In this document: one piece after another, positions 1 through 64,000 of the stretch
Numbering within the stretch: the first letter of the stretch is position 1
Layout: every line of letters begins with the position of its first letter
Assembly (NCBI GenBank): GCA_011109175.1
Contig: RDEW01000003.1
Location: 62,001 to 126,000, forward strand
DNA length: 64,000 nt
From: Dicyema japonicum
Taxonomy: Eukaryota; Dicyemida; Rhombozoa; Dicyemidae
Reading direction: 5' to 3'
Translations under genes and position numbers: made by a program
Notes under the pieces: model-generated
Databases searched by the model: none
Seen by the model: only the letters and a program-made list of their open reading frames with translations
Told to the model about the DNA's origin: nothing

Positions 1-1
1 G

Positions 2-1128
2 AATATTATTGAAATGGAAGTCGAGGACATTCAAAGAGAATTGGCCGGTTTATCCCAAAGTCACTGTCCTTTTATAACGCAATATTACGCCTCATATATT
101 CAAGTATAAGATCTCTCATAGTTAAAGGATACTACATTATGGATTTCTATGGAATATATGAGTGGGGGGTCTGTTGCTGATTTATTACTTGAGGTAACTC
201 TTAATGAGGCTCAAGTGGCCATTATTGCAAGCAACGTCTCCCAGGCTCTTATTTATCTACATTCAAAGAGTGGACGAATTCACAGAGACGTTAAATGTAT
301 AAAATTAACTTAAAATGAAGCTGCGAATATATTACTTTCTGAGACGGGGACGTCAAATTGGCTGACTTTGGCTCCTGTGGAGTAATTAGTGGAACTGATA
401 AACGGAGTACATTTGTTGGGACTCCTCTTTGGATGGCACCTGAAGTCATTCTTCAGCAGGATTATGATTATAAAGTAAATCAGCTTTTTATTCTCAGATT
501 GATATTTGGGGGTTGGGAATTACTTGTATTGAAATGGCTATGGGAAAGCCCCCACATTCTGACAAGCATCCAATGAAAGCTCTATTCCTTATCCCCCATT
601 CAGACTCACCTCAGCTTCCTCCAACTTTTTCGAAGCAATTTCGACAATTCGTGGATCTCTGTTTAAACAAGGACCCTCGTGATGTAAGAATAACTTAGCT
701 CATGCTAGCGACCACATGCAGAAGTATTAGTGAAGCATCCATTTCTACGAAAGTGTAAGAAGAAACATCATTTGGTTGAAATTATTAAACGATCACGTTC
801 TAACATTTCCCCAACCATTCCATCCGATTCCTCTCCTAGTGACGATGGGGATTGTGGTAGTCTCCTCTCTCCTATCACTCACTTCAGTTTTTAATAACAC
901 TGTCCTCTCATCTCCCCCCGCTCGTAACAATTTCCTTACTGATTTCATAAATAATGTAGTTTTATGGTAATCGTTTAGTTCATGAATAATTACAGTTCTG
1001 TACAGTTTAGCGTGTTTGACGGATTGATTAGCTCCCTTCAGTCAATATCGTCAACGAATCCATATTTTAATGACAATTTGGCAAATATTATTGTTACGAA
1101 TTTTGCATCCACCAAGACATCACTATAA
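2..1128 (+). CDS. STK24/25/26: GCKIII (MST3/STK25/MST4-like) Ser/Thr kinase, 5' partial
   Basis: Ste20-family germinal-centre kinase III; in other animals it works with CCM3/PDCD10 and the STRIPAK complex in cell polarity and Golgi positioning. The window starts inside the N-lobe. Readable in order: the helix around residues [12 protein letters not shown], hinge MEYMSGGS, catalytic [10 protein letters not shown], activation-loop [13 protein letters not shown], and subdomain [16 protein letters not shown]-terminal block beginning VQFSVFDGL resembles the CCM3-binding dimerisation domain of GCKIII and ends at 1128. Introns: 104-127, 297-320, 475-497, 684-708 and 956-978, all 23-25 bp. Two frame breaks fall in homopolymers, at G346-349 (one base short) and T888-892 (one base long); the correct protein resumes immediately after each. 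GCKIII is favoured over Hippo/MST1-2 because of TFVGTP, the linker after the kinase and the absence of a SARAH domain. Exons upstream of base 2 are outside the window. Confidence 0.88.
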
Positions 1129-2640
1129 CTTGTCTTTTTAATAATTGTATTTGCTATTTAAATTTGTTCAGTTTTATCAATTTTAGTAGATTTCCGTTTT
1201 AGATTTTTCTATTATTGGTGTTTATTCGGTCGCTATGTCCATGACCATATAAAAATGTCGCTTGGCTCACCAATGACGTGGTGGCATTGTACACTGGACG
1301 TGAAAAAGAGCCGCAAACCCACTATCCCCTTCTCCTGGAGACGTGGATGATGTCGTGTATAATGTGGACCTCAAAGTTAGATTTTTCGCTTGGCAAAAAG
1401 AAGAGAGTTGTGGGTTACTAAATGACAGATGTAAAACTATGGAAACGATAAGATGTTAAAACTCAGTTGGTGATCGCAATTACCATGGTTTTAATAATAT
1501 GAGGTAAGAAATCTGATTTTGGCTGAAACTTGCGAATCAGTTAAAACTGCAAAAATCGCTTAGGGGTTTCTTGATAAAAAATTATTTTTTAAAATTTAAC
1601 TGATAAAGCATGAGAGAGAACAACGTAATTCCTTTTTGAAATAGTTTCTTAAGGGTTGATATACGGGGGAGAGCAGTCAAGCATTGGATTGTGACCATAC
1701 GAACAAATTGAACAACGAGCGATATGATCGTGGATAGGATCAAAACTCTAATGAAGGATTTATTAGTCTAAAAAAGACAAAATTCAGATGATATATCAGA
1801 AAATCAATTCTTATATAATCGACCACTTTTCTGAAAATTCAGGTTCTTCTATAATCCACCAATTTTCCTGAACTTTTTCGAAGCTTCCAAATGGCTGATT
1901 CAAGAGGTTTTTATCATTTATTGTGGCCATGATTTATCAATTACCCAAAAATTTACCTTTACTGATAAAATAGATTACGATTTTGTATCTTACATAGTAA
2001 TCGATATTATTACATTTGCACTCACTGTTAAAAAGAAGAAACTTATTTTGTAAAAAAGTTTTTGGAGGGAACATCTCAAGTTTTTTTAACCGAAGGAAAC
2101 CAATGACTAACAAAAATGTAACAATTAAAAGTGGAAGCTCAAAGTGGATCAGTCAATTGGGTTTGGTGAGGCTGGAAATAGAAAAGACAGAATAAGAGAC
2201 AGGATATGGCACAAGAAGTGATGTTGAGGTGATCAGAGAAGCAAAAAAAGTACAACAATGAGTCAGATTTTTATGTAAGAATGGAAAACATAGGATGGCT
2301 TCAAATTGACTCGAACTTCACCGGGTAGGGAAGTTTCACTTTTATCGATGTTTGGCCGCAGACCCCTGATAAGATTGTTGCAACCTCGGGTTTTGATTCC
2401 GTTAGTAGAGATCCATTCGTGAATCATTTTGATTCGTAAATTAGTGGCTCCTATTTTTGGTAAATATCTGAAAATCTGAGTTTTTATTCAAAATTGGGTA
2501 TGATTCTCTTGATATTCTAAGTTGAGTATGAAGAAATTTAATTTTATTACCCCCTGAATCACAAGAAAGAGAACAAGAGTTATCGTATAAGTTAAGTGAT
2601 CCCGGCGTCCATACCACTCTTTTTCCTGCGGTTAGTTTTG
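1129..2640. other. AT-rich intergenic stretch, no gene seen
   Basis: No open frame here matches a family I recognise and no intron-joined exons were found. The composition is AT-rich with short homopolymers. It may contain unrecognisable repeat remains. Confidence 0.5.
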
Positions 2641-2984
2641 GAGTACAGGATTAATCTCTACAACGGGGAAGGTTTCTTCTCGGGCAGGCGTCCATATATA
2701 GTTTGACTTCCTGTCCGGGGGATGTTCAGGAGACTTTTCTATCTTGAGGAAGTCTCAGTGGCGTTCCGTAAGGTATTCCATGATTGGATGGACGTTTATT
2801 GTTCTCCATTGTTACAATGTGGGACATTGGTTTTTTAACATTTCCAGTTTTCTCTGCCAATGGTGATAACGGGAGGAATCCATGCAGCAAATTCTTACTC
2901 GATACTCGGTGGAACAAATTGATTATATAGAAGCTTCAATGATGGAAGGGAAGATACTAGGGAGTATGTTCTGGCTGAATGTAA

Positions 2985-3390
2985 CGTCTGATAACATCGA
3001 ATATGAAGGTCGTGGGTTCAAATCCGAAAGATGGAGTTTTCAGCGAAAGACAATTCTTGTCAAACAGATCCCACCGTGAGGCGACGAGTCCTTCTGGTAT
3101 GTTAAAAGGGATCTTCCTACCTTTCTCCTTGACCAAATCCTCTGAAGATTGCATTATGAAAACTATGCCGCTAAAGAATGATGTGATGTCCGCGACAGTA
3201 GGACGTGGGACAAAAATGGAAGAGGGCGGACCTACTTATCCACCTCTCTTCGGAAGCGGAAGCCTGTAATGAAGTATTGGAAGATGGATTTGGTCGGCAC
3301 AAGCATATGTTCTCCCTTTGGTTACTTCCTTGGATTAGTTAGTTATGACTGTTTGTGCTGGGCTTACAATGGTAAGCCTGGGATTAATAG
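2985..3390 (+). repeat. Dispersed repeat (family C), tRNA-like start
   Basis: A stretch near 3010-3022 has a B-box-like GGTTCAAATCC, as in tRNA-derived SINEs. From about 3175 to 3370 the sequence is clearly similar to 9205-9395, for example the shared block GGATGGATTTGGTCGGCACA at 3284 and 9312 and the preceding AGCGGACCTACTT-like block. Two copies in one window show that this is a dispersed repeat; its exact ends are not visible. Confidence 0.6.
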
Positions 3391-4786
3391 TAATAATATA
3401 AAAGCCTTGAGAATACCAAATATCTTTACCAGGTCCACTTGGTGAGTGAATGAAAGGAGTAAACCAGGATGACTCCCAGGATTGAAAGCATCTTCTTCTA
3501 GGGATTTGGGGAGTCATGTAATTTTACTTCTGACGTCGTCCGGATCTTTTCGTGATGAGGTAAACGTCGTTACGTGTGACTTTCCTGGTAATACTAATAG
3601 GCAGTTCTTAAAGAACCGAGAACCACCAGGTTTAATATCTATTAAACGGACCAAAGATTTCAAGTCCGTCGGATGGCATCTTTTCATAAGGTTTCTTCGT
3701 TTTATGAGTGTCGGTGCCCGGCAATTGAAAGTAGGAATAAAATTCATGTATTATGATAGAGGAAATATGTTGTCACCCTTTTGAATAACTATACTGATGA
3801 TTTTTGCGGCTTCATCTATCGAACGTATATGGGATGAGATCCTTTGACCAATTCCATGTCATCGAAGTCAGAGAAGTTAGACCTTTAGTTCTTGAAATTT
3901 TTCGCTTCAGTCTGCAATGTTCAACGTCTCCTAAATCCTCTAAACATAAGAAGGATGGGATTATAGTGGCTGGAAAAACCATAATTCACATCCCATGTAG
4001 CAAATCCTGCTAAAGAGAATGAACATAATGTTAAATCGGAGGAAGTGCAGCTATCAGTTCTCTTGTGTGTAATTTAGGGTCATTCAGGATAATCATATCA
4101 ATAAGACCATTTGCGATGAACTCGCCTCGGCTATCAGAGGACTGTGAAGCAAGCCAAACGGGGTGTCGGGTATTTAGGTCCCCGCATATTAGAACGTTCT
4201 TTAGTGATGAGAGGCGGGGTATTCTTGGGGTGTAGGATCCTTTTAGCGGAATGTATAGGTTAATCGAATTAATCCAAAAAGACTGGAACAGCTCCATTTT
4301 GATGGTGATCTGCCCCATGATATCAGCTGAATCCAAAAGTTCTGAGGTCCGTTGACTCACGTCAATGAAGTGAATACCGTTCTTTATAATTGCGAGTAGT
4401 CCTCCACCTGGTCTTCCCTGACGGTCCTTACGGATCACTGTGTATCCGGGAAGGAATTGTTGGCCTGGATGATAAGAGCTTGGATTCCTGGATGAGAGAA
4501 AAATCAGCTCGATTTGCGGAGGAGAGATCTCGAAGTTCCAGAATCTTCCTTCTAATTCCATTTGTATTTAGTCGTAGAATTATTGAGTCTCCAAGAGGAC
4601 CAGAGTTTGTTTCATGTTGCCACATAAGATGATCAATATTAACAATGATGACAAAATGGAGTCGGAGGCACGTAGGTTACGAGAACCTCCAAATGGTAGG
4701 GAAAAGTTGATGGCTATTTTCGTTCCTTTCCTGAACGGGTGACACCTTTTCGGGTGAGCCACAAGACACCACGTTAAGCACATGGT
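3335..4786 (-). mobile_element. Decayed LINE 5' part (2A-LINE family), APE endonuclease
   Basis: Reverse-strand frames read as the N-terminal part of a non-LTR retrotransposon ORF: LNTNGIRRKILELRDL, then LIQESKLL, then a long frame (4031-4561) with GRPGGGLLAIIKNGIHF and ICGDLNTRHPVW, which are apurinic-endonuclease motifs. The frame breaks near 4430-4560, and the distal part (3335-3750) is only recognisable as scattered frames. It is a close relative of the LINE at 27.0-28.6 kb: endonuclease motifs occur in the same order. Just upstream of LNTNGIR the reading GNMKQT sits where the other copy has the 2A motif GDVEQNPGP. Confidence 0.78.
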
Positions 4787-4898
4787 TATTATTTCAAAAT
4801 TTTTGATTTAAAAATTAAACTAAATATCAACATTTTCGAAAATTACAACATATTTAAAAATTCAATAAAACACATGTTTTTAGTTACTAATTTTCAGG

Positions 4899-6230
4899 TC
4901 ATTGGCTGGTAGTACTGCTATTGTTGTTGGTGGAGTCAGAGGTGTTGGGCGGAAGATAGTAGAGACATTAGTAGCTAACGGAGCCCGTGTTGGTGTAGCC
5001 GGTAAGAATGTACTTAAGAGATATCCATTACAAAGTACTATTCACAGCACATCCAATGAAAGTACAATATTTCTGGAATTTAGTTAATGAAATTTATGGA
5101 TTTAATATGACTAAACCAATATATTATGATGGAGGGAATATTAGGACAGTTTATATTTTTATAATCAAAGATTAAAACGGCCATCTCCTCTGTGGTTGAT
5201 GAATTCAATGGACTGGACATTCTGATTTATGCTTCCTCTTGTAGTGTCCCACTATTTTAGAGAATAATTCGTCAAAAACAGTAAATTTAATACACAACAT
5301 TGAAGGAAGCATAAATTGGTTTTGTTGTCCCTTATTTTAGCATTAACGAGTCTGTTAAATATCTATCTAAATCTAGGAATCCCCACGTGATATTAATATG
5401 TCCACCAATCGATCTTAACCCCCATTGGTTGTCAAGACATACAAGTTTGTAGTTTAACCATTTTAGTGTATTCTGTGAGTAAATATGCAATGTCAATGTT
5501 CATCCTTGGGTTGGCTGAGGAATTCAAACATAAGAGGATCCCCTTTAATGGATTGTGGCCAAAAGCTAGTATTATTTAATTTTGAATAAGCCATCTATGA
5601 GAGCTTAGAATCGATTAATCAGAATAAACGATTTTGCCGTAAACCAGATATTCTAGCTGATGCTGTGGTGTCTATTCTTCGACAACCTCCTTCCTTTACT
5701 GGGAATTTGTGTATTGACGAAGAAATCCTTGCTAAATTTGACGGTATTTCAGACTTTTCCAAATACTCGTATATGGACGGTTAGTATAGCCTTCTTAGGC
5801 TTAGAGACTGATCTCCTCCCAAATGTGTTTACAAGTACTCCCAATGATTTCTACTCCGCACATATCAACCATCAGCTTTCACGTGAATCCATCGAGTCCA
5901 TTGTTGATAGAATTAATAAACTTATTGAACGACGACTTGTGGTGATTGATGTTTCATTTAATATGGTTCTTGATGGTCATAATATTTTTTAAATTTAAGG
6001 AACCACGTGGACCGTCGATGTTGAAGATGAGAATATTCGGTTCGAAAGAAAAAGTCTTGAACGACTTTGGAATTTTGTATCTTAGTTCTGAACAATTCAT
6101 CCAGGTACTTAAAGGGAAGAACATCGGAAAGGATCTGTGTTATGTTGGAACTAGTAAAATTCTTGATAAAATCCTTATTATATTGTTTAATGTCTCCAAT
6201 TCAATGTGTGACTATTACCAGCTGAGTTGA
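4899..6230 (+). CDS. HSDL2: Hydroxysteroid dehydrogenase-like protein 2 (SDR + SCP2)
   Basis: Peroxisomal/mitochondrial HSDL2-type protein: an N-terminal short-chain dehydrogenase followed by an SCP2 sterol-carrier domain, linked to lipid metabolism in other animals. Seen: Rossmann start LAGSTAIVVGGVRGVGRK, then VDEFNGLDILIYASS, CPPIDLNPHW, the catalytic YSVSKYAMSM (Y-x3-K), LAEEF, FNGLWPKA, and SFTGNLCIDEEIL. After a linker come the SCP2 elements GTTWTVDVED-like and YLSSEQFIQVLKGKN. Introns: 5062-5083, 5149-5170, 5241-5260, 5319-5340, 5445-5466, 5569-5590, 5780-5804 and 5976-5999 (20-25 bp). Problems: no ATG is in frame with the first exon (the nearest is 4874, one base out of frame); the 20-bp third intron joins to a stop unless a 17-bp alternative (5244-5260) is used; and a one-base break lies in A6049-6053. 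The order of domains is unmistakable. Confidence 0.88.
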
Positions 6231-6419
6231 TTCTATTTGCACTCTGTCACATAAATTTGAATAAAAGTAACGTTTTTTTAATAATCTTAATTTTATTATC
6301 TTATTTTCTTAGAGGATAAATTTTTTTATTAAAAAGTTATTTTGTCGTAATTTAAGAATAAAGGAAAAAATTAGTTCCACGCACGATTAATTCTTGAAGA
6401 ACAAAAATGGTCCGCTTAA

Positions 6420-6770
6420 CTATTTTTTTTGCCCAACTATTCTCTCATTACTTGACCACGCGGTAATCCTGGACAATGAGTGAAAGAGAAAAGCAGTGGG
6501 TACTATGGAGGACCACAGAAAAACCTCTCGATCCTGTTGAGATTTACCTGGATCACTTAATTAGATGGTTTAGCATTTTTCTTGGTGTTTCCTTTTTCTG
6601 GGTATAATAATGTTATTTAGTTGTTTACATTTTCTCGAAGATCGTTTTATCTAAAAATACTATAGGACACTTCCGGAAGGTGGGCGATCGCAGATGGAGC
6701 ACCCAATAGGAGTTCAGAAGTTATTGGAAGCTGAGATCACTTAATTAGTTTTTTGTTGTACTTTTTGCCA
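6420..6770 (+). mobile_element. Two LINE 3'-end relics
   Basis: Around 6490-6565 a TMEDHRK-like frame ends at GGATCACTTAATTAG, and a second, shorter copy ends near 6735 with GAGATCACTTAATTAG followed by an AATAATAAATT tail. The same C-terminal frame and tail occur at 21410-21545, and the GGATCACTTAATTAG ending recurs at several LINE ends in the window. These look like 5'-truncated insertions. Confidence 0.6.
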
Positions 6771-7120
6771 ATAATAAATTAAAAATCATAGTTCATGGAT
6801 CCCAAAAAGTTATTTGAAAACCTCGAACTAATTGGAAAAGGGTCAGGACAGTTTATTTAATACTTTCTTTATTGGTGTTCTTGGGGTCTCTTAAATAATT
6901 TTCTTTCTCCTCCTGACCTATCCATATTTTATCAATTAGCGCCAGTCGAGATTCGAACTCTGTGCATCTGGTTTCTTATTTCAGAATGCCCTTTGAGTCC
7001 ATGAAAAGGTGGACGCCAGCTTAATCTCCTGATCAATTAACCACCAACTAATCTGTACTTAACAAGACGGTTTTATTATGCAAGGTAAAATTGAGTTTTT
7101 AATGGTTATCTTGATGTCTT

Positions 7121-8526
7121 TTACAACCTGTAAGTTTTAATGGTGAAAATACCAAGATAAGAGTTTGTTGAGTAAATAGGACAGTTTGATTTGGAAAAAT
7201 TATCAACAAGAATAGGGCCGTCGTTCCAAATAAGATCAAAGTCACCGCTTCTTCTAGTATTCGGTTTTAACCTTGAAATTATGAATAAGTAAACTTTCCT
7301 TCCAAATCTATGACAGAAATTAAATCATTGAGCATGTCAAACTTCAAGTCGTAGTCTTCCTTATTGGTCGCAGTGAGGGAGGGATATCCATTAACTTCGA
7401 TTAGCCAACTAAACTGGAAATATTTTAATACGGTTTTAAGTTCTCGTCAAACAAAATATCGTATCCGTACAGTTCAAAGCAGTGGGAATCGTTTAAAATC
7501 GATCTCTGAACACTGATTAGTGATAGAATCACAATTTCGTCAATTTTCCAGAAACATTTGTTAACCAAAGTTTAAATTTCAAAATTTAACTTTCTCTGCA
7601 CCATGGACTGCTGTGAGGTACTGTCTAACTTTACTGATTGCCCATTTACACCCCTTTTCTGGATGATAAGAGGGACACAACTTTTGGATGGCCACATTTG
7701 TTAAGTGGGAGTCTACAATTGAGGTTTTGGTGCAAATACACAAGTCGTCAATGGATTCATTATTGTAGCGGACCATCGAAAATCTGGAGAAGCCTTCTCT
7801 ATATAGCCAGACTTGGAGGGGTTCTAGCTACCGAATTTAAACAGTGAATACACTAGAGACCAAAACATAGAAGCGAATGTCGAATTTTTTATTTCCAATC
7901 AAGTAAGGATTATCAATGTATTGCTGGACAATGTAAGGCTCAGGTTGTTGCCGTCCAAGTTCCAGCATCCGGGCACTTTCGTTCTATGATTTACTTGTAT
8001 TTTTTACTTTTTTCCACTCAATGATATCACGTAAACGCTTGAAGAGAAATATGCCCCGTCCTTGTGCTGCATTCGCGGGTTTGGCGATCCAAATGTTGTT
8101 ATGACATTTCTTAAAATTTTCTGTGAACATTAAAAAGTCAGACTTGATTATATTTAAAAAATAAACCGGTATTTCAAATGTGGTTGGGAGAAAGTCGAAT
8201 CTAAATACAGAATAAAGCTACTTGTTTGCGTATTCCTGATTTCCCTCTTTGAGTAACTTTTTCTTGTATCGAGTGAGGTTTCTAGATAAGAGATTTTTCG
8301 CACATAACTGAAAGATTAGTTTGATTGCCAACTTCTCCGTTATTTTTGAAGTGGCATATTTTTCCAGAAAATGCATTTGGCACACTCTGATGCATCCACT
8401 CTCGATCACACCAAAAGAAATCCCAATCATCTCTGAAATTAGTTTCTAGTCAACCCGTTCGTTGGTTCCCAGTTTTTCCGTGACATCAAAACCTGGTATA
8501 TTATTGCTTGATTGTTGCATTTCCAT
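7121..8526 (-). CDS. TTLL9: TTLL9-like tubulin tyrosine ligase-like glutamylase
   Basis: Tubulin polyglutamylase-family enzyme, expected to modify axonemal microtubules in cilia. Start chosen at ATG 8526 (MEMQQSSNN). Reading on the reverse strand: [44 protein letters not shown] (ATP-grasp core), [91 protein letters not shown], ending near 7121. This is the whole TTL domain in the order of human TTLL9. About ten introns of 21-27 bp are removed. The stretch 7540-7590, just after HGAEK, could not be joined cleanly and may hold a frame error. The asparagine region of the ATP-grasp is EVNG where other family members have EVNAS, one residue change next to a metal-binding site. Confidence 0.9.
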
Positions 8527-8789
8527 TTTACTTTTCTATTTCTAATAATATTAATGTCCCTTACTACTGAATATATTTTTTTGTCGCCTCATTAAAATTG
8601 ATTCTAATTGTCGCTTGGAGACATTAATCTTTCAAATTTAATATAAAAATTGCCAAACCCACTAATGACCTTTAGCAAACATGTGAGCAACATAATCTCC
8701 TCTTCCCAGCAGAAAACTAAACTTTGTAAAAACGTTACTTGGATATTATAAGAGACGTTTCCACCCAACAGTAAATCATTTCTACTCCC

Positions 8790-9140
8790 AATATATAGTA
8801 CCGTCAATCGGCTACTGCTGCGCGGCATGGGGTAATAACATATCCCATACCAACCTAAAGAAAATAAACTCCGTTTAAGAGACAGTAACGAAGACGCTTC
8901 AAAGATCCTCTTCGACATTAAAATCAATCCCGTTCGAGGAACTCGTGAGGAGTGCGGGAGCTCTGCCAAAACCTCTAAACTTCCGAAAAATCATTCGTCC
9001 ATACAGGAAGTGTGTCATCACTCGTGAGGAACACCGAGAAAAAATGAAGCGGCTCCTCAAGGAGGCCGGGATCACTTGACGGCCCCCACTCTCTTTTGTT
9101 TTGTTGGTGATTCTTGGTTCTAAATAAATAATTAATAATT
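8790..9140 (+). mobile_element. LINE 3' end (family W)
   Basis: The frame EEHREKMKRLLKEAGIT ends at about 9078 with the GGGATCACTT motif and is followed by an AT-rich tail with AAATAAATAATTAATAATT. Related ends (MEDHRRWM...GIT) lie at 6.5 and 21.5 kb and EEHRGKLK at 30.0 kb. It is a 5'-truncated LINE copy. Confidence 0.6.
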
Positions 9141-9194
9141 CAACAGGACTGAGACATCGCTGACCAATCCACTGGTGAAGATTACCATTTCGAA

Positions 9195-9400
9195 ATCACT
9201 TCGCCGAAGAATGAAGTGATGTCCGTAATGGTAGCACGTGTGATGAGAATGAAAGAGAGCGGACCTACTTCTTATCTCTCTTCAGAACCAGAAGCCTGTA
9301 ATGGACAATTAGAGGATGGATTTGGTCGGCACATGCAGATCTTCTCCCTTGAGTTCCTTCCTTGGATTAAATAGTTGTCACTGTTTTTGTTGGGTTTACC
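9195..9400 (+). repeat. Dispersed repeat (family C), second copy
   Basis: Similar over about 200 bp to 3160-3370, with shared blocks around GAATGATGTGATGTCC/GAATGAAGTGATGTCC and GGATGGATTTGGTCGGCACA. Confidence 0.65.
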
Positions 9401-9634
9401 AAAGATTATTCTGGTCCACCTTCGATTTCTGCATCACACCGGAAGCTTATGATCTTTCACTTTAAGGTTCGAGGGGAAATAAATAATAATTATCTTAATT
9501 GTCATATACTCAGAAATTTGTCTCATCCTAAAGAGCTACGTATTTACTCAATTACCTAAGCAGTCTAGTTAATCATCGAGTTATCCCCCTACTTAATATC
9601 CAAAGAAAGCATAGAGTAGAAAGGAATCATTGTA

Positions 9635-9700
9635 TCAGGTAGGTAGCTCTGTGGAAGTCGAACCCATGGCTAATACCGACATAAGCGTCAGCATTATATA
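9635..9700 (-). repeat. tRNA-related SINE head
   Basis: Reverse complement reads a B-box-like GGTTCGACTTCCAC preceded by GTCGGTATTAGCCAT, resembling the 3' half of a tRNA. No cloverleaf can be closed, so it is a SINE head and not a tRNA gene. Confidence 0.45.
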
Positions 9701-9749
9701 TTATATTTCAACCCATCTGTCGAGTAGTAATGTTTCCAGGAGTTATGCT

Positions 9750-10440
9750 AATTAATCCAAACTTTCTGTTTACTTGGATTATTGTTAATTTTAAAAACAT
9801 TTTTGATAAATCTCTGAGTATTCATCGTTTCCGATAAATGAATGAAATGTCTCAGTTTGATTTTGTGTTTTCCTGTTATTTGAAATTTGCTATTGAATTT
9901 TCTCGCTCTTCCCATAACCATATAAGGTTTCACTGTTTTCGATTTTCACTTAATTGGCCGCTTCAGTCTCGGACCAAGGTCATGCTTATCAAAAGAGAAG
10001 GAAGTACCGAAGCACTTCGGAGGATCGCTTGTATGCTGTAAAGACGTTAAGAATCCTTGGCCCACAAGGGATCGGTTTAATGATCCAAAGGGTCACCAAG
10101 GATCCATGTGAGACTGAATGACTTCGAGAGCGTATCTCGATAGCTGTCTCAGAGGAAACAGTTGGCGATTCAAGCGCCCTAAATAAAGTGCTCTTTTAAC
10201 TGTTAACTTTAATAAACCATTTATGCACAAATCCAGAGAGAAAAAGCGTATTTCTCTGCCGTAGATAAAAACCTCAATTCAATTGTGGTTAAAAAAGTTC
10301 TCCATAATGCGAATGCACCTCATCCAACGTGGAATTTCCCAAAAAGAAGCCTGCAAGATTTTCTAATTTTGTCGTTTATCTGCGAAAATTTTCATAACTT
10401 GTAAATAATCTCGTTTTATTACATTTTTGACCAGTAAATG
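9750..10440. other. Intergenic, no gene recognised
   Basis: Short open frames only; none shows conserved motifs or joins through short introns to a recognisable protein. Confidence 0.4.
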
Positions 10441-10442
10441 TC

Positions 10443-10760
10443 TACAGCCGGGTGGCATAGTGGTTAGGTGTCGGGCTTAAGTGGCTTAGGCTACGTATTC
10501 GAATCTCGCTGCTGTTCACCTGGTGGAAGGTTCCACGCATCTACGATGCAGAAAGGGTTTGACGAGTGACTCCGTCATCAGTGGATACTCACTTGCGGAA
10601 CCGGATTGTCTAGAAAGGACACTCACACAAGAAAAAAAAAGAAGTGAAGATCATTCCTTGGTTCTACGATTAGTTAAAATTAACTGTTCTTTACTTAAAT
10701 AAAGTGTGTGTCCTGCCTATGCGGAGCTATAAATACTATGGCTATCGTGAAAAGGCTTTA
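10443..10760 (+). repeat. tRNA-derived SINE, family A, complete copy
   Basis: An internal RNA polymerase III promoter is visible: A box TGGCATAGTGG at 10453-10463 and B box GTATTCGAATC at 10495-10505. The body carries GACGAGTGACTCCGTCATCA, then an A-rich stretch, then a tail with TTAACTGTTCTTTACTT and CGGAGCTATAAATACTATGG. A reverse-strand copy lies at 48462-48672, a tail-only copy at 12645-12710 and a head-side copy at 60975-61112. Confidence 0.82.
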
Positions 10761-10769
10761 AAAAAAATG

Positions 10770-12640
10770 TCTACAATTTTCCTCATCTGATTTCTGTGAT
10801 ATCCGCCATTTTTCAGATTTACGGTGTTTCACAATCATTTTGGACAATTTCCAGTCCAGGGATTATTTGGTGCGCTTAAAATGTGATTATTTCATATATT
10901 AAGACGAGAATCTTTTGAAAGCTAAGGAAAATCAATTTTCACGTGTTATTTATCATCATTAAGCCATGAAATTAGTTAAATAAAATGAGCCGTCAGGCGA
11001 TTCCAGCTTCTCTCAGAAGCGTCCTCATCTTTTCCCGGATTTTCTCTGTAAGTCCAACACACTTTCGATAGGTGTGTTGTTATGGTGATTCCCACGCATT
11101 TAAAAAAATATTTCGATATTTACTTAATTTAGAGGTGGTATTTTTCGCCCAAGAGAGAAACAATAATCAACCTCATTGATAAGACTGAGGTGGCGATCAA
11201 AAAAGTGAAGAAGCACTATAAAAAGAATAGGAAATCCTGACCAACTCAGGAATGAGCCTAGTAGTGGAACGAATAAAGGGTTTTCGAGTGCATGACACGT
11301 ACGTTCAGACGAGACTTTGAATCTAGAGAGGCTAAAACTGCGAAAGCGTCCAGATGAAGTATCTACTATTTTTCAGTAGGAAAAGAGAGATTTTTCAAGT
11401 CTTTGAAGGCAACTAAACAGTGAATCCGACTGCTTTCAATTCCCATGCAATTACTCCGTTATAGATCTGTCCCTTTGATTCTTCCATCGTTCCTCCGACG
11501 GGAGAGAGCACAAAGACTTTTAACGTCGACCGTTATTCTAGATCTACAACGGTAAGCTTCGCAAAGACGGACCCAGACCACTATTCTGGTAGAGTCGTCA
11601 TGGGTGGTGCAAGGGAGAACTCTGAGCCAAGCACTGCTTTCGTTCGTCGATGGAGAAATAGGGCATACAAAAAGATGCTGGTCAAGTACCAGTTTTATCT
11701 CATTAATAGTTTTGGAACATAACAGTTCATCCCAGTCTCGTTGTTTATCTGCGCTCTTTGGGGTTCAATGATTTAGAGACGTCCAATTTCCTGAGTGACA
11801 CATGTTACTGGTTCAGTTTGATGTGGAACAGACTGGTAGAAGCGTTGGCCGAAGATAGTCAGAGGGCGAGTTCCAATGGTGCAGCGGATCTCAATCCATC
11901 CGAAGAGAAGAGGTAACTTGCATTGGATCCAACCAGTTTCATCAAATGAACTAGTAAGTATCTCTTAGTAGCCCTTAGCTTCTCGTCGATGGTTCATACG
12001 AGGTCAATGTCTGTGAAACGGGGGTTGTCTGTAGAAAAAAAGTATACGTGGAATGTAAATTCCTGAGGAAAAATAGTGATATAGCGTTGAGCCAAGGAAA
12101 ATCGTGTATTCGGTTTCTGTGACTGAGATATTTGGGAGGTAAGCTGAAATCATCGCCAGTGTTGGGTTCAAGTCGTCCTCTGTACAAGCAACGTTAATGA
12201 CTTCGCATTTGGCTCTAGCCCAAGTGTTTTAAGAGCGGAGATGACAGACACGGTTTCTCAGTCCCCTCTATGGTCCACCACACATTAATCGAATTTTTAT
12301 CGATTGGCTGTAGAATCGATACTCATAGATTCGATGACGTGTTGCTAAAAAATTAGTGTGGATGAGAACTATATGAGAGATTTACATTCTGTCGATTTTC
12401 ATCGCTGCGAATGCTACTGAAAGCATTGAGGAGGTACAACTTAACTATTATTGTATTCTCAATATCTGGTGGACTGGCAATGAAATTTCGGATTGAATTA
12501 ATTACCACTTCACATCTGCGAGAAATCCCTACCACGAGTTGTGTTCAGTTTGGGGCTTAGAATTTCGCATGCTATTTGACAATCTTCAATGTCAGGTGTC
12601 TGAGTAATAGGTCTTAACTCACCACAAGACTTACGAAGGT
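10770..12640. other. Long stretch without recognisable gene
   Basis: Several open frames of 60-70 codons exist on both strands (e.g. 11975-12187 and 12353-12535, reverse) but none shows a domain I recognise, and short-intron joining did not extend them. Probably old repeats. Confidence 0.4.
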
Positions 12641-12644
12641 AGTT

Positions 12645-13010
12645 AAATAACTGTTCTTTACTCACACTTAGTCGGAGATATAAATATTGTGGCTCACGTG
12701 AAAGGACTATTTAAATAAGTAAAATTGTTCTAAAGACCAAGGCTAAAACCAAACAAACTAGTTCCTTGATCCTTTCAAGCAGAACCTTCACCCAAGAACA
12801 GTGATCCAAGAATGTTGTCCGTCAAGCTTAGGTCGATTCCAGAGGGAAAGAAATTGTCCCCAGATGAAAGGAATAGTTGGATCCTTTTAAATGCCGGCCA
12901 GGAATTGGGCGTCTCCTGAGTAAGGTGGATCCAATGACGCCATCAAAGAAGGAAGAGAAATTTTCAACCAATTAACTACTGCTGAAGATTTTAAAAAAAG
13001 AAGTACCATG
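12645..13010 (+). repeat. SINE fragments (family A tail, then an inverted-copy repeat)
   Basis: 12645-12710 repeats the family A tail (AACTGTTCTTTACT, then ATATAAATATTGTGG). From 12755 to 12960 the sequence is the reverse complement of about 50240-50450: compare the ACTAGTTCCTTGATCC block at 12759 with GGATCAAGGAATTAGT near 50425, and GGTGGATCCAATGACG at 12924 with TGACGTCATTGGATCC near 50255. Confidence 0.6.
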
Positions 13011-13324
13011 GCATCGTAGACAAGTTCTTTTTCCAGCCGATCTCCATTGATATGTCTGACATTCTTGGCCCGAGCATGTCTGAGTTTATCAGATTAATCG
13101 GACGTATTCAGGGAAGCGGAATGGCATAATGGATACCTGTCATAACTACTTTAAATTATGCGTAATAAATTGTTTTTTGATTGAAATTGAATTTTATTTT
13201 CAAAGACCACAGTTAAAGACAAAACAAGAAATTATGTGATCCAGGCGAATTTCAATTAGGGCTTTCAGCTTGGCCCGGTTATCTTTAAAAAATTAACCAC
13301 ATCACATGGCCCCATGTGGCTGTT

Positions 13325-13620
13325 AATTTAATTTATTAACCCCGGATACACCGAGAAAGAAGTTAAAGTAAACAACTAATTAAATGTATCCAGTTTCCAC
13401 TTCTACAGATAGAGTCCATCCGAAATCAGCATAAAGGGTAAGACGTCCATGGTTGCAGTTGTGGAAACCCCTCCAGTGTAGTGGGGGAGAGGCATGATCC
13501 TAGACAGGTAAATCACATGACGCTACTCTAATAGGAAGAGAGGAGGAACAGACGAACAAAACAGAAACTTCAATCAATTAGCCACGAAGCACCACATGGC
13601 GCCACGCGGCTATTAATAAT
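13325..13620 (-). repeat. SINE family B copy
   Basis: Similar over its length to 18763-19075 and 58205-58500 and, inverted, to 28835-29095. Shared blocks on the + strand are GGATACACCGAGAAAGAAG, AACCCCTCCAGT, AATCACATGACGC and CACCACATGGCGCCA. Read on the reverse strand, the 3' tail ends CTCGGTGTATCC-GGGGTTAATAA. Confidence 0.75.
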
Positions 13621-13626
13621 AATAAT

Positions 13627-13835
13627 TGGCTGTTAAAAAATTAATGTGGCTGTTAAAAAATTAATTAAATAATTCACGCCTTTGAATAAAATTATTTTTT
13701 ATTTGAAATAACAACGATTTTAAACCAAGACTTTTAGCATAATTGTTAGCGCTTTCGCATTTTTATGCTTTATGCCTTCTTCAGTTCTAAGACTTTTTTA
13801 TGCTTTATGCCTTCTTCAGTTCTTAAGAGTTTTTA
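13627..13835. repeat. Two small tandem duplications
   Basis: GGCTGTTAAAAAATTAAT is repeated in tandem at about 13627-13665, and a roughly 37-bp unit containing TTATGCTTTATGCCTTCTTC occurs twice in a row at about 13762-13831. Confidence 0.7.
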
Positions 13836-14239
13836 TTTGATCCATCAATGAGACGCCGAATTCTGGAAGTATTTTTATCTTTACTACTCCACGGTGGAGG
13901 GTTAAAAATGGCCCTGAATAACTTATTGGAGGTGACACTAAATAATAAATACAATCATTTCGCGATCACCGTCAAAGTTCTTCAAACTAAAAAAATTTCT
14001 TAAAGACAAAATTTATTCCTTCCACCTCCTAACGAAAAAACTTAAATCCTTGGAAACACATACTAATTCTCAAGAATTCTCTTTTTGTAGCACAACTTTT
14101 TCCTTTCAAAATTCCTATTGTTTCCTCTAAGTCGGACGCCTCAAATCACCCGAAGATTCTTTAGGAAAAATGACATAAGAAATTATTAATGAAGAGGATT
14201 AAAAAATCTCGAGAAACTAGCTATCAGGTTAGGTCTGAG

Positions 14240-14626
14240 GTTGGTCATCCCCCGCTATTTGTCTTTCCTAGAGAAATCTTGTTTTAACTTACGCTTATGT
14301 TCCAGCTTGGATCCGGAGTTTGTACTCGATACCGCCATCCAACAAATGGATTTGATACTACAAAAAACTTCATTGCTTAAAGGAGTTTGGATAAAAACTG
14401 TTCTGAAATTAGACAAGGATTTCTCAGCAATCACAGCCTGGCATGCGAAAAACTCTCTGTTGTGGTTAAGCGCATTTCACGTTCGCTCCTTCAAAACAAA
14501 TGGCCAATGAAAGTTGAAAATCCAATGTACATAGGATCGAACCAATTAATGCACGACAGTACCTACTCGAAGGCAAATCCGCCAAACCTCAATACAAAGA
14601 GGATTAGGGTTTCTGGTAAGATTTGA
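14240..14626 (+). mobile_element. Probable LINE ORF fragment
   Basis: Two overlapping frames (14241-14510, 14387-14626) read like one protein broken by a frameshift: GLRLVIPRYLSFLEKS, LDPEFVLDTAIQQMD. The pattern resembles the segment between the reverse transcriptase and zinc knuckle of LINEs with a restriction-like endonuclease. No catalytic motif is included, so the call is tentative. Confidence 0.35.
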
Positions 14627-14819
14627 GAAGAAATACTAATGGCTGACTGACAGATTCTTTTTTACCGATCTCTGAGACGTCTGGATTATGAAGTTTCGTA
14701 AAGACAATCGGTCGGTTTACAAGAATTCGGAAGAGTGAACCCAAGAAGACGCAATGCCTCTTCCAAAACATTGGTTTTACAGTCATTAAGGAAGATTTTG
14801 AACTTATTATTAAAAAAGG

Positions 14820-15285
14820 ACTCCCAAGAAAACATAAAATTAGTTAAGTTTCCCTTGTGCCGTATTCCTAATCATCCTCTCCGTCAGCCTCGACCATAAT
14901 CCTTTGTTGCGCGCTAGTTCTCTTGGGTAGTCTAGGTCGTCCGCTATTTCCATTATAATATTAGATGCTGCCCACACTCTTGTAACATAGTGAATCAGGT
15001 CCTGATGGACTGCAAATCCAAGACCATAATGTCGGCAGGCCGATGAGAGGGTAAAAAAGTGGAATTTTCTAAACAGTTGTGTAAATTGTACGGTCGTTTT
15101 TGTCTCTTGTAAACAGCATAAAGAGAAGTCGTATTTTGTTAGATCGCATACTAATTGGTGTTTCTTGTAAGGTTGTTTAAATCTTCTGCAATTAAAAGAT
15201 TCCATAGTAAACGGAGAAGTCGGTAAGGAACACGAATAAGACATTGTTCAATAGAGGCGTCGTCTCCACCTCCAAGATTTTGAAC
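14820..15285 (-). mobile_element. Internally deleted LINE-X keeping both ends in one frame
   Basis: The reverse-strand frame 14840-15244 (134 aa) starts as a LINE apurinic endonuclease (YDFSLCCLQETKT, CRHYGLGFAVHQDL) and passes straight into the C-terminal end of the same family (LARNKGLWSRLTERMIRN, TAQGKLN stop). The endonuclease half matches the + strand copy at 38.8 kb, and the C-terminal half matches the 3' end at 24.9 kb. Upstream (15245-15285) lies the family's 5' end, GGTGGAGACGACGCCTCTATT on the reverse strand, comparable to 45.5 and 62.45 kb. The whole middle of the ORF, including the reverse transcriptase, is gone while the frame stays open. Confidence 0.72.
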
Positions 15286-15311
15286 TGAACTATATATTAA
15301 ATTAATTTATT

Positions 15312-15631
15312 AACTTTTGACACGTGTTGGTTGAGTGTGTGGCCGTTTTAATTTGCGTCAAGAGAAAAACACCTTTTTCTACAACGTCTTCGTCCTTATC
15401 GTACTCACAATCTGTCTACTCAACTCCGATTCCACGGCAACTTTCAGTGTCAGAGGAATTGTTTCGGACATTAATCAGACACCTTATACACGGATTTGAA
15501 AAAAACAAAATTAAAGTGGTACTTTGCAGGGAGTGAAGATGAAAGTGTACCGGGATATACACCACAGCAATTATCAGTTAATATTACTACCATCCGATTG
15601 CAGTCACTATAGAAAGGGTTTTGCAATGCAA
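15312..15631 (+). CDS. Unidentified possible two-exon coding segment
   Basis: An open frame rich in Ser/Thr (RRKTPFSTTSSSL, SEELFRTLIRHLIHGFEK) runs to about 15514. Removing a 23-bp GT...AG segment (about 15515-15537) continues it as MKVYRDIHHSNYQLILLPSD to a stop near 15631. The intron length and protein-like composition suggest a real gene, but I do not recognise the family and no start or full extent can be fixed. It could equally be repeat-derived. Confidence 0.3.
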
Positions 15632-15639
15632 TAATCATT

Positions 15640-16300
15640 TATGAATTGGCTTTTCAAAATTGAAGAGTTACCTAATTGTCGCCATTTAGTCGGATATTGA
15701 ATCGTGTAAGAAATCGATTATGCATATTTTTAATGAAATTCAGAACGAACAAGGAAGAAAGTTAGATGGCAAAAAGTGGTAGAAAGAATAGTAAGGCACA
15801 CGGAACCATAAGTATTCGTGTGCTTATTAAAAAAGCGAAGAAGCTATTAACTAACTAACGTTGGACAAACAGTAAAACCCTATGTATTCATATGCTTATG
15901 AGAAATATAAAAGTGCTATCACCAACCTTGGAAACAGAAAAAATTTCAACGAAACAATGAAATTTCAAATTTTCTAAAAAGTCACTTGATGATAATTAAA
16001 ATAATTAATACTAACTTGCTTCAAACATGTTTAGCGGTTTAATTGACCAAATCCATCACAATCTTGGTAAGCCCGGCACAAACAGTCACAAATAATTAAT
16101 CCAACAAAGGCTTGTGGAACATCTTCTTGTGGTCAATATTTAAAAGGCTTATGAGTTCATATATAAAGTTAAAAAACGGTGAATTCTATTTTATTATTAT
16201 AAATTAAATTTTTTTTAAATATAAAAATGGACTATTAACCATTTATAAATGGAAAACCTATTTTTTATTAAATATTTAAGAAACGTGTCGGCGTGATTTT
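15640..16300. other. AT-rich HSP60 upstream region with weak repeats
   Basis: Two related segments (near 15800-15850 and 15880-15925) share CATAAGTATTCGTGTGCTTA/TATGTATTCATATGCTTATG, a diverged tandem repeat; a similar piece lies near 45810. No gene was seen. The last 120 bases are very AT-rich and directly precede the HSP60 start, so the promoter should lie here, but no motif stands out. Confidence 0.4.
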
Positions 16301-16312
16301 AATTATCGCGTT

Positions 16313-18186
16313 ATGTTTCGTCATTTTGTCAATTTAAATAAAAAAGTCAGCACAATCTCTGCAACCAGATATCTCTCAAAAGAAATTAGGTTTGGGGAGG
16401 ATGCTAGAAATTCCATCATGAAGGGAATTGACATTTTGGCAAATGCAGTTGCAGTTACAATGGGTCCTAAGGTTTTCCGTTTAAAATATTGCGTAGGGTC
16501 GAAATGTGATTATTGAACAAAGTTGGGGTGCTCCCAAAATAACTAAAGATGGAGTCACTGTCGCAAAATCTATCGACTTGAAAGATAAATATGAATCGAT
16601 TGGAGCTAAGTTGGTCCAAAATGTTGCGGAGAAAGCGAATCTGGAAGCCGGTGACGGGACAACTGCTGCGACAGTCCTAGCACGTGGTATTGCTAGGATG
16701 GGCCTCAAATATATTGACAGTGGTTCCAATCCAATTGAGATAAGAAAAGGTGATTGTCGACTTATTGTAGGTGTTATGCTGGCAGTGAATGCTGTTGTAG
16801 AGGAAATTCAGAAAAAGTCAACAATATTGAAGACAGAGCAGGAAATAATCCAAGTAGCCACAATCTCAGCCAATGGGGACGCTAAAATCGGAAGTCTAAT
16901 AAACGAAGCCATGAATAAAGTGGGAAAGAATGGAGTGATAACTGTTAAAGACGGGAAGACTTTGAATGATGAGCTTGAACATATTGAGGGGATGAAATTT
17001 GATAGAGGGTATGTCTCACCATATTTTATGAATTCATCTAAGGGTTAGTGATCGTATTATTTGTAGGTTCCAAATGTGAGTTTCAGGATTGTATGGTTTT
17101 GCTGTCCGAAAAGAAGATTTCAAATGCTCAGCAAATTATCCCAGCCTTGGAGTTGTGCAATTCACAGAGAAAGCCTCTTTTGATTATTGCTGAGGATATT
17201 GATGGAGAAGCTTTGACTGCTCTTGTCTTGAATCGGTTATTGTTTGATTGATTGCAAGGTTGAAGGTGGGATTACAGGTATGTGCTGTGAAGTCTCCTGG
17301 TTTCGGTGATAATCGGAAGAATATGATGTTGGACATTGCTGTGTCTACCGGTGGAACTCTTCTCGGGGACGACAATGACTTTAATAAAGTGGAAGATGTA
17401 AAATTCGAACAGTTGGGAAGAGTTGGAGAGGTTGTTGTCACTAAGGATGATTGTCTCCTTTTGAGGGTTATTGTTTAATGTTAGTTGCAGGGAAAGGGGA
17501 ATGCCGATGATATTGAGAGGAGAGTTAATGGCATTAAGGATGAAATTGAAGACTCAAATTCAGAATATGAGCAAGAGAAGTTAAAAGAGAGATTGGCGAA
17601 GTTAACTATGGGAGTATCCATCATTAAAGTTGGTGGAAGCAACGAACTTGAAGTTGGAGAGAAAAAGGATCGTTTATAATGATGCACTTAATGCCACAAA
17701 GGCAGCTGTGGAGGAAGGAGTTCTCCCTGGTGGTGGAGTGTCTCTTATAAGAGTTTCCTCAGTATTGAATACATTAAAACCGGATAATCAAGATCAGGCA
17801 TATGGTATATTGTCGTGTGCATTTTAAGGAATTGAAATTATAAGAAATTCATTGGATATCCCTGCTCTTACGATAGCGTCAAATGCTGGTGTGAAAGCTA
17901 AGGAAATCGTAAAAAAATTGAAGGAGAACAATGAGTGGACATACGGATATGATGCCCAGCGTGATGTCTTCACCAATATGTTTGACGCTGGAATTCTTGA
18001 TCCTACAAAGGTATTATGGGTAGTTTACGTTAGGTTGTAAGGACAAGTTTGCTTGATGCTGCTGGTTTAGCTTCAATGCTTTCAACTGCAGAGGCTGTTG
18101 TTGTTGATTTGCCGAAAGACGATAAAGAGGATGCTTCTGGTGGAATGGGAGGATCAATGGGAATGCCAGGCATGGGTGGATATTAA
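16313..18186 (+). CDS. HSPD1: Mitochondrial chaperonin HSP60
   Basis: Group I chaperonin that folds imported proteins in the mitochondrial matrix. Start ATG 16313 gives a basic, hydroxylated leader ([19 protein letters not shown]) fitting a mitochondrial presequence, then the mature N-terminus around [14 protein letters not shown]-site motifs are present: [34 protein letters not shown], and later [10 protein letters not shown] and GILPGG-like [11 protein letters not shown]. The C-terminus ends in a Gly/Met-rich tail. Introns: 16472-16496, 16750-16770, 17044-17066, 17236-17258, 17467-17490, 17805-17828 and 18011-18033 (21-25 bp). One extra base in T17673-17675 breaks the frame between EKKDR and NDALNAT. 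Everything else is near-identical in layout to animal HSP60, so a live gene with a consensus error is more likely than a pseudogene. Confidence 0.95.
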
Positions 18187-18224
18187 TCGTATTTTTCGGT
18201 CCTTACTATCTTTCCTGTTGCTTT

Positions 18225-18230
18225 AATAAA
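18225..18230 (+). terminator. Polyadenylation signal of HSP60
   Basis: AATAAA lies 39 bases after the HSP60 stop codon, followed by a T-rich stretch; the right place and spacing for a short 3' UTR. Confidence 0.6.
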
Positions 18231-18639
18231 TTTTTAACCTTTTATTTGGATATTTTCTATATAATACAGATTAGCCTATGTTCTCGTGATTTTTACACAT
18301 TTTTGAAACAATTTATGCTTAATCAATCGTCCCTTTTCTCGACTGTCTCTCCTTTTTTGTTATCAAATATTCTACGTCAAATAGGAGGAAAGATTTTATT
18401 CTGATCTGAGAGGTCTTGGCTGCTATCGCCTTGAAGACGAATTGCTCTTATGAGGTCGTTATTTTATTTTTTAATGTTCTCTGCTCTTAGTTTAATGATG
18501 AGGTTTAATAATGGAAGTTCACACAAATGGTGGGCAATGTTTTTTTTCATTTGTTAACGGGAAAATAATCGTTTTCCTAATATCTCTAAGTATAAAGTTG
18601 TTATATATTTTTAATTGATATGGTGAGACTTAGTAAACC

Positions 18640-18725
18640 TTAGTTAAGAACAAAACAAGTGTCGGATACATGTAGAATTCGAGTCCGAATCTCGTCCAGA
18701 CCAAATATGAAGAACCTCATGATAA
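18640..18725 (+). repeat. tRNA-related SINE head
   Basis: Contains a B-box-like GAGTCCGAATCTCGTCC; the same ending (TTCGAATTTCGTCCATCC) occurs near 62617-62634, pointing to a shared SINE head and not a functional tRNA. Confidence 0.45.
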
Positions 18726-18762
18726 CAATAACCCTTATTGATTCATGAAACTGAGTTATTAT

Positions 18763-19075
18763 TACCCCAGGATACACCAAGAAAAAATTTAACAGTAAAC
18801 AACTATTAAGTGTCTCCCGTTTGCTTCAACGTCACTCAAGTCCATTCCGAACCAGCATAAAAGGTAAAAGACGTCCATTCTTGCATTTTTGAAACCCCAT
18901 TATTGGAGTGGGAAAAAGAAAATGATCCCTTTTTGTACCACCCTGGCACTGGGTGCTGAGGAAGGTGGATCACATGACGCCACTTTAATAGGATAGGGAA
19001 TAGGAGGAACAAACAGAAATCTTATCCAATTAACCACATAGCACGACATGGCGCCATGCGGGCGAATTTTTCGAA
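18763..19075 (-). repeat. SINE family B copy
   Basis: Aligned by eye with 13325-13620 and 58205-58500; shared + strand blocks are GGATACACCAAGAAAAAATT, CCAGCATAAAAGGTAAAAGACG, GTGGATCACATGACGCCA and GCACGACATGGCGCCATGC. Confidence 0.75.
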
Positions 19076-19189
19076 GCTGAGTTCGAACTAGGCCACGTTT
19101 ACATGAAAAATTCCAAAAACACGCTAACACCAAACTAATTAATCACGTGGTCCCAGCATGCTCTAACAGAGACCTCAATTTGACCCGAC

Positions 19190-19350
19190 GCTCTTCCCTC
19201 GATTCCACACAAGCCAGTATCGACTGTATAACTGGATCCTCGTAGTCCAAAACTACACGTTCCTCGGTTCTTAAGTATTAAGGATATCAGAGGCGTTGGA
19301 GACTGGAACTTTCCAGAAGTTCATCGTTCCGTAATTTTACTAGGTGGAAC
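19190..19350 (-). mobile_element. LINE 3' fragment
   Basis: Reverse complement of part of 29840-29990: AATTACGGAACGATGAACTT matches AATTACGGAACGATAAACTT at about 29866, followed by CTGGAAAGTTCCA in both. Confidence 0.65.
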
Positions 19351-19499
19351 CGCTCAGTTAGTTTGATTGTTCTAACGCCTCACGGGTACAACTATAGCTA
19401 TTATGGTTTACGTGTGTTATTTTAATGATAATATCGATTCATCTGAACCTGGACCATTTAGCCACGTGGTTAATTGATACCTCTAGTGCACGCAATATC

Positions 19500-19640
19500 T
19501 ACTTTATTGTCTTCCTTCTTGTGAACAAGCATGAGGTGACAGACTCAGGAGAGATATTGAAACCCAAATTTCTGAAACAAAGGATGTATTAGATCGCAGT
19601 CCAAAATTGCAAGAATTCGGAGGATCATCTGTCCGAAGCT
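19500..19640 (+). repeat. Dispersed repeat, second copy at 62.55 kb
   Basis: Shares an ordered set of blocks with 62530-62640: GTGAACAAGCATGAGGTGA versus GTGACCACGAACGAGGTGA, then GATATTgAAACC and TTCTGAAACAAAGGA versus TTCTGAACAAAGGA. Confidence 0.55.
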
Positions 19641-19784
19641 GCACGTGTCAAAGGTAAAGACAATTCTATGTATTTGGGGGATAATGATGTAAAGCTGCAT
19701 ATTGATTTGTTGACGCTACAAATCAATTGAAGATATAATTAATCACACCGTCACATATCATACAAAATCTGCATAGGACTTTTA

Positions 19785-21081
19785 ATGGCTAAAAATACAG
19801 TCGATGCTGAATTAGACGAAGATGAGAATAGAGTTTCCTTGTAATTAACCTTTAGGATTTGTCTAACCAACTGTACGATATTTCCAAATTTATTAGCTCT
19901 GAACCAAAATCCAGAACATCCAAAAAAAACCTATCTCCAAATTTTGAAAGAATGTGAGGTATTACTGCACTAACCTTGTAGAATAAACCCGTCGAGTTCG
20001 CCTTAAGGACACAGGTAAGCTACGATTCAAATTTGGACGAAGGAGTGCCCGTTCGGGATAAAACCATTTCATTCGGTCCTATGGAGTTTATTCACATAAA
20101 AGAGGTATCCACAGTAAATATATTAGAAAATAAACGAAGAATGGTGGATCGGACGTGTAGTAAAGGAAGGAGCAGAGTTGGGTTTCATTCCAAGTCCACA
20201 GCGCATTGAAAAAATTAGATTTCAACAGAATTTGACAACCAAAACGAAAATATCAAAGTTTATTCGAGATAGTAGCTTAGAAATAAGGAAGGCGAAAAAA
20301 TTGTAAAGAAAATAATTACAAAGTCTAATTTTAAGGAGAACGAATATAAATCAAACATTAGCAAACTCACTACTGTTAAAAACTTGCGAAGAATATTCGT
20401 TCGCAAAGTAAAAAATAAACTTTAAAATGAAAAGTTGGAAAATAACCCCCCATATGACGTAGTCCCCGCAATGAGGCCTATTTTTATAATCGGACCCTCT
20501 CTCAGATGTTACCCAGTAACCGAACTCTTGCAAAAAGCCTTAGTTGATTTTATTCAACACAGATTTCAAGGAAGGTTTGTTGACTTTATTACAAGAATTG
20601 TGACCAAAAGGATAAGTGTTGATCTTTCATTTTCAAAACCGTCAGCTCAACGAAAGGGGGATGCTTCCAAAATGAACACGTGTATTTTATAGACTCAATA
20701 GTTTAGTGAATCAGGTACAAAAAGAAGTGGAAGGGATATTCGAAGCCGCAAAGCTACTTCAACTTGTCCTGGTGGATTGCCCCCATATTAACCATCCAGC
20801 TCAGCTAACTAAGACTTCGCTTGCTCCAATACAAGTTCACATAAAAATAGAATCCCAAAAAGTTCTTCAAAAATTGATTAAATCGAGGGGAAAGTCAGAA
20901 AAAAATATTGGGGTACAACTAGTTGCCTCCGAAAAACTTAATGCTTGTGGACAAGTAAAATATTGGAATTTCATGTTAGATGTTTGAAGTAATTTTGTGG
21001 GAGAATTCTTTGGAAGATGCTGGTAACCACGTGTGCAGTTATTTGGAAGCATATTGGAGATCAACTCATCCTGACTTATAG
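19785..21081 (+). CDS. CACNB: Voltage-gated calcium channel beta subunit
   Basis: Cytoplasmic MAGUK-like subunit that binds the pore-forming alpha1 subunit of high-voltage-activated calcium channels and controls its trafficking and gating. Start ATG 19785 opens an acidic leader ([16 protein letters not shown]). SH3 domain: [33 protein letters not shown], then [20 protein letters not shown] basic linker follows. Guanylate-kinase-like domain: [79 protein letters not shown], and the end block [20 protein letters not shown]. Introns: 19833-19855, 19959-19981, 20105-20126, 20303-20323, 20408-20434, 20575-20595, 20682-20706 and 20982-21003. Homopolymers A20295-20300 and perhaps A19922-19929 must differ by one base for the frame to hold. 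The protein stops right after the GK domain, without the long variable tail of vertebrate forms. Confidence 0.93.
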
Positions 21082-21409
21082 ATTTTTGTTATTTATAATT
21101 TAAAAATATTTAAAATTAACGTTTATTTTTTAATTCTGCTAAAATCAGTATATTTTTGAGGTAAAAATATTCTCCGTTGCTGGAGATTCCCGCTATCGGA
21201 GAGACTATGCTCCAGAGTCAACTCAATTTACCAAACAATAATTCGTATCTTAGGCCTTCATACTGGATCATCAGTCACTCCCCTACTCACAAAAGCTACG
21301 ACCCGTAGTCATGGATCCGGGTTTATCCGCGTCTGAGGAAGATAGGAACCCGCTTTGCCTCTCCATATTCTAGGCAAAAAAAAACCGATGGTACAAAAAG
21401 TTCCCTCCT

Positions 21410-21560
21410 CCAATTGGTTGCCTCTGTAGGAATGAGATAAGGCTCTTTCGTACGGCAGTGGGGACAATGGAAGACCACAGACGTTGGATGGTGTAGTTGA
21501 TTGCGGGAACTGGGATCACTTAGCTGCTTGACGTTTTTTCCGTCTTTCTATCCAGGTAAT
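21410..21560 (+). mobile_element. LINE 3' end (family W)
   Basis: The frame TMEDHRRWM, then GTGIT at GGGATCACTTAGC, is the same ending as at 6.5 kb. Only the last about 130 bases of the element are present. Confidence 0.6.
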
Positions 21561-22480
21561 TCCGGGGTTATAAATAAATATTTCTACTATATGGCCACTT
21601 GGTGCCATGTGGTGGACTTGTTTGAGGATTTATCTTCCTTACCTAAGTGGCGACATCGGATCCAACTAATTCTGGTGACGCCCAATGTCTGGCCAGCATC
21701 AAAAGGATTCATCCTTTTATTCCACTGGGAGACTATTTCGCTCCTTACTTTTTTTATACCCAGTCAAAATATTGCGTTAACCTTTTTTTAGATAGTTTCA
21801 TGATTTTTCAACATTTCTGAGATAATACATCACCGGCAAAAGGAATATCGCACGCTTTTTTTTTGCTCAGGTTTCCTATGCACTTATTGCTTTTCTCACT
21901 AAGGTACCAGGAGTGCATACCATAAGCTTGTCGCACTATGATGGTGAACACTTCGCCTCAAACACGTCTACTGAAATATGTGAATAAGACTCAAACGCTG
22001 TACAGCCCGCTTTTTAATGAAAACGAAGATCATTCATTGTTTTTTACTGAATTTTTAAATTTGACCTGGACAAGAGAAGATACCAGTATTCTGGTGTCAA
22101 GAAGGCATATTGGATAAAGTGGAGATGACTACTTCCTTGTTTTCTATCCAAACTTGTTAAATATATCTTTTGAATTTTGATCTTCAATGTTTATTTTTTT
22201 GAGTGCAGAAAATGATTCTATTCGTGTTTCCCCAAAATGTTTTTATTTAGTAGTCCACTTTGCATGTTGGAAACAGTTTATTAGAGTCATTGATTTTTTT
22301 ATGAATGATATCAAGTTAATCGGACAGCTTGCGAGGAAACGGAAGGGTGAACCTAGAATGATGCGATGGTTTTTCCAGCACATTGGGTTTATGAGAAAGA
22401 GGTAACTCTCATTGCGTGCTCGATACCTGGAGGCCATAATGGAGACCTGTCATAACAACTTTACTTTAAATTTATGAATG
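21560..22480. other. No gene seen; repeat remains
   Basis: One 72-codon frame (22187-22405, +) has no recognisable domain. Around 22320-22470 the pattern GGAAACGGAAGGG ... ATAATGGAGACCTGTCATAAC resembles 13110-13150 (GGAAGCGGAATGGCATAATGGATACCTGTCATAAC), so this is a dispersed repeat. Confidence 0.4.
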
Positions 22481-22559
22481 ATTTAAATTTTAGAAATTAA
22501 TCAATATGCATTAATTACGACATAATTTTGATTGATTTTTTTTATTAATTTTTGAAAAA

Positions 22560-23720
22560 GGTTATGAAAAAAGCAAAAAACTGGAGTTCCAGAAAATTTC
22601 ATGATTTCTTATGTGTGTTTTTGATTTCTTATGTGTGTCCCAGTAACTAAGGATTCGAAGGAATTTTAGGTGTGTTCGTTCCGCATACGAAGTCGTTGCT
22701 GATAATTGACTTGATATATTAGCGTATAAGCGACCTAACGTCGAACTGAAAGAGTTTGTCCAAGGAAGGCCTTCACAAAATTGAATTTTCTTTTTGCAAG
22801 AAGATTTCAAGTTGTCCACATGTTATCTGAAAGTCATTAGAGAGACGAAGGTGACTCCCAATATCTCTACACTGTTTGAGTTCAAAATTATTTCCCATTG
22901 ATAGCCACGGAAAGTGCTGAATTCGTCAATCTCCTGTCTGAGGTGAATAACAGAGTAATTAATTCTCTTGGGTATTCCGTCTCTGGACTGCGGAGTTAAA
23001 CGGTTAACAAACTTTATTACCAAAAGGAAAATGAAGATGGTATTTTTGAGGCTTCTTGTAACACAAGTTTTGTCACAACCTGGACTCTCCTCTTCCGATC
23101 TCGGATCCCTCTTATAATTCAGCGATGTAAGATCCTCCTCCCAATTTTCTCAAATAAAGTCCCGAGATATTTCAGGGATTCGGCAGTATTGATTCCAAAT
23201 ATGGAGCTTTGCTGACGGCATTTTTTGTTTCGCTCGAAAAAAACTTCATTGCATTAGATTATTCTGATAACTTTAATCCTTGAAGATCGCACCAGTGAGG
23301 TAGGACTCAGATATCCTTCAGATAACTCCTAACTCTATAGTTAATAAATTGTTGTTGCTATGAGTAGTCTTTGTCCTCGCTCGTTGATAATCGTTACTTT
23401 AACATATTTGTCTTATGTACTTCAAGCTACTTGCTCATGGTTGAGATCTTACCAAACTCCTTCATTCTACGAGTCCATATCCGAATCCCAAACTATATGG
23501 GATGGGCTCGGTTTCACGTTCCTGAGGATAAATGGTATCAAAAATCGTGTGATGAACCTTACATGATCATCGGCGAAAATTAACCGCAGGGAGATTCATC
23601 CGCTTTACTGTAGAAGAAGCGTCGGGAGATTCCTAAAAATTGTCCTCAATGAGATCATAAAAGATAGTCTTGAATCATCTGGGTTTCAGTCTTTGATCGA
23701 TCCCCTTGGGTTTGATTGCA
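22560..23720 (-). mobile_element. Decayed LINE reverse transcriptase fragment
   Basis: On the reverse strand LIFADDHVRFI (an F/Y-ADD catalytic box) lies near 23555-23580. Downstream frames include LNSNSVEILGVTF (RT thumb, near 22860-22895) and FVKAFLGQTLSVRR. Many stops and frame changes interrupt it. Confidence 0.55.
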
Positions 23721-24620
23721 AGGGTGGGAAGAAGTCTTGATATATATAAAATTTAAATCTGGCGGATTCGAGATGATTTACTAAAAATGTTAGCCTTGGC
23801 TCAGTTTCAAACGATTTTTCTCGTTATAGCTTACCTGTTCAAAACATGTCTTTGTGTGATATAGAGGCCCTTCTCTATACCATTCTTTTATATTTTATTT
23901 TTTTTCTTTTGCCACTTTCTAGGAATATGCTTCTAAGCTTTCTAATCCTTTAATAAACAAAAACTATTATTTCCAGGTAGCAGCTATTAAGATTGAGAGC
24001 ATTTCCTCTTACAATTTGTATAGAAGTGAATTCAAGAATCCATGAGGTTTCAGCTAGGACTGGATGAAGATAGACCCTCAAAGAGTCTCGTATTTTTCTT
24101 TAAAGACTTTCTGCCCTTACTGAGGCAAATCCTGGGCGATTAACTGTCAGCGCGCTCTTCTAACTTTGAATCCTAATAGTCAGTTGATCTACAAAATCTC
24201 AATTTAATATTATTTTATAAGATTGAATTTTTAACCTTCTCTAAATGGGGGTCCGGTCTCAAATCCCCAAATATCATTTTAACATAATTTAAAAAATTAC
24301 TTTTTTCTACCTCTTCAAAGTTAAACACTTGCCTCCTAACCTGACTTGATCCCTGAAATATAATTACAACGTTTTTTTAAGAAATTAAATTTTTCGACCT
24401 CTTCAAAGTTGATTACCTTCCCTCGTGGTCCCTAAACTCGATTTGATCCGAGCAGTTATCTTGTTTTAATGCCTAACTTTGAGTTAATTACAAAAAATCT
24501 CATTTAGCACTATTTTATAAAATTAAATTTTTCAATTTCTTGTTGCTTTGAGACACAACCCACATAAAAATCATAATCATAGCCATCCTCTGGAAATTCA
24601 TGTCCATTTATCGCTCCTTT
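23720..24620. other. AT-rich stretch, no gene seen
   Basis: Contains two diverged copies of a segment with TTAATATTATTTTATAAGATTGAATTTTT (about 24205 and 24505) and CTTCAAAGTT(A/G)A; probably a tandem or dispersed low-complexity repeat. Confidence 0.4.
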
Positions 24621-24659
24621 CCTAAGGTCACCATAACGGATAACAATCATATTGAGGAA

Positions 24660-25000
24660 AATGTTCAATCATGTCTAATCGACGACCATCTTTTCTGTAC
24701 TTTGCCACCACCAATTTATTAATCATTGATCTCTGGGAATGTGTTTTACCTGAAGACAGAAAAAAAGACGTATTTAACACAACAATAACAGTATTGAGTG
24801 TTTCCTCACTAAAGATGAATATATCCCAACAATGCGGTTGGTATGAGACTAACTTCGGCGGACGACCTAAGATAACTAGCGCACAACAGAAGATAATAAT
24901 CGAGGCTGACGGAGAGGATAATTCGGAATACGGCACAAGGGATACTTAATTAGCTTTGTTTTCTCGGAGTGCTTTTTAATAATAATATCAGTATTAGTCC
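24660..25000 (+). mobile_element. LINE-X 3' end with TAA tail
   Basis: The frame SRLTERIIRNTAQGILN stops at about 24950 and is followed by TTCTCGGAGTGCTTTTTAAT and an AATAATATC tail. The same C-terminus, stop and (TAA)n-like tail occur at 56290-56400, and the same C-terminus in the deleted copy at 14.8 kb. Confidence 0.65.
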
Positions 25001-25053
25001 ACCTAAAAAAGATAACAAATAAATCCAAATAAAAAATTATTAAACAAAAAGTG

Positions 25054-26821
25054 ATTAATCCATAATTTAATAACATTGTCCCACCCACAGGTAACAATCT
25101 TTGATGTTTCATGTGGGTGCCACTTAGCACTTATGCATACACCATCATGAGCTTTGAACCGTAATACTTGACGACCGGTTTTAAAATCCCAAGCAAAACA
25201 GCGACCGTCAGCATCACCAGATATTACAAATTCATTATCAGGAGGAGAAATCAAGTCCACACGCATATCCAGATATAACATGTCCTGTAAAGATCTTCTT
25301 CCATATAATTCTGAATCTGTTTATAATGTTTAGGACATATATTTTATTATCAAGCGACTGAAACAACATCCACTTACCTAAACTAATAAACAAAGACTAA
25401 CCATTAACAGAACTGGCTGCCGTGGGCATTGAGTGGAGTTGTGGGTCAGCAATGTGCTTAAAGTCAACAGGAATATTCCTATAATAACAACAAAGTAAAA
25501 CCATTCCCATATACGAATACTCTTATCATCAGAGGTACTCACGAATCTTCTATTATTATCAACAAATGTTATAGAATTGATAGCATTCAAATGTCTGTCA
25601 TATTCCTGAGTTATTTCAGCAGTTCGGGTATCCCAACAGAGAATCTTCTTACTACTAGTCCCTGTAAGGAAGTAATGCTGTTTGTCCGCATCAGGATTAA
25701 ATCGAACACAAAACGGTAAATTCTTACTATTAAACCGAGCAATTGATTGTCCTAAGAAATATAACAAGAATACGACCAGTTTCAGTGTCCCACAGACGAA
25801 TATTGCCGTCATACCCAGCACTCAGAATCCTGTCCCCATTATTATTAAAGCAAATGTCCCTCACAGCATTCTGATGACCCATATAAGTACGTATACATCG
25901 TCTCTTTCCGTAAACCTCCCAAATCTTAACACAAGCGTCCATTCCACAGGATAACAGTAGATGTGCAGATCCAGGAAACCACTTCATGTTCATGATCTGC
26001 TTAGTATGACCGCTCCATGTGTGAATTAACTTTTTCGGAGTATAACATTTGCTAGGGTAATAATCTGCGCTCAGATTGACACCAGTATCCAATGGGGGAT
26101 TCACAAATGATCGACCCATATAGTCCACTGTTTCAGGCACGTGTAATATGGTTTTAATTTCAAAGTGCTGTTCTTTGGGGGTTATTTCCCTTTCTAACGT
26201 TGCGTTTTGTAATAATTTCATTCAGTTCCTTTTGCATCTCATCAGAAGGACGACTGACTGTTTCCTCGTCCGCATATTTCCCCCAAGGACCCAAATAACC
26301 ATCAATATCAGCTGCGTCGTTATTCTTTATCCTCACACGTTTGGGATTCATAGACTGGAGGTCAAAGTATTCTACATTGTTCCGTTTATCCCCGATTATA
26401 GTACAACCATCAGAAGGATCCACAGAATGGTCTAATATTAGCGAAACAGTTACTCATTGTGTGGAAAGTCAGTCGTTGATTCTCAAAACTAAAAACATCC
26501 ACGTGGGACTGCTCTACATATGCATTAAGGATGTTCTTTGTGGCCCTCTCTTGTCCTGTTAGGTTTGGGGCCTCTGGTCCTTCCTATCAACTTAATTTTA
26601 ACAGATACTGTTGGTCTGAACAATTCTTCATATGTTGGGTTGTAAGATACGGCTTTACAGTCATTTCCCACATATTTTGGGCGAATAGCTTTCATCTAAA
26701 ATATTTAAATATCAAGTATTACGTCTTGATATACAGAAGGGGCCAATTCAACCTTAGGTAGCGATAAAGGACGACTAATTGTTTCATCTTCAACATCGCT
26801 GTTGTAAATATCAAGATTCAT
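25054..26821 (-). CDS. CDC40: Pre-mRNA splicing factor CDC40/PRP17
   Basis: WD40 spliceosome component that acts at the second catalytic step. Start ATG 26821 (MNLDIYNSDVEDE). N-terminal family motifs: VSYNPTYEELF, GPEAPNLTG, NAYVEQSHVDVFSFENQRLT and DGYLGPWGKYADE; then KTILHVPE, IHTWSGHTKQIMNMKWFP, LLLSCGMDACVKIWEVYG, GHQNAVRDICFNNNGD, YDRHLNAINSITFVD, RRFVSTSDDKS, GKWMLFQSLDNKI, KAHDGVCISAKWHPHETSK and the final CGWDNVIKLW. About seven introns of 22-27 bp; one lies at 26432-26453. Three frame breaks: the five-C run (read on the reverse strand) at 26177-26181, one near 25260, and one G missing at 25059-25060, without which the protein would end in the family's IKLWD. With the sequence as given, the frame instead runs on to 25003. 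Confidence 0.93.
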
Positions 26822-27027
26822 TATTTTCTAAAACAACTACAACCACGCAAGATTTCTATATTTAAAAAATATTTATTAAATATTAATAAGTGAAATTATT
26901 AGAAAAATAGAAAATTAATTAAAATTAGATTATTTTAATATATCATATGGAATATGATTAATTTTAGCGTGCGTCATGTGGTTCACCGTTTCTGGTGGCG
27001 TCGGATATAGTCCTAAACTATATCTAA

Positions 27028-28592
27028 AAAGAACCATTTGCTTTCTACCAACCAGAGGACTTCCCACTGGACGGCATTCTCACTGTTGGAACATTCTATC
27101 GATTGAGACTGTTGACCTCAGGAGACGTGGAACAAAACCCAGGCCCAAAGAAGTTAACAATCCAAAGCTTAAACATAAACGGGATCAGAGGAAAGATTGC
27201 CGAATTTCCTTATTCTTGGAGAGGAACAGAGTGGACATCTGCCTTCTCCAGGAAACGAAACTTTCAAATAACATTCATACTCCTCTCTTTAACGGATACA
27301 ACACAGTAAGATCCGACCGCCCATCTGGCCAAGGAGGGGGTCTACTGACTCTTGTGAGAAAAGGAATAAAATACCTCGAGAACCCTTTTCTTTACAAGAG
27401 CTTAATGGAAGACTCGAACACGGAGATAATTGGAATCTCTGTTATAACTTCCATTGGAAAAATTGAAATTGCGAATGTTTATGTTCTCCTCCTGACTCCT
27501 GCAAGAAAAATTTTCCTTTGACCTATCCACCTTGGACAAACTGGAGAACTTGCTTCTATGTGGAGACCTGAATGCGAAGCACTCTTCTTGGTTCCGCTAC
27601 CAGTCCATTAATAACAGAGGAAACCTGCTATTATCCCAAATGCAAAACTTAATAATCATCACAAACCCGAAAAAGAACACTAGGACACCATACAACACGA
27701 AGTATATGGTGACATCTCCGGACTTATCCGTCTTATCACCTCGTCTTTCCCGATCATTAATTGGACGGTCCTTTATGACCTCCGGAGCGACCACCATTCA
27801 ATGATAATGAAGCTGAACTGCGAACCACGTTTTGTACCGAAGCCTATTCATTTCTATGATTACTAAAATGCAAATTGGACTGACTTTACAAATTTTGTTG
27901 ATTCAAAACTGCAACATTTCCACCCTGAAAATTTCTCCTCCATAGACAAAGCTGTATACTATTTCAACGAAACAATCATTGACGGAGAAAAAATTTTATC
28001 AGAAAAGCATATATAAAAAACGAAAAATTAAAATACAACTCAAAAACAAGGAAAATAATTATGGAAAGAAACAACCTTAAGAGAATGACACATCGATCAC
28101 GAAAGGTCATTAATCGAATCAGGTCACTAAACATTCTTATCGCGAAAAGCACGAACAACACCCGAAGGAAGAAACTCATGCGAATCTCTGTTACTATGAA
28201 TAATCAGACTTCAATTTCCAACATGTGGAAAATGTTGAGGCGTCTAAAAAAGTCAGAATACGAAGATAACAAAAAACAATGCCAGCACAATCTGAATAAA
28301 TATGTGAAACATTGTATTCGAATCAGTCACATTTTTTATAAAAAGATTAACACACAACCGAAAATAAAGAGAAAGTTATCCAAAATGGCCCCGCTGATTT
28401 ATTTTCTTCCTAAAGATGTATACAAAGCAACATCAATTCAGAAAAAAACAAACTCATGTGGCCCAGACGGAATTCCTCTTATTCTGCTGAAATACTTGGG
28501 ACAAGCATCAATAAATGCATTAACAATCATCTACAACACATCGCTGAACATAAATACCATACCGACTCTATGGAAACTATCAAAAATTTGAA
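27028..28592 (+). mobile_element. LINE with N-terminal 2A-like peptide, APE endonuclease and start of RT
   Basis: The open frame from about 27031 reads FYRLRLLTSGDVEQNPGP, a full 2A-like motif, directly followed by KKLTIQSLNINGIRGKIAEF, the first strand of an APE-type endonuclease. After a frame change the endonuclease continues: NRVDICLLQETKLSNN, SGQGGGLLTLVRKGIKY; a further change gives LLLCGDLNAKHSSWF. Basic linker frames follow, then the RT entry motif NSCGPDGIPLILLKYLG near 28450-28500. The element breaks off at about 28592. It is degraded by at least three frame breaks. The 2A would be expected to release an upstream peptide from the EN-RT protein by ribosome skipping. The upstream piece is short: the frame opens only about 70 bases earlier, after a stop. 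Confidence 0.82.
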
Positions 28593-28610
28593 CAATATTG
28601 AAGCCAGGAA

Positions 28611-28815
28611 GACCGAAGAACGATTCCAATTGGGGCAGAAATCCCGTGGCCTTGAAGGCTCGAAAAATGATGTCATTGAGGGCTGCGTGACGCGGGGCTC
28701 GACCAGCACTTCGTCGGCAAAAGAGTAGATGTAAGCCTTTCGCATCAACGTCCCCGCCGCAACGGCATTTGTGTCTCTAGCATATGTTCATTCCTAGGCG
28801 CAGTGCCACCCCATC
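28611..28815 (-). mobile_element. LINE fragment: zinc knuckle before restriction-like endonuclease
   Basis: The reverse-strand frame reads VALRLGMNIC, then HKCRCGGDVDAKGLHLLFC (a C-x-C...H...C zinc knuckle) and APRHAALNDIIFRAFKATGF. This order is typical of the C-terminal part of LINEs that carry a restriction-like endonuclease. It ends just where the next part (EPVGL...RPD) would begin; that next part is present in the 47.5-kb copy. Confidence 0.65.
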
Positions 28816-28834
28816 CTCAGGCTGTTTTCGTGGC

Positions 28835-29100
28835 TAATTGGTTGAAGTTTTGTTTGTTTTATCAGTTCCTCCTCTTTCCCTTCCTAATAGATAGATAGCG
28901 TCACGCGATCGACCTGTCTCAGGTGGCGCGCAGTGCCGGGCTGGTAAGAAAAAGGATTATTTTGTCTCCATCACTCCACTGGAGGGGTTTCCACAACTGC
29001 GAGGAATGGACTTCTTTTACCTTATATCCTGATTAAGTTGGTTGACGTTGAAAGACTCTATTTGTAATGATGGAAACTGGATACACTTAATTAGTTATTT
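28835..29100 (+). repeat. SINE family B copy with LINE-like tail
   Basis: Inverted relative to the copies at 13.3, 18.8 and 58.2 kb: CGTGGCTAATTGGTTGAAG, ATAGATAGCGTCACGCGATC, CACTGGAGGGGTTTCCACAA, and the tail GGATACACTTAATTAGTT then TTTTCGGTGCATCCGTGG followed by TTATTAAATTAAT. Confidence 0.75.
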
Positions 29101-29119
29101 ACTGTTTTTCGGTGCATCC

Positions 29120-30085
29120 GTGGTTATTAAATTAATTTATCTGAAGACGGTAATTTTTTCCATGGATATTCACAAAGCGTTTGAATCCGTCCCTAGGAAA
29201 AACTTAACTGGAAAATATTCCAATCGGAAATCCCTGGAAGCTTAAACACTGGTTGGATAACTTCCTTAGTGGTCTGATGGGCGTGTTTATTTTGGAGATT
29301 TACGATCGGCATCGCGACTTTCCAGAATGACGTCCCCCAAGGATCACCTTTATCCCCTTCATTGTTCAGCCTATTTACTGCCGATCTTCCCATTCCAGAA
29401 AACGGGAGCGGCATCCTACTAACTTATGCTGATGACATTCTTCTGGACTCACGCGATCAAGATATTCAGGTTGCAACAACACCTTGACCGTTTTAACATT
29501 TGGTTTGTGGACATTAGCCCGGAGAAATCATCACCACATTAGTCACTTCCGAAAAAAAGATTAAACTGAAGGATGACAGTAGAGCTGAAGTTGATAATGC
29601 TGGAATCCCTTTTAGCAAACACCAGAAAAATTTTCGAGTCACATTCCACATGCATGTGTGTTTCTCACAGCATGTCAAGAACGTGATCATCAAATGCGAG
29701 AAAAGGGCTTAAGTTCTGAAAAGCATCTCAGGAGTATGGAATGCAGGAAACCATCCAGTCCTGAACTCTATCTAAAAGCAGTACGTCAACCATGCATCTC
29801 AGATGCACGTGTTTCCTGAGGCCAGTTTATCTTTTGGACAAATTCCATGAAGGGCTTCTAAATTACGGAACGATAAACTTCTGGAAAGTTCCATTTTCCT
29901 ATGTCTCTGGAATCCTTAATTTGTAAGAACCGAGGAACGTGCCTTGCAACTACGAGGTTCCAGTTATAAGGCCGATACGTAATTGTGTGGGCTCGAGGGA
30001 AGAACACCGTGGCAAACTGAAATTTCTATGGAGCATACCGGGATCATGTGAGTTTAAGAAAAAATCAAGAAGGTTGTTAACCGGA
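29120..30085 (+). mobile_element. LINE reverse transcriptase and 3' end (family W), decayed
   Basis: Readable pieces in order: FSMDIHKAFESVPR (RT motif A region), a segment with DVPQGSPLSPSLFSL-like coding potential near 29322-29375, LTYADDILL (catalytic box, 29420-29440), IKLKDDSRAEVDNAGIPFS, and a C-terminal REEHRGKLKFL near 30000. Frames change repeatedly. Confidence 0.6.
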
Positions 30086-30089
30086 AATC

Positions 30090-31165
30090 AATTAGAAGGA
30101 CCATAGATCGAATCAAACACATAGACAACAGACAATCTCACGAAGCTGTATGGCTACTCTATGGTCGGTTGAATATACCTCTAATAAGTTCCGATAATAG
30201 GGATGGAAGACATACTGTCGATCAAAATGAGATAGTGAAAATCATAGCTGACCATTTCAGGAAGCTATTTACATCAGATGGCTCTGAGATTATCCATTTA
30301 TTTCTGAAAGGAGAGATCTGGGGAGACAATAACCCCAAGTGGTTGAATTGGCATGTTATGACTTAAGAATGACAAGAATAAGACATGGAATTCGATTCCT
30401 GCTCAGAAACCCCACAAAAAACCTCGATCGAAAACCTTAGAAAGTTATTCTAATGAATACACTAAATAAGGCGCTGGCCAACATCGTCCTGTTTAGAATA
30501 TAGGAGAAAACGAAAGATATCTATCAGCATACCATAATGGTCTCCGAAAGGAAAGATCTACGTCGGATGTTGTATAAAGTCATAAATAGAGAATCTCAAA
30601 ACGGGGACAACAACCATAGGAATTGATGTGTCAAGAGCCATCAATTCTGTCAGTCGACCGAAACTCATTGAAGTGATTGAAAGCTTCCTGTTCCCATCCA
30701 ATACACAACTGATAATAATTCTCCTATCAGATACGGAGCTCTCAGTCAGATTTAAGAAGTATTTTCAAAACCATTCAAACGACAACGGGACCCCAAAAGG
30801 AGACGCTATATCTCCAATATTATCTGGGATCGCACTCAGGAAACTGAAGCCTCAAAGGAGAATAAGCGGACGGTGTGGACTTTTTCTCGAAAGACAGGAA
30901 AGCCCTCGCCCAATTAATGAGGGTGATACCTGAAAGAATAGTTTTTTACAGTCAGAGATTTTCAAAACAGACTCTCATCGCTGCGACCGAAAACGCTACA
31001 CGTAACGTCGCGCCAATCATGTATTACCTCACGTAATATCAGAGACTCCCTCAAATGCCCAAGTTTCCTGAAGTCAAATTATATCAAACATGCCCAAGAT
31101 ACGGAAAGAACCTTCCTCTTTGTAGAGATTAATCCAGGATTCTAAGATCAACCTTGTATGGATAC
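30090..31165 (+). mobile_element. LINE-X-like reverse transcriptase fragment
   Basis: VKIIADHFRKLFTSDGSE (linker before RT), then GIDVSRAINSVSRPKLIEVI, LLSDTELSVRFKKYF and NGTPKGDAISPILSGIAL (RT motifs A-B) at 30615-30840. It ends near 31160 with GGGATCACTTAATTTAG. The motif set matches 40.8 and 55.3 kb. Confidence 0.6.
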
Positions 31166-31169
31166 CGGG

Positions 31170-31800
31170 ATCACTTAATTTAGACGATAACTCTTATCCC
31201 CTTTCTTGTGTTCCGGAGTTAAATAAAATTTTAAACTAGTTCCTCGTAGACACAGGAATCCGCTGCCATAGTTCCTCGTGGACTCTCCCGAAAGGAAAGT
31301 GGGAATGGGAGGTTGTAATAATGTGTGATTCAAACGCGTAGTTCTCCGTCTGATTGAATTTAGTGAGTTTGGAAAAGGATGTCGCATACAAGACAGGAAT
31401 ACTCAATTGTTGGAAAGATGGCCTGGATATGGTGTTCACAGAAGGGAAAGGAAATTTCTTTATAATTACCCTTAATAAATTAATCTTCCGGAGTCACTTG
31501 GTCAAGACTTCTTCACCGTGATTAGAGAAGGTCAATAAAAAGTCGTAATTAACCCGGAGAATCTTATGTTTCTTGGATATCTGAATAGAGATGTCCCCAA
31601 TGTACACCATGATCTCACATTTGGACTTCCTATCCGAGGTAAATATCATGAATATGCTTTTTGCAGTCAATACCGTAAGATAATTAGTAGCAAACCAATC
31701 ATGCACCCTGTTGTAGTGTGATTGAACAGTGGCAGCAGCGAGGGATGGGGATCTTTTCCTAGCGAGGATAATAATATCATCAGCACAGGGTGGGTTTTGG
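31170..31800 (-). mobile_element. LINE reverse transcriptase C-terminal fragment
   Basis: On the reverse strand: PCADDIIILARKRSPSLAA (ADD box near 31775-31790), HDWFATNYLTVLTAKSIFMI, KILRVNYDFLLTFSNH, then a distal frame to about 31175. Tail-to-tail with the preceding + strand LINE. Confidence 0.6.
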
Positions 31801-32302
31801 ATTGCAGTACTTTATCCGTATGGAACGGTCGTAGTGTGTTATTAGTTTATTCGCGTGATTGTAAGTACACTGTTGGGGACTGGGAGATCCTTTGTATCAT
31901 TCTCGTTGATAAGACTGTTGATACTTCTTAGCGTTTTAAGAAGGCGGCACATTAACTTTTATGAAATAATCTTCCAACGAGACAACTCCACTTGTGTCTG
32001 TGGTTAACCCGGATTAGTTACGATATTCTTTAATTGAGGAAACGAAAATATGAGAGTCCACATATTGAATTAATAGGAATAACGCAATAATATCAACTGC
32101 CAAAAATAAATTAAAAAAATGTTGACAAAAGGCTTCACAAGTTTATACCAAGTAGCTAGTGGTTTGGATATCGTATCTCTAACAAAACTCGTGGATTCAG
32201 TAAATGCTTACTAATTATCTTTATTCATGTAAGTGTTTAGATTTATCAAAAAAGTAATACTCAACGACTAACTAAAATACAATACAGAATTTATTATGAA
32301 AT

Positions 32303-35300
32303 TTATTCATTATCAACATTTTGAGACTTAACCACGCGCTTAGGGCGACTTGATGAGAAAAAATCATTGCAATCTGAAGACAAATCTCCATTTTGTCGAC
32401 GCAGCCTAAGCAAATACCGAAAAGATCTATCAGATTCATTTCTTCGACGACGTATGTTACGCCTAGTACGTTTTGCCGGAATTCTCCTTGAACGAATGGG
32501 AGGTAAAAAGTCACCCGAAGAGCCTGTACTGATCTCCACATCGCTGGTATCGCCACTGCTTTCCTCGGACACGCTTTCCGGGGAATTATCATCTGAGTAG
32601 ATGACCCTTCGTCTCCGAACTGATTGTCTCTTATTTACGACATTTTCTTCTGACAAAGAGGAAGCAATTTGTTCACTTTGACGTGAGGATTCGGAAATAT
32701 TCAAAAGTGCAGATCTCTGACGCGTGTTATAAGAATGCGATGGCATGTTAGCCATAGTGGAGTCCAAATTGGAATCAAATCCAACATTATTTATGTCACT
32801 GGACATTTCGATCCTTCTAGCAAAGTCAAAATAACAGTCAAACCTGCATCTTCTAAGACCACGAGCAGAAGACTTCCAAGTGTCTATAAGCTCATCTATC
32901 GAATCATCAAAGTAAGTTTCTAAAGAAGACAGAGCTTTAAAGATCTAAAAATTAAAAAAAATTAAAAAACCCGTGACCGAGGCCTATCTCGACAAAGCGA
33001 GAGCCATTCATCAAATTTATTGCGGAGATCATCACGGAATGCCAATGGAGACATAAAACAACCCAATTTGAGTCTCCTCAACTCATCGTCAAAAATGACC
33101 CCCGATAACAGTTCTCTAATAAATATGAATACAACCTGTTGAAAGAATTCATGGTAGGCCTGCAAGTGAATATAGTCATCTCGGAGATGGCGGAATTTAT
33201 CATCTGATATGCGAAATGCTCCCATTGTCCAGGATCCAAAGTATCAGGCTGCATTTAGTAAGAGGGTAAAACCTCATTGACAAATTGATTCTCTTCTATA
33301 GTCTCCATTTGAGCCACGAGGGGAGTAGGATCATAGATAAGATTGTCACTAAAATAACTATCACTTTGAACCGGATAAGTTTAATGCATGTTTTAACAAG
33401 CATCACAGACATGGAAACAATCGTGCTTTTTGGTTGATTAAATGTCCTTGCATTCGAACTTATCAGTTTTATCTCTCTCTCTAAGGCCTTCCTCGATCTG
33501 GAATTATCAGATATCCAACCTGTAGTAATCGTTTCGTAGACGGTCGATTATAAGCTGGAGATCAACTGGTTGGGACACAACACTCAAATAGCGCCCAAAT
33601 TTAGAGAAATCAACGGCCTCCACAAACGGAACAAATATGCTCATTTCAGCCAGCTGGGACAAACAATCAATAAGTCTTCCTTTTTCCGTCTCAAAATAAG
33701 ATCTCCCATCCCAGTCGTCATCATTCATTGTGTGTTGGTACCAACTTGGTGCATCCAAATCTTCTCCAAGAGGTTCAATATCCCAAGGACTAACTTTTCC
33801 AATCTCATCCGAATCCCAACTATAGGTAATTATCAAAGATAATACGAGACTATAATAGACTGAAAAAGTGAGTCCGGATACATATTCTCGAAAGGTCTCT
33901 GAGTTACCACCGTCCCAACAGCCCAGTAATATTCTTCGTTTGAACTCCTCAAAGATCGAAATCGATCACCTTCTCTCCACCTTACAGTCAGCGACTTGTC
34001 GTACACTGACTGCGGAACCAGGAAAAACGGTAAACTAGGGTCCCAGTGGTATCTAAAGCAATTTATCATCTCCACTTACCTTAGAGTATAATCGGGGGCA
34101 GCGAAACCTCTCCTATGCCCATCATTAGAGGGAGCTTCAAGCTTAACATTGAAATAATGTTTGATATCCGTCGTAATCTTAAAACTGAGGACATTAAGAA
34201 AAGCAATATCCTAACAAAATTATAAAATAAACTAAAACCGTGAGTTGACGGTCGACTATCCACGGAAGAGTCTTGTCGTCCATTTGTCCCCGACTGTTTT
34301 TGACGTAAATTCGATGTCCACGAGGAAAGTAAACCACACGATCGCCTTGTTGAGGGACATAAGGCCGCATGGCCAGACTAGGGACATTTGCCTCTTTCAT
34401 CCACCACGGCAAAATAATGTTTTCAGTTCTTTTTCTTGGTTGCTGTCTCACAGATCGTTGCCCACGTTGCACAGTACGTCGAATAGTAGATAATTCTCGA
34501 TAGTATCTTGGATCCTCATCAGAAGAGGTTGATGATTCGGAGACTGGCAGAAGGTCCCTTGGCTTGTATCCATATTGCTGTAAATATTCAATCGCATCCT
34601 CATCATCGGTGGATGTCTCAGGTTGCACTAGACATTAACACATTCATCAAACCTTCTGTAATTTCCTCCGGGACGACTTCTTCCGGGTGTACTTCCAAGG
34701 GTTCCGGTGCCACGGGCAAATGTGTTGCAACCTGCATGGATGACTCATCCTTAGAGTTAAAATCAAATAAAACGTGATCAGTCTCCAAAACCATTCGATT
34801 TATTCCAATCTGCCGTCCTTCTACGACAATGCTAGGCATTCTTCCCACTATTCGTCTCGCATTGCTCATCTCAACTGGCATAGTAACACTCTCTGCTGAT
34901 TCCGCAATGTATCTCTCAGCTTCAGATTTGAAGAGATCTTCCATTTGGTTGGCATAATTCCTACCATTAGAGGATTTATAATACTTTAAATCGTCAGGAA
35001 TGGGAATTATATATCGATTATTGGATGACCCAAACGCTGACTTTGACTCCCCTTGACCAACATCAAAGGTTATAGCGGCATCATTGAGGGGCAGATGTTC
35101 TCTACCGGGGACTCTCTGCTGTACTTCGTTACTTTGTGGGAAAGCATCAAAATCCACCATAAGAGGAGGGGGAAGATAATGGTAAGGAAGTCTGGTTTCG
35201 TCATCAATAATGTTGATTGGGTCAGTGGTCTCACGGAATGGAAAAAAATCGGTATCAAAGTATTGGTCCTCGGGTACAGACTGAAATAAATGTGGATAAT

Positions 35301-37195
35301 ACAGATATTTGCTTCAAAGTGGAATAAAAAGTGATTTCTTCACTCAAGTGTGACATAATAATGAAGTTCCCACATGGAGAGAAAAGGCACTCGGCGTTGG
35401 ATTCGGCTAGGTCGCTGAGAATATTCTTGAATTTTAGAAATGGAATACTTCTGGCAAATTATATACGATTTTCTTGAGGACTAGTCCATTCAGGATATCC
35501 CACAACAAGAGACATCCGTCCAGATAGTATGCTGCCACAACACGTGGATCGCTCGGGTGATCATCAAGCGTTACAGCTACGTGAGCATCCTGAGAGTCAT
35601 CCCTCTAGAAATGAGAAATATCTAAACCTTTAAGAACCGTTCAAATTCACCGCTATTAGCATTCCACACAGCTACGATTCCGTCGTTGTATGAAGTAACG
35701 ACGCGGGAATCATCACAACTCCAACATAGCATTCGAATTCCTACTTTTTCAGCTCCGTCCACTCGGTTTCCACCTTCAGCAGTGTTACTACAGTCATAAG
35801 CGTCTCAAACTCAATAGATCTCGAACGATCCAACATAGTGGCTCTCCACATGTTCCTGTGAAAGTTCCATACCTTCACATTCCCTGCAGAACAGCCAGAA
35901 ACGAACTTCCCGTTAAAATGGCTATACAAGACACATGCAACTTTTCCCTAAAATATGAATTAAATAAAGCACGTGGTCGACTGCCAAATCAGCAATTTTA
36001 TCAGGAACTCCATTAAAAAGCGAATATACTCTAATACTGCTGTCAGAACATCCAGTAATAAGAAATAAACCACCTTGTAATAAAACCAAAGTAAACCAGT
36101 ACTGAACGACAAAGACATTATCTTTACCCCAGACTTGGGTCCTTTGAACTTCTTTATCGGCTTATTTCTAAACATTACCTAACAGATTACCCAAATATAT
36201 GGTTTCCTTCTTCATCTACTTTATAAGACCAGAAAAACAGAGCCCCATCGTCAGTAATGCACACTAGGTACATAGCATCTCCCTGAATGGCGGGGGAAAA
36301 CTAAAAAAAGTTAAGAAAGTTGACCTCAACACAGCTCACATGCGCAGTGTGACCACTTAAGGAACCCATGTAAGACCCATCCTTAAATCTCCACAGACGA
36401 ACTTTTCGTTCAGAACAACAGGAAGCCAAAATGCCATTATTAGGCGACACTGTCATGTCGTTTATTGGTTTGAGATGTCCACGGAAGGTCCACAGCAAAC
36501 GAATAGACTCCAGCTCCCAAACTTTCATCAGACAGTCAACAGAAGCCTAGATGGTAAATAATAAAGTATTTGAGTATAAATTAAACAAAACATACGCTAA
36601 TGAAGTATTTCCCAGTCTTGTCAAACACAATCTGAGTTATTCGATAAATATGGCATCGAACGGAGCATAGTTTGTCAACATTACTAAATATTCCTTTGCT
36701 AGGTAGCCCATATGGCACACCCCCATACTCTCTAGCCTCGATAAAGTCACCTGTTTGGGTAAGTTTAAATTCTCACGTATTTTATGAAGAAAGTAAACTT
36801 GGGGTGGGGACAAATCATGATTGAGTAAAACTTGCTTGTAGATATTTTCAATAGTAAAATTATTGTATAAATCATAGTTCTTGTTCTGAACAAGTAATAC
36901 TGACAACAACCCATTCTTCAAAAGAAGGCTGACGGGGGATAAAATTCCAGTCTAGTTGAGTGGGAATTATCTGGGAATTACAAAAAAATATTACATTGTT
37001 TTCCTCAATCTCATTAACAAACATCTAAAATGATAAATTTTTGAGAATTGAAAATTAAAGCGGGAAAAACTGTAAAAGAACATGTAAAATTGTTAAATAA
37101 AGACTGATTATTACCTGGAAAAGGTGAGGCGAAAAATGATCCCTTAGATACTTAGAGACAAGGGCAAGGGTATCTACATCGTAATTAAAGTTCAT
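32303..37195 (-). CDS. PHIP/BRWD: PHIP/BRWD-type WD40-bromodomain chromatin protein
   Basis: Large nuclear WD40 plus bromodomain protein; PHIP/BRWD proteins read methylated and acetylated histones and act with CRL4 ubiquitin ligases. Start ATG 37195 (MNFNYDVDTLALVSKYL). WD40 part: LLWTFRGHLKPINDMTV, GSLSGHTAHVSCVEFSP, LITGCSDSSIRVYSLF, SGCSAGNVKVWNFH, RVVTSYNDGIVAVWN, DHPSDPRVVAAYYLDGCLLL. Middle: PGREHLPLND, acidic/serine linker, PYVPQQGDRVVYFPRGH and WREGDRFRSL...YPDSLFQ (the cryptic Tudor-like region), DEIGKVSPWDIEPL. Bromodomain 1 ends NARTFNQPKS and keeps the acetyl-lysine-contacting Asn. A second, much diverged bromodomain (LGCFMSPLAFRDDLRNKF) lacks it. The C-terminus is acidic then basic. 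Most introns are 22-26 bp; exceptions are 37025-37114 (90 bp) and one of about 49 bp near 36546. A one-base frame break lies at 34618-34628. Confidence 0.9.
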
Positions 37196-37204
37196 TTGAT
37201 TATT

Positions 37205-37780
37205 ATATGTGATAGAAATGAGTTAAACCTGAATTCTGTTTAGATACGTCCATAGACTGAACAACAAGCTAACGACGAATTATATTATTAAATTTTATTT
37301 AACTCTAAATTATTATTTATTTTATTTTTTTATTTTAATTAAATAAATAGTTTATTAAGACTGTAATGATATTTCCCGTTTTTTGCCAAAAACCTTCTTA
37401 GAGTTACTGTTATTCAATACAGAACTCTGTTTATCTGTGAAAGTCATTTGTTGGGATTTTTAGATAATCATAGATTTGACCTTTTTAGGAAACACTTTGA
37501 CTAATTCAATGATAAAGCCTAACACAGTTTTTTTAATCACGTAGTTTCAACTCGAACACTTCACAGTAAACTTTTTAGTCTTTTTTAATTTAATAAATTT
37601 TAATATTTATAATTTATTATTAAAACGTATAATCTAATTAGATCAATATTGTTATGTAATTTTTATTATTTTATATTTCAAACTATTCTTAATGTTCATT
37701 GGAGGCTTGCTTCTACTGTTATTCCGCGTGGATTTTTTCTTGTAACCATTGGAAGTGGATACATTTAAATAGTTGCTTGC
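37205..37780. other. AT-rich region upstream of PHIP/BRWD
   Basis: No gene. A run of A/T-only sequence around 37290-37350 and 37590-37670 separates the gene from the duplicated fragment at 37.8 kb. Near 37755 TGGATACATTTAAATAGTTG resembles the LINE/SINE 3' tail. Confidence 0.4.
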
Positions 37781-37787
37781 TGTGGGC

Positions 37788-37852
37788 ACTGTAACGTCAT
37801 CTATGGGTTTGAGATGACCACGGAGAGTCCACAGCAAACAAATCGATTCCAC
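37788..37852 (-). pseudogene. Duplicated PHIP/BRWD WD40 exon fragment
   Basis: The reverse strand reads ESICLLWTLRGHLKPIDDVT, matching ESIRLLWTFRGHLKPINDMT in the gene itself (about 36450-36515). The two differ at several third codon positions and at five amino acids. No other part of the gene is recognisable nearby. On the + strand it is followed at once (37850-37890) by ACTTAAACTGTTGTTTACTG and TTTCTTTCTCAG, which resembles the SINE-B/LINE 3' tail. Confidence 0.7.
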
Positions 37853-38050
37853 TTAAACTGTTGTTTACTGTTAATTTCTTTCTCAGACTATTAAGGCTTA
37901 ATATAATTAAATTTTTTAATTGTTGTTTCAAATCGCACGTGTTAACGAGAAGTGCTGTTATTAAAAATTAAAATGATACTAATTTAAGTATGTTTAAAAA
38001 TTCTCAATTATTGGCTTAGTCAAGTTATTAGTAATTCATGTCCTCATTAA

Positions 38051-38653
38051 TTATTCGAAAAATGAGGATGAAGCGTAATTATACATCATTAACTCATTTT
38101 TATCAATACTGTAAAAGCATCCTTCTACTTTCAGGTTCCCTGAGGTTATTTCTTTCCCTAATAAAGGATGTTGCATTACCCTTTCTAAGCCGACGAGGAC
38201 ATTAACCTTAAATTAGTGAAATGGTCCACCATTGAAAGACGATCGACTTTGGGGAATTCTTTGATCTTGGAGTATTCAAGCTTGAACTCAGGTTTTGCAT
38301 CTCTTCCGTAAAAACACACACTTTGCTGTTCCTCAAGTTCCATCAATTTTTTATACGATTCGTTGACAACGGAGGACATGAGCCTAGAGAATTCGGAGTT
38401 ATTCTTCGATTTCAAAAAACAGGCCATAGCCTTTGTTTAATAAATTCGTTACTTTGCAGTCGGAATGACCAATTATTACAATTTTGTTGATTAATTTTGA
38501 CTCATAGAGAAATTCAAACGTGCTGAGTTCAGTAGAAAGTTTACTATCCGAAGGGGAAACGAAATTCCCAGCATTCCGCAGCTGAAAAGCCGACTGTATG
38601 GCATATTCACTCTTGACCAAGCGACAATCAATGCATGATAATATTGATGACAT
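38051..38653 (-). CDS. Beta-class carbonic anhydrase
   Basis: Zinc enzyme converting CO2 and bicarbonate; the beta class occurs in invertebrates but not vertebrates. Seen: ILSCIDCRLV (zinc Cys plus the Asp-Arg dyad), FQLRNAGNFV, ELSTFEFL, KIVIIGHSDCKVTNLL (zinc His and Cys), a helical middle LMSSVVNESYKKLMELEE, VDHFTNLRVMQHPLLGKEI, SGNLKVEGCFYSID and a short end to the stop at 38051. One intron of 26 bp (near 38186-38211). One base is extra at C38430-38431, after TNLLNK. The N-terminus is unusually short: only six residues precede the zinc Cys where other animal enzymes have about 30-40, so an upstream exon may be missed. Confidence 0.85.
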
Positions 38654-38769
38654 TGATTTTCTGTATTGATTTTATTAGTTAAAAATGTTATTATTCATTT
38701 TTCTTATTTTATATTATAAAAATTTAAATCTAATTTTTTTATTTAAAAATGAAAAAAAGTTATTTTTCT

Positions 38770-41600
38770 GGTTGTGGTGGTGACGTCTCTCTTAAAAATG
38801 TCTTTTTTGTTCAAAAAACATCAACTTGGACGTGATTTTTCAATTTATGGGGTCAGTATTTGCTGTCTTCAAGAAGCGAAAATTTCCACATATTACGAAA
38901 TTGGATGATTAATTACTTTGGACTTTGATTGTCGACATTATGGTCTTGGATTTGCTTTCCAGAGAGATCTTTATGACCTTGTGGCATGTGTATGGGTTGT
39001 CTCGGATAGTATAGCAGTCATGCAACTCAAGTTCGGAACGAAACCTAATTCTGTCATCTCTATCACCCTGAAGACCTAGGTGTGTTCTACTCATGTTGAC
39101 TGATACATATGACTAACTTTCTTCATTTCTGACGTTCATTGGTGGTGACTGAATGCCAGAGCTGGTAAAGTGGAGGAGACCTGTATTGGATCGTTTGCTT
39201 GGAACCGCCGAAATTCCTCTGGTGTTTCATTAGTCCAATTCTGCGAACCTACAACATATTTATTACGAACACTGCTTTCGATCATCCAGCATAAAACTAC
39301 TTGGGTTGATTCAAGAGAGGACAAATGATTACCTGATCAAAATATACAACCAAAATCGACTATATCTTGTGTAGAAGAAACAAAAACCTTATACGAAATT
39401 CGATATCCAGTGACCACAAACTAGTGATCAATCGATTCTCTTTATAAAGTTTGTACAAACCTGCGAGATTTTGGGCGCTCCGCATAAAAATAAAGTCAAG
39501 TATAACAATGGAGAAATATCATCCTTATTTGCAGAACATAATAATTTGAGGGTCAGAATTAACAATTCAAATATACTGAGTATGAAAAAAGTGTGGAGTT
39601 TGTACACTATTTTGACGAAATTAAAAAAAACTTCAAAAATATCAGGTGGACAAATCAATTGAGGAAATTGAGAGGTATAAAAATAGAACCAAAATGTTCA
39701 AATTCATTATTAACAAAAATAAAAGGCCAGAAAACATGGTTATTCACGATTAACTCGGACGAACATTAACGAATGACACTGAAAAGGTAAATATTATTTC
39801 TTTCTACTAATGTTGATTATGACAGAAACAAGAGACCAATTCAATAAACCTGATATTTTTGTTTACGACAAATAAAGAAGGAAGTAACCTTAATCGAAGT
39901 GGGCATTACCTCACAAGACCGACTAAAGCAAGATTAAGTTGAGAAACTTTACAAATATCACTTTGCTTGCAAATGAACTTTATACTCTATGAATGCCAAG
40001 CAAAGATTATTCCAGTGGTTTTGACATGGGATGGAGTTGTCTCAAGATGTTTCAAGAATCATATGGATAAATTATCTATTGAAGAATCAACGAGGACTTA
40101 CATCCAATCGGTTGTGCTGAAGAGAACGCTAGAAAGTATGCTCATTGAACATAAGCATTGGATGAATGTATACGATGAAGAGTACGCCTCTGCTATCTCC
40201 CGACTCGTAAAACTGGCATGCCGTGAGGATAGCCCATTGGACTCTAAAAGATATTTCGACTGAATCTGGTGGGAAATAACAGTGAGTTTATGGCACACTC
40301 TTCTTCTAAGAGAAGAAGAGGGATTACCAGCAATCTGATTAAAATCCGCTTAATTAGTTAATTTACTCGTTGTTATTTCCCATGTGCTACCTCATGAACG
40401 TTATGATATCTCTAAGAATTATGTATATGAAGTCAAAATCTCAGAAACATCAAAGCATCCCCTTGATTGTCCTATAAGTATGTCGAAACTCTGAAGGCGA
40501 TAGAAAAAACTAAACTGCCGGAGAGCGAGTGGACCGGACAATTGTCTGAAATACTTACTCTCATACTTAACAAAGCATTTGAAGACAAAAGTTATTTTGG
40601 AGTTGGGAAAGGTTGGCTAATACCTCTACCAAAACCTAGAAAACCAGGAGGTCGCACAAGTAACCTAAGATCAATTACTTTATTGTCGACCTCACGGAAA
40701 ACACTTTCTATCATTGTATTACATCGAATCAAATAACAAAGTCAACAAATTCTTATCTCCTGGACAAAGTGGATTCAAAGAATGAAGGTCCACCGCTGAC
40801 GTCGTCTCGCCACACAGATGGTCTGGAGTTTTATGTCAAAAATACAAGAAATGTATAGAAGTTCTTGGGATCGACATGTCTCGTGCATTTGATTCTGCTC
40901 AGATACTCATGAAAATTTTGAAGACCTTTCTTAACACTGATGATAGAATGATCCTAGCAGATACACATCAGGCAGTTAAATTGGGAAATTTTACCTCTTA
41001 TTTTTTTGAAACCACTCAAAGAGTAAACAAGGAAACTCTTTGTCCCCTATTCTTTTCGTTATTTACCTTTAGGCTGCGTTTATAGACTTCAGATCGTCTA
41101 TCAATGGCCAATATTTTGAGTTTATTTACGCGGATGATCCAAACTTCGTTTCTGACGATGCTGTATTCAAAAAATGGTTCCTGAATATAAACACCGACAA
41201 AACATAGTTTACTGCATTCAGTTGCGCAGAGGACATCCGAAGAGACGTGGTGAAGAGATAAGAAGGTTGGATCACTCTTGGACAAGGAAGTGCCTAGAGG
41301 TGGGCATGTAGGCAGCCTCCCCGAACAGCACGCTTTAGGAAGGAAGCATATCTAAGCCATCGAGTTCACGTGAATATTTCTTGAACAAAGAAGATTATTC
41401 AGAAGAAGAAACAGGTCATCTGTGTTAAACGAGGACCTAAAAGGCGTCGTTAGAAAACTAAAAACGGCCGACGATCTTATGAACTAAGAGAACTTGCGAA
41501 AAAGAGGAAACCTTGGATGAGACTGGTCAAAGGGTGGCCTTTATTGATCATTTAACACTATTTTCGATTTTTTAACTTAGAACCCACCGACATTGACATT
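38770..41600 (+). mobile_element. LINE-X, nearly full length but decayed
   Basis: Starts with GGTTGTGGTGGTGACGTCTC, the family's 5' end. Endonuclease: GVSICCLQEAKIS, CRHYGLGFAFQRDL, then KIDYILCRRNKN and SSDHKLVINRFS (39350-39440). Linker frames at 39471-39662 and 39967-40263. RT: KGWLIPLPKPRKPGGRTSNL, SPGQSGF, GIDMSRAFDSAQILMKIL, FIYADDPNFVSDDAV (about 41127-41165), and a C-terminal frame with VRKLKTADDL. Numerous stops. It gives the order of parts for the shorter copies at 14.8, 24.7, 45.0 and 55.2 kb. Confidence 0.72.
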
Positions 41601-41756
41601 ATCCTGTTCTAAGGATCCCCAGCCTTGCCTTGATATCAAGAAGATCTCACTTTTATTTTATTTGAGTTTACCTACTAAAATTGGCTTTTACCTAAAAAAT
41701 CGATTTCTCTAAACAAATGCTCGCATAAATGCATGTTGTATGTTATGTTGTCCAAT

Positions 41757-44650
41757 TTAGTCGTGTCCGACCCTTGGAGATCTCATGAACAAGTTTCCTC
41801 CACTCTCCCGATCCGTTGCAATTTGGAGTAGCCTTGATATAGGCATTCCCGTGACGTCTTCCACCGTGGATAGCCGAGTCCTTGGTCGGCCAGGTCTTCT
41901 CTTCCCAGTAATATTGCTCAGCATAATGGTTCTTTCCAGTGAATCAGAGCGGACAACATGCCCAAAGAACGCCAATCTGTGTTTTACGATTCTTCCCTCT
42001 AGCGAAATGTCAGTCTCTACCCGTTTGAGTACATTGATGTTGTTATTTTAGAGTCCATGAAATTCTTAGTAACCTCCTCCAGCACCACAGCTCAAAAGCA
42101 TTAATTCTTCGCCTATCCGCCTTTTACAATGTCCATGATTCTGCGCCGTATAAAAAACCGGGAACACGATTGCATTAACTAGTCTGCATTTGGTCCTTAA
42201 GGAAATATCTTTGTTTTTCCAAATTCTATTCATTCTCTGGAAGGTGTCTCGTCCCATGGCAATTCGCCTCTTGATTTCCAAGCCTCCGTCACCATTCCGA
42301 TTAATTAGACATCCCAGAAAGACAACATTATCGCAACTCTCTATTTTCTCATTCCCAATTTTTAGTTCCATTATTCCATTATTAGCAGTCGTCATAATTT
42401 TGGTCTTTTTGATATTTAGCAATAAACCAAAGACGGCGCTCTCTTCTCTGAATCTTAGAATCAACTCCCTGAGGCCATCCTCTGTTTCAGCCAGTAAGGT
42501 TGTATCGTCAGCATAGCGCAAATTATTGATGTTCCTGCCTCCAATTTTAATCCCGTTATTTGATACAGTATCCAATTTAGTCATGATCATTTCGGCATAA
42601 ATATTGAATAGGATGGGAGATAATAAGCATCCTTGTCTTACTCCTTTACAATTTTGAACCAATCGGTATCTCCATACACTGTTCTAACAGTAGCTTCTTG
42701 ATCCTTATAAAGAGATTTGATAAGCAATATCAGATGGGCATCGAATCCAAATTCTTTTAAAGCGGACCACAGCTTGTCATGTATAACGGAATCAAAAGCT
42801 TTCCGATAGTCAATGAAGCACATGTATACACTCTTTTGGGATTCATGGGCTTTCTCCATAATCCACCGGACATTTGCTATATGGTCACGTGTGCCTCGTC
42901 CCTTCCTGAATCCTGCTTGGACATCCGGTAGAATCATTTCGGCATTTGGCATTAGACGATGTTGTATTATCTTTAGAAGTATTTTGCTGACGTGGGGAAT
43001 TAAGGCTATTGTACGATAGTTTGAACAGTCCTTGCTATCCCCTTTTTTCGGTATTGGAATAAATATAGATCTTTTCCACTCACGTGGCCAAATACCAGTT
43101 TCCCAAATTTTTTGACATAGACTGGTGATAGCTGTCACCGGTATAGCCTTCAACAATTCGCTTGAGATGTTGTCAATCCCCGGTGCCTTGTTCCCCGTTA
43201 ATTGCCGTGTAGCCTACACGCATTCCTCCTCAAGGATTTTATGCCCCTCACCCAACGTTGCTTCATCAACACATATGGGTGGGCACACAGTTTCTGAATA
43301 TAGCCGTTCCGTATATTCTCTCCAACGATTTCGGATGTTCTGTTGGCCTAGCAATTCTACACCATCCTTGTCCTTGATTTTGCCCATCATTTTCGTAAAG
43401 GGGGTTCGTAATCTTTTTAGTTGTAAATACGCATTCCTAGTGTGACCTCTCTTATAGTCATCTTCCATTTTTTGCAGTGTAACCTCCAGTAGTCTTCTTT
43501 ATCCTTCCTGGCTGCCTTTTTGAATTCAGAGTTAAGTTTTCTTATCTCGTCTATATTCCCAGAGACTTTAGCAGCTTTACGAGCCTCAGCAATGTTTAGG
43601 GTGTTGGCAGAGAGCCACTCAGAGCACTTGGCCGGCGTTTTGTATTTGACATGTTTTATTGCAGCGTTCCTGATAACCAACTGCATATCATTCCATAATT
43701 CATCAGGCATCCTTCCGTTCAAATCGAGTGATCCAATATTGTTCTTAACTTCCATTGCGTAGTCTGGTGGTATGTTTGAGACATCGAATTTCTTTACTCG
43801 GGGGGTATTCCAAGTGTTACTGAATTTCGTCCTAATTTTTGCAACAAGTAGCTGATGGTCTGTTCCACAGTCTGCTCCTGGATATGTTTTAACGGCTGTT
43901 ATAGAGCTTTTCCAACGTTTTGCGCACAAAATACAATCAATCTGGTTCCTAGACATTCCATTTGGCGACGTCCAAGTGTATAATCGTCGTTCGTGCTGTT
44001 TGAACCATGTGTTAGTTATCTGAAATCCATTTTCCTGACAGAATTGGACCAGTCGATCCCCAGCATCATTTCTTTTCCCAAACAATACTTCTCACAATAT
44101 CCGTATGTGGCATACACCCAACTTTTGAATTGAAATCCCCCATTATGTAGGTTATGTCCTTTTTGGGTATTAGTTTTAGTGCCTCTTGAAATTCATAATA
44201 AAATTGGTCAATTTCGCCATCCTTGGCAATAGATGTTGGGGCATACACTTGCATGACCGTAATATTCAATGGTCGTCCACGGACGTGGATTAGCATTATC
44301 CGATCATTAAATATTCTATAACTTTCAATAGCAGGTGCAATTTTCTTTGAAGCAATGAAGGCCACTCCGTTTCTCTTCGCATTAATGTTACCAGAATAAT
44401 ATATGACGAAATCATCAGAACGAAAAAAACCACTGTCAATCCAATGAAGTTCGCTTACTCCAAGCAGGTCAATATCAAGCCTTCTCATTTCTCTTTTTAC
44501 GACTTCTAGTTTCCCTTCATTTAAGCCTCTTACGTTCCATGTTGCGAAATTGTGAGATTCTGTGTGACGAAGACTCGAGATTTGATGTTTTGCAGTAACG
44601 TTACTTCCAATTAGATCGTAGGAGAGTTTGCTCATAAGATTTTTTGGCAT
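41757..44650 (-). mobile_element. RTE-type LINE, near full length
   Basis: Reverse-strand frames join into one endonuclease-RT protein: FATWNVRGLNEGKLEVVK, LLGVSELHW, NGVAFIASKKIAP, YIMGDFNSKVG, RNQIDCILCAKRW, GTDHQLLVAKIRTKF, then RT SIFIPIPKKGDSKDCSNYRT, GFRKGRGTRDHI, MCFIDYRKAFDSVIHDKLW, GVRQGCLLSPILFNIYAE, LRYADDTTLLAETEDGL, VVFLGCLINRNGDGG and the C-terminal FFGHVVRSDSLERTIM, KRRPGRPRTR. Frame changes lie near 44066-44085, 43417-43468, 43160-43214, 42638-42662 and 41975-42066. It has far fewer lesions than the other LINEs, so it is probably the youngest insertion. The N-terminal style (ATWNVRGL, PTSIAKDGEIDQFY) is that of the RTE/BovB clade. Confidence 0.88.
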
Positions 44651-44769
44651 TTAAATACAGGGTAGGTTGCCAGGTCTTTCCCCAAGGTTTCCAGAGCATA
44701 AATGCATACATTAACAGAATTAATAGGTAAGCTTGCATATCGATATATTGAGATCATATTATGTCACGG

Positions 44770-45105
44770 TCCAATGGTGTGCTTATCAAAATGTTGATAT
44801 TCAATCGATTTTTGATGTGTCGAAGTCGAGTATGATATCGGAGAGAAGACTCAATGTGTATAAGAAAGAGATAAAAGACCAAGGATTAAAATTGTCAGAA
44901 TAAAAATCTATTGCAATGAGGTTTATCGGTTAAAATGGAAAAGGTAATCAGCAAGGGTCCTTATGCGGAATCAATACTGTGAGATCCCTGAAATATCTCG
45001 GAACAACTATTGAGAAAACTGGGAGTACATTATGTGACTTTAAACTACGAAGGAAGAAAGAAAACCATGCGATCTTGTTTATGAGGAAAATTGAGGTCAA
45101 GTTCG
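44770..45105 (+). mobile_element. LINE RT thumb fragment
   Basis: NTVRSLKYLGTTIEKTGST then RRKKENHAILFM is the thumb of a LINE reverse transcriptase on the + strand. It abuts a LINE-X 5' piece on the opposite strand. Confidence 0.5.
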
Positions 45106-45545
45106 TCCGAATCTTTGGCGACCCGTGCACTGTGGGGTGCATAAACATTTATAATTGAGATAAGGGCCCTCGACGTGCGTTTGACCCCAACCCATATTTG
45201 CAGTATGCTGATTCTGTCGTTAACCACTCCAACACCGATGTATCTCACGAACAAGTTTCTTGTGCACGGCAAACCCCTGTCCATAGTGTCTTGATGACGA
45301 TGATAGTAAAATGAGTCTATAGTCTCCATGTAGTTCGTCCATTCCAGCCTGTACTTTTGTCTCTTGTAGGCATCCCACGCCTGCACCATATCTTTCCAGA
45401 TCCGAATATAACAGGTTTCTTTTCCACTCTTTTCTGATCCCTCTTACATTGAAAGATGTTATTTAAGCTCCTCCAAGCGCTTTAAAAGCGTTTCAGACAT
45501 TTGTGCAATAGAGGCACGTCACCACCTCAACCAAAATGAGATCAT
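45045..45545 (-). mobile_element. LINE-X 5' end and endonuclease fragment
   Basis: Reverse strand: GGTTGAGGTGGTGACGTGCC (5' end, near 45520-45540), FNVRGIRKEWKRNLLYSDLE, VGCLQETKVQ, HYGQGFAVHKKLVREIHRCW. The same motifs as the 14.8- and 38.8-kb copies, so the same family, truncated after the first half of the endonuclease. Confidence 0.65.
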
Positions 45546-45559
45546 ATAGATGTAATTAG

Positions 45560-46540
45560 AATATGTTGGTTTATGGCTGCTGTCTCTGTGGATTATCTAT
45601 AGGCGTCTGAATGTCGGACTTCAGTGGCGAATTAATAAAGATATTCAAAATCGACCGGTCATCGAGTTTTTCTATATCATTCTGGCGTGGATGCTTCAAG
45701 AATTCAGTTCTTAATCAATAGACAATATCAAGGAAAAAAATAAGAGAAAAAATGCAAGGAAAAAATAAGGGGAAAGTCAAATAAAAAGATTAGTAGAGTT
45801 CAGCACAAGCGAAACCCCAAGTATTCATCTGTTTGTGAAAAACATGTGTTTTTTTAGCTAACTAACTACGCCTTTACAAATTACGTGAAAATCCAAATGA
45901 CCAATTTTTGTCATGAGTTAAGAGCGCGTGCCCCTGTAAAAGGTAAGGAGGGAGGAAAGTCGGCCATTAAGAAATCTCTTCTGCGACCGCCACAGCCAGG
46001 ACTTGTAGCATGTGTTCTCAATTCGGTTAACCAACTGCTATGTTGTTTGCTGAATCTTCAGCCCGCATTTGTTGGATGTTAAGATTCACTCACTTTTTCT
46101 GAAATGTTTTTATTTTTTCAAAATTTTTTCGAAGCTTCCGCAGGAGCTAGACGTGCACAAGTGTCTAGTTTTGATTTAAAGTGCTTAAGAAACTTGAAAT
46201 AAATATTTTATTATTTCATTTGTAAGAAGAGTGTTTAAATAAGCAATTTAATAAGCAGTTTTCCAACCTGGGCTGTCTCCCATTGTCCCCCATCTCCGAG
46301 ATCTCAGGTATTTTGTATTAGTCCCTAGAAATGATTAAAGTTGAAAGTTGACATTGAAAGTCAGGCTGGTTAACAGGAGTGATATTGATCGAAATTTTCA
46401 AAAGTCTTCATATCTGGTCCACTCACTTTTTCTAAAATGTTTTTAGTGTTAAAAACTTTTTTTAAAATTAAAATCCGTCCATTTATCCGCGAGTTATTGT
46501 GCCACATACAACATTGAGCTTTAATTGCTTAAAGATCTAT
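45560..46540. other. No gene seen; repeat remains
   Basis: A diverged pair near 46085-46145 and 46425-46475 shares TCACTCACTTTTTCTGAAATGTTTTTA-type sequence followed by TTTTCAAAATTTTTTC/TTAAAAACTTTTTTT, i.e. a local repeat about 340 bp apart. No coding potential recognised. Confidence 0.4.
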
Positions 46541-46549
46541 ATATGGGAT

Positions 46550-47290
46550 TTCCATTGAATTTCAATCTTTTTTGCAAACACGGAGAAAACCGTCTCCACA
46601 TCTGCGGGTCGAACCTTCCGTAAATAGGGGTTTGACGGGTACTCCTGGTTGAGAGTTCAGCAAATCCAAAAGGTCTTTAAATTCTATTTCGTTTAGGTGA
46701 AGTAAATCACCATGTCATAGGTTACTTCCAGAATCACGGGAGAGCTTGTGACAGCTATTTGCGTAAATCCAATTAAGATTTTGGGTTCCCCTTTGTTTCT
46801 CCTCTTTGAGGTGAATAAGGTGCATGTTGACTTGGCGGCTAATATTACATGATTAACACCCTTGTATAAGTGAGCGTTGGATGATACGAGATTAAATCGT
46901 CAGAAGAACAGGAGAGAATCGTCATCATTGGCCATAAGTGCAGTAACAGATTAAAGAAAGCTGGGAAGAGTGAAGAGCCTTGGGGCACTCCGATTGATTG
47001 TAATCTCGACCATGATCTGAAGTAGCCGTAACAAACTCTTTGACGACGCCACAGATGCTAGTGAAGTATATTTTGGCAGATGTTTCCTTAACACTGATTT
47101 GAAGGCCTTGTTGATATAATTATAGGCCACAACTGTTTGGATTTTGGGCGGGGCTGCATTTAAGCCGTCAACAATAAGCTGTGGTAACGTTGTTAGATGT
47201 TTTGTTGTCGATCTTCTAGGACGAGATCCATAATGGAGTGACGGAGTAATCATCAAAAAGATTAGAGGAATTCACTGAGTGACGGAGCGG
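46550..47290 (-). mobile_element. LINE reverse transcriptase fragment (Jockey/CR1-like)
   Basis: Reverse strand: YGSRPRRSTTKHLTTLPQLI, DGLNAAPPKIQTVVAYNYIN, KAFKSVLRKHL (motif A), then IGVPQGSSLFPAFFNLLL (motif B) near 46945-46995 and a decayed ADD box around 46915. Interrupted by stops. Confidence 0.65.
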
Positions 47291-47526
47291 TAGCAGATGC
47301 CTAAGTGAAATTGAGATTTATCTACCAACTCAAGGTCCCGACTGAAAAAAGTTTTGCGTATAAAAATTCAAGATACGTCACTTAACCCAATTCCTTGACC
47401 CCAATCTGTTTCTATTTCGCCAGTTGAGGGTGACAATTTCAAGTATCCAATTAAAATTATTACAAGAATGTTCGAGAATTTTTTTTAATTAGAATTTATT
47501 TTATTAAGGAAAGAAAAGAGAGTAAA

Positions 47527-48170
47527 CGGTTATATAACGGCTGCCCTGACTGCGTGGCTATTTCCTCTCATGATGGCGAGCGAGAATCGCTCAAATAACC
47601 AGCAGCGCTCACGAGGGTCTTCTGTTCGTGTAGCGATCCGATTCCTTAGGCGACTCAAGAATTCCAGCTTCGCAGGCGCAAGGGGACCAGACGTCTCAAC
47701 GGCGAGTGGAACAAACAAAAAATCCTTGGGTAGGACCGCGTACTTTTCCCGTTTCATCTTCTCGGCTTTCTTAGCGGCAGAACAGGCTCCAGAGGGACTC
47801 TGGAGTAGGTTGTAAAAGGCAAATGTGTCGGTGCAGGCAACGTCCCAGACAAGAGGTTTCCCGGCTTCAAAAGGGAAGATTGTCATCCAATCTGGTCGTT
47901 TCCCGTCCCGCCTGCAAAGACCGACTGGTTCGAGCGTGGATGGGTGTCAGGCGGCGTCCAAAGCTCGCCTAACGACTTCGTTAAAGTTCATGTGTCTGGG
48001 AAATCTTCCTGCAGGAAAAAAGGTGTAGGCCAAAACAGTGGATCTGGTCTCCGCATCAGCACGGATGTGGAACACAGACTTTTAATCTCAGTCGCAATGA
48101 GATCCCAATACGGACGCATTCATCATCCAGGAAAATACCCAGAACTCAATTGGGAATGGCGTTGAGCCAG
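47527..48170 (-). mobile_element. LINE C-terminal restriction-like endonuclease fragment
   Basis: Reverse frame 47530-47886 continues an upstream LEPVGLCRRDGKRPDWMTIF: GKPLVWDVACTDTFAFYNLL, KKAEKMKREKYAVLPKDFLF, PLAVETSGPLAPAKLEFLSR, RFSLAIMRGNSHAVRAAVI, stop. This is the PD...D-x(n) restriction-like endonuclease end of a site-specific-type LINE. The nuclease core residues RPD and WDVAC-D are in place. Sequence composition is noticeably more GC-rich than the flanks. The 28.6-kb fragment supplies the region immediately upstream in the same kind of element. Confidence 0.72.
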
Positions 48171-48461
48171 GCACCGCTTTCGGAAGACGCCCCCGACAAC
48201 AAACAGGCACAGCAATATTGGCTAGATGACACTAGCGAATTTTTGAAAGAGTTCCATGTTCGAGAATTAACAAGCCAACTAATAATTTAGCTATTCTTTC
48301 TCAAGACAGACTTATCTAAGTTTCCCAAATTTTGTGACGGCCCCAAACGCAGAGTATGATTTCTGAGTCCATCATTTCCTCTATTCACACAAGAAGGGGA
48401 ACAAGGGTTGCATCCATCTTGAGGAAGTGATTTCCTGCAACATATGTAATAATAATGATAA

Positions 48462-48672
48462 CAGCCTTTTCACGAGAGCCATAATATTTATAGCTCCGCA
48501 TAGGCAGGACACACACTTTATTTAAGTAAAGAACAGTTAATTTTAAATAATCGTAGAACCAAGAATAATCTTCACTCCTTTTTTTCTTTTTCTTGTGTGA
48601 GTGTTCTTTCTAGACAATTTAGTTCCGCAGTGATTATCCACTGATGACGGCGTCACTCGTCAAGCCCTATAT
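48462..48672 (-). repeat. SINE family A copy
   Basis: Reverse complement of 10560-10740 with few differences: TATAGCTCCGCATAGGCAGG, ACACTTTATTTAAGTAAAGA, GTGAGTGTTCTTTCTAGACA, CACTGATGACGGCGTCACTC. The tRNA-like head is missing (5' truncated). Confidence 0.85.
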
Positions 48673-48970
48673 GTGTAAGCGACCAAATTTATTGATTTTC
48701 AACTAATTTAATCGATTGTTAATAAAATGTTAAGAGCTTATACTTATTATGCAATCAATAGATAATCTAAAAGAATCAACGAACGCTCTCTACTCCATAC
48801 AATGAGGAATTTTGATAAATTTAAAAATTATGAATTAAAGTGGAAATCTCATAATTACAATAACAATTATAAAAAATATTAAATTTAATTTTTATTAAAA
48901 ATAATTTAGCGCAATAAAAAATTTATCAATATTTTATTTTGTGGTTAGAGTTTATTTAGCTATCTTAGTT

Positions 48971-49567
48971 ATGACAAAACGCTTCAAAGTAGTAGCCGTA
49001 GGAGACGGAGGTTCAGGGAAGACATGTATTCTGTCGAGATACGCTAAAGATATTTTTCCTGAGGGTTACGTGCCCACCGTTTTTGAAACTTATACAAAGT
49101 TCGTGAACGACGGCAGCGAAACTGTAAATATTTAAGATCACGATTAGTATGAGGTCACTTTGTTTGATACAGCAGGACAGGAAGATTACGACCGTCTCCG
49201 CCCCCTCTCTTACATGGATGCTGAAATCATCTTGATCTGCTATTCTGTTAACAATCAAACCTCTCTTGACAATGTGTTTGATAAATGGAATCAGGAAGTA
49301 AAGAGCTATGCTCCGAACGCCAAGATAATAATCGTGGCCACGAAGGCTGACTTGATTGAGGAAGACCAAATCCTTCATGCTAGTAATGAAAAATCTCAGG
49401 ATATTATGAGAAGGTGTGCGGCTGACGGGTAATTTGTCTCTAAATTCAGATTTATTTCTTGTTCCGCAAAAACAGGATTTCATCTTAATGAACTTTTTGA
49501 TATGGCAATTAGGCTTCACAAAACCTCTCAGAAGAGCAAACATAGTAAAATCTGTGCCGTTTTATAG
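48971..49567 (+). CDS. Rho-family small GTPase without the Rho insert
   Basis: Membrane-anchored molecular switch for the actin cytoskeleton. Start ATG 48971 ([21 protein letters not shown]): P-loop GDGGSGKT. Switch [10 protein letters not shown], switch [20 protein letters not shown], base-recognition ATKADL (T/N-K-x-D) and CSAKTG. It ends KHSKICAVL: polybasic stretch plus a CAAX box whose final Leu predicts geranylgeranylation. Introns 49124-49147 and 49429-49449. P-loop residues GS in place of AV recall RhoD/RhoF. Between the TKAD motif and SAK there are only about 25 residues where Rho/Rac/Cdc42 have about 40, so the insert helix that defines the Rho family is absent. No frame errors. Confidence 0.92.
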
Positions 49568-50030
49568 ATCTGATAATCTTAATAGCTAATAATATTTGTG
49601 TCTTGTTTTTTATTTTCTCTCATTAATGAAAATAACGGAAAATTAAGTTGTGAGGTACCCACTTTAGGTTATCCACTCAGTGAGACCACAACCTTCTTAC
49701 TGAGACCTTCACTTTTGTGGTGTCTCCCTGGAGGTGCAACGGACAATTTGACCTTCCAGATCTCTCTAGATACTTCCACAGAATCGTTTGTTTGTTCTTC
49801 CGTTGATATTCCCCTCTCGGATGCGTCATCGCGGAACTAGAATTGGGATTTGTTGACAAATGAACACACAATGATTCTTAGAAGATAGGATCATTTATAG
49901 TTTTAAGATGCTATTTTATGATGGTTTTAAATTTAGTAAAATAATCTGATATGAATCTTCTTAATTTCATATAATTTTACTTTTTGCTACTCGATCGAAG
50001 GTTTTTTTTGCCTTTGTTTCCTATCTTATC
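49568..50030. other. Intergenic, no gene seen
   Basis: The open frame 49598-49840 (+) has no recognisable motifs. The region is otherwise AT-rich. Confidence 0.4.
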
Positions 50031-50034
50031 TTGC

Positions 50035-50460
50035 TATATTGGAGTGACGTCATGCGATTTATTTGTCTTAGGTGATGCTCATGCTAGGATGACATGAAAA
50101 ATGATCATTTGTTCTCCTCAACTCCATTATAGAGGTTCACACAGCTGCAAAGACTTTTTCCTCCATTTCAACTGGTTATCAGATCGTGGCGCTTTGTGAT
50201 GCTATGTGGCTGATTGTTTAAACCTTATCTCTCTTTCCTCTGATGACGTCATTGGATCCACATTACTAAGAAGACGCTCAATACCTGATTGGCATTCAAA
50301 AGATCAAATTCTTTATTCCACCTGAAAGCAATTTCGTTTCCTGTGACGACTTGTGGAGTCGACCTCAGCAGAAAAGTCCTCTGAATCACTTTTCTTGGGT
50401 GAAGGTTCTTCTGGAACGCGTCTGGATCAAGGAATTAGTTAGTTTGTTAAAAACCATTGG
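50035..50460 (+). repeat. SINE family B-like and inverted repeat copy
   Basis: 50040-50230 resembles SINE B (TGACGTCATGCGATTTATTTGTC, ATAGAGGTTCACACAGCTGC, GATGCTATGTGGCTGATTG) and 50235-50455 is the inverse of 12755-12960. The DNA transposon begins 50 bases further on. Confidence 0.55.
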
Positions 50461-50508
50461 AATTTACAAATTGTATTAATTGAGAAATAAAATATCTATA
50501 AAATTAAT

Positions 50509-50597
50509 TGTGGCGCGCCATCCGCGTTACAAATTCTATCGTGTTACATTTTGACCTTGAAATTTTATTTTTTTGACACGAATCAACCTTGATATTC
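50509..50597 (+). repeat. Left terminal inverted repeat
   Basis: Pairs with 52368-52443. The left copy carries a seven-base T run between the two conserved blocks that is absent at the right end; otherwise the two differ by few substitutions. Confidence 0.88.
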
Positions 50598-50599
50598 AG

Positions 50600-51931
50600 A
50601 TGTTGCCGTTTTTATCAAAAATGCTACTTAAAAATTTAGTACTAACTATTGAAGAGTACAAAAATATTGTTGCTTATTTGGAAAACAATAAGATTGATGG
50701 AAGTTTAACTGGAATGAAAAAGTCCCGATTTCTAAATAAGACAAAATGTTTCTTACTAGAAGACTCTAGGCTAATAACCAATGATGGAACAAAAAATTGT
50801 AATTGCTCAAGATGATTTGGAAACTATGAAGTCTGAATGTCTGAATTTACATTTGAAAACCCATTATGGAGTAAACAAAATGAAAGAATACTCTGACAAC
50901 TATTTTTTTACTATTAAAAGATTTATCATCCGAAAAGTTTGTGCTGAATGTATGGCGTGTGCACAAAGTCAGCCGCTAAAAGCACATATTCCTTTAATAA
51001 ACATTAAAGCGAAAGCACCAAGAGAGCGTTATCAAATGGATATGGTAGATTTGAGTCGATGGTCTGAAGAAAATCATGGTCTCAAATATATTTTTAACGT
51101 AATTGATATTTATTCAAAATTTTGCTTTGCCCGAGCTACTAATTCGAAAGAAGCATTTCTAATTGCTTCTATTTAAAAAAAACATTTTTTATAATTTTGG
51201 ACCTCCTCAAATATTACAATCAGACAACGGAAAAGAATTCAAAAATGAAATAGTTACTTCATTATGCCAAGAATGCAACGTTTTACAGAAGTTTAGTCGC
51301 CCAAGGCACCCTCAATCACAGGGTCAGGTCGAAAGGTGTAACCAAACGTTAACGCGTTGGTTACAAAAAAGACTATTTGTAAAAGGAAATCACGAATGGT
51401 CTACGAGCCTCGATTCAATTGTCTATAATTATAATATAAGTGTTCATTCAGCAACAAAAAAGTCACCGTTTAGCCTATTTCACCGTATTAAAGGGTATAA
51501 TTCATTTATGCGAAATAAAAGTGACTTTAAACTTTATAATGTTTAGATATTGATAAGGATAATGAAGAAGAAATATCAAGTTTGAATAATAAAGATGACT
51601 GTGAAATAAAATCAAATGAAGGTATATAGAAAACATTTTTATTTTAGATGTTGAAATTAACAATGAACAGTATTATCAGAGAATAAAAAGAAAACGAAAT
51701 TTAAATAATGGATCAATGGAAATTGGAGATTCGGTCTTAGTAGCGAAAGACTATAATAACGATCCGAAATATAAAAAAATGAAATTGAATTCATTTTATG
51801 AAGGTTTTTTAAATTTGGTTACAATAGGATTCTTTAAGGTTGAGGAAATAATATCGGGAAACAAAGTTAGAATTAAAAATTCTGAACAAGAAAAAGAAGC
51901 GCTAAAATCCCTAATTAGAGTAATTCGTTAA
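50600..51931 (+). CDS. Integrase-like transposase with 26-bp intron
   Basis: Cuts and pastes the surrounding transposon. Start taken at ATG 50600 (MLPFLSKMLLKNL). H2C2 zinc domain: HLKTHYG ... CAECMAC. Catalytic core: RYQMDMVDLS (first D), LQSDNGKEF (second D), RHPQSQGQVERCNQTL (E). After the core the frame goes through an acidic region and, across the intron 51622-51647, into MEIGDSVLVAKDY, a C-terminal SH3-like/chromo-type fold segment, ending at 51931. Three one-base breaks, all in homopolymers: A50791-50796, A51175-51182, T51542-51544. Apart from these the protein is open from end to end, so the copy is recent or the breaks are sequence errors. Confidence 0.85.
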
Positions 51932-51972
51932 ACTTTTGTAATAAAATTGAATTTCTTTATGTTTATTTATAT

Positions 51973-52205
51973 TAGTGTCTATCAAAAAAACAGCGTCCAA
52001 AGGCCAGGGATCTAGTATCTATTAGAAGAAGAACAGCGGCCGAAGGCCGCATAGGGATCTAGTATCTATAGAAGAGAGACGGCGAAGGCCGCATAGGGAT
52101 CTAGTATCTATAGAGAAGAGACAGCCGAAGGCCGCATAGGGATCTAGTATCTATTAGAAGAAGAACAGTAACCGAAAGCCTCATAGGGATCTAGTATCTA
52201 TTGTA
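51973..52205. repeat. GC-rich tandem repeat inside the transposon
   Basis: About four and a half units of 43-48 bp, each with GGGATCTAGTATCTAT, a GAAGA-rich stretch, and a palindrome of the type GCGGCCGAAGGCCGC that can fold back on itself. Unit lengths differ by small deletions. Lies between the transposase stop and the right inverted repeat. Confidence 0.88.
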
Positions 52206-52367
52206 ATTTTAAGGGTTGAATAGATTTATTTTTATTAAATAATAACTTAATTATAAAATTAAATATTACATTAATAATATTAATAAAACAACAGCTATTT
52301 AGCCTAGTGGTTATTTAATTTTTCTAGCTGTGAATTGTGTTAAGTGGATTAATTTCAGAGGATTAAT

Positions 52368-52443
52368 ATCAAGGTTGATTGGTGTCAAATTTCAAGGTCA
52401 AAATGTAACACAATAGAATGTGTAACACGGATGGATCGCGACA
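52368..52443 (-). repeat. Right terminal inverted repeat
   Basis: Inverted copy of 50509-50597, ending in ACA before the TTAAT duplication. Confidence 0.88.
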
Positions 52444-52549
52444 TTAATTAATTAAATTAGCATGCTGAAATGCTTCTAGTGTAAATTTCAAGAGAAACTT
52501 TAGAAAACATAAAAAAATAAAGGAAATGAAGGAGGAGTTAAACATCTTA

Positions 52550-52725
52550 AGACACTTAATCGCTTTATTGACTCAAAATAAATTTTTTTGTTTTTTGAGG
52601 GAAAAAGGGACCGATCCTTCGACCTCTTCTATTTTCAGCACATTTCACGCTTAATCGCTTTATTGACTCAAAAATAAAATTTTGTTTCTTGAAGGAACAA
52701 GGGACAGATCTTTCGAAGCAAAACT
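52550..52725. repeat. Two tandem units of about 95 bp
   Basis: CTTAATCGCTTTATTGACTC followed by AAAATAAA occurs at about 52556 and 52651; each is followed by a GAAGGA/GAGGGA-type stretch and GACCGATCCTTCGA / GACAGATCTTTCGA. Confidence 0.75.
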
Positions 52726-52959
52726 TAGTGGTTGTTAATGTTTTCAAGTGACAAATTTCTTATCAACCCGGACAGTATCAACAGCCCGGACGCTATCACA
52801 CACGACATATATTATTATTCATTAATGTGTAGATTTTAAAATTTAGACTTAGTTGTATTTTTTAGTGACGATTTATCAGATTGTGACATATAATGTATGA
52901 GAAATAGGTTAGGAATGCATGATTCAATGCCATATTTGCATGGAGGTTAGATGGCTTCT

Positions 52960-53370
52960 GATCTTCAGTAGACTTGAGAGATTTTTCAGTAGATTGATTT
53001 TCTTGCATTTGTTAGCACATCTTCGGCATTTTGAGAAGGGTACACCCAGGATTGTTTAGATTTAGTGAAGTTGATTTTGGTATCATTTACCTTGAGTTCG
53101 ACTTTTACACTTCCAAGTCTTTTGTCCGAAATGAAAATTGAGGTGATGGAGTTCCTCGTAATCAATCCGTAATCGATCCAGGAGCTGTTGGTGATGCTAG
53201 GACGTTACCAGATATGTCAAACTCAAATAGCTCCATATCTGGCTGAATTGTATTAGCAGTTCCGACCTCGATCATGGATGACAAGTGTTCAACGGTCAGT
53301 CTAGTTCTGAGAAGATTTTGTTGATGAAGGAAAACAACTGTTGCACACATGGGAACCGAACATTACCATA
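52960..53370. repeat. Dispersed repeat related to 63.25 kb
   Basis: The segment near 52995-53030 (TAGATTGATTTTCTTGCATTTGTTAGCAC) resembles 63255-63290 (TAGATTGATGAAGTTGTATTTGTCAGCAC). The reverse frame 53162-53350 is open but unrecognised. Confidence 0.45.
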
Positions 53371-53929
53371 ATCTTGTTGAAAACTTTCTGAAATTTATAA
53401 ACTTTTCAGGAAGGTATGTACCCACTTCGAGGTATTTTACTTGAGTGTAGAATCAGACTATATTCCATCTGTAAGTTTTCATCGAGAATGTTATTTTAAA
53501 TGGGGTCAGTTTGCGCAGTGGTTTTATAAAGACATTTAACATTCCACAAGATACAATTTATTTAAAATTTGTTAAAAATTATCGCCAAGTGAAACAATTA
53601 CAGTATCATGTTACTGAGGTAAGCGACTATTGAAACTAGTGCTCCTCCAAACACGTAGAATCACGCACCTTGTAGGACAGTATCTTTGTTCTGGGAACGG
53701 TCTATAAGAATGAGCGTAAAGTTTAAGTGTACAAACGTCTTCTGACCATGTAAAACGCTCATAACCGTGGCCTGTCAATTTGACGTTATTGACAGAAATC
53801 CACTGCTTTTCTCTGGTGGTCTCGTTTTAATGACCGGGTTCGCCCCAATATCGTCGACTGTATAACGATCCTTTGTGCGCCCGCGGTTGCTGCCAATTAA
53901 CTATTCAGAGAAACTAAATTACAGGGTAA

Positions 53930-54600
53930 CCAGGCTGGTCCTCTTCTTTTAAATTCCCCGCTGGATTATCATATCATGCAAGATGTTTCTACTCCCATCA
54001 ATTTATAGTACCTCGAAAATTGTATCCTTGGAGAGAGCCTTGAAGACGTCATATCGAAAGTAACCTCGATTTCTGAGAATAGGATTGGTTTTGAAGTTAA
54101 CACAGAGAAATATGAAGTGGTTAACCTGACATGAAACAAATGGAAGATATTGTCCCATATGTTCGAACTACTGACCTATTCTCTCTTGAATTCCATGGAT
54201 ATGGAATAGAAAAAATCTAATATGGGAGTTGTTAATCGACAAAAAGACGTTTCTGTGAAACTCGCTGTTAAGTATCCTATTGCAGCGTATAGCCATATGA
54301 TCCACCGATTTTTTTGACTTCTTAAACTGACTAAATAGTGAATTTTTATCCGCAAAAAAAGATTCCTTTCTTGAAGAAGACAATACAGAGCCTTGGATTT
54401 CGGACTATTGTTTCCACTGACCAAGTAATCAGCGGATCCAACAACATCAATATTTTCATCCTCGCAACAATCATAAAGTAGAGCGACACTCTCCTGATAC
54501 TACCCATCAGGGATTTCTGTTGATAGTCCTTGATAGCGTTAAGGCTTACTTGGATGGGGTCCATCTTGTACTTGAAAGAAGGAGTCCTGTAATTGTGGTC
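53930..54600 (+). mobile_element. LINE RT C-terminal fragment
   Basis: ENCILGESLEDVISKVTSIS and RIGFEVNTEKYEVVNLT (54000-54130) match the RT palm/thumb boundary of LINEs (a glycine-rich DDG-LGG-type loop and a lysine-containing N-x-x-K-C/Y-E segment). Downstream sequence is too decayed to read. Confidence 0.5.
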
Positions 54601-54879
54601 ATATGTTTTTTCGACTTAAATTATATATTTCTAAAAAATGAAACTATTCACTTTCCTGAATTCAAAAAAGTTGCAGAGTACGAATTTGGAAATTTATAAA
54701 TCACACTTATCATCACTCAAAACTGAACTTCTTATTTCCTCATAAATAGTTATGCATGTAAAAACTCAAAAATAGCTTTTTCAAGTTTCTTTTGGCATAA
54801 AATTTCTACACTTTATGGGAAGTGTATGAAGAACTAAGATGATATCCAACACCCTCAAACAAGTTTTTTAAACTTTAAA

Positions 54880-55185
54880 GTGCAATTGATGCGAGGAAAA
54901 TCAGATTCGACTAAGCAGTGACCTTTTAGATCCTAGAGTCGGTAGATGGAATGAGAAAATCAAATATTTTACAGTAGCACGTGTGAAAAAGTAATAAAAA
55001 TGATAATTTGTTAGTTTAAATGTTTATTAGACGAAAGATTCAATAAAGATCTGATGCTAGAAAATTCCCCTTCGCCAGGATATTTTCTAATAGCAGTCTT
55101 AACATTTTCAAAGACCTTCCTGATTGAACGCAGGATAATAGTTGATAACACGTTAGTATTTTATTCCAAAACTCGAAAAATAAAA
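54880..55185 (+). repeat. Direct repeat, copy 1 (copy 2 at 57.54 kb)
   Basis: Shares AATCAGATTCGACTAAGC, GATGGAATGAGAAAATCAAATATTTT and GGATATTTTCTAATAGCAGT with 57540-57860 in the same order. Probably part of the LINE that follows. Confidence 0.6.
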
Positions 55186-55194
55186 AATCAATAA

Positions 55195-56400
55195 AAAATT
55201 TAGGACAGAGTGGGTTCAGAAAGGGACGCTCGACCGCAGATGCTGTTTGATCCCACAGGTGGATATGTGCCATGTGTCAACGATATAGGAGTGATTTTAA
55301 GATTTTGGGAGTGGACATGTCCAGTGCGTTTGACACTGTCAACTGAAAAACATTGTTGGACGTTGCTGGGAGTTTTCTTGATGAGGATGACACAAGACTT
55401 GTCCGTTTCCTATTATCTAACATTGAATTAACTGTACGAGTTGGAAACACAACATCGAAGCATTTCGGGACAACAGTTGAAATACCTCAGGGAGACTCTC
55501 TATCTCCGGTTCTATTCGTCGTATACCTGGAAGCGGCATTGAGAGCTCTTAGAACAAAATGTGAAGGATGCCGATGGAGATTATATATGCAGATGACATA
55601 GATTTTGTGTCAGAAAATGATCTGGAACTTGGACTTTAGAGAAAATCCCTGGAGAATTTAAGAATTGGTCTCTGCGAGTTAATCAGGAAGAAGACTGAAC
55701 ACAAGAATCACAAGGGAATCAAAATATATTGATGAAAATTGGAGGAAAAAAGGAAATTGGGATCCTTACTTGGTGATAGTGAGGACATGATGTATAGAAG
55801 AGTTCTAGCCACTGCCATGTATAAGAAATGGAGTCGACAAATACTAATAAAAACAAATCTAAGAATAAGACTATACAACGCATATATAAAACCGGTGCAT
55901 ATGTACAACTCGGGTACATGGGGGTCACAAAGCTAGAGTTCAAGAAAATGAATATATTTCATCGCAAACAATTAAGCAATTGAATGGGCATAGGTTGGCC
56001 CAAGAAGATTTCAAACATGAAATTATACTCTGTGGCACAATCGAAGCCAATAAGCATCGACATTATTGAATCAAGGTGGAGACTGTTTGTCACGTGCTCA
56101 GAATGGACATAATCGCCCCTGCAAATATAATAATGGACAGTTACTTTAACAATGAGAACAAACCATCATTCAGAGGAAGACCCAGAGTCACTCTAACTGT
56201 GGCTCTGAACAAGGATCTTAATGGGATTAGAAGAAATCTTAAATCTGCAGAAGATCTAAAAGATCTAAAGACAGATGCGCAAAGCAGAGGGCGATGGAGA
56301 CGCCTAGTGAAGAGATTGTAGAACGTGTGGCACAAACGGGACCTTAGTTAATATAACGTTCTTTGGTTCTGTGAAAGTGCTTTTTAATAATAATAATAAA
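55195..56400 (+). mobile_element. LINE-X reverse transcriptase and 3' end
   Basis: GQSGFRKGRSTADAV, LGVDMSSAFDTVNWKTLLD (motif A), LVRFLLSNIELTVRVGNTTS, VEIPQGDSLSPVLFVVYLEA (motif B), YADDIDFVSENDL (55590-55620), then FRGRPRVTLTVALNKDL, RGRWRRLVKRL, and a tail ending in AATAATAATAA at 56390-56399. This is the best-preserved RT of the family; motif order agrees with 38.8-41.6 kb. Confidence 0.78.
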
Positions 56401-56779
56401 AAATTTAGACTTTATTACCTAAAAATTAAATCTTGACTTTGTTGACATTACCAAAAATTTTGACTTTTTGACTTTATTTATATAGCATTTTTAATTAAAC
56501 CACCCAGTAAATGTGCCAAGATTGCGTGGAGACAGAACTGGAAGCACTAGAGGGCACAAAAGTAGTGTGGGGAAAGGGGTTAAAGGAAGAACACCGCCTA
56601 TAATAATGGGGTTACTTAGTAAACTCAAATGGGACCTCAAAAAAATTGAGAAGGGAAAAGGTGGAGTTAGAGGGGGCCATAATTGTGTATAAAAGGAAAC
56701 TCTATACATATGAAAGTCGGTGTAAGAGAAAGAGAAAATAATATGTTTGAATTTAATCGCAGATTATTTTACCGAAAAT

Positions 56780-57280
56780 GGCCATAATGCATGTTCCCAA
56801 CAGGACGCGGAAATGTTTTCCACATGGGGTAGTATATGGGAGGCTTAACCACGCAGAGGAAATGTGTGACAAGTCCCGTACAGCACCGCTCCTTTCTTGT
56901 CGGAAATTTGAGGCGGTAGAGAGATGTCTCCCTAATTGGAAAACGATCGCGGTAGATGAAGTATAATTTCTTTATAAAAAGATGCACTTCATTGCACGAG
57001 TCTATGTGCCGTGTAATAAAGAAAAGCATCACTAACCTGGAAACGATTCCTGATTTGACCTGCACTGGGACAACTTATTTGATCCCAAAGCTAGAAAACC
57101 CTCAGTCTGCAGCAGATTATCAACCGATAACCAGCATTCCAGCCCTGTATAATCTAATGACCAAATTGGTCGCTAGTGAGGTCAGGAGCTTTGTAGCGAC
57201 CAATGGAATTCTCTCCGAGAATCAGTTGGGTACTGTGCGAATTTGTCAGAGGAAAAACAGACTTTGATCAACAAGTGCCT
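56780..57280 (+). mobile_element. LINE RT entry fragment
   Basis: CTGTTYLIPKLENPQSAADY, QPITSIPALYNLMTKLVASE, NGILSENQLG is RT motifs 0-2 of a LINE, in frame at 57057-57230. The style (TTYLIPK, PITSIPALY) differs from LINE-X and suggests an R2/R4-like clade. Confidence 0.55.
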
Positions 57281-57539
57281 TACGCGGTCCTATCCGAGGA
57301 TTTTTTGTTTGTTCCATACGCGGTTGAAATGTCCGATCCATTGCATCTTTGACGCTGGAATTCCCGATTTGTCTATGGAATCGGATTTCTATAAGAACAG
57401 GAGATCTCTATGAGCGTTGCTAACTAATTGAGTGAATCTCACTCGCCATCTTGAGAGGGAATAGCCATCCAGTGAGGGCAGCTACTATATAACCCTCAGT
57501 TGATTGTTTCTTTATTTTAAAATAATTCTGTTTCGAACT

Positions 57540-57995
57540 TATGAAAGGAAATTCAGATTCTACTAAGCTTTAGCTGATCTTATTGATCCAAGAGTCGCTG
57601 ATGAAATGAGAAAATCAGATATTTTTAGTGGCACCTGTGAATGGTAATTGCAGTGGCAGTAGCACCTGAGATTAAAAAAAACTATTTTTTAGTGTCCCAC
57701 ATCAGTTGCACATCACACTCCCTGTGGTTGATTCAAAATCGCTAGGATATTTTCTAATAAAAGTGTTAACCGTTTCAATGACCTTATTGATTGAACAAGG
57801 CATAACAATTGATGACACGTTAGTATTTTATTCAAAAAGCGTCCAAAATAAACTGTGGTTTTGACACTAAAATAAGATTCTCCAGTTATGGAAGAAATCC
57901 TCTGTGGAGAATAGTTCAGATTTTCAAGCCAAAACGTAGTAGGAAACATTGCATGGAGACCGGGATCACTTAATTATGCGACAATTCTTAACTTA
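57540..57995 (+). repeat. Direct repeat, copy 2, with LINE-type end
   Basis: Copy of 54880-55185, extended to a typical LINE end: CATGGAGACCGGGATCACTTAATTATG at 57951-57977. Confidence 0.6.
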
Positions 57996-58199
57996 TTTAA
58001 CATCCTTCGGCAGCTTGTATTGAAATCCAAGATTAGGGAAGATTCTAGATACGAGACTAATTTTGTTCTTGACTCTCCTTTAAATTAAGTATTCAATTAA
58101 AAATTATTAAGTATTTTACGCTAAGCATTAAAATAAACTAAAAATATATTTATTAATTAAATAAACCATAATTTAAATTCCAAATTGTTGGCAATCATC

Positions 58200-58505
58200 T
58201 TCTCTCCTTAACGGCTTTTATTAACCACGGATACATCGAGAAAGAAGTCATTGTCACAGAAACAGAGTCCGTCCAATGTCATAAAAGTCCATCCAGAACC
58301 TGCATAAAAGGTGGAAGTCGTTCCTATGCAGTTGTGAGAACCCCTCCAGTAGAGTTGGGGAGAGTAAATGATCCTTTTTCGCGCCGCCTGAGGCAGGTGG
58401 ATGATAACCCTCTATTAAAAAAAGAATAGAAGGAACAGAGGAGACAAAAAAAATCTTAATCAACTTGCCACATAGCACCACACTAACGTTGGTGCCAGAT
58501 CAAGG
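58200..58505 (-). repeat. SINE family B copy
   Basis: Shared + strand blocks with 13.3 and 18.8 kb: CGGATACATCGAGAAAGAAG, CCTGCATAAAAGGTGGAAG, AACCCCTCCAGTAGAGTTGG, CACATAGCACCACAC. Confidence 0.75.
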
Positions 58506-58910
58506 ATACTAATTAAATGAGTAGATTGAAATACGATTGGGTTACGCAGACCACGTGCGATTTTAATGAAATATTTTAGTGCTTCTCCTAATTAAGCATA
58601 TTTAAACAAATAATTTTTTTGTAATTTATTAATTATAAATAATAATTGAAACACTAGACAGTTAATTGAGTTAAAAGCTTTGTAGTATTCAAGTAACTTT
58701 ATCAAAAATATAAGTGCTATCTTAAGGATTGTCAAAACATGACAAAAATGAAATACAATCCGAGTTGTTATCTAAAGTGTCTCGGAATTTAGATAGCAAT
58801 CACGAGTTAATTTAAAATTGTGAATCATTTACCATAATAATTGTCGCCTAATCCCATTAGTGATTTAGTTAACATAATAAAATCATTGGCACTCCTATAA
58901 CATGCATTTA
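58505..58910. other. AT-rich spacer, no gene seen
   Basis: Low-complexity A/T sequence between two SINE B copies; no open frame of note. Confidence 0.4.
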
Positions 58911-58914
58911 ATGA

Positions 58915-59235
58915 CCCCCGATAAACCGAAAAGAGGTTAAGAGTTAATTAACGCCTAATCAAAGTATATCCCTTCCCACTGTCAAAGTAAAATGCATCCT
59001 TTCTAAGAATCAAGTCGATCGATATCCGTTATTTTGGAAACCCTTCCAGTGAAGTAGGGGAAGATAGATCCAGCCTTTGGGCGTATCCTGAGACAGGTTG
59101 ATCAAGTGACGAATGAAGGTGGGGAGCAGAAATGAATCTTTAGACAAAGTAGGCAGCGGAGTGGGAATCGAACCCCCAGAGCGACATCACAGACCACTTT
59201 TATATATGACTTTGGTCGCGGAGTTTTTAGAGGCC
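58915..59235 (-). repeat. SINE family B copy with tRNA-related head
   Basis: The body matches the other B copies (GATAAACCGAAAAGAGGTTA tail, AACCCTTCCAGTGAAGTAGGGG). At its far end (59160-59230) the reverse strand reads a B box GGGGGTTCGATTCCCAC preceded by AAGTGGTCTGTGATGTC, i.e. a tRNA-derived promoter. This copy shows that family B is a tRNA-derived SINE. Confidence 0.75.
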
Positions 59236-59399
59236 AATCGATCTTGATATGGAAATACTAAAAATCTAGAAAATATTGATCAGAGATTAATTTTACAAAA
59301 GATACCAAATATTGCGGATCAATCAATTATCAAAGTATGCTTTAATTAATTTCCGTCAAGAAATTTACAATATTAACGAAAACACCGTAAGAATTCTGA

Positions 59400-60913
59400 A
59401 TGGAGTGTTGCAGACTTGCACTTGTGACCGTGTTCCTCTTCTCTGTTTTTCGAGGTTAAATTTTGCTGATTGGAAATAGAATCGATTTCAGTGGATTTAA
59501 TCTATGAATCAAATTATGTCAGAGTTAATGATAGTTTTATTATTTCCTGCGTGTCCAACAACGACAGAGTTCCTCATTGGGAGTTTAATGGACGGAACAT
59601 TAGTAATGAAACAGGATACGATTTGTTCGTTTCAGACTTCAAGTCGACGTTGTTTATTGGGACAGTAAGAAGTGATATGCTTGGAAAGTATTCATGTTCG
59701 GATGGAATTTCAACCAAAGAAGTTGATCTTATCAATTACGGTTTCCATGAGTATTTTTACCCAAGACGAAGCAATCAAAGTGATTGGCTGTGAAAATCTC
59801 TCTGTCTGGGTTAATACTGCTGAATTGAGGATCCCCTGCAAAGTTGAATTGGCTGAAGGGATCATAGGGAGGTTCTTCTGGGTGAAAAATGATATTTTAT
59901 TAAGTCGCATTATATATTGAAAATTTAGCGGATGAACCTTCAAAAGTTAGTCTGTTTGACTGGGGACTTCAGTTGAATGACGTCACTGAAGAAGATCAGG
60001 GGATCTATTCCTTAGTTTTACTTACTGACAACGGAATTTTAATTAAACAAAATGTGAAGCTCAGCATCATGGGTTTATTCTCTTCATTAAATTGTGCAGC
60101 ATCTCCCACGGTTTATTTTTATGGATCCAACATCAGGAGAGGAACAAATAATTCTATATACTGCATTTCTGCTTCAACTGCCGACATCAAAGTCCATTTT
60201 AATGGGACCGGGAATTTCACGGTTTTCACGTAAAGTTATTTCAGAATTTTGGTGACGTAACTAACGAATGTTTTCACTATTATACTACAGGAAGAAAGTG
60301 CAAATCAACTGTAACCGTAATCCCACGTGATAGTGGCGTCTTTAATATAACCTGCACGGCTATTAACAAATATGGGCAAACTGGGGTTGTGGGATATTTT
60401 AATTCTATTGGTATTTTGATGATTAACTCGTCATAGAAGCCCCGAGTGAACCGATAGTGAGGAAAATCAATAACGTCTTTTCTTGGGATAACCAGTCAGC
60501 TTATAGTAACGATCCTTCAAGTCCAAATTATGTCTCTGAATTTGTTGTCAGGTTTCAGGTGAGGCTAAGTGATTAAATAACAGTTAAATAACAAAACAAA
60601 AGAGTTCACTCTCTCCGGAACTTTAAGAAGCATTGATTTGGAATATTACGTTGACGGTCCTGGACTTTGCATAGTTAGCGTAATCGCCATCAAAGCCGGA
60701 CTAAGGTCGAAAAAAATAAACACGATATTTGAGTGTGATAGTAATGTCTTTATGATTTTTGCAGAAACTCTACCTGTGGAGAGTTTTTTAATGAGAAAGG
60801 AAGTCATCAGTACCTTATCTGTGGTGCTTTCGATCATCATTGTCGCCACAATTTTATTCACTCATAAGCTTATCAAACGCAAACCGACGCGTCAAGTCGA
60901 ACTCTCTGTCTGA
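59400..60913 (+). CDS. IgSF single-pass membrane receptor (3 Ig + FN3)
   Basis: Cell-surface protein, probably adhesion or recognition. Start ATG 59400 gives a signal peptide (MECCRLALVTVFLFSVF). Ig1: SFIISC ... HWEFNGR ... RSDMLGKYSCSDG. Ig2: LRIPCKVEL ... GRFFWVKND ... LNDVTEEDQGIYSLVLL, where the second Cys of the disulphide is replaced. Ig3: NNSIYCISAS ... DSGVFNITCTAINKYGQTG. FN3-like: EAPSEPIVRKI ... YVDGPGLCIVSVIAIKAG. One TM helix (STLSVVLSIIIVATILF), then KLIKRKPTRQ and a short tail VELSV. Introns: 59455-59479, 59741-59765, 59904-59928, 60073-60099, 60222-60244, 60411-60436, 60559-60583 and 60741-60764. No frame errors. The architecture recalls NCAM/neural-adhesion receptors, but no specific orthologue is claimed. 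Confidence 0.85.
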
Positions 60914-60974
60914 TTTTTGTTTTTAGTTAAATTTTTTTCCTCTATTCATTTGACAAAAAACCAGGTTAACCACA

Positions 60975-61112
60975 CTTTACTAAGAGCCATATTAGCTATG
61001 ACTCCTAGACGATGCGGTTCCTCAGTGAGATGTTCACTGATGAAGGTGTCACTCGTCAAACCAAAGCATAGAACCTTTAGCCGAAAGTACAGCAGCGAGA
61101 TTTGAATAGGGG
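60975..61112 (-). repeat. SINE family A, head-side fragment
   Basis: Reverse complement of the first part of the 10.44-kb copy: TCACTGATGAAGGTGTCACTCG and AGCAGCGAGATTTGAA, the latter containing the inverted B box. It begins only about 60 bases after the IgSF stop, so it probably sits in the 3' flank of that gene. Confidence 0.7.
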
Positions 61113-62440
61113 CCTACTTCCCATCCGGAATAATTAACCACGTATAACTGAAATTTTTCACCTTATGGTGCACCAAGTACTCCACCCGCAACAACCTCAT
61201 GGATTTCTCATGGTAACAGAGGGAAATATCTACAACCCATTCATTCAGTTTATCGGCAATTTTATTTCCAAAAAAACGTAGGTACTTCCTCTCCAATTTT
61301 AGACTTAAAACCTCCTAAAAATGTTCCTCCGTTATTAAGAATACACCGACGTATTCAGCTTAAGCATTCTAAACAGGATGCCCCCATTATTACCCAATAA
61401 TTGAAGATGACACGTGTGATTTATGTTTATGAAACATTACAATCAAAAGAAAATCTACTTGAACGACAAAGAAAATTCGTGAGAGCAGCCAACCTAACAA
61501 AAACACTCGAAATATGAGAATACTTCAAACTATTCATGGAAAGCGGTTCAAGATGCCAGTCTCTTCTGTTTCAATCTCCACCTTGTCGGTCTGGGATCAC
61601 TTAGTCAACTGGGACATTATTCTCCTATAAACTTAGTGATCCTCAGACAATAATAATCAGAAAAAAAATATATTTGACCTCTTTTTTAAGAAACGTCAAC
61701 TTATAATTTTTCTATGTACTTAAACCGAAGAAAACAAATGAAAAATGATTGTCTAAGTCATTCATTCTATGATACACTTGATGTATCAATAAAGGCATAT
61801 GTCCAATATGTTATGCTTAAGGAGACAAATGAGAGTATTCGTGCTAAGCATAATCGTGAGTTTGAACTTTGGAAAAGAATTCGTATCTAATTGGTTGTTG
61901 GAGTTGACGACTCAATATGGTGAAGAGATGACCATTAATCTGAACAAGAAATGAATGGAGGAGGTGAAATGACAGGTCGGTACCTCTTCCTCTAAGAAAA
62001 GGGTATAAGAATACGCCGATTTTAATTAAACCTTTGATAACTATGTCTTTAAGATGCCTTAGAACAGAAAATTGGTTACAAAAGCTCTTTATCTGAGTTA
62101 CAATATTTTCTATTCGGTTAAGCAATTATGCAAACAAGTTTTTTAAATACAAGACGCTAATCAGATCCCACGTGTTTTAAGTAGCTTTCCAGAGTTCTTA
62201 AACCATGTCTAACAATTTGTTGGCAACTCTGGTTTTGGGACTAAGCCGCATGTTCTCTATTATGTGGAGGTCCAGCAACTGAGTGAATATTGTGGCAGCA
62301 TATTCATTCTATAGTTAAAAATCCTTTCTAGATTGTAGCAACGTGCTCATCTCGCTGGGATACACGGAGTGAAAGCACGTGCTTGGTAAAAACTACTAAA
62401 CAGAAATTCTAAATCGATTTAACGGAAAACATAGATAATT
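61113..62440. other. Repeat-rich stretch without a gene
   Basis: A LINE end is visible at 61580-61660 (GGGATCACTTAGTCAACTGG, later CAATAATAATCAG). The reverse frame 61844-62125 is open but has no recognisable domain. Confidence 0.45.
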
Positions 62441-62444
62441 GGCG

Positions 62445-62645
62445 GGAAGGTTGAGGTGGTGAAGTACCTTTATTGCACGAAATGTTTACTTAGCTTCATG
62501 ATGGAAGAAAGTCCATGCCTTCCTTTTTCTCGTGACCACGAACGAGGTGATGGATTCAGAGGATATTAGAAACCTTAAGTTCTGAACAAAGGAAGTGCCG
62601 GATGCAAGTATGACTGAGGTTCGAATTTCGTCCATCCAAATTGTA
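62445..62645 (+). repeat. LINE-X 5' scrap followed by a SINE-like repeat
   Basis: GGTTGAGGTGGTGAAGTACC, TTATTGCACGAAATG repeats the LINE-X 5' end seen inverted at 45.5 kb. From 62530 the sequence matches 19500-19600 and ends in a B-box-like GAGGTTCGAATTTCGTCC. Confidence 0.55.
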
Positions 62646-62859
62646 AGACGACTGGCAAAATTATCCTAAGTCTTCCACGGAATCGGTCCATCTTCCATAG
62701 CTCTGTTCTACGGGGATGCCAACTTCATCCTGTGCCGAATAGTCTCTAGCAAGACTACATTATCTCCAGGCTTACACTCGCATTTCTTGTAGATTCCTCT
62801 GCATGAGATCCTGGGAAGTCAGCCCATTCCTGTTATTTTTCTCAGGTGATATCAGTGGT

Positions 62860-62990
62860 CCAGTCCCCCGGATAATGTAATAATGAGCCACATCACCAGC
62901 TCAGCCTTTCCGATCAGTTAAGTGAAGAATGACACTGCTGGAATGCGAACCCGCAGCCTCGATGGGACCCCAACCACTAGCTTTGAAACG
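62860..62990 (-). repeat. tRNA-related SINE head
   Basis: Reverse strand reads CTGCGGGTTCGCATTCCAGC, a B-box-like segment; no cloverleaf, so it is not called as a tRNA. Confidence 0.4.
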
Positions 62991-63199
62991 ACAGAGAACT
63001 GCTCGGTATCATGTAACGAGCACTTTGAATCGTTTAGATGAATTATGGTTCCAGAGTGATTCTTGGAACGTCGTTTTTTCCAGTGATCCACTGTTTCATT
63101 ACTCTGCGCTCTTTTCTAAATAGCTGTTATCTTAGCGGCATTTTTCCACGAGATAGATGGTCCCCACTTAGAGAACACATAAGAAATACACGGTTTGAT

Positions 63200-63665
63200 A
63201 TACAAGTTATTTACCTCCCTAGAATATGGTGGATGCTGATATCTGAGAGGCCTTTCAGTAGATTGATGAAGTTGTATTTGTCAGCACTTTTTCGACGCAC
63301 CACGATGGGTATTGATTCCATGTACAGTTCGTGAGAAAAGTTCCAGATTTTTAAAAAGTCGCAGAAAACAACGACGCTTTCCTCTCTTGAAAGTTGAGGG
63401 AAGAGCTCTCCGAACAAGGTAGCTCGTTTTTAGGGAAAAACGAATTTATTTTCTTATCCTCGCAGAGGAAATGGCAAACCTCCATGCGACGCAGTCGTAT
63501 TCCACCGGAAAGATGATCACACTGATTCAGGTTGCAGTTGAAAAGGGACTCTTCTTTACTACCACCGTCAAGCATTCCACTTTTGAAACCCCGTCTTACT
63601 GGTTTATATACGGTTTTTACAAATTTTCCATTAAATAGTACAAAAAGTGATTCTATCATTACAAA
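63200..63665 (-). other. Unidentified repeat-derived open frames
   Basis: Reverse frames 63211-63417 and 63351-63659 are open. Part of them (63255-63300) is similar to 52.995 kb, so they belong to a repeated element. No domain is recognised. Confidence 0.35.
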
Positions 63666-63695
63666 AAAGTAATATCGTTTCTATTTGCATAATAC

Positions 63696-64000
63696 TCACT
63701 GTCTATAAATCCGTCTCCTCCCAAAATTATATCTCCCCCCATAATTACCCACGTTGGGATTTTGGAAGTTTTGAAGTGGTCGATTCTGATATGGTGGATC
63801 ATGGAAATGGCTAATTCGATGTTGAGAAGGGATCAATTCCCGTGGACCATAATACATATTTTCTGCATAGTAACTCCCTGTTTGAGGAATATTTTGGGGA
63901 TTTATTGGCTGTTTTTGAGTTTGTTGAGCTTTGATGTTGATCTTACTTATTTTGGCCCGTTGGTTGTTGAACCACGTATTAACATGCTTCGTAGAAAGAG
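63696..64000 (-). CDS. Homeodomain protein, 3' end
   Basis: Transcription factor; only the last 100 codons are in the window. The reverse strand begins at LSTKHVNTWFNNQRAKISK, which is recognition helix 3 of a homeodomain: W48, F49, N51 and R53 of the consensus WF-N-R are in place. What follows is a Gln/Asn/Tyr-rich tail with QQTQKQPINPQNIPQ, MYYGPRELIP, and ends GRYNFGRRRIYRQ at the stop 63696-63698. WFNNQRAK is unusual next to the common WFQNRRAK/WFSNRRAK. The class cannot be told without helices 1-2, which lie beyond base 64000. Confidence 0.78.
   Translation of the reverse strand, partial: LSTKHVNTWFNNQRAKISKINIKAQQTQKQPINPQNIPQTGSYYAENMYYGPRELIPSQHRISHFHDPPYQNRPLQNFQNPNVGNYGGRYNFGRRRIYRQ

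Follow-up and report, generated by a model that had tools for sequence, protein, structure and literature searches.

Why should a LINE carry a ribosome-skipping peptide at the head of its coding frame? The question is raised by a 64,000-nucleotide stretch of the Dicyema japonicum genome (contig RDEW01000003.1, positions 62,001 to 126,000; hereafter the window, numbered from its first letter; GC 37.6%), in which the residues FYRLRLLTSG-DVEQNPGP are encoded at 27094-27147 (+) in the same frame as the start of a LINE endonuclease. The window translation at the motif is GTFYRLRLLTSGDVEQNPGPKKLTIQSLNINGIRGKIAEF, the reading that contains the core is FYRLRLLTSGDVEQNPGPKKLTIQSLNINGIRGKI, and the core is spelled GAC GTG GAA CAA AAC CCA GGC CCA (27124-27147, +), with the context FYRLRLLTSG immediately upstream (27094-27123, +) and skipping predicted between the Gly (27142-27144) and the Pro (27145-27147). 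An earlier note had recognized here a 2A-like DVExNPGP core with an LL-x-x-G-type context, in frame with the endonuclease at the head of a LINE ORF, and this description is borne out.

The copy in the window is the degenerate 5′ portion of an element that we assign to family A. The DNA match to the open family-A copy L082 is confined to 26960-28627 (+; blastn of the L082 element against the window, 94.6% identity), and the apurinic-type endonuclease region (27148-28007, +; tblastn, with Pfam on L082) is frame-shifted. It is followed by the interval that separates endonuclease from reverse transcriptase, together with the initial reverse transcriptase residues (27986-28654, +; 85% identical to L082), where the protein match runs to 28654 and the DNA match to 28627. 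In the 2A frame a stop at 27025-27027 precedes a stretch open from 27028 to 27306, with no ATG ahead of the core. The ATG at 26976-26978 (+), which corresponds to the one that opens the long frame of L082, lies 148 nt before the core (leader 26976-27123, +) vs. 150 nt in six of eight family-A copies, and because of these two missing nucleotides it is out of frame with the 2A. The window ORF thus has the motif in frame with the endonuclease start, as claimed, but not with its own start codon.

Long reading frames, of 1030 and 931 aa, survive in two family-A copies. The L082 ATG begins an uninterrupted stretch of 928 aa comprising a 50-residue leader, DVEQNPGP, endonuclease and reverse transcriptase in a single frame, with the Pfam domains PF03372, PF14529, and PF00078; this leader fits the earlier suggestion that the motif separates a short leader from the enzyme. 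L082 also has TTGCACCGTTCCTGA at both flanks as a target-site duplication, and an (AAT)n tail, both judged by eye in this one copy. By its ORF, target site and tail in L082, the element of the window’s family is a single-ORF APE-type non-LTR retrotransposon. Runs of N lie within the copies L039, L134, and L138. Multiple copies of LINE-1 ORF2 are noted in the paper on the Dicyema genome.

To assess the distribution of the motif, we searched the 64.67-Mb assembly (191 contigs) with the codon pattern GAYGTNGARNNNAAYCCNGGNCCN for DVExNPGP, which matched at 209 places (108 + 101), while the reversed control gave 0; a chance match is rejected on this count. Of these matches 153 start with GAC, and a GAT[G/A]T pattern that takes in the DIE type gave 95, of which 39 are DIE by subtraction. 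Sixty loci around exact cores were read, and an endonuclease match (E cut-off 1e-3, at most 500 nt downstream) followed the core in 51 of them, was missing in nine and lay upstream in none. The possibility raised in the earlier note, that the family might lack the motif or carry it in a different frame from the endonuclease, was thereby checked on real copies: the first downstream endonuclease match shares the frame of the core in 48 of the 51 loci. Judging by the residues that flank and follow the core, we grouped the copies by eye into 14 families (A, that of the window, and B to N).

Between families the motif is kept as protein and not as DNA. In a comparison of single copies from 12 of the 14 families (E and F were omitted, having no regular-expression match to the endonuclease head), NPGP has a pN of 0.000 and a pS of 0.773 and is written in 11 codon spellings, and pN/pS is 0.17 over the eight-codon core, 0.62 over the 10 codons upstream and 0.36 over the endonuclease head. 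Since NPGP is unchanged as protein while its codons vary, selection acts on the peptide.

The core octapeptide (D/G/C/N)(V/I)ExNPGP is found in 12 of the 14 families (A-K and N), and, as in viral StopGo/2A sequences, it is joined to an L-rich hexapeptide ending in (A/S/C)G (in the accessible part of PMC12846837), which by eye is present or nearly so in most of the 14. The contexts include ILLLSG, LLLLSG, LMLSG, and LLTSG and resemble L-rich viral motifs such as StopGo motif 6, which is described in that source as active in reticulocyte lysate; family C is the exception, with GLRRCG and no L-rich context. Unlike the viral examples, the sequences reported here stand in retrotransposons, and families M (DVNPNPGP) and L (DINSNPGP) have Asn at the Glu position (loci L080, L091-L093, and L109, with several M copies sharing the Asn), a residue absent from the StopGo variants listed in the portion of PMC12846837 available to us. 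One further locus, L098, has Lys at this position. Beyond Dicyema, a set of 5.8 billion yielded 38 homologous proteins, 11 of them with NPGP among their first 250 residues, and a 2A at this place is therefore widespread. In five of these homologs (P0001, P0002, P0003, P0006, and P0011) the Glu is replaced by His (IHPNPGP, LHPNPGP, IHSNPGP), and one StopGo sequence with His there is given as about 90% active or more in lysate (PMC12846837, in the part seen).

Copies of a family diverge from each other, by eye, about 105-170 nt before the core, and the first 51-85 nt of the shared 5′ part pair as P1, P2, P3, and a P4 hairpin in the order of an HDV-like ribozyme. In the window the predicted RNA spans 26970-27036 (+), with P1 formed by 26970-26975 and 26997-27002, P2 by 26979-26984 and 27031-27036, P3 by 26985-26987 and 26994-26996, and the P4 hairpin inside 27003-27025 (all +); it scores 67.7 bits with the fold model R1, the window copy itself being among the 16 sequences of the model. 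The fold was examined with one row for each of 16 families (13 with the 2A and three without), family L and the unsorted copies standing outside and three of 19 rows being omitted (L130 of family N, which has placeholder letters, and L140 and L123 of family Z). P1 is paired in 85 of 96 cells vs. 72.7 ± 2.3 in shuffles, and P2 in 94 of 96 vs. 85.9 ± 1.2, with 0 of 100000 shuffles as high in either case; P3, paired in 42 of 48 cells, is not above shuffles. In a MAFFT alignment of the 16 families 92.1% of the cells are paired and nine of 15 pairs are altered on both sides, and the covariation score is 0.406 vs. 0.226 ± 0.022 after shuffling and at most 0.133 when the partners are slid by one to three columns. 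Further pair types (22 vs. 19.8 ± 1.4) are the one covariation measure of five that does not stand out. The segments were picked by seeking pairing, which biases toward a fold; the slid control and the copying of contiguous sequence limit this bias. P4 varies between families and is above shuffled sequence in about half of them. Collectively, the alignment supports an HDV-like double pseudoknot ahead of the 2A.

The start codon lies in or beside this fold. Its place in the open copies takes three forms. Eight families (A, D, F, H, J, K, M, and N) have the ATG in the joining segment J1/2, three (C, E, and G) have it where P1 begins, and in B it slightly precedes P1, 19 nt ahead of P2. For each of these 12 families one copy, chosen for being open, is stop-free from this ATG to the core, with leaders of 35 to 56 codons. 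The earlier alternative that the element is translated within an upstream reading frame finds no support here; translation from a frame of foreign origin was set aside, the ATG sitting within the element. The distance from P2 to the core, modulo 3, has a majority value of 0 in A (six of eight copies), D (three of five), and M (three of three), of 2 in B (five of eight), and of 1 in G (three of three). It is mixed in E, F, K, and N, as it is within most families; both counted H copies are out of frame, the sole counted I copy misfits, C and J gave no count, and 15 cores belonged to no sorted family. Three frames thus run through one conserved RNA, and the beginning of the leader is therefore best seen as a by-product of the RNA.

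The motif, its frame, the selection on the peptide and the covarying RNA are direct observations, and we consider it probable, judging from these sequences, that a StopGo/2A peptide operates at the head of these single-ORF APE-type non-LTR retrotransposons, where skipping would free the endonuclease-reverse transcriptase from an RNA-dictated leader. Translation would begin at the ATG inside the folded 5′ RNA or next to it and produce a leader of about 35-56 residues, the first part of which, read through one conserved RNA in three frames, is presumably dictated by the overlapping fold; at the 2A the ribosome would omit the last Gly-Pro bond, release the leader and continue into an endonuclease-reverse transcriptase with an N-terminal proline. 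As the leader overlaps the RNA fold, the 2A probably serves to free the enzyme from this leader, which would allow the enzyme to be produced without its passenger, and a conserved folded RNA through which the protein start is read suggests why a release signal is needed. Against this account, many copies are degenerate, that of the window included, families M and L have Asn for Glu, and family C is without the L-rich context. The motif might instead be conserved merely as part of a promoter or RNA element, with a functionless peptide; there is indeed a conserved nucleic-acid element upstream of the core, but the fold in the window ends 87 nt before it (27036 to 27124), and the synonymous changes among the 11 NPGP spellings of 12 families, under an invariant peptide, led us to reject conservation of the DNA alone as highly improbable. 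An unlikely reading, though one with a precedent in sea-urchin 2A-like signal sequences (PMC4981915, in the part available), is that the 2A is partially active and that the mixture matters, leader-fused enzyme serving in one compartment and free enzyme in another. In its favor, families D, F, and N have leaders with a hydrophobic stretch at the end; against it, leaders vary from family to family, and different frames of the RNA encode their N-terminal parts.

The 2A is not obligatory. An endonuclease-only search yielded 1529 candidates, of which 150 were scored; 151 rows were listed and 40 of these fetched. By eye, the 2A, intact or as a mutated remnant, is present in 20 of the 40 and missing from the other 20 (12 with and 8 without in one batch, 8 with and 12 without in a second), a proportion that understates the share of the 2A because rows already known to carry it were mostly skipped. 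The 20 rows without it form, by eye, the families X, Y, and Z, with the leader missing from the stretch read in some; these families keep the 5′ RNA, do without the 2A and include two Z copies (L123 and L140) in which the frame stays open between ATG and endonuclease with no NPGP. We built an endonuclease tree on about 110 sites, dropping H L148 and I L150, which have fewer than 60 residues, and including the 11 of the 38 homologs with over 85 aligned residues. In it X, Y, and Z group as a clade (support 0.86), which adjoins the 2A-bearing families N and J (support 0.94). A single loss of the 2A in this clade would be the simplest reading.

Whether the 5′ RNA cleaves itself is a separate matter. 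C-N-A-A is the expected surrounding of the catalytic C in HDV-like ribozymes. Of 16 families, 11 have it in the 8 nt preceding P2′, vs. a mean of 5.6 and a maximum of 11 in 2000 shuffles, and at offset windows in six of 14 (12 nt), one of 15 (4 nt), and one of 15 (8 nt); it is missing in C, E, F, G, and N, the example of N (L122) seeming to be shortened there. Families C, E, G, and K have the element’s 5′ end, by eye, roughly at the P1 base; nine others (A, B, D, F, H, J, N, X, and Z) have about 5 shared nucleotides upstream of P1, and Y is judged from one copy. Rfam gives no HDV-type match in the window at 26900-27300 up to E 10, nor at 10 loci up to E 5.

It is quite possible, if somewhat short of even chance, that, at least in many families, the 5′ RNA works as a promoter or as a translation element and has an HDV-like fold that does not cleave. 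This is consistent with the lack of C-N-A-A in five of 16 families and with a count of 11 that at least one of 2000 shuffles equals, with the shared nucleotides ahead of P1 in nine families and with the silence of Rfam, and in L1Tc one 77-nt stretch is described as both promoter and ribozyme (PMC4748587, in the part consulted). On the other side stand the strong covariation of P1 and P2, the excess of C-N-A-A before P2′ over its shuffled mean, and the copies of C, E, G, and K that start at or beside P1. Tentatively, and about as plausible, the 5′ end may be one integrated module, in which a self-cleaving HDV-like ribozyme holds or adjoins the start codon (in J1/2, at P1, or just before it), so that the RNA that frees the 5′ end would also encode the first residues, and a 2A then removes the RNA-dictated leader; as the families diverged, the frame read through the ribozyme would have changed two or more times without loss of the fold, and in one clade the 2A would have disappeared, leaving the leader fused.

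Parts of this arrangement have been described elsewhere. 2A peptides are reportedly present in APE-type LINEs of multicellular organisms, a finding attributed to Odon et al. in 2013, and those animal LINEs would resemble the present ones in having a 2A in APE-type elements. The R2 elements, which also have HDV-like ribozymes, are a different kind of LINE. In the available passages of PMC3774820, R2 ribozymes have a P1 of 6-7 bp with top mismatches allowed, a P2 of at least 5 bp, a variable P4 and a catalytic C, and they vary in P1, P2, and P4 about as much as the folds reported here; unlike them, the shared 5′ sequence here starts upstream of P1 in nine families. The closest parallel is L1Tc of Trypanosoma cruzi (L1Tc/ingi clade), which, in the portions of PMC4748587 and PMC4035085 available, combines the Pr77 promoter, an HDV-like ribozyme and a 2A, and shares with the Dicyema elements a 5′-terminal HDV-like fold, a 2A, an AP-type endonuclease and a reverse transcriptase. 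Thus, the 2A in LINEs is already known, as is its pairing with a ribozyme in the trypanosome element. The Dicyema elements differ from L1Tc, for which a passage of PMC4035085 refers to a 5′-UTR, in having the start codon inside or next to the fold, with the leader encoded across it, and in the presence of many divergent families in one genome.

In the open-access literature, with subscription papers mostly outside the search, we found no description of dicyemid 2A-like sequences, and under the words HDV-like ribozyme and 2A-like none of the two together, the L1Tc papers wording it otherwise; on a dicyemid ribozyme this literature gave nothing beyond a review of mitochondrial genomes. Relatives with flanking DNA in other genomes were sought with P0003 against genome_contigs (16 pattern matches, 0 confirmed) and with alignment A2 against viral_contigs (30 pattern matches, 0 confirmed), and the fold was examined in this one genome. 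The Dicyema elements offer a testable reason for ribosome skipping in LINEs, namely that the leader overlaps a structured RNA that is not freely changeable, so that the enzyme is freed during translation. With 14 2A-like families, two odd cores, one odd context and a 2A-less clade, a single genome provides a natural panel for the requirements and the loss of the 2A, and should the RNA prove self-cleaving, ribozyme and 2A would occur together outside trypanosomes too.

Other heads in the window, outside the sequences of the model, are matched by the fold model at 1254 (+), 4711 (-), 12879 (-), and 18923 (-), with E from 1e-5 to 5e-4, and five further matches are weaker (E 0.025 to 2.8). By eye the head at 1254-1313 (+) has P1 AATGTC/GGCATT and P2 TGGCTC/GAGCCG, with no endonuclease recognized behind it, and that at 4711-4770 (-) belongs to a second LINE copy, family B-like, in which the 5′ fold and a broken 2A remnant precede the endonuclease and protein remnants continue to about 3948. 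A second, short repeat starts GGCGTCATTGGATCCACCTTACTCAG and has window copies at 12879-12941 (-) and 50245 (+), which align over about 220 nt at 71%; its start occurs at 126 places in the genome with at most two mismatches (reversed control 0), and the head at 12879 has, by eye, a possible P1 GGCGTC/GACGCC and P2 GGATCC/GGATCC in the same HDV-like order. Weaker model matches at 18923 (-), 21649 (+), 28897 (+), and 50046 (+) were grouped with this repeat, that at 28897 falling inside the stretch 28628-29143 (+), which lies past the end of the LINE DNA match and is followed from 29144 by diverged reverse-transcriptase remnants. On the opposite strand, upstream of the LINE, 24631-26827 (-) holds a WD40-repeat gene, apparently divided into several short exons, which we take to be PRP17-like.
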